Part shown: in pieces, positions 1 to 64,000 of the stretch | Layout: every line of letters begins with the position of its first letter | How positions within the stretch are numbered: position 1 is the stretch's first letter | Origin: Arabidopsis thaliana | Taxonomy: Eukaryota; Streptophyta; Magnoliopsida; Brassicales; Brassicaceae | Direction of reading: 5' to 3' | DNA: 64,000 nucleotides | NCBI RefSeq assembly: GCF_000001735.4 | Contig: NC_003070.9 | Coordinates: 11,092,001-11,156,000, forward strand | The notes under the pieces: generated by a model | The model's database searches: none | What the model was told of the DNA's origin: nothing | The model's input: the letters and a program-made list of their open reading frames with translations, nothing else | Program-made: the position numbers and the translations under genes

Positions 1-899
1 GTCCACGTCTCTTAATTGGGATCCACCAAGACGGTGACCGGTTTTTCTTCTCGTGTCCTCAGCCTCAAAGCCCATATGATAACTCTTCTATTGTTTTAGC
101 AGCAGATTTTCATATGAAGTTCGGTAGAGTTGAGGATGAATGGGTTTATCATATTCTGACATTAGGAACTGAAAATGTGAGGTGGAGGGAGATTATATGT
201 CCCTTTTCATATGATCCTCCTCGGGAAAAGCCGATATGCATCAATGGGGTTTTGTATTACATAAGTGTCGGTAGTTATTATTCACTTATAGGTTGCTTTG
301 ATGTTAGGTCTGAGAAATTCAAGTTTTTATATCTAAGCCCAGATTGCTTTCCAAACTGGTCTAGAAAATTGATAAACTATAAGGGTAAATTAGGTGTGAC
401 TATAATGGAAGATTATCATGGTGGATTTCCCCTTAAGTTGCGTATGTGGGTTCTAGAGGATGTCGAGAAAGAGGAATGGACGAGATATGCCTACACTTTG
501 AGGCCTGAGAATAAAGTCGAGGACAATGACTATGTATATGTTGTTGGGGCAACTGCTTCAGGTGAAATTGTTTTGACGAAACAGAATGCATATAAACCGT
601 TTTATGTTTTCTACTTTAGTCCTGAAAGGAACACTCTCCTAAGCGTTGAAATCCAAGGTGTTGGAGAAGAATGGTTTTATCATAATGTTTACTACTTTGT
701 AGACCATGTCGAGGATCTTAGGTTTGATGTTATGAAGACAACATATGCTGGAACATCTAGAAGCCCACCAAAACAGAGCACATCAACATCATCTAGAGAA
801 GATCATGAAGTGAGGACCCTTGCTCACCAGAAAGAAGATCGTCTTACGTTTGAGAGTGTTAACCAATTTGATGCTCTGCGTCTTTTAGAAGATGATTAA
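1..899 (+). CDS. F-box-type protein, C-terminal part; 5' end outside the window
   Basis: The reading frame is open from base 3 to the TAA at 897-899, so the 5' end, where the F-box itself would lie, is left of the window. The visible protein matches the F-box-associated region of the neighbour at 2365-3649 almost block for block, starting PRLLIG and ending near VEDLRFDVMKTTYA. Such proteins usually serve as substrate-recognition subunits of SCF ubiquitin ligases; this copy's target is unknown. Compared with the neighbour, about 73 codons are missing: after ADFHMKF the frame jumps straight to GRVEDEW, skipping the GLLY..PSTRQ..DPIGKQFKV section. The deletion keeps the frame. A protein could still be made, but part of the first F-box-associated repeat is lost. 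It may be a functional shortened gene or a pseudogene. Confidence 0.7.
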   Translation, partial: PRLLIGIHQDGDRFFFSCPQPQSPYDNSSIVLAADFHMKFGRVEDEWVYHILTLGTENVRWREIICPFSYDPPREKPICINGVLYYISVGSYYSLIGCFDVRSEKFKFLYLSPDCFPNWSRKLINYKGKLGVTIMEDYHGGFPLKLRMWVLEDVEKEEWTRYAYTLRPENKVEDNDYVYVVGATASGEIVLTKQNAYKPFYVFYFSPERNTLLSVEIQGVGEEWFYHNVYYFVDHVEDLRFDVMKTTYAGTSRSPPKQSTSTSSREDHEVRTLAHQKEDRLTFESVNQFDALRLLEDD

Positions 900-2364
900 A
901 ATTTACAGGTGTCAAAACCTGATTGCTTACCTTACTCCTCAAGTCAGCTGAAAAAGCTCTGTATTTGATGCAAGTTGTATTCTCTCTTTGTAACCATTAA
1001 TAAATCAAAGAAGTTCTTAAAAAAATTGTGTTTCTATTACGATTCTGTCAAATTTATATAAAGTCGGTAACATTAACACTAAAGATTTAAAGGAAGTAAC
1101 GGCCTTTGGAACTGTCTATCACACGAGTGCTAGATATGTTGCAATCAAGTGAATATAAAGGAGCTCGAAGTTCTTAACACAAGAGATCTGTGAGCTTGTT
1201 TGGTCGGTGACACATCAAGATTCATACTTCTAATAATGAATATTAATACTGTTAAGTCCAAAAGATATTTCATGTTCTAACATCAATCATAATCAAATAA
1301 ATAAAAAACATTAGTGGAAAAACATTGTCATTTCTACAATTGCAACAGCTACAGTTACAGTCACGATTTCTGCTGTAAGAAGCAGAGTGTTTCCTTTTGA
1401 TACGCTCTTGAACCAAAAACGTTACCTACCCAAAATATTTAGCCACCTTTGACTTTTTGTTCTTAAGATCTATCTCGGCAACTCAATTTTCCTCCTAATC
1501 TTCGGATTTTTCGCCTGCGCTTGATAAGAATCTCACTGAAAACACCTTCTACTTTATAAATATAGTGTTCCACCTCTAGTTCAAAGATTACATTCAAAGA
1601 GGTTAGAGTTTCATATTAAAAGGGATACACAAATTGTTTAGCTTTTATAAATCAGAAATGTATCAGATGAACAAAAAATGAATACATCTAAGGAAGTAAA
1701 GAAGGGACACTAGTTAATCTCATTCCTTTCTCAAAGGATCCAAAACAAGATTGAGTTTACAATACTATATTCTTTCGGAATAGATGGGATGTCAAAAGCC
1801 TACTCGACTATCCGGGTGAAATGAAGCATGCTCAGAAATTCAGAGTTGAAAAAAAATTGTGAATTTTGTCTCTATGTTTGTGAAGAAGTTAATAACCATA
1901 AATCTTATTTATTTATCGATTTTGGTTAATGTTTACATTTTTACGAATTGAAATCGACAAAGTTTATTAGTTTATCGTGTTTATTAATTTATAGAGTTTT
2001 TTATGTAGCAATATGTCATTGAATTATTTAGTAAAATATCTTCGAAATCTCTCCTTATAAAAAAAGAAATATCTACGGAAAAAAACAATTTCTCACGTTT
2101 ACATACTTTAAAGTTGAAATCTATAATATTTCGATATTTTCATTTCAAGAAAAACAGATTCATTGCCTTATAAAGAAAAAGTTGGAGAAAAATCAATGAC
2201 AATCCATAAAAATATTTGAATAGTAATTATTGACAATGTGGTAAAAATCTATAAAACACTTTAAGATCTCTCCACTTTTAAAATCAATAACTCTTCACAA
2301 ATTCATTTCCTAATAACCCTCAAGATATTTTCCATTTCTATATATATATTTCAGAGAGTCTTCG
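900..2364. other. Intergenic region between the two F-box copies
   Basis: No convincing gene. The first ~130 bases after the upstream stop resemble the stretch after the second F-box copy (3686-3850), so the tandem duplication includes 3' flanking sequence. The rest is AT-rich. A TATA-like run (tatatatatat, about 2340-2350) lies just before the second copy. Confidence 0.6.
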
Positions 2365-3649
2365 ATGAATCGACATTCATATCTCTCTCCCATGAATAAG
2401 ACGATCATGAATAGAGGAGCAAACTCAGATTCCATCCCTACTGATCTCATTTACGAGATACTCTCGAGATTGTCTGTAAAGCCAATCACTAGGTTTCGAT
2501 GCGTGTCGAAGCTATGGGAGTCCATTATTTGCCGTCAAGATTTCACCGAGTTATTCCACAACAGGTCCTCGTCTAATCCACGTCTCTTAATTGGGGTTAT
2601 ACAAGGTGGTGAGTGGAACTTCTTCTCGTCGCCTCAGCCTCAGAATCATTATGGGAAGTCGTCTCTTGTAGTAGCCGCCGATTCTCATATGAAGTTTTCT
2701 GAAGACAAACGCCCACGTTATTATAGCTATGCTTCTGGTTTGCTATATTTCCCTAATATACGTATCTCAAACCATAATGACGATGTAGTGCGTGTGATAT
2801 GTAACCCTAGCACAAGACAGTATGCGATCTTACCACCTGACCTGAGAACAAGGTACCGAGACTCAGGGCGGCTTTTTAGGGTTTGATCCGATTGGCAAGC
2901 AATTCAAGGTTTTGGTCTTTAACCGTAGAGTCGATGATGAATTGGTTTATCATATTTTGACATTAGGAACTGAAAATGTGAGGTGGAGGGAGATCATATG
3001 TCCCTTTACCTATGGACACTATGGTTTTAGTTGGGAACATATATGTATCAATGGGGTTTTATATTACATAGCTAAAGACCCTAATGATATGATAGTTTGC
3101 TTTGATGTTAGGTCTGAGAAATTCAAATTATTACATCTAGCCCCATCCTTCGTTCGTTTTTGGTCTACTATATTGATAAACTATAAGAATAAACTAGGTG
3201 TGATTAATTTGGAGGATGATTATGATGGTGGATATCTCCTTAAGTTACGTATGTTTGTTCTAGAGGATTTCGAGAAACAGAAATGGACTACATATGTCCA
3301 CACTTTGAGGGATGAGAATAAAATCAAGGACAATGACAATGTTTATGTTGTTGGGGCAACTGCTTCAGGTCAAATTGTTTTGGCGAGGAATAAGGCATAT
3401 AAACCGTTTTATGTGTTTTACTTTAATCCCGAAAAGAGCACTCTACAAAGTGTTGAAATCCAAGGTGTTAGAGAAGAAGAAGATTGGTTTCATAGAGTTT
3501 ACTACTTTGTAGACCATGTCGAGGATCTTAGGTTTGATGTTATGAAGACAACATATGCTGCAACATCGATAAGACCAGCAGAACAGAACACATCAACATC
3601 ATCTAGAGAAGATCATCTAGTGAGGACCGTTAAACGTAAGAGAGCGTAA
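2365..3649 (+). pseudogene. F-box protein gene with a one-base frameshift
   Basis: The first frame (ATG 2365 to TGA 2884-2886) has an N-terminal F-box at about residues 24-65 (IPTDLIYEILSRL..RFRCVSKLW) and the first half of an F-box-associated domain. The second frame continues the same protein from GFDPIGKQFKV through VEDLRFDVMKTTYA to the stop at 3647-3649. The switch occurs at a run of five T at about 2874-2878: removing one T would give an uninterrupted RLLGFDP join. I see no intron that would fix this, so I call it a pseudogene. A short spliced form or an error in the base run remains possible. It is a tandem duplicate of the gene ending at 899, and the two have decayed differently. The expected role of the family is SCF E3 substrate adaptor. 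Confidence 0.75.
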
Positions 3650-4872
3650 ACAAATTTGATGCATTGTGTCCTTAACAAGATGATTGAAATTTTACAGGTG
3701 TTAAAACCTGATTGCTTACTTTACTCTTCAAGTTAGCTGAAAAAGCTCCCTATTTAATACAAGTTGTATTTGTATTTTCTCTCAATGTAAACATTAAGTT
3801 ATAGTAAAAAAAAATCTGAAGAAATTATGTTTTTATTAAGATTCTGTCAATTTTGATTTTGATTTATTAGTCACTAAGCCTGAGTAGAGAAATTTAGAAA
3901 TTAGAACCCTATACGAGTGAAAAACATAAGATAAAAGGCAAAAGGTAAGTGTGGCGCCACATAATTTGAGATAAGATACTTAATGTGGACTTTATTTCAG
4001 AGAAAATACACATTACACAAACGCAAACACAAGGAAACCACGACAATGGGACAAGTTCAATCACCAACATATATACAACAAAATCAACCAATCCTTTTGT
4101 GATTTTTGTGGAACATTTGTCTAAAACTTCTCGGGCAATTCATCTGCTGACGAAACCCTCCTTTCCGGTTTCCATTGGACACAAAACTCGTCCAGTCTTC
4201 CATCATTTGTCTTAAATCCTTGAGCTTACTTTCTTGTCCAAAGCAACAATTCCCATGCATTATGCAAATTTTGGTAATATCCCAGTGTCTTTGGCAGAAA
4301 TTTCCAAAGTGTGTCATGTCGAGAAATCTTATTTTGAGCCCGATTTTCTTGACATATTGATCAGCTTTGATCCTGTTAAGCACCTTTTGCTCGTTTTTGC
4401 CAGGGAATCTTAGTCTGGACTCATACCAATAGTTGTAGAACTTGATTGTTTTACGGTTAGAAATGACGAATTTAAATCCGCCATTGGCTGTATTGTGGGT
4501 GTCACTAAGATTTCCGTTGAAGAATAAATCGCAAGCGATCTGAAAATCCGCATCCGGATCAAATTGAGGAAATGGATCTCGAAGCCAAAGTATATCCATG
4601 TCCTTTTTCACAAACATTTGGCGGAAAAACAATATTTGAATATATCTATACAAATTCTCAAGCTAAATCAGTAACATAGATAAAGTAAACAACCTAAATT
4701 CTCAAACCAATACCAAACCAAATTTCACAGCTAGATCAGTTTAAAATTTTAAAAAAAAACTAAATTACTTAACCAAATAAAAATAAAAATAACCAAACTA
4801 ACATAGTTTTAATAACCAAATGTCCATCATAAATTAAACATGCAAAACTTAGAGAGCTACCGTGAAGAGGAA

Positions 4873-4885
4873 GTTATATCCAAGC
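4873..4885. repeat. LINE target-site duplication, left copy
   Basis: The 13 bases GTTATATCCAAGC are repeated exactly at 8480-8492. In the minus-strand host gene they encode part of the LGYN segment, which is duplicated on both sides of the LINE. Confidence 0.93.
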
Positions 4886-7800
4886 ATTTTTTTTTTTTTT
4901 TTTTTGCTAAAATGTTAATATTCATATAAATGAAAGTTCGGACTTACATATTGCAGTACCTAAAACAAATGCAATTTTGGCAAAAAAAGGTAAAAACAAG
5001 ATTACAATAATTTTGGAAAAGATTTGGGTAAATCTATCGGATCCATCGAATCATTAAATTTCGCCAACGTTTTCTTTTTTTTCGAGCAGTGATAATATTA
5101 CGAACCTCTCGGTCGATGAAGTGAAAAACAGTAGCAGGAGAGATAAAGATCGAGTTGTGAAGCACATTGTTTCTTTGTTTCCAGAGGTGGAAGACAGAAG
5201 CTTGAGCTGCAATTTTGCGAAGGAGAGAAGGAGCCTTAGACGAATTAATACGAGTCCAGGACAGTAGCTCAGCCCAAGAGTTGAAAATGGCTTGCGAAGG
5301 GGTCAATCTGAAGAAAACAAGTTTCCAGATTACAGCCGAGAAGACACAATACAGCAGTAGATGGTCTCTAGATTCAGGCCGAGAAGAACATAGACAACAG
5401 TCTGTTGTAGTTGTGACACCCCAGGCTGCAAGCCTTTGTCTTGTTGGCAATCTGTTTAGGTGAGAGACCCACATGTTGAAGGCATGTTTGGGGACTGAAC
5501 CCTTAAACCATACAGACTTGGTCCAATCCTTAACAGGTTTCTTTGGTCTCATAGCTTCCCAAGTTCTAGCAGCAGAGAAACCGTGACAAGTGAAATCATC
5601 AACAATCCAGACAAAGGTGTCCGGTGAAGAGTCAAAACAAGGCAACGCAATGGTTGTTAGGTGAATAAGCAAGGCAAGTGCCTGGTCCGTTCTAGGCGGA
5701 GAGATGAGCCAACCAACATCAGAGCAAGCGTCAGCAACCTTAGCCTGGATAGGGATACACAATGCTCTAGGGCCCGACGACCCAAACAACTTAAACAGAG
5801 GGCCAAGGGGACTCCAGTTATCGAACCAAAAGGATATTTTTTTCCCATCCCCTAATACACTAAACAAGAATCTGCCAGCAACAGTTCTTAATCTCAACAG
5901 AGATCTCCAAGTCCAGGAGTCTGTTGCAGATTCGTCGATTTCCCAAAAAGACTTGTTTCTAAAGTTGTGAAATTTGTGCCACGCAGCCCACAGAGACTCT
6001 TTTTCAGAAAAATAATAACCAGACTAATCTTAAACAGAGAGTTGTATTCAAGACCGTGAATCTCCTAAGGCCTACTCCCCCTTCCTCTTTAGGCAAACAA
6101 ACTTCGGACCATGCAACCTTTGCCCCTTTCTTCACGTCAATATTGCCAGACCAAAGGAACCGAGCACATAAAGCCTCGATTCTTTTCACGCAGCCCTTTG
6201 GCAAAATAAACGTAGAGATCCAGAAATTAATAATCCCAGAGATGACTGAAGCGATCAGTTGAACACGTCCCGCAAAAGAAAGGCATTTCACAGACCATGA
6301 TCTAAATCTCTTAGCCAGCTTCTCCAAAAGAGGGCCATACTCAGCTATCCTCAATTTCCTACACATCAAGGGCAGTCCCAAGTATCTCATAGGTAGGGTT
6401 CAAATAGGGAAATCATACCTTGCAATGGTGGAAGCCTCAATACGATCCAATCCAGCCAGGTATAAATGGGTCTTCTCTCTGTTCAATACTAAACCCGACC
6501 AAAAAGCAAAGTCCTCCAACGCCTCACTAATACCATGAAGTGAGGAGCTGCCACCATCAAAGAAAACCATAATATCATCTGCAAACATTAGGTGAGAGAT
6601 TGATAGTGGAGAAGTTTTTGGGTGGTAATGAATATAACCAGCCTGGAACCTTGAATTCAAAAGACTAGAGAACACCTCCATAGCTAAAACAAAGAGAAAA
6701 GGGGAAAGTGGATTCCCTTGCCTCAGCCCTCTGGTACTCTTGAAGAAACCACCTGTGTTCCCATTAACACAAACAGAGAAGGTGGGAGTAGAAATGCATT
6801 GCGTGATCCAGTAAACAAATCTGTCCGGAATACCAATAGCCTTTAAAGCAGAGATGATAAAATCCCATCTGATGGAGTCAAAAGCCTTTCTCAGATCCAC
6901 TTTTAACATTCCTCTAGGATCAATATTCTGCCTATTATATCCCTGCACTAACTCAGTAGCCAACAAGACATTTTCTGCTAGAAACCTCCCTGGCAGGAAA
7001 GCAGATTGAAAGGGGGATATAACCTGCGAAAGAAGACACTGAAGTCTGTTCGTAAGCAGCCTAGCAATGACCTTATACAGAGTGATAGGACCAAAGTCGT
7101 TGCAAGAAATAGGCCTAAAATCATTCATTTTTGAGGCATTCGTGATTTTAGGGATGAGGACCAAAGTCGTTGCATTCCACTGCTTCAACAAAACACTAGA
7201 CGTGAAGAACTCACTCACCGCATCCGTCACCTCAGTGCCTATAACACTCCAAGTCTCTTTAAAAAATTCAACAGGAAACCCATCCGGCCCTGAGGTCTTG
7301 TTGCTGGGAAAAGAGAAAAAAGCTGACTTAATATCCTGACGAGAGAAAGACATGGCCAACTCTTTCTTCTGATCATGAGAGCATCTGAAAGGCAGGAGCA
7401 AATCGAAATCCTCTTGAATAAGCATAGGTGGACCCACTTCTCCACCAAGAAGATTAGAAAAATATTCAATGCAATGCTCTTTAATTCCCAACTGAGTATC
7501 AATCTTAACACCGTTGTCATCTATGATGATGTGAATTGTATTAACAGCTTTTCTTGAGTCTGCCATCCTGTGGAAATAAGACGTGTTACTATCTCCCTCA
7601 CCCATCCAAGTAACCCTTGACCGCTGACAAAAGAAACTTTCTTCAGCTTTAACTAGGATGAGCCATTTCCTCTGGGCTTCCATCTCTAGAGCAGCATTCG
7701 GAATTGTCGGATCAGACAAAGTCTTGTTTTGGCGATATAAGACCAGATTGTGAGCTTCTTTAACTCTTTTCTCCAAGTTTGAAAAATTCTCCATGCTGAA

Positions 7801-8479
7801 GGTTCTAATAGGATTCTTAAGCGCCTTTAGCTTCTTAGACATTTTGAACATGGAAGAGCCCACCACATTGATCGAATACCAGAGCTCACCAACCAGAGAA
7901 ATAAAGTCAGGGTTTTGAAGCAAGAAGTTATAAAACCTGAAAGGTCTTTTTTCTCTATGCATAAGAGGGTTGATAATAACTCCACAAGAGGCATGATCCG
8001 AGAAGTCTGGTTCCCCAAAAACAGCATAGGCAGACGGGAAGCGGGAGCACCAACTCTCATTAACAAGGATTCTATCTAGCTTTTTAGCAACCGGCCTTGT
8101 AGCAGACTTGTTCCACCAAGTGAAGGTATTACCCTTAAAAACAAGGTCACATAACTCCGCTTCGAAAAGACAATCTCTGAATACCTTCATTCTTCTATTC
8201 ACATTGAGCGAAGTAGCCTGAGAATGTTCAGCAGGGCATAAAACCTGATTAAAATCACCCAACATAATCCAAGGCTTGCCATTTCCTGATAAAGACACTG
8301 ACAAAAGCAACAACTCCTCCCACAACTCTTTTCTGGTGATTGCCTCATTAGCAGCATAGACAATAGACACAACAACCGAGTCATCTGAATCCGGAAACAT
8401 CACCTCACAAGTAACCATTTGCAAAGATTTTGCAATGATTATCACTCTCACAGTCGGATGCCAAACTACCCAAAATTTG
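4886..8479 (-). mobile_element. 5'-truncated L1-type LINE retrotransposon
   Basis: A non-LTR element on the minus strand. Its 3' end is a 19-base poly(A) (poly(T) at 4887-4905 on the plus strand). Its 5' end at 8479 lies inside the endonuclease domain, a typical truncation. A 13-bp direct repeat (GTTATATCCAAGC, 4873-4885 and 8480-8492) flanks it, which defines the insertion. It sits in exon 2 of a sugar-transferase gene in the same orientation. The first open reading frame of a full LINE is missing. Confidence 0.92.
5034..8478 (-). pseudogene. LINE ORF2: endonuclease remnant, reverse transcriptase, zinc-binding C-terminus
   Basis: The protein is carried by frames at 8490-6400, 6390-6004 and 5897-5034. 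In order: the C-terminal part of an APE-type endonuclease (MLGDFNQV, LDRILVNESW, FSDHASCG); reverse transcriptase (GPDGFPVEFF, FQSAFLPGR, KAFDSIRWDF, GLRQGNPLSPFLF and the catalytic FADDIMVFF); then the plant zf-RVT region (VPKHAFNMWV..LPTRQRL..CCLC..ESRDHLLLYC). Only two lesions separate the frames. One is an in-frame TGA at about 6399-6401 between DFPI and TLPMRYLG. The other is one extra T in a T-run near 6012 that shifts WLLF to SEKESLW. So few lesions suggest fairly recent insertion. It cannot mobilise itself. Confidence 0.88.
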
Positions 8480-8492
8480 GTTATATCCAAGC
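8480..8492. repeat. LINE target-site duplication, right copy
   Basis: Exact copy of 4873-4885, directly abutting the truncated LINE 5' end. Confidence 0.93.
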
Positions 8493-9280
8493 TTAAGCAG
8501 AGAACCTAAGAACTCGGTTCGGCGCCACATCATCTTGAGGTAATCCGCCGCCATGAACTGCGTCTCGCTGGAGAAATCAACTCCGGTAGTCCTCAGAAAG
8601 AAGCAACGGCGGGGGAAAACTTCCAAGCACCTTGAGTAGGCTTTATCGTCCATACACACCACCACAACGTGGCGGAGTAGCCGCTAGGTCCCTTCGCCGA
8701 TTCGAAAGCCTTCAAGAAACACATCAAACGTGGAATTTGGTTCCGCCCAAGCCTGATTCATTATCGTCACTATCACCGTCTTCTCCTTGGTCGATGCTTC
8801 TTTTAGGATTCTTGCCAAATTTCTCCTATCTTCTGCCTCAATCTATCCACAAAACAAAACTAAAGTACTTTAATGAACATGCTCTAGTAAGAATCCTCCA
8901 TTTATATATTTTAAGACTACTTCTCTAGGACTATACTTGCCTTAATAATATAAAATTGGATACATCACTAGTTTTTTTTCAGGCAAACACATATATAATA
9001 TACTTCAACTTGATTGATATACAACATGCTTCCAATAATATGATAAATGTGTAGATCATAAAGTTAGGTTACAAACGGTATCAGTATTGTTAGAGCTTTG
9101 TTTGACTCCAATCAGCGGCGGTACAAACGCTGAAAAGCTTGAAATTTGCTGCAGCGGTAGAGGCAGTGGCTGAACAAGTGACGCCAAATAGTAAATAACT
9201 AGAGCCAGCAAAACTGTCGAAACAAATAGAAATACATTCCACTTGACCACTATCCACTTTGCTTGAAGTAGCAATGACAT

Positions 9281-10330
9281 CTGTCTCAGCGGCAGCGACT
9301 CTAGACCGCGGCTGCTGTTGACGGAGGGGCAATTGTTGGCCGCCTTTTTCTTAGGGATGATTATACTTCGAATATAGTCTTTAAGTCAAATCTCTTTCGC
9401 TTAGTATTGCTATGTGTACTTCTTGACTCATGCGTGCAATAGATTAAATACATCCCCGATTGTTTGTGTTAACATTTTTTCTAAAGTGTAACCCACAAGT
9501 TTAACCGTTCTAAGTTAAATTAATTTGTTAATTGTGAACGTTAAAGAGCAACGGGAATATATTTTTTTTCTTTTGGCGTCTATGTTCATACTTTGTAATT
9601 AGAAGTTTTCTAGTATATTTTTAATAAAGTTCGTTTGTTGTTCTTTTTTATTTGCAAATTAAAATGCGAATTTCATTTTTTTGTTCGTTTGATATAATCT
9701 GAGTGATAGCTAAATTGAATATTGTTGTGAAAAAATCAATGCGTGTCTATATGTATTAAATTTATTAGATGTTGTTGTCAAAAAGATGCATTAAATATAT
9801 TTTTTTCCTTGGCCAGGTAGAAGACTAGAGTATAGTGACTATCGACAATCTTTTTCCAAGGCACCGTGAACGTTATCAAATTAGCTGGTATTATTAGCTT
9901 GTGTGGCTTTACTGTGACGTATAAAAGTAAATCAATACCAATAATAAATACAATCAAAAGAAGATTTGAAGTTTTTTCTTCTATAAATGATTTTCACTAA
10001 CAAGCGTATAAGATTATAATTTGTCTATATATGATTTCATTTACAACCGTATAAGAATCACTTTAGTGGTAGTGTAGTACACTAATACTAATATACAATT
10101 TGCAAAATTGATCGTCATCTTTTACCTTTGATTGTATCCGTTTGACGTTAACTAAGATTGGAGTCATATATTGGACTTACAAAAAAAAATTCACAATGAA
10201 CAGTCTTAAGACCATGTCTATAAAGCCTCTCTGATTAAAAAGATAAGAAATTCAGAATCCATAATCAAGACTAAAAAAAAAAGGATAAGAATCTCAACAT
10301 TGTGACTTGTGAGAAGAGATTGTCTAATGA
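9281..10330. other. Intergenic region
   Basis: AT-rich sequence upstream of the broken sugar-transferase gene and left of the TIR element. I see no gene and no clear repeat structure. Confidence 0.5.
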
Positions 10331-10887
10331 GAGCATCTCCAATGGATGCAAAATGGAGTTCTCATTGTTGGTTCTCTTGAAAAAAGAGTTGAAAAATAAA
10401 TCAAAATGGATTAAAAGAGAGAGAGCTGTCTCTCTTGAGAGAGTTTTTGAGAGAGATGAGAGACGATGACGTGGTGCGTTATCATTGGTCAGTTGGTTTT
10501 AACAAAACAAGCAAAAAAAAAAGCGTGAAAAGAACCCAAACATTATTTCGTTTCCCCCAACTCTTTCTCTCTCTCTCTCTGTTCTTTGCTGAAACATGCG
10601 ATGCCGATTGCTTCTGATTTCTCCTGTGATTGAGGTCACAACTGAGGCTGCTGGCGACGATTGAAGGTAGTACTGAGTGTTTGGGCAGAATTCATCATTT
10701 GCAGAGCCGCATGTCACGATCGGAGTGAGAGAGATGATGCAAATCGGAGATTCATATCGACCTCTGGAGAGTAATCGATGAAGGAAGCTCGTAAATCGTA
10801 ATTGGTAAGAATCTACTTCTTTTTTGTTCTGTCAGATTGATAATCCATATAGGATTTATTTCTTATAAACGTTATGTTTTGGCTTCA

Positions 10888-11068
10888 TTGTTTAAAGCTT
10901 CTCCTGATTCTATCTTGATCATTGTTTCTAATCATATCGATGTTTTGACTTACGTTGCTTGGAAGCTCTCTGGTTTTCAGGTGAATCGAGTTCTTGGATC
11001 TGGTATACTAATCTTCTTGGTTCCGATTCTTAATCGCAGATCATCTCGATGTTAATGCTCTAGATGTA
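10888..11068 (+). pseudogene. Captured fragment of an L-lactate dehydrogenase gene
   Basis: Translation gives [11 protein letters not shown], then [14 protein letters not shown], then VNRVLGSG. After one small insertion in TGGTA(TA)CTAAT the frame changes and continues [17 protein letters not shown]. These segments are the conserved core of plant L-lactate dehydrogenase, including the [20 protein letters not shown] region. Sequence on both sides does not continue the enzyme. The catalytic histidine region is absent and the frame is broken, so this is a fragment. It lies entirely inside the inverted-repeat element at 10331-12012, which makes transposon capture the simplest explanation. Confidence 0.8.
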
Positions 11069-11972
11069 AAGGTCAGTTTCTATCTAAATTAGGGGTTTGT
11101 GTAATAAAGCTGTGCTTTTTTTGTTTATAGACTGCGATTAAGGAGTGATTAGCTAGTTTTTATATGGTTTAGTGTGATAAAAATCTATGCTTCTGTTGTT
11201 TAATACTGCAGCTACAGAAGTGTAGAGGAGTTTCACATAGACTTTCATCTCAAATACTTATGGTTCTTTGCCTTATTCGTTTTCAGGTTATCTTTGTGTG
11301 AAGAAGTTGCAGGTTTTGGTTTGAAAAATTGCAGCTTTTAATTTTTTGAGTTATAGATTGCAGGTTATTTGCATGTTTTGGTTTGAGAAATTGCAGGTTT
11401 CTGCAAGGTTTGGTTTAAGAATACGAAGCAGCACTACCTTCTTTCCAATAACTGAAAGATAGTGAAGATGGAGGTTGAGTTGTAGGTTTCATGAGTTGCA
11501 AGTGTTTGATGAGTTACAGTTTTTTCTTAACAATGATTTGAGACTTTGGGTAGTTGCAGGTTTTCAATTTGAGACTTTGAATTCATATATCAATATTCCA
11601 GTTTGTTTTCTGCAATGTTTCAGCCATATCTTAACAAAGTTTAAAAATCTTGAGTTAGTTCTTTGTGAGGCAGATGAAATTATTTCAACTCAGATATTAT
11701 CATATGCAAAGATGGCAACTAATCTCTCCCTATAGACCGACCATATCATGATTTTATTACACTAGTTGGTTGTTTGACAACAACATCAATAGAATTTTTC
11801 ACACTATTACAACAATTTCAACATCAAACATTTCAACATTTCGATTTCAAAATCAATAGAATTTATTTTCTGAGAACTCTACAAAGAGAGACTACCATTG
11901 GACTTTACAAAACTAAAAAAAATAACATAAGTTCTCATCTCTTCAATTTTAAAATTTTATTCTTAAAAAAAT

Positions 11973-12000
11973 GGTGAGAGTCCCCTAGGAGGCTCTCACC
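11973..12000. repeat. 28-bp imperfect palindrome next to the right TIR
   Basis: GGTGAGAG at the left pairs with CTCTCACC at the right around a CCTAGG centre, with only two mismatched positions. It directly abuts the right terminal inverted repeat. Confidence 0.85.
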
Positions 12001-12112
12001 ATTGGAGATGCTTACAGTCACATGGTGAGAAGTGAGAGAACTTGGAAGAAAAAGTTTATTTTGTAGAGTACAACTAAATAACTAAATAAAGTATTAATCA
12101 TTTAACAAATAT

Positions 12113-12186
12113 GGCCTATTAGCTCAGTTGGTTAGAGCGTCGTGCTAATAACGCGAAGGTCACAGGTTCGATCCCTGTATAGGCCA
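12113..12186 (+). tRNA. tRNA-Ile (anticodon AAU)
   Basis: A 74-nt tRNA. The acceptor stem pairs GGCCTAT with ATAGGCC and the discriminator base is A. The D arm is GCTC..GAGC, the anticodon stem TCGTG/CGCGA with loop CTAATAA (anticodon AAU), and the T arm ACAGG-TTCGATC-CCTGT. There is no intron. A T-rich run follows (12189-12199), as expected for RNA polymerase III termination. The internal A and B boxes are intact. Confidence 0.97.
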
Positions 12187-12374
12187 CTTTTTTATTTTTG
12201 GTAATCCACAACTTGAAAAACTCGATTTGTGATTTTTGGGGCTAATACAACATGTGATTTATATCTGTAATATCTGACTCGATTTGTGATTATATTATAT
12301 GGTCACTAACCACAATTATTTTCTTTAAACAAGATATAATCAAATGAATCATGCCTAACATTTTACATGATATA

Positions 12375-15361
12375 TTACACATAGAAAATCTGGCCAACAT
12401 TTAAAAGGCTCTCCTGAGGAACATTGAAGATGGCACTGTTTTCTCTACAAATCTTCCTAAGAAACGCATAAACATAATCAATGGCTATCCTCTTGTAGAA
12501 CCTTGCCTCTCTCCTGGCTCGAACCACTGTGTTCCCCATTATATGCACCACTCCTGCGTCTCTGCACCCGTTTATGAACTCCACTTCGTCCCCTCCTCCG
12601 CTCATTTGGCTCGACCCCGTCACTGTGTGACTTGTCCGTTTTGTTGTAGTGGGAGCTATAACCGACTCTATAGAATCAAATGTATCAAACGTCGACACGT
12701 TCCTAATCTCGTTCCCATTCCCGTTGACCCCATCTCTGGACTGTCGTTGTTGGCTTCCGCAGACGCTGTAATCTTCGGAATCTGAGCAGCCTTCCATCAT
12801 CGATTCGAGGCGGAGGAAAAGGAAGAGGCTTTCAAAGAGCCGTTTCTCAAAGTCGTCATCTTTCTTGTGCAAGTCTCTGTATCCGTACCTCGCAACGCAG
12901 CGGAACATGTGAAAGTTTTTGGGTCCGATTCTTTTTACAAGGAACCGTTCTTCCTGGGGAACGGTGTATACGGGAAGGTTCTTGACGCAGACAAAGATCA
13001 CGACAGAGTGAGTTGCCGGCAGGTTTGTGATGAAATGAGAGAAAATGTGAGGGACTCCACTAGCTAGCTCGGTGTAAACAAGGCCAATCCCAGGAACACG
13101 GACAAGACCAAGGCTAGGACCGAGTCCGAGAATCCAAGCCATGGAGACTTTACTATGCATTTCAAACTCATACCTCTTGAGGGTTCCATAATGCCAAACA
13201 TACATGATGACAAGAAACGCAGCCGCAATGACCAGCGGAACCCATCCACCTTGGTTAACCTTGAAGAGCACCGCCGAGAAGTAAGTGCATTCCACAACAA
13301 GGGATAGAAGAGTAAATAAGAGGACTAGAACCCAATGGCATCGCCAAACAAGTATCATGATCAGCATCATGAGAAGCGTTGTCACGAGCATGACAATCAC
13401 AACTGCAGTCCCATAAGCATTTCCTATCTGGTTCTGGTTCTTGAATCCAGCAGTGACAGCTATGCAAAGGATCATGAGGATCCAATTGATGTCTGGAACG
13501 TAAATCTGACCAAGGAATTTCCGGGAAGTATGCACGACTTTAACTCTCGGGAAACATCCATGAGCAAGAGCTTGCTTGATCAACGAGAATGTTGCGGATA
13601 TTGTAGCTTGGCTTGCAACTATTGCAGCAGCAGTTGCAATTATGAACATTGGCCAATATACTCTTTCTGCAACAACAAAAAACAAAAACAGAAACTCTTC
13701 TCTAACTTTGTCCAGAGACATCCATCGATAGTACGAAAATTGATAAGAGATATATATAACAAACTTGGAATGGATTGATAAAACGCGTCTTCGACATGAT
13801 GCGGGTACTTTCTAAGGTATGCAGCTTGTCCACTATAAGCCAAAAGGAGGCAAGGAAACACAATTACAGTAAAAGCGAATTGCACAGCTGAGACTGGAAA
13901 ATGAGAGAGATCCGCAAAGAGAGCTTCAATCCCTGAAATATGATGGACATAACAAGAAAATATGAATATCATAAAAGATGAAGAAAACGATAAACATTTG
14001 ATCAGTTTCTTTACCTGTGATACTAAGCATAATGCCTCCAAGCGAGGTCCAACGATCTTGGCCTCCTCTTTTAAAATATCGAAATATATAAACCGGGGAA
14101 AACGCTTTCAAAACGCTTGGGTCATGTTTCCATATATTGAACATACCGATACTTGCAATAAAGAGAAACCAGAGAAATACAATGGGCGCGAAAAGCCACC
14201 CGACTCTGTCTGTTCCATAATGTTGTACACTAAACAAGCTCACTAATATCACAACAGCCACAACAACAACAATACCTGTAACAACAATCAAAAAACCTAG
14301 ATTGATCAACTATCATCGCTAGCGTAAATGGGCACTGTAAAACGAATGATTTAACGTAATAATCAATACCGTTGTTTATATGAGGTAGGTTTACCCTGAG
14401 CCCACCCGCAGCAGATAGAACTGCAACAGATTAAACACGATGAAATACTATCCCGGTAGAAAAACAACAAAATGTATATATTTGGAAGGTCAATGAATAA
14501 TACATTACCCGAAATGGCGGGAGTAAGGATTCCATCGCCTATCACCATGCACGTACCAACAAGAACGAGAATAAGTAGCGCATTTTTCCTAGAGGTACCG
14601 TTCTCTAACCATCTCTTGGTTTTTGCAGCAAAAGAACGCTCATGAAATGTAGTACGACTATAAGTAGTAAGCTCTTCATCAGTACGGTGTTGGTTCGGAA
14701 TTGTGCTAACTTTTGCATGTCTACAGAGCAAAGAATAGAGAGCAAATGTACCACCTACTCACCAAACAAGAGACAATTCAACAAAAAAACAATACGCATA
14801 GCAAAAGCCCTGAAGCCGTGAAATGTAATACTACCTTGCCCATTATCGTTTGCTTTGCATACAACGAACACATATTTGAGGAGAGGGATGAGTGTGAGGG
14901 AATATATGATTAGCGATAAAGCTCCAATGATATCTTCAGGGTCTTTGATCCCTCGAGGAAATGTATTATAGAAAACATATAGAGGAGAAGTTCCCAAATC
15001 TCCATAAACAACACCAAGACTCTGAAATGAAAGCTGCAGAAGCAAAAACGCCGAGAATTTCTGCACCAAAACCGAAAACTACATTATATCCCCCAAACTA
15101 CAAAATCTTCCATATAAGTCTCTACAACAGTCTTATAGCAACAACACAACACTCAGTGTTTAGCATCACAGAGCAACTAAAACAGCCAAGATTTATCAAG
15201 AATTATAATTAAACCTTTTCTCTATACATGTTCCTGAGGCGACCAGCTTCTTCATCCATAGGTTGATCAAGTGACTGATCCAAATCCCACATACTACCTC
15301 TCTCATCACCTTCTTCATCAATCTCACCACCACCAATGGATGATTCTACTCTCCCCGCCAT
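12375..15361 (-). CDS. KUP10: Potassium transporter, KT/KUP/HAK family (KUP10)
   Basis: Seven coding exons: 15361-15215, 15060-14835, 14754-14509, 14420-14370, 14275-14015, 13932-13765 and 13666-12375. Together they give 796 aa with consistent phases and GT..AG junctions. After a hydrophilic, acidic N-terminus (about residues 1-49), the family signature [21 protein letters not shown] starts the membrane core. The core has roughly twelve helices, including [11 protein letters not shown], the [12 protein letters not shown] block and the IASQATISA-type [13 protein letters not shown] block. A long cytosolic tail follows residue ~520. The family moves K+ into cells or out of vacuoles, driven by H+ coupling. 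Specific transport by this member is not shown by sequence. The start at 15361 begins MAGRVESS and lies in good phase with exon 2. Confidence 0.95.
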
Positions 15362-16100
15362 TTCTTACTTTCTCAATCTTATCTTTGATTCTAAAACACA
15401 AAACCCTTTTGTTGCTATAAACCCAGAACCCTAAATCCCCTCTATAACTTCAAACCCAGATCTTCACCTAACCCAAAACCTGAATATAACCTCGAATTTG
15501 GAATCACCACGTTTCAATTCCAATTTGGTGGATTCGAAATTCTCAATTAACAGAGAACCTACAAATCCCTAAAGGAGAAATAAACATTGAAAATTCACAA
15601 AGTTTACACAAAAAGGCAAACATCTACTTATGTACTGCATCCCAATTTGAGTAAGAAATTAAAAAATCGATCCTTTAAACAAACGATTAAAGGTTTAAAC
15701 TTTTTTCCTGAATTTGCAAAATCAAAATTCGTCAAAGAAAAACAGAGAACCCCAAAAACCCCTATGGAGAAAGTGAAACAATTTGAAATTCTTGTATAAA
15801 GAAGAAAATGTTTTCAACGTTATGGAGCATTTACTTTGGTGGGGCTCGGTTCAATTCACAGACTCAAATTACACAAAACCCAAGCGAAGACGATCGAAGT
15901 TATCGGGAAAAAGCAGAATTGGGTTTTTTGAATTTCTTCGTTCTCTTTTAAAAACGAATTTATTCAGCTGGTGATTGATAGGAACTAAGAACTAACTGAA
16001 TTCCTGTTATTTTCTCAGAGAAAGTTCTCTGATTAACAGAGTAAACAAATCAGTTTTTTTGTTATGGTGAAAGAGAGAGAGAGGGAAGAAGAACTGGGGA
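15362..16100 (-). promoter_or_regulatory. KUP10 leader and promoter region
   Basis: Upstream of the KUP10 start codon. The first several hundred bases are rich in short adenine and CCC-containing stretches typical of Arabidopsis 5' leaders. A GAGAGAGAGAGGGAAG run is at about 16073-16088. I could not place a TATA box or leader intron with confidence. Confidence 0.35.
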
Positions 16101-19048
16101 GGGGATATATGATTACGACAACGACGAGGATTGAGAGATTTAATTAAAAATATAATTAGCGTTTTTAAAAATTATATAATTAAACTTTATGTCATTGTAT
16201 TGAAATTGTATTATACTAAAACTGTCTCTGTCTTTTGGGGACATTACCTAATTTATTTACGTATATTTAAATTTCTATACAAGGCTGTCAAAAAATAAAA
16301 ATACCAAAAAATTATTTACAAGTTTATATTCCTATAGATGAAATAGGGAAGAATAAAAAAAAGGAATAGTAACTGTATTTTTAATTTGTTAAAAATATTA
16401 CAGAAACACAATTGATTTGTGTTGTTATTTTTATTAACATATATAATGTGGAGTATAAATTATTAGAATAAATAAATAAATTGGACAAAAACTTCGCTGC
16501 CGGCTTTGCCGCTAGGACTTCAAGCCCAGGTAAATTCTCTTTGAAGAACAAAACTTCATTTTTCCAGCTTTGACCTTGTGAGATTTTTTAACTTCGTTTA
16601 AAAAAAAGCATAATTAAGGTCAAAGTACACTGTTCTATCTCTATCATGTGGTCTCGTACTTTACCATTTTGGGTAACCAAAATAAAATGGAAATTAGAGT
16701 TCATCAAAATTTAATTTATTTATTCCTTAATTATATTGTGTATCATCTTGTAATACGTATTTATATGTTCAAACTTCAAACATTAGACATTTGACTCAAA
16801 GAAAATGATGTTCAGAAATAGATAAATCGCAAACAAGATAATGCTTGTTTAACAATACATACACCCCAAGTATTTTTTTCTCTCTTTTTTTAGTGTTTTA
16901 AAAAGACACGTTATCTGATAAATCTTATCATCAAATGACATTCTTTAAATCGAGGATGTGCAGTTAACTTATTGGTGTAATCATGTACGAATTTTTTTTA
17001 AGTCTATAATAGTACGTAATGTTTATAGCTTCTTCTTAAATATTTGACTAAACTTGATCTCAGTTGAGGATCTTCGACTTCGAGTATGTGCTAAAGATAA
17101 ACAAATAATTGTGTTATCTTGCGCGTAATAACTAATAAGAACTGTGCTATATGTTTGGCCATGAAAATCAAAATATTTATATACTAAAACAAATCATTAA
17201 AAAAAAAATAAAAAAAAATCATAACGTGTCCTCATTTTATGTTGGTAACAGGTAAGATAACCAAATTAAAATTACGATACATTTATCAAAAAAAAAATGT
17301 TTCCAATTAAGTTATTTACTTTTCATGTATATGTGCATGTGTGAATTAAAAGATACGATTAAAACTGTTTTAAATTTCTTTATCTATGATTAGAACTTGA
17401 AATACATAAGAAACTTTAAAATCTATAGCCGTAATTATCATTTTGCGATGTTTCAAAGAAATGTCTAATAACACTCTCGATCGATCTTAGATAAATTATG
17501 ATAAACAAGCTAAGTTAATGTCCATTTGGTTACTAGCTACCACTAGGTTAGATAGCTAAAAGCTAGCATTCAAAATTATTTAAATGACATTTTCATAATA
17601 ACAAGACAGTCTTTTGAAAAAAAAAAAAAAAAAAGCCTTTTGCCTATGAATTTTAAGTTGATGCTTTGTATTTTTCGAATTTGTTTTTGTTAAATTGTAA
17701 ATATTTCATTGAAAATGAACAAAATTTAGGTTACAAACATAAAATTTGAAATCTATACATATGGATCTATGGCAAAGAAGAATAAAAACATAGATGCATA
17801 AAAGACGGTTAATTAAAAACTAAATTTTCGATCCATTTTCTCAATCTGGTATTGAAGCGAGAGAAGATTTTTTTTCGCTTCCCTTGCATGATGCAACAAA
17901 CTTTTCTTTTCGAATTAAAAGTTTCAAAGTGACCATGGACTGTGACAAAGTGTGTATCATAAAAAAAAATCTTGCCTACTCTGATGATCAACCTCGAAGT
18001 CTTTTAAAAAAAAAAGAAACTAGAATTGTATGGACTCATATGTTACTACGATATGTACATGCACGTGTTTGTAACCTAAAATTGACAGAATGAGACATAC
18101 AAGACAGCTGATACGGTAACCATAAGTGGTCCTTGCCCGGAAAAGAAAAACAAATATGAAAAAAAACAAAGCTGGTCCAATTTTTATCATTATTTATTAT
18201 TATATTTCGTTAATTGGCTAATTACAACAACATAGATAATAAATGATGTTTAATTACAACAACAAAAAATACACCTTTTGGTTCTGGAATATCATAATAT
18301 CATTATTTTCTCCCATTATTTTATATCATATCACTCAACTCTTTTATTAAACATAGACCAAAGTAACAGCTATTTATTCATGATTTTATCACCACATTAC
18401 TTTTGCAAATAAGAAAATAATATTTGGGTATCTAGAAGGTTAATCCAAGTTTCAAACTCCCATGACGTGTTGGTATTGTTACTGATACGGCACACGTGCA
18501 TCACGAGTTATGAAGCAAAGAGGCAAACGGCAAACAAATAAATAAGATATAGTTTTGAAACCAAACGACCAAAACCCCTATTTTCTTTTCGCGGGCACCA
18601 CTTTGAGGTCATATTTGAACTCCATACAAAAGGAGCTTGTGAACTAATTAAGTGCACATCTTTAATAAGTTTGTCTTTTATCAAAGTTTTAGGTCCTTGT
18701 TCAATAATTATTCGTTGTGTTTGGGGCCGCTCGCTGATAAACCTATGGTACGGTAAAAAAAAAGTTTCTATCTAGAACAGCTCTCCATCTCTTCAATTTT
18801 GCAAGAAGACTCCAAGTACTACTTTACTAGTATCAGCTATATCAGGGACATGCATTAGCTTTCTAGGCATTTTGGTGTAAAGGGATTTATTAAGAGTTAA
18901 GATTCGAGTTGAGACTAATTAAGTGTGCTATCATGCTTGTCCAAAAATAGTATTCATTATGAATAGACAACCCACATCAGTTTAAACTACATGCTATAGA
19001 TACATTATAGCTTATAATAGTGAAACTATGGATGACAACCCACATCAC
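16101..19048. other. Gene-poor intergenic region
   Basis: AT-rich sequence with long A and T runs and no supportable gene. The only short open frames are chance ones. A 14-base direct repeat (GACAACCCACATCA) occurs near 18965 and 19034. Confidence 0.5.
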
Positions 19049-19414
19049 CATGTACATGGGTGATTTATTTTGGGTATTAATAGCTCAAAAATCATATTTT
19101 AATTGATCAAACTATGAATTTGGGCCTGATTTGTATCAGTGAACTGATATCTTTGATACTCAGTATCAGGTGACGTGACAGCATACGGTTGGTCAGTATT
19201 TTCACTCAAATCAGAAGAAATTTTTTTTTTTAGTAATCTTATGTTTTACTATATTAATTTCTGATTTTGTAATTTTTTTTTGATACTTAACTGGTCTCAC
19301 CAATGCAAACATATTTAGTAGGAATATCATAAAAATTCTTAAATAATAAATAAATATTATAAATAATACTAAAAAAATACTTATGATACTATATGAGTAT
19401 CACCCATATACATG
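19049..19414. mobile_element. Candidate MITE
   Basis: A 16-bp inverted repeat bounds an AT-rich ~370-bp segment: CATGTACATGGGTGAT at 19049-19064 faces ATCACCCATATACATG at 19399-19414, with one mismatch. There is no coding content. The size, structure and AT-richness fit a miniature inverted-repeat element, but I found no clear target-site duplication. Confidence 0.5.
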
Positions 19415-19677
19415 CTCTAACAAAATCAATACAAAGAAAATCACTACTAGGAAGTAAGTTCGAGAACTGCTTGTTGAAGGTGCTCAGGAGATGATTGGTT
19501 AGAATAGTCAGAATTCACATTATTGGGAGTTACTATAAAGAACCTAACTGTGAAGAGAAAGGATGGAATCAAAACAAAGATAAATGGAATCACTGGTTTT
19601 TTTTTTTTTTTTTTAAACAATTTCAGAATGTTTCAATATCAGAATGTTCCTATGCAACGGAAATGTGAGAACCATTA

Positions 19678-20095
19678 ACAACGACCATCTACAACACAAG
19701 CTATTCCACGGACTGGCAAACCATCATTAACGTCGTCTCAAACAACTGGCACGATCGCATCGCAGGCTTTCTAGCTCGTTGTCTACTGCAGGTCTCAATT
19801 CATACTATTTGGCGAGAGTGCAATGAGCGTAAACATGGTGCATCCCTGAATCCATCAAGTCGGCTAGTCGGGTGGATTGATAAACATATTCGGAATCATT
19901 TATCGGCTATCAAACATAGTGGAGATCGAAGATTTGACACATGTTTTCAAATTTGGCTTCAAACTCGAGGGATATCATAAGTGGGAAACTCTTCGTAAAT
20001 TTATTGTGATTTAAATTTAAAAATTTAAATTCTCGGTAGCACTCGTTGTAACAACTTTGGCCATTTCTTTTTAAATTTAATTTAACAGAAAATTC

Positions 20096-20126
<31 letters not shown>

Positions 20127-20131
20127 TATCG
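19678..20131 (+). pseudogene. 3' fragment of a LINE-type reverse transcriptase gene
   Basis: An open frame ends at a TAA at 19978-19980 and reads WHDRIAGFLARCLLQVSIHTIWREC, then RLVGWIDKHIRNHLSAI and FQIWLQTRGIS. This is the C-terminal tail found after the zinc-binding region in plant LINE ORF2 proteins. About 120 bases of 3' untranslated sequence follow, then A-rich and (TA)n sequence (about 20097-20129) that looks like the element's tail. Everything upstream of the tail domain is missing. It belongs to a different insertion from the LINE at 4886-8479 and lies on the other strand. Confidence 0.7.
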
Positions 20132-22962
20132 AAATCCATGTCCTTAATGCCACTTATCACATTTTATGTCCCACAAAGACAAACTTGAGAAAACAATTTA
20201 AAACCATTTAATTTGTCATTCAATTGATTTGGTCGACTTAAATCGGATTAAATTTTAATTAATATGTATAGAACGCATTGCTGATTAACATAAAAACTTT
20301 GACGTATAATTTTTTAGGTTTGACCATTCGAACATGTTAACTAGTAATCTAATTTTCTGTTTTCGTTAACTAGTAATCTATTAATCGTGTACGTATCTAC
20401 ATAGCTTAAAGCCTAAAACTAATATGTTTTAAGTAGTTACTCTCTATCTAAATGCGTTAAGAACTCAGAAGTTTAGGCTTACTCTGAATAATAAAATGCA
20501 TAAAAATTAAAGAGAACATTTTTAAAAAAGTCGACATTTCAAAAAAAAAAATACAATTGAATAGACCAAAACCTAACATGAACTGTCACAGCATGATAAT
20601 GTGATAATATACGAATCCTATCAAATCTACTTTGGGTTAACATTAATTAATCCCAAAAAAAAATATACTTTGGGTTCTGTGTAGTTGTCATATGTTGTCT
20701 TATTACTAGATTTGGTTTTTACTTCAGGGTCGTTTTTGTTTCAAGTATAGTGTACTGTTTTTTTTTTTTTTTTGATAGGTATGGTGAACTGATTTGGGAC
20801 CATATAAACACACATTGTAAGCTATTTGCCTTCTAAGATTACAAAGATATTTTCTTGTGATCAGAAATTGGATCCTTGGAATATTCCCTAAGACCCTAAC
20901 AAGGATGCTTAAAAAGAGTGATTCAGCCAATTATCATTTGTCCCATATATGTTAGACAGATGTGACATTTAACAACAACTTAATCCTAAGCCGAAAGAAA
21001 CATGATTCACTAAAGAAGTACTATTTTAGATTTATGCAGAGCTTTATTGCTAAATAATTTCCATAACATATGGAAACTTTCTCAAGTCTCTAAGAAGTAC
21101 ATGAATTAATATTTGTTCCGTTATAGTAACATACAAATTTATTCATTTAACACCCTTGGTTTAACAGAATATCAACTCCATTGGCTTTTTATTAGTTTCA
21201 ATTTTTTTTAAAAACATATTTATATGATGAAATTTATACTATAATGATTTGTGTTAATACTAACCTTATTTCATCATCTGAATTTAAACCCGCATATACA
21301 TGTTACTCAAACAAATAGGTCTAGGAGCTGTCTAAATCCTCTCATTAGTCTTTTTATAGTAATAAGTTACTTTTAATTCCTCTAGTTGTATAAAATTACA
21401 TATAACCATAGTCAACCAATGAGACAGAGTGGAGAGAGATACGTTACAACTTACAAATAAATCAAGTCCATGAGGTGGGCTTGACAATATGCATTCAATT
21501 ATATCTCCACACGTTCATAAAGGATCTATAAGAAGTCTACATTATTTAACTGATTAATTAAGTCTATATTATTTCATAACATTTCTCAAGAATTTTCGTT
21601 CATATCACAAAATTTGGATCTATACTAACAAGCCTATAGTATTTTTCAATAAAAAATGTGTGCTTTATGTATCCGCTATATTTAATGCTAATGTAGTAAT
21701 GTTAAGTGTGTGTTTTTTTTGTCAAAGGCTTTGCTAATGTGTGAGTGAATTTGTATATTTCATACGATCGAATGCTAGTACAATGTTAGTTGAATCTAAC
21801 GTCCAAATATAGGGTATGTCACAAAATCGATCTTATCCTTGACTATATATTGAGCGTGAATGAGAATTTTCGACGCATAAAAATAAGTCAACAAACTTGA
21901 CAAAGAAATATAAGAAGTTGCTTGCAGTCCTTAAAAACGTTATTTTGTTCTTGATAAAAATTCGTAAAAGAAGATGTTCTTGTTGGGCCTAGAAACCAGA
22001 GTTTAATTGGGTACTTCAGAATTAAAAGGCCCAATCAAATCTCAGTTTATATTTGGTTACATAGAACTATAGAAGTAGAACTCAAAACGATGTACCACCA
22101 ATACTTGCTTGGGAGTTTAGGCTGACAAAACATTCCATGATTCACCGAAATTTTGTTATCTATGTGGCATGTATATGGTTCATTCATTTATATATTAACA
22201 AAAAAAAGGACAATTTTTGTTCCAAAACAAAACAATGCATGATCAGGGTAACAAAACAAAACATTGCATGATTCACATTGACTTATTATTCCAAATTTGT
22301 TTCATTGATCATGATTCACGATATTTAGCATTAGTTACTATTTGGGTTAGTGTTGTTGATACATCACCATCTAACTTTAAATTCACATAATACAAAATAA
22401 AAATTGATAAAATCAGATTAAAAATGAATGAAGATGTATTTTTGTTTTCTTCTTCTTCTTTGAATTAAGTTTTAAATTTGGTTTCCATTCGGTTTAGTGT
22501 AAGTTGTGTAACCAAACCTCCCACTCACGAACAAAAATTCAGATTTATAAACATTACAAAAGTATCCACAATAATTGCTCCTACGACCTTAACTTAGTGT
22601 AGGTTAATTCCAAGGTCAAATCCTACAGCTAATTACATATCTAAACAAGCCACTTCCTTCATTTATTATCAATTTAAGCATCTAAAACCCAACATTTTTA
22701 ACGGATAATAATTATCATCAACATGAGAAGAATAAAACACATCTTTCAACAAGAATAAATTAGTAAACTCAAATCATGTAATAATAATCAAATGAAAACA
22801 ACAACAAAGAGTGTTGAGTCTAATACATACACATTACATTAAAACTATTGTTCAGATTCCAAATTTCTTCTTCTTCTCCAATATTACAAACTACAAAGAG
22901 AGAGAGAGAATGGTAATAAGAGAAGAAAAACAGTACAAGAGAATCATCATCTTGACAAATCT
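20132..22962. other. Gene-poor intergenic region
   Basis: AT-rich sequence without a supportable gene. The last ~120 bases before 22963 include a GA run (gagagagagaga, about 22899-22910) and probably hold the 3' untranslated region of the minus-strand gene that follows. Confidence 0.5.
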
Positions 22963-23928
22963 TCAAATATCTAAATCCTCCAACTGAATGTTGCTCTTAA
23001 GAGGCACATAATCTCCAAGATACCCACCAAGTTGATCATACAAAGCGGTCTTATCAATAGTCTGATGATGATAACTCTTACAAACATAGTAAAACACACT
23101 CTGAACCAACAAACCCACAAGATTAACCATCACAAGAACACCAACTAACAATCCACCAACCAAAGTCCTAGTAAAAGTTCCATACTTCCCACCACCATGA
23201 ACCACAACAGCACCAAAAACAACTCCAATCAATCCACAGAGGAAAAGATAAACAAAGATTAACCCCATAGCCATCTTAGTCTTCCCTTTAAGCAACTCAT
23301 AAGCTTTTCTCATAGCGGCGATTCCGTAAACCGGTTCAAGAACAGAGATTACACTACCTAAATGCCATAAAGCAGTGAAATAAACATGAACACCAAAGTA
23401 TAGAACAGAGATTATAACCCCGGCTACAATAGCTAAACCTAAACTATTCAAATCAAGAGCTACGAGAAGCATCACGAGGAAGACAAAGAAGACTGCGTTA
23501 TAAGCAAACATCAACAGAGCAACCCAAAGGAAAGTTATAAAGAGTCGTTTAAAGACTTTGGGAATCGCAGAGAGAGTTGACGAGAAAGAAACAGGCTTTC
23601 CGGTGTAAAGAGAAGCGACGGTGAAGACAACAGCAGCGGTTGAGAGAAGAGAGAAGGCAAAGAGGAAGATCAAGTAACTGAACTGGAAGATTAGAAGAAC
23701 AGTCCAATCATGACGTGAACGATCTGAGTTTGGTGGGTCGGATTTGTCGAGTTTGGCTAAGATTGGTTGAGTGAAGAGTGAGTGAGCGAGGATAGCGAAG
23801 GAGAGAGGGAAGATGAAGGAGAGGGTTATGAGGTAGAAGGTTCTTGGAGATCGTTTCTTGATTGAGATTGATTCTTGAAGTAGTTGAGGTATTGTCAAGA
23901 ATTGAAGCTCTTCTGGTTGGAGATCCAT
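22963..23928 (-). CDS. Six-helix membrane protein of unknown function
   Basis: An intronless 321-aa gene starting at MDLQPEELQFLTIPQLLQES. About six hydrophobic segments are visible, near residues 30-52, 75-107, 130-158, 163-187, 218-245 and 257-284. The tail is short and acidic (SNIQLEDLDI). A charged linker (KLDKSDPPNSDRSRHD) separates the first two segments. The sequence matches my memory of a plant family annotated, on weak grounds, as 'polyadenylate-binding protein 1-B-binding protein' (At1g31130). That name says nothing reliable about function. No enzyme or transporter motif is seen. An integral membrane role, perhaps in the secretory pathway, is inference. The gene stands alone between long intergenic regions. 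Confidence 0.92.
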   Translation of the reverse strand: MDLQPEELQFLTIPQLLQESISIKKRSPRTFYLITLSFIFPLSFAILAHSLFTQPILAKLDKSDPPNSDRSRHDWTVLLIFQFSYLIFLFAFSLLSTAAVVFTVASLYTGKPVSFSSTLSAIPKVFKRLFITFLWVALLMFAYNAVFFVFLVMLLVALDLNSLGLAIVAGVIISVLYFGVHVYFTALWHLGSVISVLEPVYGIAAMRKAYELLKGKTKMAMGLIFVYLFLCGLIGVVFGAVVVHGGGKYGTFTRTLVGGLLVGVLVMVNLVGLLVQSVFYYVCKSYHHQTIDKTALYDQLGGYLGDYVPLKSNIQLEDLDI

Positions 23929-26030
23929 GGTTTGTTTCTTTGGAATGAGGTTTGATCGGAGAAGAACAGAGAGGAGAGATTAAGAATCACCGACGGGTCA
24001 ATTTCGAAATCTGAGAGAGATGAAGTTTTTTTTTTTTTGTTGAGGTGTGTTTTGTTGATATCAAGAAGATGGAGAAAAAATGTTTACGGGTAAAGACTTT
24101 TTTTTTCCTTGGAAACTTCTGGGAAACTCATATAACACGTTTTGACTAGTATTGTTATTGTGACCATTTTTTTTTGGGGGGGGGGGGCAACTAATTGTTT
24201 ATTTTTTGCTTTAATTAATATGATGGAATCGTTATTTTATGGGAAAATATGTAAGTGGTAAAGAGATGGACAAAAAGGAAAAGGAGATTTGGTCAAGTTT
24301 TATGAGCACAACTCTCTTTGCATGAGCTGAGACGCAATCATGGAACTAGACTTTCTATAGAGTTTATGAATCTTGTATACTTACAAAGAAATGGTAAGAT
24401 AGGGTAAATCTAATTTTGATAGAGTTTAATTATGCACCTAATACCTAATATTCACCGTGAAGAATACTCTAGAAGAGTATTCAGATTTTCATATTTGTAA
24501 TACATATATATGTACTACATTTTTTTAATGTTATTTATTTACATTTTGAAATTAAATAAATAAGTTCAAAGAATAAATATGATTTAATTTGAACGACATA
24601 TCAGAAATGTTGTAATCTGTTTTTTTTTTTTTTTTGAATATTGTAATCTGAAAAATGAAAGTTTAATGGTTTGATATTTCGGTTGTATGTGTGATTATGT
24701 ATGTTTTGATTTGTTTTCACGTAATAATGAGGAAATCAGGATCAAAACTTTAAAAAGAGCAAACAGAAAATTAATGATGTTAAAAGTTTATTAATACGAA
24801 GAAGAAAAAAAAAAGTTTTATTGATACGACCTTGTTTGAAATAGGATTAATAAATTTTCTGATGAAGTTAATTTATGATAGAAACAAAATCAAAGATTAA
24901 TGCTTACTTCCACTGAATCTGAGGTGCAGGGAAATCACATGGACCGATGGTCCCAACAGTTAACTGTCCATGTCAACTTAAATACTACTAATTTACATAA
25001 TTAATAGATGTGAAAATTATCTTTGCAATGAATATTGAACTTGTAACTTTTTGTATGTGTTTAATTTGGAGATCTTATAAGTTTACGTAAGGAAATAGAA
25101 CTAGCAATCAAATGTTGGTGTATAAGCACTATCCTACACACACGATTTCTTTAATTATACTTTCAATTTCGAATAGAGAAATATAAGAAATGGACAAGAC
25201 CGGCCGGTCCATGATTATATACTCTCAAGTTTCAACTTTTGTTTTGGTTTTCTAACTTTTATAAAGATATGTAACAAATGTGTTTTTAATCGAATGTGTT
25301 TTAATCTTTTTTCTTCTGGCACTAGGTTCTTTCTACACTAGCTACTTTAATCGAATGACTAATGGAATGTAATAAACCAATACTTAAACTAAACACTTGC
25401 CTCTTAAAGCCTTATTACAAGAAAAATAATAGACCGTGTATCATCAAAATATTGAAAAATAAATAAATACCCCAACACGTAATTTATAACAGTAAGACTA
25501 TGAATGGAGGTAGCGGACAAAGCGGTTTAATTTGTCTGCGATTTAGTCCATCTCATTTTTGAGGCGAACAATAAACCGCTGCGGACCAAGTTTATTTGTA
25601 TGTAAAAACGGTCCGTAGATGATCCGCTGCGGTTTTCTTCTATTTTTTTTGGTCATTGATGAATTGTAAATAAAAATAGTCTGATTCGTTGACGGTTTTG
25701 TCCGTCCCAACCGCCATAACCATTCAAACCCTAAATCGAATTCACAAGTCATAACAACTAATTCTCCCTAAATATAAGCATATCCTAACACAAACTAAAG
25801 AAATACCTATTATTATTTAATAAATTTAGTAAGAATACCTATTATTATTTAATGAACCATCCAAACCATACTTACAAAAGTAGCAGTCCCTATCTAAATA
25901 GAAACTGTTGATCTCAAGGTTTCATTTGCTAAAAAAAAAAAAAAAAAGCAACCACATTTCTTTCTCTATCTCACTCTCTCGTTTAACATTCTCATGAAAT
26001 TAGGGTTTTAGAAAGATAGATCGATTGAAG
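23929..26030. other. Intergenic region upstream of GORDITA
   Basis: Mostly AT-rich. It contains the promoter and leader of the divergent membrane-protein gene, a T9G12 homopolymer pair at 24167-24187, a candidate hAT-type MITE at 25501-25728, and the GORDITA promoter/leader just before 26031 (a CT-rich run at about 25960-25985). No gene is seen. Confidence 0.5.
25501..25728. mobile_element. Candidate hAT-like MITE relic
   Basis: The left end reads GAATGGAGGTAGCGGAC. The right end, in reverse complement, reads GAATGGTTATGGCGGTTGG. Between them are repeated GC-richer words (CCGCTGCGG, GGTCCG) that stand out from the AT-rich surroundings. The ends are only roughly inverted and no target duplication is clear. 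Confidence 0.4.
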
Positions 26031-27673
26031 ATGAGGAAAGGTAAGAGAGTGATAAAAAAGATAGAGGAGAAAATAAAGAGACAAGTGACATTCGCAAAGA
26101 GAAAGAAGAGTCTAATCAAGAAGGCATATGAACTCTCTGTTCTCTGCGATGTCCACCTTGGTCTCATCATCTTCTCTCACTCCAACAGGCTCTACGATTT
26201 CTGCTCCAACTCTACCAGGTTTATATATAAAATCATGCATATGTGTGTTCTTGTTTTGGTAAAACAAAAAGAAAAGAAAATGAATGCTCTTTAATATGGA
26301 CAGAAAAAAAGAGTTATTGAAGTTTTTTTTTCTAGTTGTAATTAATCAATACCATCATCACTTGGTTTCATCTTTTCTTTTTCGTTGGTTTACTTCTTTT
26401 TTTTTGTGAAACTTTCGTTGATTTACTTAAGAGAAATAAAATGCTGACAATCTTGCCTAGGAAATGAGATGATTAATCAAAGTGTTGCTTCATTTAGTTT
26501 TTTCTGTTCACTCGTACGCAAGTTTGAAATGCTTTTGGTCATCTTTTTTTTTTTCATATAATTTGGTATTGTATCCTTTATATGCTTTCTTGGGATATTT
26601 TATTATGTACCAGGTTTAATTCTATGGAAAGTTATGATCTATGTAGGAAAAGTTATGATCTTTTGTATTATGGATCCAAAAGAAAATTCATATTAAAGTT
26701 CATTCAGAAATAACTCATCTTGATATAAAAAATTTCTTCTGTTTTCTAGTTCCTAAGTTTATTTAATTTTTGTAACATCAGCATGGAGAATCTCATCATG
26801 AGATACCAAAAGGAAAAAGAAGGTCAAACCACTGCAGAACACAGTTTCCACTCGGTAATTATTTTTGTTATAATTCACAAATTAATATTTATCTTCACAT
26901 GTTTTAAATTTATGGATGTTATATATGAATATAATAAAAATTTGTTGAAATTTTTTTTTTTTAGGATCAGTGTTCAGATTGCGTGAAGACGAAGGAATCA
27001 ATGATGAGAGAGATAGAGAATCTTAAGCTGAATCTTCAATTGTACGACGGACATGGCTTGAATCTCTTGACCTACGACGAGCTCCTTTCTTTTGAGCTCC
27101 ATCTCGAATCTTCTCTACAACATGCTCGAGCTCGCAAGGTAAAATAATACTGTTAATATACACACTTTATATAGTCTATACATTTATTAAAGGTTCTTGT
27201 CTCTTGTTTACTAATAATGTAGTCTGAGTTCATGCATCAGCAGCAGCAGCAACAAACAGATCAAAAGCTTAAGGGAAAAGAAAAGGTGAGTTCTTGGCTT
27301 TGGTATATTTTTTCCATTAAATACATGTTAATTTTATGTAATTTTCAAAGCTTAATTTACATATAACCATTTTTTCAACTGTTTGTATTATTTTTTTCTA
27401 ATAGGAAATACTTATTGATGAATAAACTCAACATTTATGTTTCGTCTGTATATGTGACTTTTACATGTAAAATAAGTTAAATGTATAAAATAGCTAACTC
27501 ATTTTTCATTTCTACTTAATTAGGGTCAAGGAAGCTCTTGGGAGCAGCTGATGTGGCAAGCAGAGAGACAGATGATGACGTGTCAAAGACAAAAAGATCC
27601 TGCGCCGGCGAATGAAGGAGGAGTTCCTTTTTTACGGTGGGGAACAACCCACCGACGTTCTTCACCTCCTTAA
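26031..27673 (+). CDS. GOA: Bsister-type MADS-box transcription factor GORDITA (AGL63)
   Basis: Five coding exons: 26031-26218, 26782-26854, 26965-27138, 27223-27285 and 27524-27673, giving 215 aa. I chose the ATG at 26031 ([14 protein letters not shown]); an upstream TTG is not a likely start. Exon 1 encodes a divergent MADS domain ([32 protein letters not shown]). A very short I region comes next, then a K-box ([34 protein letters not shown]), a glutamine-rich stretch ([10 protein letters not shown]) and a tail ending HRRSSPP. It is recalled as the young paralogue of ABS/TT16, with a role in fruit growth. A possible alternative exon at about 27404 would add EILIDE and stop. Parts of the K-box and tail exons are duplicated in the next gene. 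Confidence 0.94.
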
Positions 27674-28096
27674 GCTACCACAACCAGGCCCAAATACAGG
27701 CCCATAACTTCTCTCTATCTATAAAAAACAACTGATAGTAAAAAGTATTGACCCGGTTTGGTTCGGTTATGTTGATACCAGACTATTAATTAACTTCGGT
27801 TAGACGTATTTACGACTTGATGCTATCTAGACCTTTTTGCCCTTCACATAAACTAATGATTACACTTTAATTGCCACTGAATCTTCCAACACAACACCAC
27901 CCAGTTAACACCACCGTTGTCGTCCACCTTAGTGGTCGGAGAAACCAAATCAGTATAAAATTCTGATGACCGGGAATGCAAACTCAACGTCTTCTTCCCT
28001 CGAGATCGGCGGCGAAATCTTTTTGAAGATCTCCTAAAGATTTACATTTCTCATTATCTCTTTTCTCCCCATTTTCAAGTTCCGATTCATGCAACA

Positions 28097-30412
28097 ATGA
28101 ACCAAATCAAAGATCCAAACCCTAATCTACCGGAACGTCTCTTCGCCGTCGATTGCTATCCCGATAAAGCCCGTCTTAATATATATTCAAGACCTGAATA
28201 TCTCGGTACAATTGCTAACCTTCTCAAAGGCTCTGAAGAATGGGAACGAATCAAAAGTTCACAATTTGGTAAGCTGTTCGAATTCCCTGTCGCTCGATGC
28301 TCACATTCAGGTAAGCTGATACATGGTTTATTATCCCGACAAGTCGTAACTAAAAAGAAACACGAGTTATGGTTTGTGTTTGGTGGACACCCAATACGTT
28401 TCTCTATAAGAGAGTTTCATATAGTGACTGGTCTTAGATGTGGTAAATTACCAACAGAAGATGAGGTAAAGAAGCATCAGGATTCTAAGTATTTGTCTGT
28501 GTGGAATAGGCTTTTCGGAGAGAAAAGAATGGTTACTATTGGAGATGTGTTGGAGATGTTACAAAAGAAGAAACTTTCCTCTTGGAAAAAGCTTTGTTTA
28601 GCTCTCATTGTAATTGTGGATGGTGTTGTTGTATGTAATGACCAAAGCTTTGTAACTCTAGATTTTGTGGAGATGTTGAATGATATAGACTTCTTTTTGG
28701 AGTATCCATGGGGGAGAAAAGCTTTTCTCGCAACTATTCGTCGTTTCGGGCCACCTAAAGATGCACCTAATCCGTTAGGGAAACTTAAGAAGCGTTTGAA
28801 ACAGAAGACGAGTGCGTGTTACGGTTTTCCTCTAGCTCTTCAGTTACAAGTTTTTGAATCCATTCCGGTGATATTGGAGAGGATAAAAGATCCAAACGAT
28901 CTTCGGGACTTCACTGAGAGGTCATCTGAGGGGTTGTCAATAGCGTTTCTGCTTCGTAAGAGTTATATTCTTGATGCTGAAGTTGATGACAAGCTTGTGG
29001 TTGCACATACATTGGAACCTAAGGGAATGATTAATGAATCTGAGTTGGTTTGGGAAACAGAGGTTTCTGATCCCAAGGTGGATTACATTTTGAGATTGAT
29101 CAACGAGGGACATTGTTTCAAACCATTTGAATGGCCACACTTGAAAGCAGCAAATCAAGAGGTCAATATTCCAGATATTGATGGTGACAGCCTTGAAGAT
29201 GTCACAGATGTTAGTCAAGCAAGGCCCAAAAAGCCTCTTACTAGGTCTTCTAAGAAGGAGAAGGAAGTTGTCAAGCCTCCTAGTATCCACAAACATACTT
29301 CTCAGGAAAAAATAAAGGCTAAAGTTCATGTTGGTGGAGAAAGTAACGACCCGGGGTATGTCACGCTTGCTTACTTGAATGACATGAAGGAGTGGATACT
29401 GAAACAGAATCAAGACCTTAGAAACAAGATTAGGGAGGATGTTAAAGAAATTGTTGTTGGTCCCAAATCACCAGCAGGAGGAGCATCTAATCTGCGTCAA
29501 TCAAACAGGCTTAACACCAACAGTAAGGGAAAGACTGATGCATCACCTCCTAAGAAAACCGGCAACACAGAAACGCGAAAACGAAAAAGAAAACAGGTAG
29601 AGGTTCACTCCTTATCATCTGGAAGCGAGTCAGCCGGTGACATTGAAGGTGAAGAGGATGTTCAGAGTACATGGAAAGAGGACGGAAATGCGCCAAGCTC
29701 GGGTACATTTGATGAATGTGATGATTATGGAGGTGCTCTAAAAATCACTCAGGAAGGTGATGTGATGCAAGAAGAAAGTGACTTTGTAAGTGTTCTTTAC
29801 ATTCTTACATCACATTCCCATATTTTATCTGATTACATTTTGTTTTTCCTCCTGTTATTGCTTATGGACTATGGTTATAACAATATCAAATTTCTTGTAG
29901 GATCACTGTTCTTCAAATTGTACAAAGATGAAAGAATCAATGATGAGAGAGATAGAGAACCTTGAACTGAAGCTTCAATTGTATGGAGGACATGGTCTGA
30001 ATAATTTAACCTACGACGAGCTTCTTCATTTTGAGCATCAACTCGAATCTTCTCTCCATATTGCTCGAGCTCATAAGGTATATAATATACACACTCTAGG
30101 ATATAATTATTTAAGCGACATATATATTAGATATTCATATACAGCATGTACTTTGGTATAAAATAGTTTTTTATAAGCACACACATATCCCAAATTTCAC
30201 AGTTTTAGTGGTTCATGTCTCTTGTTTATTAATTATGTAGTTTTGAGTTCATGCAGCAGGAGCAGCAGCAACAACAAACAGACAAGCTTAAGGAGAATCT
30301 CATGGTGTGTCAAAGGCACGAAGATGATGACATCATGCACCGGCAAGTGAAGAAGGAGAACCCACCGGCGTTCTTCAGCTCCTCCCGCCGCCACAACCAG
30401 CCCCAAGACTAG
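28097..30412 (+). CDS. Chimeric DUF1985 / MADS K-box protein
   Basis: Three exons: 28097-29785, 29901-30077 and about 30257-30412 (a second AG allows 30260), giving about 670 aa. Exon 1 (563 aa) carries a DUF1985 domain at about residues 45-205 (KLFEFPVARCSHSGKLIHG, FVFGGHPIRFSIREFHIVTG). A basic, low-complexity region with KRKRKQ-type nuclear signals follows. DUF1985 is common in plant transposon-linked and Ulp1-like genes. Exon 2 is a near copy of GORDITA exon 3 ([35 protein letters not shown]), roughly three-quarters identical by eye. Exon 3 is a copy of the GORDITA tail, with EQQQQQTDKLKE and ending HNQPQD. No MADS domain is present, so DNA binding is not expected. If expressed, it could dimerise through the K-box; that is inference. 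Matches my memory of At1g31150. Confidence 0.82.
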
Positions 30413-30500
30413 GACAACAACTTCTCCCTATCTAATAACAACTTAAGCAGATCGACCCGGTTTGGTTCAGCTTACCAGACGGTTAATTTATTACCGGTTA
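29880..30500 (+). repeat. Partial duplicate of GORDITA exons 3-5 and 3' flank
   Basis: Similarity to 26940-27770 covers the K-box exon, the following intron start, the glutamine-rich exon, the terminal exon and 3' flanking words such as ACCCGGTTTGGTTC. The copy lacks the last GORDITA intron. The left break lies in intron 2. Confidence 0.85.
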
Positions 30501-30879
30501 TTTTCTTTGCTGACTTTCTAATGAACATGTTGACCATGCTATGATAGCTTTCTGGTTTATATTAAAAGGTTTTCTTTAGCAGAAATTAACCAAACCTGTG
30601 TTCTGTTGTGTTCTCCTAACTCTCATTAATATGTACAGATCCATATACGATAATTGTAGGAGAGAAACTACTCATATCATATAAATTGTTAGTATTTATT
30701 TCTAACAATGAAAAAAGAAAAAGAATTCGATAACAATTGGAAATGGAAGCTATCTAATCTCTAGGAATTCACAACTGGATAAAATCCGATAGTGGTAAAA
30801 ACTCATAAACCATATAAGAAAGGATTGTAGTTGACAATTTTGGAGCACGTTGGCTTTGGGTTGACATGAATCTTTCTTC
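30413..30879. other. Short convergent intergenic region
   Basis: Lies between the 3' ends of the chimeric gene and HINT2. The first ~100 bases repeat GORDITA 3' flank. The rest holds 3' untranslated sequence, with nothing else seen. Confidence 0.5.
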
Positions 30880-32106
<1,227 letters not shown>

Positions 32107-32169
32107 TGAAGCTCTCTCTGCTTCGATTCGCTAACCGTTTCGATCGATTTTTCTTACGACATTTTCAAT

Positions 32170-32223
32170 CAAACGACGTCATTTAGAGATTATCAACATA
32201 CGTCGTCGTTTTAACTCTTTATT
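32170..32223. promoter_or_regulatory. Promoter block shared with SRX
   Basis: About 54 bp, beginning AAACGACGTC and ending ACATACGTCGTCGTTTT..ACTCTTTA, with inverted AAACGACG/CGTCGTTT ends. It matches 41405-41459 at most positions in the same plus-strand orientation. It lies about 65 bp upstream of the HINT2 start codon. Confidence 0.6.
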
Positions 32224-33164
32224 AATGGGAAATACCGAAATGGAAAACTAAAACGTCTAAAACCACCAAGAAGAATGTCAATGCACACACACGTATATAT
32301 AATCCAAGATACAAATCTACTTAACGGTGTCCAACTTCAAATTCACAAAATATTTTTTTAGTCAATTAGTTGGTTATTATTAGGTCCACATTCTCACTGG
32401 ATCTTCTCAATTCCGAATTCAAAGCTTTTTCTCAACTCCAAATGTCACCCTTGAGAGACAAGTATCCTTCATGCTCATTGATGACTCTTCTAACTATAGC
32501 TTTGCGTTCAACATGTTCACTATTCCTACCCATGGCCAAGCCCTTAAAAGTTAGGGAGATTTTGAAAACTACCTTGTTTTTTAGTTATTATTTGAAAAAT
32601 ACACTTTCTTTATTTTTAAAAAATATTAAAAAATTTAATATATAAAATAACAGTTTTGTCCAGATTTAAAACAAAAGCTGTTTTCTTGATAAATTAAAAA
32701 AAAAACGAAATTTAGAAAAAATAAAATAAAATAAATATATTATGTTGTTTATTTTTCAAATATTTTTGAGATAAAAATAGTTTATTATATTTATATTAAA
32801 ATTTAACAAAATGATATCTAAAATAGTTTTTAGTCTATCACTTAATAAAGTTTATTTATTTATTTGTTTTGACGAATTTTAGTTAAAAATATTTAAGAGA
32901 AAAATTATCTTTAAAATTTTTAGTTGCATCAACTTTTAAATTATGGGTTTCTTTTTATTTTAAGTTCAAAATAATTTTAATTATTGCTAAATTTTAGTGA
33001 GCCTAGTTTAATAATTTATATATTAAAAATTTAATTTTTAGAAAAGAAAAAAGGATAGGGTATTTTTCAAATGAAAGCTCATAAAGAGATTATTTTCCCA
33101 AATTTACTGTGACAATCGCACGTTTGGCGTTGAGTCTTTCATTCGGCGGCTCCACATGTTCAAT

Positions 33165-33297
33165 AGCTACTGATTAAACCATCAAAATCGAAACACTAAC
33201 AAAAACAGTAATCAGTTAGTAATATGTAAGCAAACCATTTCTAATTTAACAAAGGAACTCTACTAGTCATCTCCGACAAATCAAAGCTATGGATAAT
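33165..33297. repeat. 133-bp dispersed direct repeat, copy 1
   Basis: Starts AGCTACTGATTAAACCATCA and ends near CAAATCAAAGCTATGGATAA. It is highly similar to 40974-41105, with a small divergent centre. Coding potential is not evident. Confidence 0.85.
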
Positions 33298-35360
33298 TAT
33301 CCATTGTCACATTTTTCAGTGTAACTTTTCATAAATTAATAACTTAATTTTTAATTTATAGTTGTGAAAAGTTGTGTCTTTTTACGCGACTTTACTTTAT
33401 TTTATTTTTTGTTATACTCAAAATTGTATTTTACAGTCATTAAAGATATTTTTGAGAATTAATTGAAGTTATATATGTTCACTTAGAGTTGTATATTTTT
33501 CACTATGTTTTATTAGTGTTTCTATTATCTTCAATAATTATGTCCCTTACCAACAATTTTGTCTATTTAAACATTCATGTCTTTTTAAATTTCTATATAT
33601 TTTTCCTTTTTTGAGAATAATTGTGTATATTTATTATTTCCTTTTTATAGAAAGTTGTATTCTTTGGCTACCTAATATTCATGTATATACTTTGTCATCT
33701 ACAGTAGAAACTTTATAAATTAATACTTGATAAATTAATAAACACAATAAATTAATAAATTATGTTGGTCCCAAGTCGGGCCAATGTAAAAATTAAACAA
33801 AATCGATAAGATAATAATTTTTTTGAAATCTCTATGTAAAAATATGGTCCCAATAATAACATAAATTAATAATCAAAATTTTTAAGATAATCTACTATAA
33901 TATGAGTCCAGTGTTGTTTGTTGTCTTTTCTTAAAGTTTGAATCTTGTTGAATTTCATCTGTAATTTTCTTTTTATTGCATCAAAAACTCCGGGTGATAT
34001 CTTCTCAATATGCATCCAAAATTTGTGAAGAGTTCTAGATGCGAAAATTGGTTTCTTACGTGTCACTATTTCCAAAAGTTTCTCATTATCGTCTTCAACT
34101 TCTTCACCAACATTATAGACATAAATAGCAATTTCTTTTAAAAACTCTAAATTTTTTACTATGATTCATTTTTACCCGAATAGTCGAGTAAGCTCTTGAC
34201 ATTTATTCTATTCTGAAAGAATATAGTGTTATATTTTGCTTAAATATTTCTATAAATTGATAAATATTAATTTATTAATATATAAAATAAATTAATATCA
34301 CTATAAATTAATAAAATTTCATGGTCCTAACATTATTAATTTATAGAGTTTGTACTGTATATTATTATTTTTTCCTTCTAAATAACTATGAATTTCAGTT
34401 ATTTGTTAATTGTTTTCCTAGGATTGTTTCTGTGAAATGTTACATCTATTTACCATAATGTTTTTCTAATACTAATATACTAAATAAATGCTTCTGAGGA
34501 TTCTCTTTATCATATTTGTTTTCCATAAAATTTATTCACTCAAGCTCATATAAGTCTTATATAACCTAGTTGTTTTTTAATCCTGCATGGAAGCTTCCAG
34601 CGCAGTCCATTAGTGGGACAATAAAATTAGAGAGTAGATGCATCTGGTGGGGAGTTCGCCTAACCTTCTCTTTCATTATATCATTGCCACCAACAATGAA
34701 GTAACAGACATGTCCCAGTTTTGCTTTCTTATCTGTTCCAAGCCATCTTGGATGTGTAAAACGGTAGAGGTAACGCGGACAGAGAGGATAATAGTCGCTT
34801 TCCCATTGGCGGAGAATCCTTTTGGCACTGACTAATTAGTCAGATGCTGCATACGCCCAACAGAGAAGGTGTTGTTGTTGGTTTCTAACAAGACCTACGA
34901 AATCCTTCCATGATGTGCTAGCCAAAACAGATGATACCTAGCCAAAAGATTTAGCAAAAGATTTAAGAAATTCTCAACATATATATATTAGAGTTTGTTT
35001 GTAAAGTAGTACGTTTCTAAAACAAAATTATAAAAGTAGTACAAAAACTATTCAAAATTAGAAATGTACTATAGGTGGTTACAGTTGGTTCTTTTGTGCG
35101 TCCGGTCATGCTACTAATAAACTCATGTAATTACAGTCATGTCACTGCAACTATAATTGTTGGCTGAGAGAGAGAGAGAGTCAGATTGTTAGAAAGAAAT
35201 CTAATCTTTCTTTATTATATATTCCCTCTAAGTTTAATAATTAAAATGCTCTTTAGTAAATTTTATTTTTAAAAATTGATCATATAAATAAAATCTATGT
35301 TTTTTCGCTATCATTTGATATGCATTTTGTTTAATGATTTTAAAAATTTATATTATAAAC

Positions 35361-35450
35361 CATTGTACAGATATAGAACACTGTACAAATATAGAGCACA
35401 ATACAGATATAGACCACTGTATAGTTATAAAGCATTGTACATATGCATTT
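35361..35450. repeat. 18-bp tandem repeat, five units
   Basis: Units such as CATTGTACAGATATAGAA, CACTGTACAAATATAGAG and CACAATACAGATATAGAC repeat every 18 bases. Because 18 is a multiple of three, an open frame runs through them as a YRYR-rich peptide, but nothing else supports a gene. Confidence 0.85.
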
Positions 35451-37056
35451 TATCATTTAATATGCATTTTTATATATTCGCACAGTTGTCTACATCTTCT
35501 GTACAACCTCAAGAGTATCTTGTAAACGAGATCATTCGGAATCGAATTCATTATTACCAGTATGTGAAAACTCCTAGGGGAGGTGGATTTTTAAATTAAA
35601 CCTAGTCAAGCCCAATAAGCATACTGGGCTTTTTACCATCAAAATTTATATTAACTTTTTACTTTTTTTTCCAGTTTTGATCAAAAACGTTATGGACTTA
35701 ATATTGCCAGAAAGAAGGTCATAAAGAATTGGAAAATTCTGATTCTTTAATTTGTTTTCTCTAAAACCTTTTCAAGAAACTAATTCATAGTGTTTGTTTA
35801 GTTTTAAGTAAAGCATAAATGTTTCATTGTTCGTTAGTGAAGTGGATTGTTCATCGAATCTCAAGAGAAAATGAAGTACAAACTCCATGTTTCACTGATA
35901 TCTTCATTCATGTATGATTATATGACTCTCGTTAATACTTAATAAGTGTTCTTTTAGAACACAGAAAAATCTGGAATTCGAGTTTCGTTACTTAACCACC
36001 TAAGCTAAAGTGTTTTATTGTAATTTTTCACAAACGCATATACTTATTTGGAAAAACAGCTAATTATCCCACAAACTTAGAGCATATATAATTTAACTAA
36101 ATTGAACCCAAAAAAAAAAAAACAGTATAACTACATGAGCTTTTAATTAAGATTTCAATTTCCTACACGAACAGTTTAGATCGCGTTAAAACCATCAATT
36201 CGGCAAACAAAGTTACTGTTCCGTTAACAGATACTAACTGTGCCGCATTTACACTGAAGAATGCCACAACCACAAAATAATGTCGTTTATGAAAAAACTG
36301 TTGATTCCTCCACGAACTTAGTTGTTTTAGCATATTTAAACATAAAACTTTCTCTTGTACCTATAACTACCTGAACTTAACTAAAATTTAAATTTAAATT
36401 TCTTACATAAACAATTCGAATCTTGCTAAAACCAAAATATTCGGCAAACAGTGTTAACAGATTCTGACTAAAATGTCGCGTTTACAATCTAAAATGTCAC
36501 GTGGAACCACTAAATTATGAGTTAGTAAAGCAGTAATTTATAAATAAAAAACTTACATAAAAAAAACAATGTTGAAATTGAATCTTAATTTTATGATTAA
36601 CTCACCAAATTGTTGACTTTTTTTCTTCACTAACTGAACAAGCTAACAAAAATACTATTGGTTAGAACTACTAATCATTGTCGTTTTCCCCATTCAAGAA
36701 ACACTAATTATTTATTTTTTTGTTTCGTTGTTTAAGGATAACCATTTTAATTTGGCCATTATAAGGTACCAACGATTAATCAAGAAAGGAACTGGGATTG
36801 GAGGTTAAGAGCCGATTGAAACTCTTGAGAAATTTTCAAAGATTTACAACTGTTAGGCATTTTCACGAATGTGTCCACACGTGACAAAAATAGCTAGGTC
36901 AACCGAATGATATAGCTAGAAAAAAAGAAATGTAACAAAAAAAAACAAAAAAAAAAAAAAAATAACTAAGCCAACAGAGTAATAGATGTTAGAGATTATG
37001 TAGGGATTAATGGGCCCATGAGATGAGAGACCCATAATCCGGAGGAAGCATGTAAT

Positions 37057-37099
37057 GTCCCACATCGGAAAAGTGGGAGGGACCTTGACTAATATATAA
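37057..37099 (+). promoter_or_regulatory. snRNA-type promoter signals, left arm
   Basis: GTCCCACATCG (37057-37067) matches the plant upstream sequence element RTCCCACATCG exactly. TATATAA (37093-37099) follows after 25 bases. This spacing is close to that of plant polymerase III U6-type promoters. A predicted start would be near 37119, heading to the element centre. Confidence 0.6.
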
Positions 37100-37183
37100 G
37101 AGATATGAGCCACTCCACTTATTGCCAATTGGTTTTAGGTTGGAAGCCCATACGACTTTAATAGGTGGAATGACTCATATCTC

Positions 37184-37226
37184 TTATATATTAGTCAAGG
37201 TCCTTCCCACCTTTCCGATGTGGGAC
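37184..37226 (-). promoter_or_regulatory. snRNA-type promoter signals, right arm
   Basis: On the minus strand GTCCCACATCG spans 37226-37216 and TATATAA spans 37190-37184, again 25 bases apart. It mirrors the left arm, so the two promoters face each other. Confidence 0.6.
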
Positions 37227-37329
37227 ATTACATGCTTTTTCAGGATTATGGGCCTCCCATCTCATGGGCCCATTAATCCCTTCCTAATCTCTAACAATAG
37301 AGCATGTTAGCTAATGATTCATACTTGTT

Positions 37330-37925
37330 ATGCTGCTTGTTTCTTCACAGACGGCGCAAGACTTGCAGAGGTCACGAGATGTATGCGGGCGTTGTTGTGG
37401 TTTCGGCTTCTTGGTAACGATATTCCGGCTTTGTTGTAAAGGGCTTGACTTGATTTGCATTGCAATGTTAACACTGATATCCTCTACATAGTCTAAAAAG
37501 GTGCAAATACGATTACCTCTAAAACCTTGGATTTCAACACTTTGAAGAGTTTTACTTTCCAGTACAACGAGTTATATGTATATCCCATCGACAAAACAAT
37601 GTTACCGATAGCGGAAAGATCGTGGCCAAATTTTCTCTCAGAATACAAAGAGTAGACATCTTTCGACCATTCCTGCTTATCGACATCCTCTAGAACCCGC
37701 ATAATCAACTTAAGGGGAAATCCAACATCACGAGCATACTCCACATAAATCTCACATAATTTTCCCTTATAGTTTATCAACTGATAATGGCAGTTTTCTG
37801 CACCTTCGAACTTGAATTTCTCGGACTAACAATAAAGCAAACTATCACACAAGACCTTCTTCCATCAGAATCAGAATGTTGCGCTGAGTAATACAAAAAC
37901 CCCTATGAATTAGTTTCTTCTTAGA
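37330..37925 (-). pseudogene. F-box-associated domain pseudogene
   Basis: The best piece (37780-37493) reads INYKGKLCEIYVEY, FPLKLIMRVLEDVDKQEWS and SLYSERKFGHDLSAIGNIVLSMGYTY. These match the F-box-associated region of the genes at the left of the window. Upstream, a different frame gives SDGRRSCVIVCF and SEKFKFEGAENCHYQ. Downstream, another frame gives DYVEDISVLTLQ. At least two frameshifts separate these, and the F-box itself was not found. It abuts the fold-back element. Confidence 0.75.
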
Positions 37926-38483
37926 GAAGATAAAATTAAAGAAGCAAAGTGTACAGTTCTTCGACGTGTTTTGTATTTAGTTTTAAGTAAAACAGATTTC
38001 TTTCATTGTTGGTATTGTAGCGGCTAGTGGTGGTATATATGTGGAATGTGGTTCATCAGATTTCAACGAAAAAATTTGATCGAAAGAACCTCGTCAAGAA
38101 CAACTCCGTGAAATATGGACGGCGAAGCATGGATTCCCATAACTTCGACACGCAACGAGACCTGGCTATTGACTTTTGCAGGTAAACTCGAGAATATCGC
38201 GAGAAAGAGATCAATTGGGATGTATTTTCCTCCATTCATGATGAGAAAGATCTATGAATACGAATCGCACAGACTCTTAATTAATCTCAAGAATTTGAAC
38301 CTATTCAGAGTCGGTACTAACCTAATTAAGGCCCAAGAATATTTCAATGGGTTTATTGATTTTTTCCGATGATTTGTTTTATCTTAATGGTACTCTTTTT
38401 TTTTTTTAATGATGATAATATATAGTTTCCTCTCGTATGATACATAATTGGTCCTTTAGGGTTGGGAAAAGGAATTTATAATT

Positions 38484-38552
38484 ATTGCTCGAGCTAACAA
38501 GCTATATAATTTACACACTCTATACACATACATATAATTATTAAAGCGACAT
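38484..38552 (+). repeat. Third GORDITA-like fragment (K-box exon end plus intron start)
   Basis: ATTGCTCGAGCTAACAAG, then a run like TATATAATTTACACACTCTA and ATAATTATTAAAGCGACAT, matches 30056-30125 of the chimeric gene. The donor GT appears as GC. It ends just before the hAT relic. Confidence 0.75.
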
Positions 38553-38564
38553 TATGTCTGGATA

Positions 38565-38990
38565 GGAATGGTACTAACACAATTCTTCGCCATAGTCGAC
38601 GTTGCAAATTAACTCATGGTAGTCCCTGGATGTAATAGAAAACTTGACATGATGCTATTCCGTGATTTGATTGCTGTTGCTATAATTGAGCATGATCTCC
38701 CTTTCTCATTTGTTGAATATAGAAGGATTAGGGAAGCTTTTGCATATGCTAATTCTAGTATTGAAGAGTGGAGTAGAAATATTGCAGCTGCTGATGTTCT
38801 TAAAATATTTGAGAGGGAGAAAACTAAGCTTAGAAAGATTTTGAGTGAAATTCCGGGTAAAATCTATTTGACTACTGATTTGTGGATGGCACTCACAGTG
38901 GAGGGTTATTTATGCTTAACTGCTCACTACATAGATGAGAACTGAAATTTAAAAGCAAATTAGTATCATTTTGTGCTTTTCCTCCACCTC
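38565..38990 (+). pseudogene. hAT transposase fragment
   Basis: A first frame reads NGTNTILRHSRRCKL, the end of a BED-type zinc finger. The frame then changes and continues FRDLIAVAIIEHDLPFSFVEY, ANSSIEEWSRNIAAADVLKIF, KILSEIPGKIYLTTDLWMA and VEGYLCLTAHYIDEN. A stop follows, with more conserved sequence (FCAFPPPHT) in another frame. These are N-terminal hAT transposase segments. The catalytic remainder and dimerisation domain are absent, so it is inactive. Confidence 0.85.
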
Positions 38991-39610
38991 ATACGAGATA
39001 AGTGAAAGTTTGTTTTTAGGTGTTTCAACTCGCCTTTGCCTTGTCTTGTAGATCTAGTCACTTGAGCGAGTTTGTTCTCTGTCTGAAATCATTTTCGGTT
39101 TTGTACTAACTTATTGATAGTTTAGTTTGTCAAATTTATGATTATGATTGAAGTTGTTTATCATTTGCTGAGTTTTGTTTAGCTCGTGGGATTGACGTGA
39201 GGGGGTAGGGGTAGCTATATTTCTGGGAGCGAACTCCATGTGAATATGAAGCGCCTGGATACAAGTTATGACTTGGTCTGATGCTTTGGTTTGATTAGTA
39301 GCTAGATGTGCCAATTTTGTTGTTTCATTCTCTTTGAAGTTTGCTTCTTTGGATAGTATAATAGTTAGATTTGACTTGAACAGTCACTGTCACTGAGAAG
39401 TCATTTTGATAACCCCTACTTAACTGATCATGAACAAAGCAATACTATTGCCAACACAAGTGACGTGGAACTAATTTTAATCTGTGTACCAAGTAAAATT
39501 ATTTTCTGTTATTGAAAGCATCCTCTATTGGCCACACATACAATCTACCTTTGTAGAAACCATGCAAAGGTGTGTAATCCTGAGGTATGAAAGGCGAGGG
39601 CTCCGTGTTC
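38991..39610. other. Intergenic region
   Basis: AT-rich sequence after the hAT fragment. No gene is seen. Confidence 0.45.
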
Positions 39611-40326
39611 AGGCCTGAGCAAAATATTCGTTCGATCCGTTTCGACTCGCTATTCGATTTGATTTGATTCAAAAAATCCGAATATCCATAAGATTTTGGA
39701 GCAAAGCAAATAGGAAAATGTAGTATTCGTAAAAATCGAAGCAAATAACAAATACTATTTTTTTTAAAGTCGGATATTCGCTTCGATCCGTATATATATC
39801 ATAATATAGGTTGTGGATTTGTATATGTTGGGATTTGGGCTTGTATTTGTATCCTTTGGGCATGTGTTTTTTTTTGTGACACAGTTTTTATTAGATAAGT
39901 GGAATTTTTTAAAATAAAATTGTTTCATATTTTATATTTTATCCTAAAATTGTCGTTTTAGTTTCCAATCCATCAAATATAAGAGCGACGTTTCTGTTTC
40001 CTTTCTTCGACCTTTCACTATTTTTATCACTCAATTTGGTTACATAATTTATAACCAGAAAATTTCCAGTTGCTCTCAATCTCACACTCGTAAGCCATAA
40101 GGTAAGAAATTTGAAATCATGTTAAATAATTTTTAAAAAAAAAATTTGGATGTAGCAAAGCAAAGCGGATATCCGGCAAATATCACACAAAAATCCGGAT
40201 ATTCGTATTTCTGGATATTCGGAAATTTTCGGATCAAAGCAAATAATAAAATTAAGTATTCGATTAAAACGAATCGAATAACAAATATCCCAAATTTTCC
40301 GGATATTCGCTTCGTGCCCAGGCCTA
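39611..40326. mobile_element. Non-autonomous hAT-like element with long inverted ends
   Basis: The left end reads AGGCCTGAGCAAAATATTCG. The right end, in reverse complement, reads TAGGCCTGGGCACGAAGCG. Inverted similarity continues inward for about 150-180 bp through words such as CGAATATCC, GCTTCGATCC and AAGCAAATAA. A GTGTTCA direct repeat flanks it (39605-39611 and 40327-40333), close to the 8-bp duplication of hAT elements. No transposase is encoded. Confidence 0.7.
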
Positions 40327-40685
40327 GTGTTCACTACGCAACATTAATTAGCCAACAAGTGAGATTTACGTGATGTAAAAATGAAAAAATGCACCACAAG
40401 TCACCTTTTACCTAGGGGTCTAGGTTTAGCAATACGACATATGAAATCTAAACTGCCATAACATTTTTTATTCAACTTTAACCTGAAAAGTCTCTTGCAA
40501 ACGGCTGGTTGGATCGAATGCAAGCAAAGTTATGTAGAAAGAGCAAAGACAATGCATATCGTTGTTAAATCTCTTTAGGAGATCGAGCTTCAAGTTTGTC
40601 CCCTCGTAGATCAAGAAAACAAGAAACTAAGAGATATGTACAACATGTCAATAAAAAGCACAAAGAGAGGAGACTAATTTTTACA

Positions 40686-40859
40686 TTTTTTTTTTCTTGA
40701 ATATCTGGAAGTTCAAGCCCAAAGGCCCTACATCTTCCAGAGGCGGGACTCACACCAAGTTAAATTCATCTCCTTTCGAGAAGAGATCCCTCCTAACGTG
40801 CCTCGAACTCAACTACTCCATTTGGAAGATTTATCACTCGGCTAACAGCTCGTTGGTAG
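40686..40859 (-). mobile_element. tRNA-derived SINE
   Basis: Read on the minus strand: a box A-like TTAGCCGAGTG near the 5' end, a box B-like GAGTTCGAGGC about 40 bases later, a body of ~100 bases, and a terminal poly(A) (T10 at 40686-40695). A short direct repeat TTTTTACA flanks it (40678-40685 and 40860-40867). Length, internal polymerase III boxes, poly(A) end and flanking duplication together support a SINE. It has no coding capacity. Confidence 0.75.
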
Positions 40860-40973
40860 TTTTTACACTTGTAAAGATGAAGCCCCGTCTTCGCATAAGC
40901 TTGACCAAGGCAAGATAAGTATGCTTTTTATGACACCCTTCGCCTTCACAGTAGGAGGCTTCCAAGGCACCAG

Positions 40974-41105
40974 AGCTACTGATTAAACCATCAAAATCGA
41001 AACACTAACAAAAAAATAATTATTTATTAATATGTAAACTAACCATTTCTAATTTAAAAAAGGAACTCTACTAGTCATTTCCGACAAATCAAAGCTGTGG
41101 ATAAA
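40974..41105. repeat. 133-bp dispersed direct repeat, copy 2
   Basis: Same sequence family as 33165-33297, in the same orientation. It lies about 300 bp left of the SRX promoter block. Confidence 0.85.
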
Positions 41106-41404
41106 TTCCAACACATGCATGGATCAACCTCTAAACAATCAGAAGATGAAAGAAACAGAATTACATCTGATCCCTCTCCACTCGACGCTTGCCGCAGTTC
41201 TCCATATCATCATCCATGGGAATCGTCATATCCTCCTCCTCGTCAAGGTTGTTCCAAATTTCGACAGAAACCAGCTGACGATGCATTTTCGATCGACTTT
41301 TGTTTTTTTTACAGGCCATGCCATCTGTGCTCATGATTTCATCTGTTTGGGTGGGCTTAAGTTGGGCTTTCTCAACCCAAATCTCGTTTACAAATATTTT
41401 TAAC

Positions 41405-41459
41405 GAAACGACGCCGTATTTCGAGTTAATCGACATACGTCGTCGTTTTCACTCTTTAT
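41405..41459. promoter_or_regulatory. Promoter block shared with HINT2
   Basis: GAAACGACGCC..ACATACGTCGTCGTTTT..ACTCTTTA matches 32170-32223. It lies about 60 bp upstream of the SRX start codon, a similar distance to the HINT2 copy although the genes face opposite ways. Confidence 0.6.
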
Positions 41460-41520
41460 ATTTCGTTCACAAATATTTTCAAATAAATATTATTTTTAGA
41501 GACGAGAGGAGACGGCGACA

Positions 41521-42228
41521 ATGGCGAATTTGATGATGAGATTACCAATTAGCTTGAGAAGCTTCTCTGTTTCAGCTTCTTCATCCAACGGTAACGCTCT
41601 TAAGCTCTAATACTTGCACAGTAATCTGAAATTTAAGCTTGAAATTGAAGCTGAGTCTCTGCGATTGATTTTTGATTTCAAGGTTCGCCGCCGGTGATCG
41701 GAGGATCTAGCGGCGGTGTAGGACCGATGATTGTGGAATTACCGTTGGAGAAGATACGAAGACCGTTGATGCGAACCAGATCCAACGATCAGAACAAAGT
41801 GAAAGAGCTTATGGATAGTATCCGTCAAATCGGTCTTCAAGTTCCGGTTAAGCAACTCGGTTATTCAATTCTGATTTCAAATTTCTTCGGTTCATAATTC
41901 TAATTTTGTGTTTTGTTTTTGAACAGATTGATGTGATTGAAGTTGATGGAACTTACTATGGTACTTTTCTTGTTCTTTGTGATATCTGTTCTTTGAAAGC
42001 TTATAAATGATAAATTCTTCCATTGGTTTAGGGTTCTCGGGATGTCACAGATACGAGGCGCATCAGAAGCTAGGGCTTCCAACTATACGTTGCAAAATCC
42101 GTAAAGGAACAAAGGAAACATTAAGGTATGTATGTGTTTCTTTAAAGAATGAAAATTTTGGATTGGAGACTTTAGATTTGCTTTATATTGAAGGTTCTTT
42201 GGTTTCTCACAGGCATCATCTTCGCTGA
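41521..42228 (+). CDS. SRX: Sulfiredoxin (SRX)
   Basis: Five exons: 41521-41590, 41683-41846, 41927-41960, 42032-42125 and 42213-42228, giving 125 aa. Residues 1-24 (MANLMMRLPISLRSFSVSASS) look like a chloroplast/mitochondrial transit peptide. The ParB-like sulfiredoxin domain follows: MIVELPLEKIRRPLMR, IRQIGLQVPIDVIEV and the signature FSGCHRYEAH with the catalytic cysteine (about residue 94 of the precursor). The enzyme uses ATP to reduce cysteine sulfinic acid in over-oxidised 2-Cys peroxiredoxin. The last exon is only 16 bases (RHHLR then stop). Retaining the last intron would still run open to the same stop, with extra residues, so an alternative form is conceivable. Confidence 0.95.
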
Positions 42229-45200
42229 AGAGAGTTTATACTTTTATGTATATTGTTTGTATGATAGGAACTCGAGAGTGTGTGTATGAAAGTGGCTATG
42301 TTTAAGTTAATAATTAGAACTTTGTACAATCTTTGTGACAGATCTAGTGACTGGATTCTACGATCTATTTGCACACTAATAAGTAGCTGAAACAATGGTT
42401 CAAAGAATTTGATCATAAATTGGACTTGTGATGGTCGAGATGATGAGTATAAAGAAGCTGTGTTCCTTATAGCTTGATTGATTACTTTGAAGATCTAAGC
42501 AGCGTTCCGGTGGCGTTTTGTATGAACATTATTCTTCTGTTATCGGTTAAGCTTTGTGGAGAGGGTTCTTTGGGCCAAGAATCTATCTATCCTCTTTACA
42601 GAACACTAATGAGTCATGTTCCGCATATGTTGGACGCAATAGAAAGAAGTGGGCTGCTGATTGCGTCCATGCCTAAGGGAGGTTAGAAGCTCTGGAGTGG
42701 TATGTGATTACTTCTTCATTTCTTTAGTAATTCTTCTTTGGCCGATTGATACCAGCAAGAGAAAGAGGGAAATGCTATAAGAACCATGTAACGCTAAGAG
42801 AGAAACATCTTTCTGATTAGTATAGGTGACGCATGACCTCGAGGCGAGGTTTACTTCGGTAACTCGAAGGGAACTCGTATATTTGGATGTTCTTTTTATT
42901 AGTCTGCATTCAATATCGAAGATACGATCGAGTTACCAAGTAAATTAAGAAGCAGAACTAATAGCAAAATTTACAAACGCTTGCAATTGTACAACAAATT
43001 GCAATCATATTATGGAATTTTAACCTCTCATGAACACAAACTTTCAACCACTTTAAGCACAAAACACTGAGCTTATAAGAAGTGCAGAGACAGAGTATAT
43101 AACGCGATGAAGATGATGCAAAAGATAGAGAAGTAATGAATGCAGAGCATAAACGAGGAAACCACACACTAAAGGTTTAACGAGTTACGACATATTGTAT
43201 GTTTTTAACTTGAAACACAATCTTTGTTTGACTCATCAAGTTTTCATCTTCCATATTTTATTATGGTTGTTTTTTCATTTTAATAGAGTTTGAGTTTAAA
43301 ATTTGCAACTAGCATTTAATTAAAAGGGTAAAAAACATTGTGTTTGTTTCTAACTACCAACTTTGAAATAACAATAAAATAATATAAAATGCTAGGTGGC
43401 AATGCTGATTGATGGACACAAATAATCAAGTCATTGATTTGGTTTGGTTAACGAATCTTATTCACAAACTAATTGTCAAACCAAGAAAAGACGAGTGGGG
43501 ATTATTTTGTTCGTCACACTTAATAAAGTCTAATTATCTTTTCTTATTCCAATCATGGGAGACATTAAAACATAATCACGTTTCTATGGACCCAATTATT
43601 AAATAATTTACGTCAATTATAACAACAAAAACAAGGAAAACATTTAATGGAGTTATCATGCATAGACTCGTAGCGTTATTATACTTGTTTCTTGTTTTTG
43701 TAGTTATTATGAAGACAATTGTGATGTACATAATTATATTATGAAGAGATATATCAACTAATTAGTAATGCCTTCGTTTAAAAGTTAAAATTAACAGTTC
43801 TTAGTTGAGTACTTTAATGTGGTTTTTTACTTTGTAAGGAAAAAATGTATGAAGCAAAATATATCTACGTACAACTGGAAATGATTCAATTTATGAGTAA
43901 AACACAAAACAAAAGACACTAGAGATGACAAGAGACAACACACTACTCAAGACAACTCCATCTTCCAACAAATCTTGTCATGCCAACGTCTATTTATTAC
44001 TACTTGTAAGCACATCGATTCATTAATACACTTATTTTTGTTTCTTGTCACTCCAATTTATACACTTATATACTAGTATAATTGTATCCGAACATGGGAA
44101 GTTTTGTGATTGATTAGAAGAATGTGGTGTTTTTATGCGTGGAAATATGATTGTTTTCATAAGTAAAATAATATATCAATTTTCTTCTGGTATTGATCCG
44201 GAGACTGGCACATATATGTCTAAAAAATCTATTTCGAACGTTTTATTACGAGTGTTCGCGCATGAAATCGAAGTTTTCACATAGTAATTTACAAATATGT
44301 ATAAGTGTTTTTGTGTATGCATGCATGTATGTGTGAACATGTTGGATGGATAGTGAGGGCTGAGGACAAAAAGAAAGAGGAGATGCAATAAGACAGAAGA
44401 CGCGTGCAATGAAGATTTCGGATTTGTTCGTATCCTTTTCAGTTGTCTCAGCCATTAATTCCTAAAACCCTATCTTCTCTTCTTCATCCATCTTTTTCGT
44501 TTCTAGAAAAATATCTTAATATAGTTACGTAAATATTTAGTGGTGGTATGTATAATTATGGCCCGCTTATTCAATTGAGGCAAATAACCATTTGAAGATC
44601 GAAACTCTATTATGTATTTCTTTTAACGAAGGAGAAATATGAATAGACAAAAACAAAAGTTTACAATGGTAGATTTTAGTAGGTGTGCCAACTATTAATT
44701 TCCTTCTATGATTGAAGTTGTAGGTTAAAATAGATAACTAATGCCATTCTATTCATGTAAACATATGGTGTTAAACTGTTAACCATTTAACCGTTAATTT
44801 ATACCATCTACTGCTAAAAATTTAGAAACAATTGTACCATATCATATGTCAACTAAACTATTTTCATTATTTATGCCATTTGGAACACTTGATTGTTAAT
44901 AAAGAATTTCAATATAAACTATTTAAACTAATATATCATAGAAAGACGACAAAAAAATACTCGACATATTTGTTATTCTCTTAATAAGGATTTAATTTAG
45001 CTAAAAATGAAAAAAATTGAGTGTCAAAAACATTAATAATACTTGAATGAAACTGTCCAAACACATATTCTCCTAAATTCCCAAGGAAAATATCTTACAT
45101 TGATAGATTATTTATATAATTAAGAAATATTAATATATAGATTAACCGATATTTTTAAACTATAACAAAATATCATGATCCCAACTGTATTATATTGACA

Positions 45201-45539
45201 TTTTATCGTATACCAAAATTAAATACACATGTTGACAAAAAAATAGAAACAAAAAATACACAATTGTGGTCCATTTATCCAAACAAGGATCTGTGTAACG
45301 TGTATTATTATAATTTCTTATTTAAATAGTTATTCAAAGTTGCTGTTGGTGATAATTTTTTGTTATATACATATGTGTGTGTGTGTGAGAAAGAGAAGAA
45401 TCTCGATTAAGATTATCAAGCTGAGCATTTTTCCTGTCTCTTTTCTTCTTGTTAATGTTTGCTCTCTCCTAAAAACTCAAATCTTGAAAAAAGCTTCACA
45501 AGGAGGCATTTCTCTTCTCATTCTTTTTCAATTATCTAT
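42229..45539. other. Intergenic region, MIR167D upstream
   Basis: It begins with the SRX 3' untranslated region. An open frame at 42474-42686 has no recognisable domain. The rest is AT-rich. The last few hundred bases, with a (TG)n run near 45374-45388, probably include the MIR167D promoter and primary-transcript leader. No protein gene is seen. Confidence 0.5.
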
Positions 45540-45905
45540 GTTGGTTTTTAGAAGCTGAAGCTGCCAGCATGATCTGGTAATCGCTACATACGACATACAC
45601 ACATCACTAAACTTCTTTATAATTTATGCACACACATACAGCTCTTAATGGCCACAACTCAAAGTTATAATTAGTGCATGATCTCTAGTTATTTGACTGC
45701 TTTTAATATATGTTTATGGATTCACGCATGTGTGTGTATGTACATAATTTACATGCATGCACTTTGTGTATGGTACACATCAATTTGAACCCGTTCAAAA
45801 TTCTGTTTTTATTAGTATATATATAGATGTATGTGGTGTGTGTGTCAGTGTGTGTGTGTGTTTATAGATAGTAGTACTAGGTCATCCTGCAGCTTCAGTC
45901 ACTAA
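45540..45905 (+). ncRNA. MIR167D: microRNA precursor miR167d
   Basis: The 22-nt miR167 sequence (starts TGAAGCTGCCAGCATG) is at 45556-45577 on the 5' arm. The pairing strand, GGTCATCCTGCAGCTTCAGTC-like, is at about 45879-45899. The two arms pair along TGAAGCTGC with small bulges, and about 300 nt of loop separates them, which is long for a plant precursor. The loop holds (TG)n runs near 45836-45861. miR167 guides cleavage of ARF6 and ARF8 mRNAs in auxin-dependent flower and ovule development. Its position between SRX and the CX9C gene agrees with my memory of MIR167D (At1g31173). Confidence 0.95.
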
Positions 45906-48548
45906 ATCACCAACAATGCAAAAAAGATATAAACACTTCATTTCATGAGAAAGGCGTTTCCGCCTTAACTTTTACGATCCCTCTATCACCATTGGAGAGG
46001 TAACGATACATTTACTTGTCATTTTCTTAATTTTACTTCCTATAGTAAATCCAATCCAATTATGTGTTATTTTCAAAGTATCACATCTTCATTCTCCGAA
46101 ATATACGCATATATGTCTTAGTTACTGTGTATAATCAATATGTCCACAAGTTCATGTTTGTTGGTAGCTAGCGACGCGTTTACATGTGCCTATGTGTTTC
46201 TTTCTCTTGACCTATTATACTTAGATCTATTATTAAATAAACATATATCTTGTGACAAAGAAAAAAAAGAAGCGTATTAGTTTAGTGACAAGACCCATGA
46301 TATTAACAACAATTTATCTTATATTGGAGACTTAGGAAATATTTCAATAAAATATATATAAGTTATTAATGAACTTAAATACAATTGGCTTGTTACACAT
46401 CACTCTAATCCATGTGATAGATGTTCTACAAAATATACGTTTTTATTTTAACATGGAATCTTATGATTGCTTTATTGTACATACAATGAGAGCTAATAGA
46501 TCAAACTTGTTTGAATGTAAATAATTTGGAATCTTTTTTGTGGGGATATAGAGTTGGGTTTTATAATCTCCTCGAGTTAGAAACAAGCATTATTGGTTTT
46601 AGATACATCTAAGATTAATCTTGCATACTATTGCCATTTTTTTGGCTGATTGTTACTCATATATAGTTCGACCAGAGAAAAATCAACGTCTACACTTTTC
46701 ATGTACAACTGACTACGGCTCAAGCCTTCTCTAATATAGATTGTGCCATATGCAAATGTAACCAATCATCGACATTGAGATTCTCTGCTTTGATCAGCAA
46801 CTTCTGTTTGTTTTAAAGATTCTTAATTGAAGGATTCATAATGGAATTTTTTTTTAAGATCGTGAAGATTATACTTCCTTATAGTTTGGTTTTAAAGATG
46901 TAAAATTTATTTCATATGGTTTCTGATGTCTTTTGATCATTTGTAAGTATATTAGTTGTTTGTGCAAACAATATTACTAGTTCCATGCATCGATACATAT
47001 TTGATTAAGAACATTCGCCAAATGGTCAATACAATGGGGTATCAGATCAAAGATACAAACCAAATTAAGACCCTTGGAATCTGTAACAAATATGGTGCTG
47101 GAGATAGATATCACAATTCATAATAATTAATTATAGGATTTATAATCACCATTTTAATATTGATGTATCAATTAATGGAAACAATTGCACGGACCTACTT
47201 GCAGTATATGCAAAATGAAATTGGTTTGAGCTATGTTTTGGTATTAACTTGCTTTGTAACGTTTGAATCTTTTTTTCTAAATATATTCACATTTTAATAT
47301 AACATTGTACAATTACAGATGTATGAGAACTATAATATCTAAACAAAGCCATGATTAATGACAAATAATAAATTTTCGAAAGTGAATATATTATTATAGA
47401 ACTTAATTATTTATTTAAAAAGTAAAAACTAATCATAACTCATGAAGTAAAAAAATAGTTGGTCTAGCCAATTGCAAAGTAGTCACATATAACCACTTCG
47501 GTTAAGACATTGGCAAAGATCAAAAAGTCACAAACATACTTTTTTCTCTGGTTGACTAAATCGTCGAACCACCACATGTAATTAATTTGACTTAAACTAA
47601 CAATTAAAAAGTAAAAATAAAAAGAATAGTGGTATTTTACTGATGGGAGGACATTTTTCCAACGATTATTTTGTTTCACGAGAAAATGACTATGTACGAA
47701 ATCTTCATATATGTGAGAAATCGGTTTTAGTCAACTCACGACTTGGGCCAGATTTGGAAGTTTAATTCTTTAGAACATTTTCAACGGGAGTTCTCTTGAA
47801 TAATTAGATGGATTCTCTTGAATTAGTAGAATAAAAATAAATATAAACGGATTAAAAAACAGAGAACTAGCTCTCTCAAAAGAGTTTCGACTTTTGAGTA
47901 AGTGATAGAACCGGACATGTGTCAAATAGATAAAATAATACATGACGTAAAAAACAAAAACAAAAAATGTATTAGGAAAATAGTTACCTTACTTTTAATT
48001 TACTTATCTATATGTCGTGATTTCTGGTTGGTTGCCTTCAGAGACGAGGACATGAGAAATGAGACCTCTGTAAATACTGCTACTAGTTTGTATAAAACCA
48101 AAACACTAAAGATTGTAGCATCAAGTTGTATTGTAAGCGTCACTCTGAATTTGTTATTGTAAAGAAAACATTCTACGCAGACAATATCAGATCAAATAAC
48201 ATCATTGTCTAAGCAAATCACTTATTTTTATTTTTTTTAATTGGAAATTAAGAATCATCTCTTTTAATTTTAGTGTCTCAAATTTTAAACTACATTTTCT
48301 ACCGGTTGTCATTATTTCTTATGTTTTGCATATATTTTTCTTATGTTTTGCTCATTTATGTATATTTTGCTAGTTGAATTTTTTGTTCAAAATTTCCAGT
48401 ATTTATAACATATTCAATTTTAAATTTAGCATTAATTTTTTAATAAATTTAATTTGATATTTTGAATTTGTTTAATTATTTTGTTTTTATATAATGATAT
48501 AATGTGTGTTAAAAAAGTGGGTTTGACTCTATTAACAAAGAGATAAAT
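45906..48548. other. Intergenic region
   Basis: AT-rich, no protein gene. A decayed copy of the TIR element family seen at 10331 lies at 47771-47906. Confidence 0.5.
47771..47906. mobile_element. Relic related to the TIR element at 10331
   Basis: AGAACATTTTCAACGGGAGT (compare GAGCATCTCCAATGG at the other element), then TTCTCTTGA, GGATTAAAAAACAGAGA and AGCTCTCTC. These words are in the same order as at 10331-10450. No right end was found. Confidence 0.5.
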
Positions 48549-48905
48549 ATGGGCTTACAAAACAAAAGCCCAAACCCAACTAGTGAGTTACATCGTGAGA
48601 TGAGACGGATTCACACCGGAAAAATCAGAGAGATTCCGATGAAATCTTGCGATCGGTTGGAGGAAGCGTTGTTGCAGTGCCACCGTCGGATGCCGGAAGG
48701 ACCGGCAAGGAGATCCGGTTGCAGACATTTGAACAAGGCGTTTGCGGAGTGCGTGGTGGCGGAGGCTTGTCCGGAGGAATCAGAGGCGGTGAGGTCTCTT
48801 TGCTCTAGCGGCGGAACAAGCCTTAAGCGTAAACAGTGCGAATACGCTCAGCTTTCACTTTCTCTCTGTCTCTCTCGCCATCAGCGAGAGTTTGAGCAGC
48901 GTTAG
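48549..48905 (+). CDS. Twin CX9C protein, Cmc1-like cytochrome c oxidase assembly factor
   Basis: An intronless gene of 118 aa. Cysteines at 34/44 and 58/68 form the twin CX9C motif (CDRLEEALLQC and CRHLNKAFAEC) of mitochondrial intermembrane-space proteins imported and oxidised by the Mia40 pathway. A further CX9C pair (97/107) follows, with two more cysteines at 74 and 85. The N-terminal part (REMRRIHTGKIREIPMKSC) is basic and not a classic presequence, as usual for this class. I recall it as At1g31175, annotated Cmc1-like. A role in copper delivery or assembly of complex IV is family inference. Confidence 0.88.
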   Translation: MGLQNKSPNPTSELHREMRRIHTGKIREIPMKSCDRLEEALLQCHRRMPEGPARRSGCRHLNKAFAECVVAEACPEESEAVRSLCSSGGTSLKRKQCEYAQLSLSLCLSRHQREFEQR

Positions 48906-49349
48906 ATACGGTGGTTTTGTTGTTGTTGTCGGCGAAAGGTTATTTTGGATCTTGTGAGCTACGTAATTGGTAAAATTAGGGTTTTAAAATTCTGATTCTT
49001 TTTTCTGCATCTGTTGGAGATAGTAAGGATGGATATTTCTGGGAATTTGAATATGTTCATCATCAAATGGCAGAAGAATGATTTAAGGAAGGTTGTGAAT
49101 TTTTGTTGAATCTGTAGTAATCCTTTATATGGTTTTGGTATAATGAATTGTGTAATCAAGAATCCGTTATTCAGATTTCTATAAGCTGCTCTGAACTGAA
49201 GCAGGAGCCATTGTGGTGGAATCATTTCCTTTTGTTAGCTACTTTCAAGTTTTGGCAGCTGTTGTTGGATTCAGAAATAAGGCTGTTTCTGTTTTTGTGT
49301 AAGATGTTAGATTCAATGAGGTTTCGAGTGTGATCAATCAACAGCCTCA

Positions 49350-50468
49350 GGTCTATTGGTTACTACCAGAAGTTTTGGTTGTTTGTCTCAGCTTCAGCAT
49401 CTTGACTTGACGTTCAATCATCTGACTGGAACTTCATCTCGGTTCTTGTTCTCTTTGCCAAACATTAGTTACTTAGACTTTGCATCTAACAAGCTCAGTG
49501 GGAAGCTACAGCATAATCTGACCTGTGGAGGCAAACTTGGATTTGTCGAATAACAGATTAATTGGGACCCCTCCCCGTTTCTTTTCCATTATTGGCAGTC
49601 ATGATCAGCATCAAGAATTCGTAATCGAAGAGGCTGAAACTGAGGGAAAACAGTTCCAAGGAAGAAAGATTGGGATTTTGGTTGCTGTCCTTGGTGGAGA
49701 TGTATTTGTTCTTGTGTGTATAAACCGCTGCTCTTGCTGTTGTTCAAGAGAAAGGTCAGTGCCTCAAACTCGGCTTAAGGTTGTGACAGAGATAACTCAC
49801 ACACCAGTCTCTCCTCCGAAGTTCTTGCTAGTGCAAGTGAGTAACTTTGACTCAAATTGTAGACCTCCGCCTGGTGGCAATTGTCTTTCAGGAATTTAAT
49901 ATCCTTGTACGACTTCGTCTTGCAGGGTTAATCTCTCAAGCAGCAAAGCTAGGTGCACAAGGTGTGCCCTCATTCCGGTCATTTTCTTTTGAAGAGTTAA
50001 AGGAAGCCACAGACGATTTCGATTCATCACGTTTCTTAGCTTTGGAATTATGCAGGAAAATGGCTAAAACAGAGGGCGATGTGTACAACTTTGGATTCAT
50101 ACTTCTGGAATCTCTGATAGGACCAGTACCTACTACAAAAAGGAGAGGCCTATCTTCTCAACGAAATGGTATCATATAGGGTAAAGAAAAGAAGCAAATC
50201 TTCATCATTGTTAATAGCTGTTGCTGCAATGTTGTATTTGCAGACGTCATTTGGGAGCCAAGACTGTCGACAGAAAATAGGAAGTCCAACGGTCCTAACA
50301 ACAAGCTCGCAGGAGTCTTTACCCAATTGCCATCTCAATCGCCAATAAATGTGTTTTGCTTGAACCTTCTGCAAGACTTCCTTTAAAGATGTTCTCTGGA
50401 ACTTACCATATGCAGCTCAAATGCAGTCTGCCGCAGACGCTGAACGCAAATCTGATAAGTCGTCGTGA
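49350..50468 (+). pseudogene. LRR receptor-like kinase pseudogene
   Basis: Pieces of one protein appear in order in changing frames. Leucine-rich repeats: LQHLDLTFNHLTG, LPNISYLDFASNKLSGKL and LDLSNNRLIGTPPRF. A membrane/juxtamembrane region: QFQGRKIGILVAVLGG, CSRERSVPQTRLKVVTE and LISQAAKLGAQGVPSFRSF. The start of a kinase-like domain: FSFEELKEATDDFDSSRFL. Then, after a jump over most of the kinase, DVYNFGFILLESL, and finally LLEPSARLPFKDVLWNL and AQMQSAADAERKSD. The order resembles the inactive LRR kinases of the At1g14390/At3g03770 group. Most of the kinase core, including catalytic loops, is missing and several frameshifts are needed. It is non-functional. Confidence 0.8.
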
Positions 50469-50842
50469 ATCCAAAGGCTAACCTGATGATTGATAGTTGT
50501 TTTCGGATTTATAAATGTTATGTTTTATAAGTTTGGTTTTTCAGTAGAAAAATGTAATACTCTAGCGGCTAAAAAACATAGTTTCTTGTCTCTCTTGAAA
50601 CTTTATTCGTTTAACAAATATTGATTGAAGAAGATGTTGAGTTTTGTAGTTGGCGAGAACTTCTCAATCTTCAAGAACAAGGTACTGAGGCAGGAGACTT
50701 GTCAAATGTTCTTGGAGAATTTTGTCTTTGAATTGCAGAATCGATCCCAAATATTTTATTATTATAAAAGCTACAAGAATACAGTTTCTAATACATGTAT
50801 TAGCAAAAAAGTAACAGTAAAACCAAGGGCTACACACTTTTC

Positions 50843-52617
<1,775 letters not shown>

Positions 52618-52860
52618 CTTTTTTTCGAGTTTAGGGCACCACCATCGGCAAAAACTAACCATTTGAGTATACTACAGAGACCGGTTATCTCTGGTTATTT
52701 GTTAACCTGATTTTGGTTCAATGTTCTCATTAATTTCAATTTTAAGTTCTATCAGCTTTTTGGACTCTCTCATGTCCACCATCCGTTCACTTGGCCGCGT
52801 TCATATAAACCAAAAACCGAACAACAACAAAAATTCGAAAATTCTCCGGCGACACCAACA
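52618..52860. promoter_or_regulatory. Bidirectional promoter between IMD3 and IMPL1
   Basis: Two divergent start codons are 243 bp apart and both leaders must fit in this space. I see no strong TATA box. The region includes repeated GGTTA/AACC words. Confidence 0.6.
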
Positions 52861-54800
52861 ATGGGAAGGTCTCTAATATTCTCTGGAAACATGTCATTGA
52901 GAATCTCTCACTTACCCAGATCATCTCTTCCGCTGCAAAACCCAATTTCAGGCCGGACAGTGAACAGAACTTTCCGATATCGGTGTACGAGGATTTTGTC
53001 TAATAGCTTCAAGTCCACAACGAGACTTCAAACCAAAGCTGTTCTGTCTGAGGTTTCTGATCAGACGCGATATCCCAGAATCGGCGCTAAAACCACCGGA
53101 ACTATATCTCCGGCACACCTCCTTGAAGTCGTTGAACTCGCCGCTAAAACCGGCGCTGAGGTTCGAAATTTCATGTCTGTAGAATACAATATCTGAATTT
53201 ATGTTTATTGGAAACAAAAACTCTTGATGAGACTTGAAATTGTGTTCAATGGTACTAGAATCAAGTTCTTGGGTTCGTAGGGCACAACTGCACAAGGAGA
53301 ATAATAACAAAACTAACTTGAATTGAATCATCTGGTTTGTTAGGTGGTTATGGAAGCTGTAAATAAGCCAAGGAATATTACTTATAAAGGTCTCAGTGAC
53401 TTAGTAACTGAGTAAGGACTTCTTCACCTTTTAAAATTGTTAGCTTGAGGTTTTAACTATGTTCATGTTGACTTGATTGGTTGAAGCTATTAAAGTTTTA
53501 GTACTTTTGATGAATTTGCAGTACTGATAAAGCAAGCGAGGCTGCTATTTTGGAAGTAGTGAAGAAGAATTTTAGTGATCATCTTATTCTTGGTGAAGAA
53601 GGAGGTATCATCGGCGATTCGTCTTCTGATTACCTCTGGTGCATTGATCCTCTAGGTTTAGCTCTCTTTACAAATCTCATTGCTTTCTTTTCATGTGTTT
53701 GTGTGGAATCTCTGAGATTTTTAGTATTAGTCTCTTAATTCCTTTATGCATAGATGGAACTACAAATTTTGCTCATGGATATCCCAGTTTTGCTGTTTCC
53801 GTCGGTGTTCTGTATCGTGGAAATCCCGCCGCTGCTTCTGTGGTAAATCCAATATATACTTGCACAAACCAGCTAATGCTTGTTAGTTCCTATTTGCTGA
53901 TTCTTTGGTCAGTAGGATTAACAACAAAATCTCATCATGCAGGTAGAGTTTGTCGGTGGTCCGATGTGCTGGAACACTCGAACCTTTTCTGCAACTGCAG
54001 GTACTATGTGACAAGCTTATGTTTGGCTATATATCTAAATTTTGTCTAACTAGTTCACTTCTTAGGTGGTGGAGCATTGTGTAACGGGCAAAAAATTCAT
54101 GTCAGTAAGACCGATGCTGTAAGTAACTTATCAAGAATCCAATTTTAAGTTTCGACATGGTGTGTTCAATGGTTTTGGTTTATTAGATATTTATTCGGGT
54201 TTGAATGAAGGTGGAGAGAGCACTTCTTATCACAGGGTTTGGTTATGAACATGATGATGCATGGAGCACTAACATGGAACTGTTCAAAGAGTTTACTGAT
54301 GTGAGTCGGGGAGTGCGAAGACTCGGTGCTGCTGCAGTTGACATGTGTCATGTTGCACTTGGGATTGCGGAATCATATTGGGAGTACCGTTTAAAGCCAT
54401 GGGACATGGCTGCTGGTGTTCTTGTAGTCTTCTTCATCCTTCTTGTTGTTTTTTTCTTACTAAAGTACTTAAGTTGTAGAGCTTAATCCATGTCAGAAAA
54501 TGGACACAGATAGTTGAGGAAGCTGGAGGAGCTGTGACTCGGATGGACGGAGGGAAGTTTTCTGTGTTTGATAGGTCTGTTTTGGTCTCCAACGGCGTTC
54601 TTCACCCCAAGGTTTCATGAACTGTTCATACTTTTATCAATGCTTTTAATCTGTTGTGCTTAGAGATCAGGTCTCACATATTTTTTGTTTAATCGGTGTA
54701 GCTTCTGGAAAGAATTGCACCCGCAACTGAGAATTTGAAGTCGAAAGGAATCGATTTCTCGTTATGGTTCAAACCGGAAGATTATCATACAGAGCTTTAA
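52861..54800 (+). CDS. IMPL1: Inositol monophosphatase-like 1 (IMPL1), chloroplast
   Basis: Nine exons: 52861-53160, 53344-53411, 53522-53655, 53754-53842, 53943-54000, 54066-54118, 54211-54423, 54510-54611 and 54702-54800, giving 371 aa. Residues 1-75 are Ser/Arg-rich and read as a plastid transit peptide. Inositol-monophosphatase motifs are present: the GEEGG metal ligand region, DPLDGTTNFAHGYP (three metal ligands) and WDMAAG. The family dephosphorylates inositol phosphates or other sugar phosphates with Mg2+. Which substrate this plastid form prefers cannot be read from sequence. Its 3' end converges with PP2-A9, 122 bp away. Confidence 0.95.
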
Positions 54801-54922
54801 GACTTGTTCAAGAAAGGTATATAAGATTACATTGTTATGATCTAAAGCTCTTATATTTGAACTGAAACGAGGTATAAGATTTGCGTTCGGATTATGAAAA
54901 TCAATAATGATCATATTCCCCC

Positions 54923-55678
54923 TTACACTTCTTGAACAAAGGCTTCGTGGATCAACAGACCTGTCTTCCATCGTCCAGTCCACACCTCATACAGACCAAA
55001 CTGAAGCTTAGTATCTTGGTTAAGCGCTGTGGGACTAACCAAGATTTCAAACAGGCCATCGGACTCGTCAGGTATATTGACGGGTTCTGATCCACCTTTC
55101 AGTATACCAAAGTTCTGGCTAACGGATTTGATTCTTTTCCACACTGTCTTGCCTTTCTTCCCGATTTTAGCAGACATGAAAACAGGGGCTTTGTCCCAAC
55201 CGGTCGCATCCGGTTTAAACGAGATTTTAAAACCGATTCGATATGTTTTCCCGGGTTCAATCTTGTCGAATGAACCGGTTACTTCTAACCAACTCACCAT
55301 CTTCAGCTCAGCAGGCATCCTAAAACCAACAATCAAATGAATCAGTTTAAGATTTTTGGTATCAGTAAACCAAAGTTGGGTTTATCGGTTAAGTCGGAAT
55401 GAATCGGATGATACCTTGGTTCTTTAGGGATAACCCAATATCTCGAGTCACCTCCCCAAACAAAGTTAAGACCACTCGGTTGTGAAATCCATGCTTTTCT
55501 ATTGTTCTGCAGAATTTAACAAGGAAAATACAAAAGCAAGATAAAACATTTTTAATCAAAGTTTGGTGATTTCATTTAAAAAGATGTTGCAAATTATCTT
55601 CAATAGCAAAGAAAAGAAACTCACATCTTGTTCCATTTTGGAGTCTGCCTTATGATGCGAACTCTTTTGTGAAGACAT
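54923..55678 (-). CDS. PP2-A9: Phloem protein 2-like A9 (PP2-A9)
   Basis: Three exons: 55678-55625, 55506-55415 and 55319-54923, giving 180 aa. A short hydrophilic N-terminus (MSSQKSSHHKADSKMEQD) precedes the PP2 domain. Hallmarks are WGGDSRYWVIP, the VSWLEVTGSFD region, TYRIGFKISFKPDATGWD and GLYEVWTGRWKTGLLIHE. PP2 proteins are phloem-associated, lectin-like proteins that can bind GlcNAc glycans; whether this small member binds carbohydrate is unknown. It has no F-box, TIR or other extra domain and no signal peptide, so it is probably cytosolic. Confidence 0.95.
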
Positions 55679-56085
55679 TTCTTGATTTGCCTTTTTTACA
55701 GTAGAGAAATAACAAAACCATATCTCTCGAAATGAGCTTTATGTAGAGTATTTATTTTCTCATGTCAAAAATTCAAAGTAAGATTGTGACAGAAGAAGGA
55801 AAAATAAGTAATTTACACAAAATCCTGACTTTTCTTTCGTTGGAGGGACAAAGTTAATAAAAATGCTTCAACGGCCAACGAGAGGGAAAGCATATATCCA
55901 CAACTTGTTGGTCTTAATGTGAATAAAGAATCTGAGAATCAAACAGAGCAATTAAATGACATAAATTTTCTTCAAGTGCCAAGCTTATTCTTTCCTTCTC
56001 TTTTTTCCATTTTCTTTTGGACTCATAATCATTTTACTCATTTACTCAAGTTGTATCTCTTTTATAATAATCTCATTATTCACTC
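55679..56085. other. Intergenic region, PP2-A9 promoter
   Basis: AT-rich sequence upstream of PP2-A9. No gene is seen. It ends at the target duplication of the copia element. Confidence 0.5.
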
Positions 56086-56090
56086 ATTGC

Positions 56091-56386
56091 TGAAACGATT
56101 AGAGAAAGTTTCAAGCTTTTGGTAAAAAAATCGTTTCTTTCTCAATAATTACATTAGGGTTTTACACTACTCTTTTATAGACATTGTAGAAGGAGCTAGA
56201 TATGGAACAGTCTAGAATATGGCAGATGCTGTGTAGCTGGCTATGGTGAGTCATCAGGCAAAACGCCCCTCCTCTGTACGATCGTTGCTCTGTTTTGAGC
56301 TGGAGTCTATTTTGTCTTCTTCTATTTGACTGGGCTGAGATGGGCCTTTTGTTGTTGTTGGGCCGGTTACTTGTTTGTTGCTCACA
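56091..56386 (-). repeat. Copia 3' LTR
   Basis: 296 bp. Differs from the other LTR only in GGAGCTAG versus GGAGGTAG, by eye. In the minus orientation it begins TGTGAGCAAC and ends GTTTCA. Confidence 0.95.
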
Positions 56387-59300
56387 CTCCCCCTCAAACT
56401 TGGAGTGGGTGAACCAGACACACCAAGTTTGCTCCTGAGATCAACAAATGCTCGGCGTGGAAGTGACTTTGTAAACACGTCAGCTAATTGAAAGGTAGCT
56501 GAAATGTGTTGTGTTTCGATCAGACCGAGTGCGACCTGCTCCCTGATGTAGTGATAATCGGTATCAAAATGTTTTGAACGATTGTGGAGAGCCGGATTTG
56601 CAGATAGGTACACTGCGGAGAGGTTATCACAGTAAACTTGTGTAGGAAGATATTGGGGAATGCCGAGATCTCGCAGTAAGAAAGAGATCCAAGTAATTTC
56701 TCGTGCTGCATAGGTTAGAGCTCTGTATTCTGCTGCGGTAGAGGAATTAGACACTGTAGGTTGTCGTTTTGCCGACCAAGAGATCAAGTTGGAGCCTAAC
56801 AAGATGCAGAATCCAGTAGTAGACCTTCTAGTATTCTTGCAGCCCGCATGATCGCTATCACTGTAGGCAGAAAGAGTAAGAGTAGAGTTCCTTTTTATTG
56901 GCAAACCCATTCCAATTGTCCCTTTGATGTACCGTAGTATCCGTTTGAGCAGTCCGAAGTCAGAGGTTGTAGGGGAGTGCATTCTCTGACAAATAAAATT
57001 GACAGCAAACTGAATGTCTGGACGTGTGATGGTAAGATACTGCAGTTTTCCCGCAAGGCTTCGAAAATAGGTTGGTTCTGCAAATAGCTCAGAATTGAGG
57101 TTGTCCAATTGTTGTGGTAGAGGAGTTGGCATGGGGTTGCAATCACTCATTCCTGCCTGTTGTAAAATGTCTGTCGCATAAGCCGTCTGATGTAGAAAGA
57201 GACCATTAGCATAATCTTCAATTTGAATACCCAAGAAATAGCGAGGTGGACCAAGATCCTTCATAGAAAACCGATTCTTGAGAGCTTGTAGAAGATCTTC
57301 TAAGAGAGATTGATCACTGCCAGTCAACAAAATGTCGTCAACATATAACAGTAAATAGAGTATTTTTCCATCTTGATGACACACAAATAATGAGGGGTCC
57401 GATTTACTGCAGACAAATCCATAATCAAGAAGAAAGTTGCTGAAAGTATCAAACCATGCCCGTGGCGCTTGTTTCAAACCGTAGATGGCTTTCGTGAGAC
57501 GACAGACATGAGTGGGTTTCTGAGGATCAATAAAACCTGAGGGTTGGTACATGAAGACCGGTTCTTGCAGCTCACCGTGTAAGAAGGCATTGGAGACATC
57601 AAGCTGCTTAATAGGCCAACCTTTTGATGTTGAGACATCAAGAACAAGACGAATTGTTGCTGTCCGAACCACAGGACTGAACGTTTCTAGATAGTCCACC
57701 CCTTCCTCTTGATCGAAGCCCTTAGCCACTAGACGAGCTTTCAGTTTATCGATTGAGCCATCCGGGTGAAGTTTGGTTTTAAAAACCCACTTGGAGCTTA
57801 GAATATTCATATCATCAGTTGGAGGAACCAACGACCATGTATGCAACATATGGACCCGGTTAATCTCCTCATGTACTGCTTCATTCCAACCAGGATGCTT
57901 CATAGCGGATGCAAGGGTTTTTGGTTCAGCAGTATTCATTCGAGAGGTGATGAGAGCATACCTCGTGTTTGGCTTTTGAATTCCTGCCTTTGATCTTGTG
58001 GTCATTGCATGAGAATTGATTACTTGTTCTTGATTTGCAGCAATCTCTTCTGCTACTGGATTCACTTCTTCATCACTTCCTTCATTATTAGAGGTAGGTT
58101 CAGGATCTGTCAGTTGTTCTGTAACTTGAGATCCTGCATATGTATTAAGATCAATCGGTTTAGAAAACAATTGGACTGGAGCTGCAGGTACTGAAATCTC
58201 ACTGATCTTGTTATGTTGCCAAGCTTGAAGAAGAGGTGTTGAGTACTGAGGGACTAGAGATTGATACTTTTCCTTGAATGGTAGTTCAGACTCATTGAAG
58301 ATAACATTTCTTGAGATATAGACCTTGCCTGTTGGAGGGTAAAAACAGCGATATCCCTTATATTGGCTGTTATATCCAAGGAACACACATTGCAAGGAGC
58401 GCGGATCGAATTTGTTTTGAGCGAGAGGTCTGAGACAAGGATAACATGCTGAACCAAACACACGGAGAGATGAATAGTCTGGCTTTTCCCCAAATAACGC
58501 TTCATATGGACTCAAATTCTTCAAGACAGAGGATGGTAAGCGATTAATGATGTAATTGGCAGTGAAGAAGGATTCTACCCAAAACTTCTGAGGTGTATGA
58601 CTATGAAAGAGCATAGACAATCCAAGCTCCACAAGATGTCTATGTTTTCGTTCGGCCAATCCGTTTTGCTGTGGGGTATAGGGGCATGAGATTCGATGAT
58701 GGATGCCATGCTCACTGAGATGTGTTTTTAACTTGTTGCTCACAAACTCTCCTCCTCCATCACTCTGAAATACTTTGATCTTAGTGTTTAGCTGGTTCTC
58801 TACCAACTTCTGAAACGAAATAAAAACTGAGAGAAATTCTGACTTGTTGTGCAAAGGATAGAACCAAGAGTATCTTGAATAATCATCAACAAAAATAGCA
58901 TAATATTTGAGGCCTTGGTTGGATACAACTGGAGAAGGACCCCATAAATCACAATGAATCCGATCTAGAGGATGTAAAACACGAGAATCTGAAATTAAAA
59001 ATGGTAGTCTTGAACTTTTCCCCATCTGGCAAGGTTCACAAACTGGAGATGTTCTGCTCTTATTTATCTGAATCGCCTTGCTGTTTTGAAGGTGCTGGAG
59101 AGCCTTAGAATTTGCGTGTCCAAGTCGGTGATGCCATACTTCCTCTGTTGCTGCACACTGACGGTTTGAATAAAGAGCCACAAACTCTTGATTCTCCAAC
59201 ACATAGAGCCCATTTCTACGAGGACCCGTGGTTACCACTTTCTGTGTTTGTAAATCGATTATGCAAACCTTATTAGCATCAAAGTAAACACCGCAAGGAT

Positions 59301-60501
59301 AGTCATCACACAACTTTGACACAGAGAGAAGAGATTTTTGTATATTTGGAACAACCAAGACTTCATTTAAAGGAATCTTACCATTTGAGGATTTGATAGT
59401 GGTAGATCCAGTGTGAGTAATCGGGAGATAAGTGCCATCGCCAACCAAGACAGCATCATCCCCTTCGTACTCTGTTGCAGACTGAAGTCCATTGGTCGAT
59501 GATGTTACGTGAGCCGTCGCAGCTGAGTCGGGATGCCATTCCTTGCCTGTATCATCTGAGACCCGGAGAGTAGAAAAAGCTTGTATTTCAGCCTGGTAAT
59601 TGTTATCAAACCGATTGTAACACTTGAGAGCAGTGTGACCAGTGCGACCACATATCTGACACACCGGTCTTGGACCTGAAACTTGTGGGGAGGATTGATG
59701 TTGGGAAAACCCTCGTCCACGAGTTGAGTAGCCTCCTCTGCCTTTATTTTGACCAGAACGTCCTCTTCCTTTTTGATTGGGGTTGTATTGAGGAGATCCA
59801 GACTCAGATCTTTCAATGTTGAAGGCAAGGTGAGGAGTAACAGATGCCGCTTCTTCATATGATTGTAGCTTACTGTCAAAGCCTTGAACTTCTGAGACAA
59901 CATCATTGAAAGTTGGAGTCGGAAGCTTGCTGAGAGAGCTTTGAATCACCGTGGTGATGGGGTCATAGTCACGACCAAGACCGTTAAGAAAACCAAAAAT
60001 TTTCATTGATTCATCGACTGGCTTGCCAATGGAGCTGAGAGCGTCGCAGATGGTCTTGAACTCTCGGCAGTAGACAGAGAAAGGCTTTTCCTTTTTGGAG
60101 AGAAGCTGGAGATTCTGACGAAGTGAGAACTCACGAGCAACACTGCTTTTGTTGAAGTTTTCAGCTAGAGACACCCAAATTTGACGAGAGGTGCTTAGAT
60201 TGTGAACATGACCAAGGACTTCTTCAGACAACGTGCCAAAGAGCCATGACCGAACTAACTGATCGGTACAGAACCAAGATTCATACAGAGGATTGGGTTC
60301 CTCGGAGGTGACTTCGCCATTGACGACAAGGCGAGACTGAGATGGTGCATTGACGGCGCCATTAACAAAACCTATGAGTTTTTGACTCGATAGGAGAGAC
60401 TCGAATTGAGTTTTCCACAAGAGGTAGTTACTGTCTGTGAGTTTGAGAGTAACAGAACTTGTAACATGAACATTATCTGGAAAAGGGTATGAGGTCGCCA
60501 T
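56254..60501 (-). CDS. Copia gag-pol polyprotein, intact
   Basis: A single 1,415-aa frame from ATG 60501 to a stop inside the 3' LTR. In order: gag (about 1-270) with an SRG/GRG-rich stretch and the zinc knuckle CQICGRTGHTALKC (about 281-294); protease with the motif DSAATAHVT (about 325), where the usual Gly after DS is Ala; integrase with the HH-CC region (WHHRLGHA..CEPCQMGK) and DDE blocks (CDLWGP, FQSDGGGEF, TPQQNGLAERKHRH); reverse transcriptase (KARLVAKGF, LDVSNAFLHGEL and catalytic YVDDILL); RNase H (YSDSDHAGC, STAAEYRALTYA, DNLSAVYLS). The PR-INT-RT-RH order defines copia. No stop or frameshift is seen. The frame extends past the polypurine tract into the LTR. Confidence 0.95.
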   Translation of the reverse strand: MATSYPFPDNVHVTSSVTLKLTDSNYLLWKTQFESLLSSQKLIGFVNGAVNAPSQSRLVVNGEVTSEEPNPLYESWFCTDQLVRSWLFGTLSEEVLGHVHNLSTSRQIWVSLAENFNKSSVAREFSLRQNLQLLSKKEKPFSVYCREFKTICDALSSIGKPVDESMKIFGFLNGLGRDYDPITTVIQSSLSKLPTPTFNDVVSEVQGFDSKLQSYEEAASVTPHLAFNIERSESGSPQYNPNQKGRGRSGQNKGRGGYSTRGRGFSQHQSSPQVSGPRPVCQICGRTGHTALKCYNRFDNNYQAEIQAFSTLRVSDDTGKEWHPDSAATAHVTSSTNGLQSATEYEGDDAVLVGDGTYLPITHTGSTTIKSSNGKIPLNEVLVVPNIQKSLLSVSKLCDDYPCGVYFDANKVCIIDLQTQKVVTTGPRRNGLYVLENQEFVALYSNRQCAATEEVWHHRLGHANSKALQHLQNSKAIQINKSRTSPVCEPCQMGKSSRLPFLISDSRVLHPLDRIHCDLWGPSPVVSNQGLKYYAIFVDDYSRYSWFYPLHNKSEFLSVFISFQKLVENQLNTKIKVFQSDGGGEFVSNKLKTHLSEHGIHHRISCPYTPQQNGLAERKHRHLVELGLSMLFHSHTPQKFWVESFFTANYIINRLPSSVLKNLSPYEALFGEKPDYSSLRVFGSACYPCLRPLAQNKFDPRSLQCVFLGYNSQYKGYRCFYPPTGKVYISRNVIFNESELPFKEKYQSLVPQYSTPLLQAWQHNKISEISVPAAPVQLFSKPIDLNTYAGSQVTEQLTDPEPTSNNEGSDEEVNPVAEEIAANQEQVINSHAMTTRSKAGIQKPNTRYALITSRMNTAEPKTLASAMKHPGWNEAVHEEINRVHMLHTWSLVPPTDDMNILSSKWVFKTKLHPDGSIDKLKARLVAKGFDQEEGVDYLETFSPVVRTATIRLVLDVSTSKGWPIKQLDVSNAFLHGELQEPVFMYQPSGFIDPQKPTHVCRLTKAIYGLKQAPRAWFDTFSNFLLDYGFVCSKSDPSLFVCHQDGKILYLLLYVDDILLTGSDQSLLEDLLQALKNRFSMKDLGPPRYFLGIQIEDYANGLFLHQTAYATDILQQAGMSDCNPMPTPLPQQLDNLNSELFAEPTYFRSLAGKLQYLTITRPDIQFAVNFICQRMHSPTTSDFGLLKRILRYIKGTIGMGLPIKRNSTLTLSAYSDSDHAGCKNTRRSTTGFCILLGSNLISWSAKRQPTVSNSSTAAEYRALTYAAREITWISFLLRDLGIPQYLPTQVYCDNLSAVYLSANPALHNRSKHFDTDYHYIREQVALGLIETQHISATFQLADVFTKSLPRRAFVDLRSKLGVSGSPTPSLRGSVSNKQVTGPTTTKGPSQPSQIEEDKIDSSSKQSNDRTEEGRFA
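56387..56395 (-). other. Polypurine tract
   Basis: GAGGGGGAG on the minus strand immediately precedes the 3' LTR, the expected primer site for plus-strand DNA synthesis. Confidence 0.85.
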
Positions 60502-60526
60502 TTGAAATACCTGTTAAGGCTACAAA

Positions 60527-60539
60527 GGCTCTGATACCA
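60527..60539 (-). other. Primer-binding site for initiator tRNA-Met
   Basis: Read on the minus strand, TGGTATCAGAGCC directly follows the 5' LTR. This is the usual complement to the 3' end of plant initiator tRNA-Met. Confidence 0.9.
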
Positions 60540-60835
60540 TGAAACGATTAGAGAAAGTTTCAAGCTTTTGGTAAAAAAATCGTTTCTTTCTCAATAATTA
60601 CATTAGGGTTTTACACTACTCTTTTATAGACATTGTAGAAGGAGGTAGATATGGAACAGTCTAGAATATGGCAGATGCTGTGTAGCTGGCTATGGTGAGT
60701 CATCAGGCAAAACGCCCCTCCTCTGTACGATCGTTGCTCTGTTTTGAGCTGGAGTCTATTTTGTCTTCTTCTATTTGACTGGGCTGAGATGGGCCTTTTG
60801 TTGTTGTTGGGCCGGTTACTTGTTTGTTGCTCACA
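60540..60835 (-). repeat. Copia 5' LTR
   Basis: 296 bp, on the upstream side of the minus-strand element. It drives transcription leftward. Confidence 0.95.
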
Positions 60836-60840
60836 ATTGC

Positions 60841-63039
60841 CATTTTCTTATTTACAAACAATGTAACTAGGGTGTATGTCGTTTATATTTGTCTTAGTTA
60901 TTTGTTTTTGATTTGCAAATCTCTAAATTCTATCAATCTGTTTTTTTTTTCTTCTAATTTTCAATATTTTTTCTATGAGTAAATTATTATATCAACTGTT
61001 TCTAAAAATTATCTAATCATGGTATGTCTTAGTTATTTGCTTTTAGATTGAATTACATATTAATTAGATAACAAAAATGGTATCGAACTTCCACCATTGG
61101 TTCAAAAAGAAGGTACCACTACAAAAAAATTAATATGCTTAACATAATTTACTTATTAAGTTAGCCCTTTTTAAAAGTGAAATTCTAATTATATAATTGC
61201 TTGTAAAATTAAGGGTTTTGTGCAAAAAAAACTAAAAGTTGTTCTTTTTTGTAACTTTACCCTTCACGTCAAAAAAATGTAAAATTATCATATGAAATCT
61301 AAAATAATATACAATATAGCTTTTCTAATTGTTAATTTTTAAAATTTTGATAAATAATATATGTACATTATGTGATTATGAAAACGTTTATAGTATATGT
61401 AAAGTTAAGAAAAATGGGTTATATATTATTGCATATTATTTTGGATTTCATATATTTATTTTGTATTTTTTAGACGTAGAAGGTAAAATTACAAAAATAG
61501 AAGAGTTTGAGAGGGTTTTTTTTTACACACCCCTATATATAATAACACTAGATATTGACCCTCGGTACACCGCGGGTTGATTATTTGCGTTAGAAATTAA
61601 ATTATTATTTTTATTTAATATTATCCATATTTAATATCAAGTTATATTTTGAATTCATCATTTTACATTTTATATCTATTTACTTTTGATGTTATATTAG
61701 TATTTGTTTGGTTTGATGTTGTTTAGTTTAGAAAAATCTTTTTATTATACACATCATTTATATAGAGTGTGTATTTTATGGTACGTAATTATGTGTTTGT
61801 TATATAATACTTTTTTTTGTTAAAAGTAAAAGTATTATAACTACCTAAAATGTATATGTAGATATGGATATGACCCGCGGTACACTGCGAGTTAATTTTT
61901 TTATGACAAAATTTAAGTTGTAATTGTTTTATTAATATTGTTTGTTTGTTTTTCTTAAATTGTATTTTGATTGTTAGTTCTAGAATTTCACCCACTGTAT
62001 ACCGTCTATATTAATATAGACCAAAACCCGTCCTACCGTATAACAATTTTCCGTATAATTGTATAATTTTTTTTTTTTTTTTTTTAATTATATTCCTGTA
62101 TAATTATATTTTGATTGTTTATTTTAGGATTTCACCCATGTTATACATCTTGTATTAATATCGACCAACCCGTGCTACCATATAATATGTCCCGTCAAAT
62201 TGAACACCATATTTTTTTTTTTTTTTTTTTTGAAGATTAGCTGAAGATATAACATATTAATTTGGTTTTTTTTTTGAAGATTAGCTGAAGATATAACATA
62301 TTAATTTGTCTTATTTAAATATAGATATATATCTATGTATTATTTAGTGTATGATTAGTATTGTTTAGGTTTCAATATTTAAAATTTAGATACGAAACAT
62401 ACAGTTCATTAAGTAACGATGTAGCAGATTTTAAAAATTGATTTTTTTTGGTTTTAGGATTTTAGTATGAAAATATTAAAAGTATATAGGAAATGGTATG
62501 TACGTGAAATAAAGAATTATTTGTTTTTTTTTTGTTCCATATATACTAAATATTATTAAAAATCTGTATAATATCTTGTATTTAAAATTTAAAATCTAAA
62601 TAATTAGTGCATTATTCTAGCTGAGATTGATCCGCAATATACGACGGGCTGTTTCTTAAAAATTTTTGTTATTTATAAACTTATGATTTTGTTGTATATA
62701 AAATTAACCAATTTATTGTGTATGATTTTTAATTCGATGTAACTCTTATATTTAAAGTATAGTATTATTTAGCTTTATTATGGCTGAATATTTATATGAA
62801 TATGTTTTTGACCTGATCCATCAAAATCAAGAGGTTTTAACCCCCATGGCAAATATTTAGTTTTTGTACTTTAGATTTTAAAAATAAAATTTAATATATG
62901 ATTATTATTTTTAGATCAAAGTAAATATAGTAATTTTAGGTTCTATTTTATAGTCAAAGTTCTAAACCATTCACGTTTGTTTAACTATTATTTTATTTTT
63001 TTCAACGAAAAAACTTTATTGAATAAAGATTATTAGGTC
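60841..63039. other. AT-rich repeat region
   Basis: No gene is seen. Words like GACCC(G/T)CGGTACACCGCGGGT recur with decay at about 61557-61578, 61870-61892, 62000-62040, 62150-62185 and 62630-62655, each followed by AT-rich sequence. This pattern resembles clustered degraded Helitron-type or other dispersed repeats, but I cannot define ends. Confidence 0.45.
62222..62308. repeat. 44-bp tandem duplication
   Basis: A T-run plus GAAGATTAGCTGAAGATATA..TTAATTTG occurs twice in a row. The two GAAGATTAG starts are at 62232 and 62276. The copies appear identical apart from T-run length. Confidence 0.9.
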
Positions 63040-63390
63040 CGATCATAATACAACATATCATAAATCTAAATCAAAGGACTCAAACAATCCGAGAAAAACA
63101 TAGAATCTATCTAACCTTTTTCTGCCAACAAATGAGCTAACTGATTACACGATATTTTAGTAAAAGAGAAAAAGATATTTCTAAACTTGGTTGCCCAAAA
63201 GTGAATATTTTTGCGTAAGGCTTCGGTAATGAAGTCCACCGTAAGAACCTTGATGATGTTGATGAGCGCTTCAGAGTCTCTATTTTTGATAAATTGATGT
63301 ATAGCAGTCAGACCACACTTGATGCATTGACATTAGTAGAGCTTTAGCTTCAGCTTCCGGTGGGGTACGTACGGCTCCCCATCTTTTTGC
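63040..63390 (-). pseudogene. RNase H-like fragment of a plant retroelement
   Basis: On the minus strand, through two or more frameshifts, it reads WGAVRTPPEAEAKALLMSM, then IKNRDSEALINIIKVL, ITEALRKNIHFWATKFRNI and SFTKISCNQLAHLLAEKG. These are the RVT_3/RNase H blocks found at the ends of plant LINE ORFs and related genes. A short A-rich tail with AATAAAG-type words follows near 63015-63035. The rest of the element is missing. Confidence 0.7.
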
Positions 63391-64000
63391 TTCACCTTGA
63401 CATGTATATTTAATTTTTTACTTACATAAACTTCTTTACAAAATAAAAAAAAACAGAACCGCAAATACAACAAAATTAAACACACGTATATATACACACA
63501 AACGTTCATATATGAATATCTAAATAGTTTGGAACAATAATACACAGGTCGTTACCAAAAAGAAAAAAGAAATACACAATTCTCAAGTATTGTGTTCTTT
63601 AATACAGAAATCAACATCAATACATTGACATCACATTCATAAAGAAGGGTAATACGTACAAAAAAATAAAAAAAAAATAAAAAGAATGCCCATGATGTGT
63701 GTGTTTGATAATGTGATGGGAGATAAACATATGTAGTATATATAGGCTTGGAATGATTAGGTCAATATTTTGGTGAGCAAGCAAAATTAATTTGCGATCT
63801 TAACTAAAATGGAATCAAATATACGTAATTAGAATATTTTAGGTATATGCTATAAATGCGATTTGTCATAATAATTAAAATTTTCTATAAAATCTTATGT
63901 ATAAATATTTTGTAGTGTATAGCAATTAGTTATGTCGAGATATTTTAGAAAGATTTTTCCGAGAATATTGGCAAAGATTTGGGAAATAATTTGATGTGGT
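63391..64000. other. Terminal intergenic sequence
   Basis: AT-rich, with nothing recognisable up to the window end. Confidence 0.45.

Follow-up and report, generated by a model that had tools for sequence, protein, structure and literature searches.

GORDITA (AGL63), a Bsister MIKC-type MADS gene, is a regulator of the seed coat whose reported partner, as cited in PMC8156179, is AGL16. In ABS (TT16, AT5G23260), an alternative splice acceptor gives rise to isoforms that differ by five amino acids, and the short isoform retains the same dimer specificity with a change in its higher-order complexes. MADS inhibitors of the microProtein type are small, single-domain proteins that contain a dimerization domain only. 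With respect to transposon-linked genes, the VANC proteins of VANDAL elements are anti-silencing factors characterized by sequence-specific binding to DNA and by a loss of DNA methylation, and they carry both DUF1985 and DUF287. DUF1985 is treated in sections of PMC11963502 and PMC5735166, the latter of which describes the binding of DNA motifs by VANC21. The Kaonashi ULP-like proteases (KIU) are defined, in the relevant sections of the reviews, as Ulp1-domain genes of non-TIR MULEs.

Described here is an Arabidopsis locus that combines parts of these systems in one predicted protein. The window analyzed was a stretch of 64,000 nt, and all coordinates are positions in that whole stretch, with position 1 being its first letter. 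The gene is a neighbor of GORDITA (26031-27673) and, to judge from its coordinates, we take it to be AT1G31150. Its Araport11 description is presumably "K-box region protein (DUF1985)", which would mean that the annotation already has the fusion. The initial annotation had presented the gene as new, a claim that is not supported given that the locus presumably bears this name already and that its RNA was reported in 2011, as discussed below.

The fusion gene and its predicted protein

Splicing of 28097-29785, 29901-30077, and 30257-30412 on the forward strand, across GT-AG introns, yields an in-frame coding sequence of 2022 nt, namely 673 amino acids and a stop codon. A Pfam analysis of this protein places DUF1985 at residues 79-215 (28331-28741; E 3e-47) and a K-box, PF01486, at residues 574-639 (E 8.5e-8; 32.7 bits versus a cut-off of 30). 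Neither a MADS (SRF-TF) domain nor DUF287 was among the matches at E values up to 10, and Peptidase C48 was likewise absent by Pfam. The initial annotation had proposed a chimeric structure in which a 563-residue DUF1985 exon is spliced in phase to K-box exons and the MADS domain and I region are absent. The model agrees with this in every respect, both the MADS and the I exons being missing. The span that had been assigned, 26965-30412, is correct at its end only; position 26965 belongs to GORDITA's own exon 3, and the coding sequence of the fusion starts at 28097.

A candidate promoter for the gene itself, the TATA-box-like motif TATAAAA at 27954-27960 (forward strand), lies 137 nt 5' of the ATG and is a consensus match only from a pattern scan of 27674-28097. 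A further match in that scan, again by consensus only, is found at 27720, 47 nt 3' of the GORDITA stop codon.

Exon 1 (28097-29785), delineated by the splice model, Pfam, and homology, encodes the DUF1985 module and a linker extending from approximately residue 299 to residue 563 (28991-29785). A basic RKRKRK stretch at residue 494 of the linker is NLS-like and would suggest a nuclear role for this region. Head and tail meet in intron 1 (29786-29900), a phase 0 intron of 71% A+T. One could envision the locus as being divided at this point into a DUF1985 gene that stops within intron 1 and, as a unit apart from it, a GORDITA pseudogene fragment that is not transcribed. Indeed, the reading frame is open through the intron and would end at 29965 to give an ORF of 622 residues. 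The intron, however, is just 115 nt in length with a GTAAGT donor, an AG acceptor, and matched phase, and the term "transcription factor gene" applied to AT1G31150 in the pertinent section of PMC3176755 would better fit a model that includes the K-box than one with DUF1985 alone. We consider two separate units to be improbable.

The DUF1985 head and its relatives

The three nearest relatives of the head are DUF1985-Ulp1 genes, L026 (C5:7.03 Mb) and L027 and L028 (both C3), all of which contain Peptidase_C48. On the basis of that domain and the reviews, we file them as Kaonashi-type, with the note that the DUF1985 head is a trait of these relatives and lies outside the KIU definition as given in the review sections. 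The proposal that the head came from a transposon-linked family is supported by this kinship. The DUF1985 module of the fusion is 62% identical to that of L026 and 60% identical to that of L027, and exon 1 matches L027 across residues 7-553 in a tblastn search. Exon 1 corresponds to exons 1 and 2 of L026 and L027, and by alignment it ends near their predicted exon-2 donors, which are of the same phase, 0. The linker is homologous to exon 2 of these genes (E 5.6e-14 for L026), with its last residues aligning weakly; it has diverged strongly from L026, with a dN of 0.74 versus 0.31 for the DUF part and a saturated dS. The fusion differs from its relatives in that a GORDITA-derived K-box occupies the place of the protease and the intron near residue 297 is missing. 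When the 64-kb window was probed with two C48 queries, tblastn detected no protease sequence or remnant at E values up to 1. A search of 27600-30900 for long inverted repeats, such as might mark the termini of an element, revealed none, the longest pairs being 22-24 nt and 71-77% complementary (71% for the 24-nt pair), figures that carry no chance estimate; non-TIR elements lack such repeats.

The DUF1985 exon also aligns with VANC21 (PDB 9lnj/9lnk) over residues 74-264 with an E value of 1.9e-10, and a DUF1985 profile matches VANC21 at E 7e-25. The AlphaFold model of this part, with a pLDDT of 41, is not usable. From the homology, the module is likely VANC-like and DNA- or chromatin-binding. 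Such a module raises the question of whether the protein is a domesticated VANC-like factor that counters silencing at transposons in the precursor of the female germline, self-oligomerization being the sole task of the K-box. The homology to VANC21 and the RNA in the megaspore mother cell (part of PMC3176755) would be in keeping with such a role. The fusion shares DUF1985 with VANC21 and VANC6, but it has no match to DUF287, a feature of VANC proteins, and the latter are not its nearest relatives. For the DUF1985 of the three protease genes that are its nearest relatives, we found no report of DNA binding. A role of this type thus seems unlikely.

The K-box tail

Exon 2 (29901-30077) is a copy of GORDITA exon 3 (26965-27138), and its K-box scores 32.2 bits, as compared to 28.5 bits for GORDITA's own exon (cut-off 30). 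Exon 3 (30257-30412), which carries the stop codon, consists of the joined remains of GORDITA exons 4 (27223-27285) and 5 (27524-27673, including the GORDITA stop). The suggestion that exons 3-5 had been copied stands, with the refinement that the last copied exon is a merger. The 109-residue tail, when searched against the genome, gave five matches. Two were the exons that encode it, and the best of the others was GORDITA exon 3 (74% amino acid identity, E 2.2e-18), in support of the proposed GORDITA origin; the ABS exon and one more match followed at E values of 0.22 and 5, respectively. No PDB chain was matched by the tail alone in a sequence search at E values up to 1.

At the DNA level, GORDITA 26955-27149, 27192-27274, and 27646-27791 correspond to 29891-30087, 30210-30293, and 30359-30488 in the copy with identities of 80%, 84%, and 73%, respectively. 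The last pair takes in a common 3' flank, duplicated at 30413-30488, about where the homology stops. The second and third matches are separated by 371 nt in GORDITA (intron and flanking coding sequence) but by 65 nt in the copy. The trimming of exons 4 and 5 in the copy has left the K-box region shorter at its C-terminal end, and the C-terminal frame differs from that of GORDITA.

Intron 2 (30078-30256) contains the ancestral Bsister acceptor, recognized by homology, which ends at 30240. An exon starting at 30241 would encode one codon before a stop, this acceptor having been put out of frame by a one-base length change. The frame is retained from exon starts at 30257 or 30260. The downstream acceptor sits at a GCAG site homologous to the acceptor of the ABS short K-box isoform. 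The ABS acceptors, at a distance of 15 nt from each other, are both in frame, whereas those of the fusion are 16 nt apart and the downstream one alone is in frame. On the basis of this homology, altered or weak tetramer formation would be expected.

The K-box exons of the copy and GORDITA differ with a dS of 0.58 (95% interval 0.28-1.19). The alignable, mostly non-coding pieces have diverged less, by 0.10-0.20, a value biased low by free gaps. A plainly recent duplication was rejected in light of the dS, with its wide interval and the lower values of these pieces kept in mind; for the latter two reasons no firm age is given. The dN/dS for the K-box exon is 0.26 (95% interval 0.11-0.56), values of 0.5 or more having arisen in 4.4% of 5000 bootstraps, and thus the exon has probably been constrained on both branches. 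With ABS as the outgroup, 2 derived residues are found in the copy versus 2 in GORDITA (9 sites unresolved), and 11 derived bases versus 8; the residue counts reveal no excess conservation of the copy over GORDITA. There are no stops in the 110 codons of the tail, an outcome also obtained, before frameshifts are considered, in 15% of neutral runs at a branch length of 0.15 and in 4% at 0.29.

These values bear on whether the tail matters to the protein. The fusion transcript could be real and its K-box a passenger, with any function residing in the DUF1985 exon (or none at all) and the GORDITA-derived exons providing just a stop and a polyadenylation signal once the protease exons had been lost. 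The trimming of exons 4 and 5 by deletion, the survival of the frame solely through the downstream acceptor, and a conservation no higher than that of GORDITA would all accord with this, as would the non-coding divergence, by which the copy is possibly young and its frame preserved by chance. Against it are the dN/dS, whose upper bound lies just above 0.5, and a K-box score above both the Pfam cut-off and that of GORDITA. A passenger tail is accordingly regarded as possible but rather unlikely.

Genome-wide, 34 K-box exons were found, and that of the fusion is the sole one without a MADS exon of its own upstream. The nearest MADS exon in the 5' direction is that of GORDITA, with GORDITA's own K-box in between. 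The protein therefore shares the K-box with MIKC-type MADS-domain proteins and departs from them in having no N-terminal MADS domain. With 673 residues and a second domain, it falls outside the definition of a microProtein, although it may still work in a microProtein-like manner. The maize Bs1 gene, as portrayed in part of the review PMC13317346, is similarly a chimera with host domains that arose by transposon-linked exon shuffling, but Bs1 is a retrotransposon of the LTR type carrying transduced host fragments, whereas the fusion unites a gene of a MULE-linked family with the exons of a neighbor.

Similarity between GORDITA and the copy ends ~10 nt 5' of exon 3. When the last 10-14 nt were removed from the fusion intron, its local alignment with the GORDITA intron was equaled by 251 of 500 shuffles and hence not significant, and the global alignment was weakly significant (7 of 500); for the whole introns the counts were 66 (local) and 12 (global) of 500. 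The idea that a DUF1985 gene landed in intron 2 of a GORDITA duplicate finds no support in this, given the lack of significant local similarity 5' of the acceptor. The position of the fusion donor near the predicted donor of the DUF1985-protease relatives fits equally well with GORDITA exons entering an intron of a resident gene.

Expression and reported interactions

According to the relevant part of PMC3176755, AT1G31150 RNA was shown by in situ hybridization in the megaspore mother cell, with a probe that could lie wholly in DUF1985. AT1G31150 is also listed in portions of PMC3546934 as a cDNA-library prey whose clone was sequenced, with AGP6 as its one printed interactor, a pair outside the interactions that were retested. 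AGP6 is a cell-surface protein with no known link to the MADS proteins. A table therein gives a predicted secretory signal and a membrane helix for AT1G31150, which are a poor fit to a nuclear protein. The passages of these two papers that name AT1G31150 describe no domain fusion, which may still be published elsewhere.

Proposed origin and action

On balance, we lean toward AT1G31150 being a real host gene formed by exon shuffling, in which the K-box tail would allow a DUF1985 protein to associate with MIKC MADS proteins or with copies of itself. A DUF1985-Ulp1 gene of the Kaonashi type would have lost its Peptidase C48 exons, although the order of events is inferred. From the anatomy of the DNA, its donor is now predicted to be joined, with phase 0 on either side, to the exons for the K-box and C-terminus in a partial duplicate of GORDITA. 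The protein would probably be nuclear, with a VANC-like DUF1985 module followed by a K-box coiled coil, and pairing through the latter might take place in reproductive tissue. The DUF1985 protein could thereby be tethered to MADS-occupied chromatin or, as a MADS mimic without the DNA-binding domain, could act as a decoy that titrates partners. That it competes with GORDITA is a guess.

To the known locus the sequence analysis would add a protease-less head of the Kaonashi type, homology to VANC21, an acceptor like that of the ABS short isoform, and a K-box without MADS. Chimeric genes with transposon-linked parts are of a known kind; among the K-box exons found, this one is unique in having no MADS of its own. 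It is conceivable, if doubtful, that a VANC-like, transposon-linked chromatin protein took up a MADS pairing domain, such that MADS complexes recruit it or are sequestered by it in the female germline precursor. The fusion can be tested by ordinary Arabidopsis tools, and it links two fields, the regulation of ovule and seed coat by Bsister genes and the anti-silencing of transposons.

Structure of the fusion gene

In the window, C1:11092001-11156000 of what we take as Arabidopsis thaliana Col-0, the chimeric gene that extends along the forward strand from position 28097 to 30412, and which we take to be AT1G31150, lies downstream of the Bsister MADS gene GORDITA (26031-27673), presumably AT1G31140. 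Its coding sequence (28097-29785, 29901-30077, and 30257-30412) comprises 2022 nucleotides in a single frame and specifies a protein of 673 residues. The introns are both of the GT-AG type, with lengths of 115 and 179 nucleotides and A+T contents of 71% and 73%, respectively. A TATAAAA motif is positioned at 27954, 5' of the initiating ATG. According to Pfam, the DUF1985 domain is delineated by residues 79 to 215 (E = 3e-47) and the K-box by residues 574 to 639 (E = 8.5e-8), with no match to a MADS domain in the 673-residue protein. The chimeric gene noticed in the initial annotation is borne out and exceeds chance, and the architecture proposed there, namely a DUF1985 head and a GORDITA-derived tail without a MADS domain, stands.

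Origin of the DUF1985 head

A search with the 563-residue first exon against the whole genome (119.7 Mb, seven contigs) yielded 77 matches including itself (77 scored of 283 candidates). The top non-self matches among those scored, at C3:14766896 (60%, one internal stop) and C5:7027934 (62%), both stop near residue 298 of the exon. Regions of 9.9 kb were compared for L026 (C5:7.03 Mb), L027, and L028 (both on C3), the three top matches outside the locus itself, and for two more distant ones, L030 and L031. A Peptidase_C48 (Ulp1 protease) domain is located 3' of DUF1985 in L026, L027, and L028 by Pfam. By tblastn, the C48 queries of L026 and L027 detected the domain also in L030, and found it neither in L031 nor, at E values up to 1, in the 64-kb window. 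The fusion exon aligns by tblastn with L027 over residues 7 to 553 and with L026 over residues 9 to 507. In an alignment to the joined exons 1 and 2 of these relatives, its donor is no more than about 10 residues away from the donors predicted for their exon 2, and every one of these donors is in phase 0, although those of L026 and L027 are our own choices made without annotation and the final aligned residues are weak. An intron near residue 297 in L026 and L027 is absent in the fusion. We accordingly interpret the head as a DUF1985-Ulp1 gene minus its protease. Ulp1 genes carried by MULEs have been named Kaonashi (parts of PMC6117577 and PMC13317346). Relative to L026, dN is 0.31 in the DUF part and 0.74 in the linker; dS is saturated, and thus dN/dS is not given.

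The segment at 28331-28741 has the highest Pfam DUF1985 score, 165.5 bits, among 150 scored places (of 297 candidates) in the genome. L026 itself (5390-8788) contains a DUF1985-Ulp1 gene with long open exons and no stop within its DUF1985 or C48 exon, and is possibly another intact host gene of the family. Elsewhere in the window, an F-box-associated domain fragment (FBA_3, E = 1.7e-6) occupies 37496-37780 on the reverse strand.

VANC21 (PDB 9lnj, 9lnk) was matched at E = 7e-25 by a profile of ten DUF1985 sequences and at E = 1.9e-10 by the window exon alone. As described in part of PMC5735166, VANC21 binds specific DNA motifs and causes VANDAL elements to lose DNA methylation, and VANC proteins contain both DUF1985 and DUF287. 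The fusion shares the former domain, but its protein has no Pfam match to DUF287. From the homology to VANC21, we infer that the DUF1985 domain of the fusion may bind DNA.

Origin of the K-box tail

The DNA similarity between GORDITA and the copy begins ∼10 nucleotides 5' of exon 3 and ends ∼118 nucleotides 3' of the GORDITA stop. Similarity 3' of 27791/30488 is not above that of shuffled sequences (348 of 500 as good). On the 5' side of the acceptor, no local similarity above shuffles was observed (251 of 500 as good), and the signal is weak in the global comparison (7 of 500); for the whole introns, 66 (local) and 12 (global) of 500 shuffles were as good. The last exon of the copy consists of the joined remnants of GORDITA exons 4 and 5, the gap between the matches being 371 nucleotides in GORDITA versus 65 in the copy. 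With a length difference of 22 nucleotides, the C-termini of GORDITA (27624-27673) and the copy (30359-30412) are in different reading frames.

Genome-wide, 34 K-box exons were identified at E values up to 0.01 (all 50 candidates scored), along with 125 SRF-TF places (all 134 scored), although such an exon-by-exon search is liable to overlook weak K-boxes. When 39 of the 125 MADS matches were entered and paired by strand and a distance of 6 kb upstream, 33 of the 34 K-box exons had their own MADS exon. The sole exception is that of the fusion, so counted because the GORDITA K-box separates it from the MADS exon closest to it. The copy exon scores 32.2 bits, above the Pfam cut-off, whereas the GORDITA exon (26965-27138) falls below it at 28.5 bits, in agreement with the degeneration of GORDITA-like genes in crucifers reported in part of PMC7616505.

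Across 58 codons of the K-box exon, GORDITA and the copy differ with a dS of 0.58 (95% 0.28-1.19) and a dN of 0.149. The resulting dN/dS of 0.26 (95% 0.11-0.56) reached at least 0.5 in 4.4% of 5000 bootstraps and, being below that value, suggests constraint on both exons. When the tail of the copy (110 codons) was evolved neutrally in 4000 simulated runs, 15% remained without stops at a branch length of 0.15 and 4% at 0.29; with frameshifts also counted (assumed 0.1 per substitution), 0.45% and none, respectively, were intact. Weighing against constraint on the tail, the alignable, mostly non-coding pieces are closer than the K-box dS (JC 0.10-0.20), and polarization with ABS provides no advantage for the copy (two derived residues in each K-box; 11 derived bases in the copy versus eight in GORDITA).

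The K-box exon at C5:7837587 is presumably that of AT5G23260 (ABS/TT16). In ABS, a second AG lies 15 nucleotides 3' of the exon-4 acceptor. An alternative ABS acceptor changes the K-box by five amino acids, leaving dimer specificity the same while higher-order complexes differ (part of PMC3266260); on the basis of the 15-nucleotide spacing, this event would be located at the second AG. The corresponding stretch in the fusion is 16 nucleotides, and thus its upstream acceptor leads out of frame to a stop after one codon, the frame being kept only from 30257 or the tandem 30260.

Expression and reported interactions

The assumed gene assignments fit the parts of two papers in which AT1G31150 is labeled a "transcription factor gene" (PMC3176755) and AT5G23260 is ABS/TT16 (PMC3266260). 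By in situ hybridization with cDNA-cloned probes, AT1G31150 RNA was detected in the megaspore mother cell (part of PMC3176755). If our assignment of the locus is correct, the gene was therefore not new, contrary to the initial claim. A cDNA library also yielded 22 candidate preys of AGP6, of which AT1G31150 is one, outside the four AGP6 interactors that were retested; in agp6 agp11 pollen tubes, its fold change has a lower bound of 2.5 (PMC3546934). The secretory signal and membrane helix predicted for it in the same study are at odds with a nuclear protein. The DUF1985/K-box junction is shown neither there nor in the accessible part of PMC3176755. For GORDITA, AGL16 is the sole reported partner, as cited in part of PMC8156179.

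The fusion is best read as a DUF1985/K-box gene that arose by exon shuffling and whose RNA is present in reproductive tissue; the tail probably still functions as a coiled coil.
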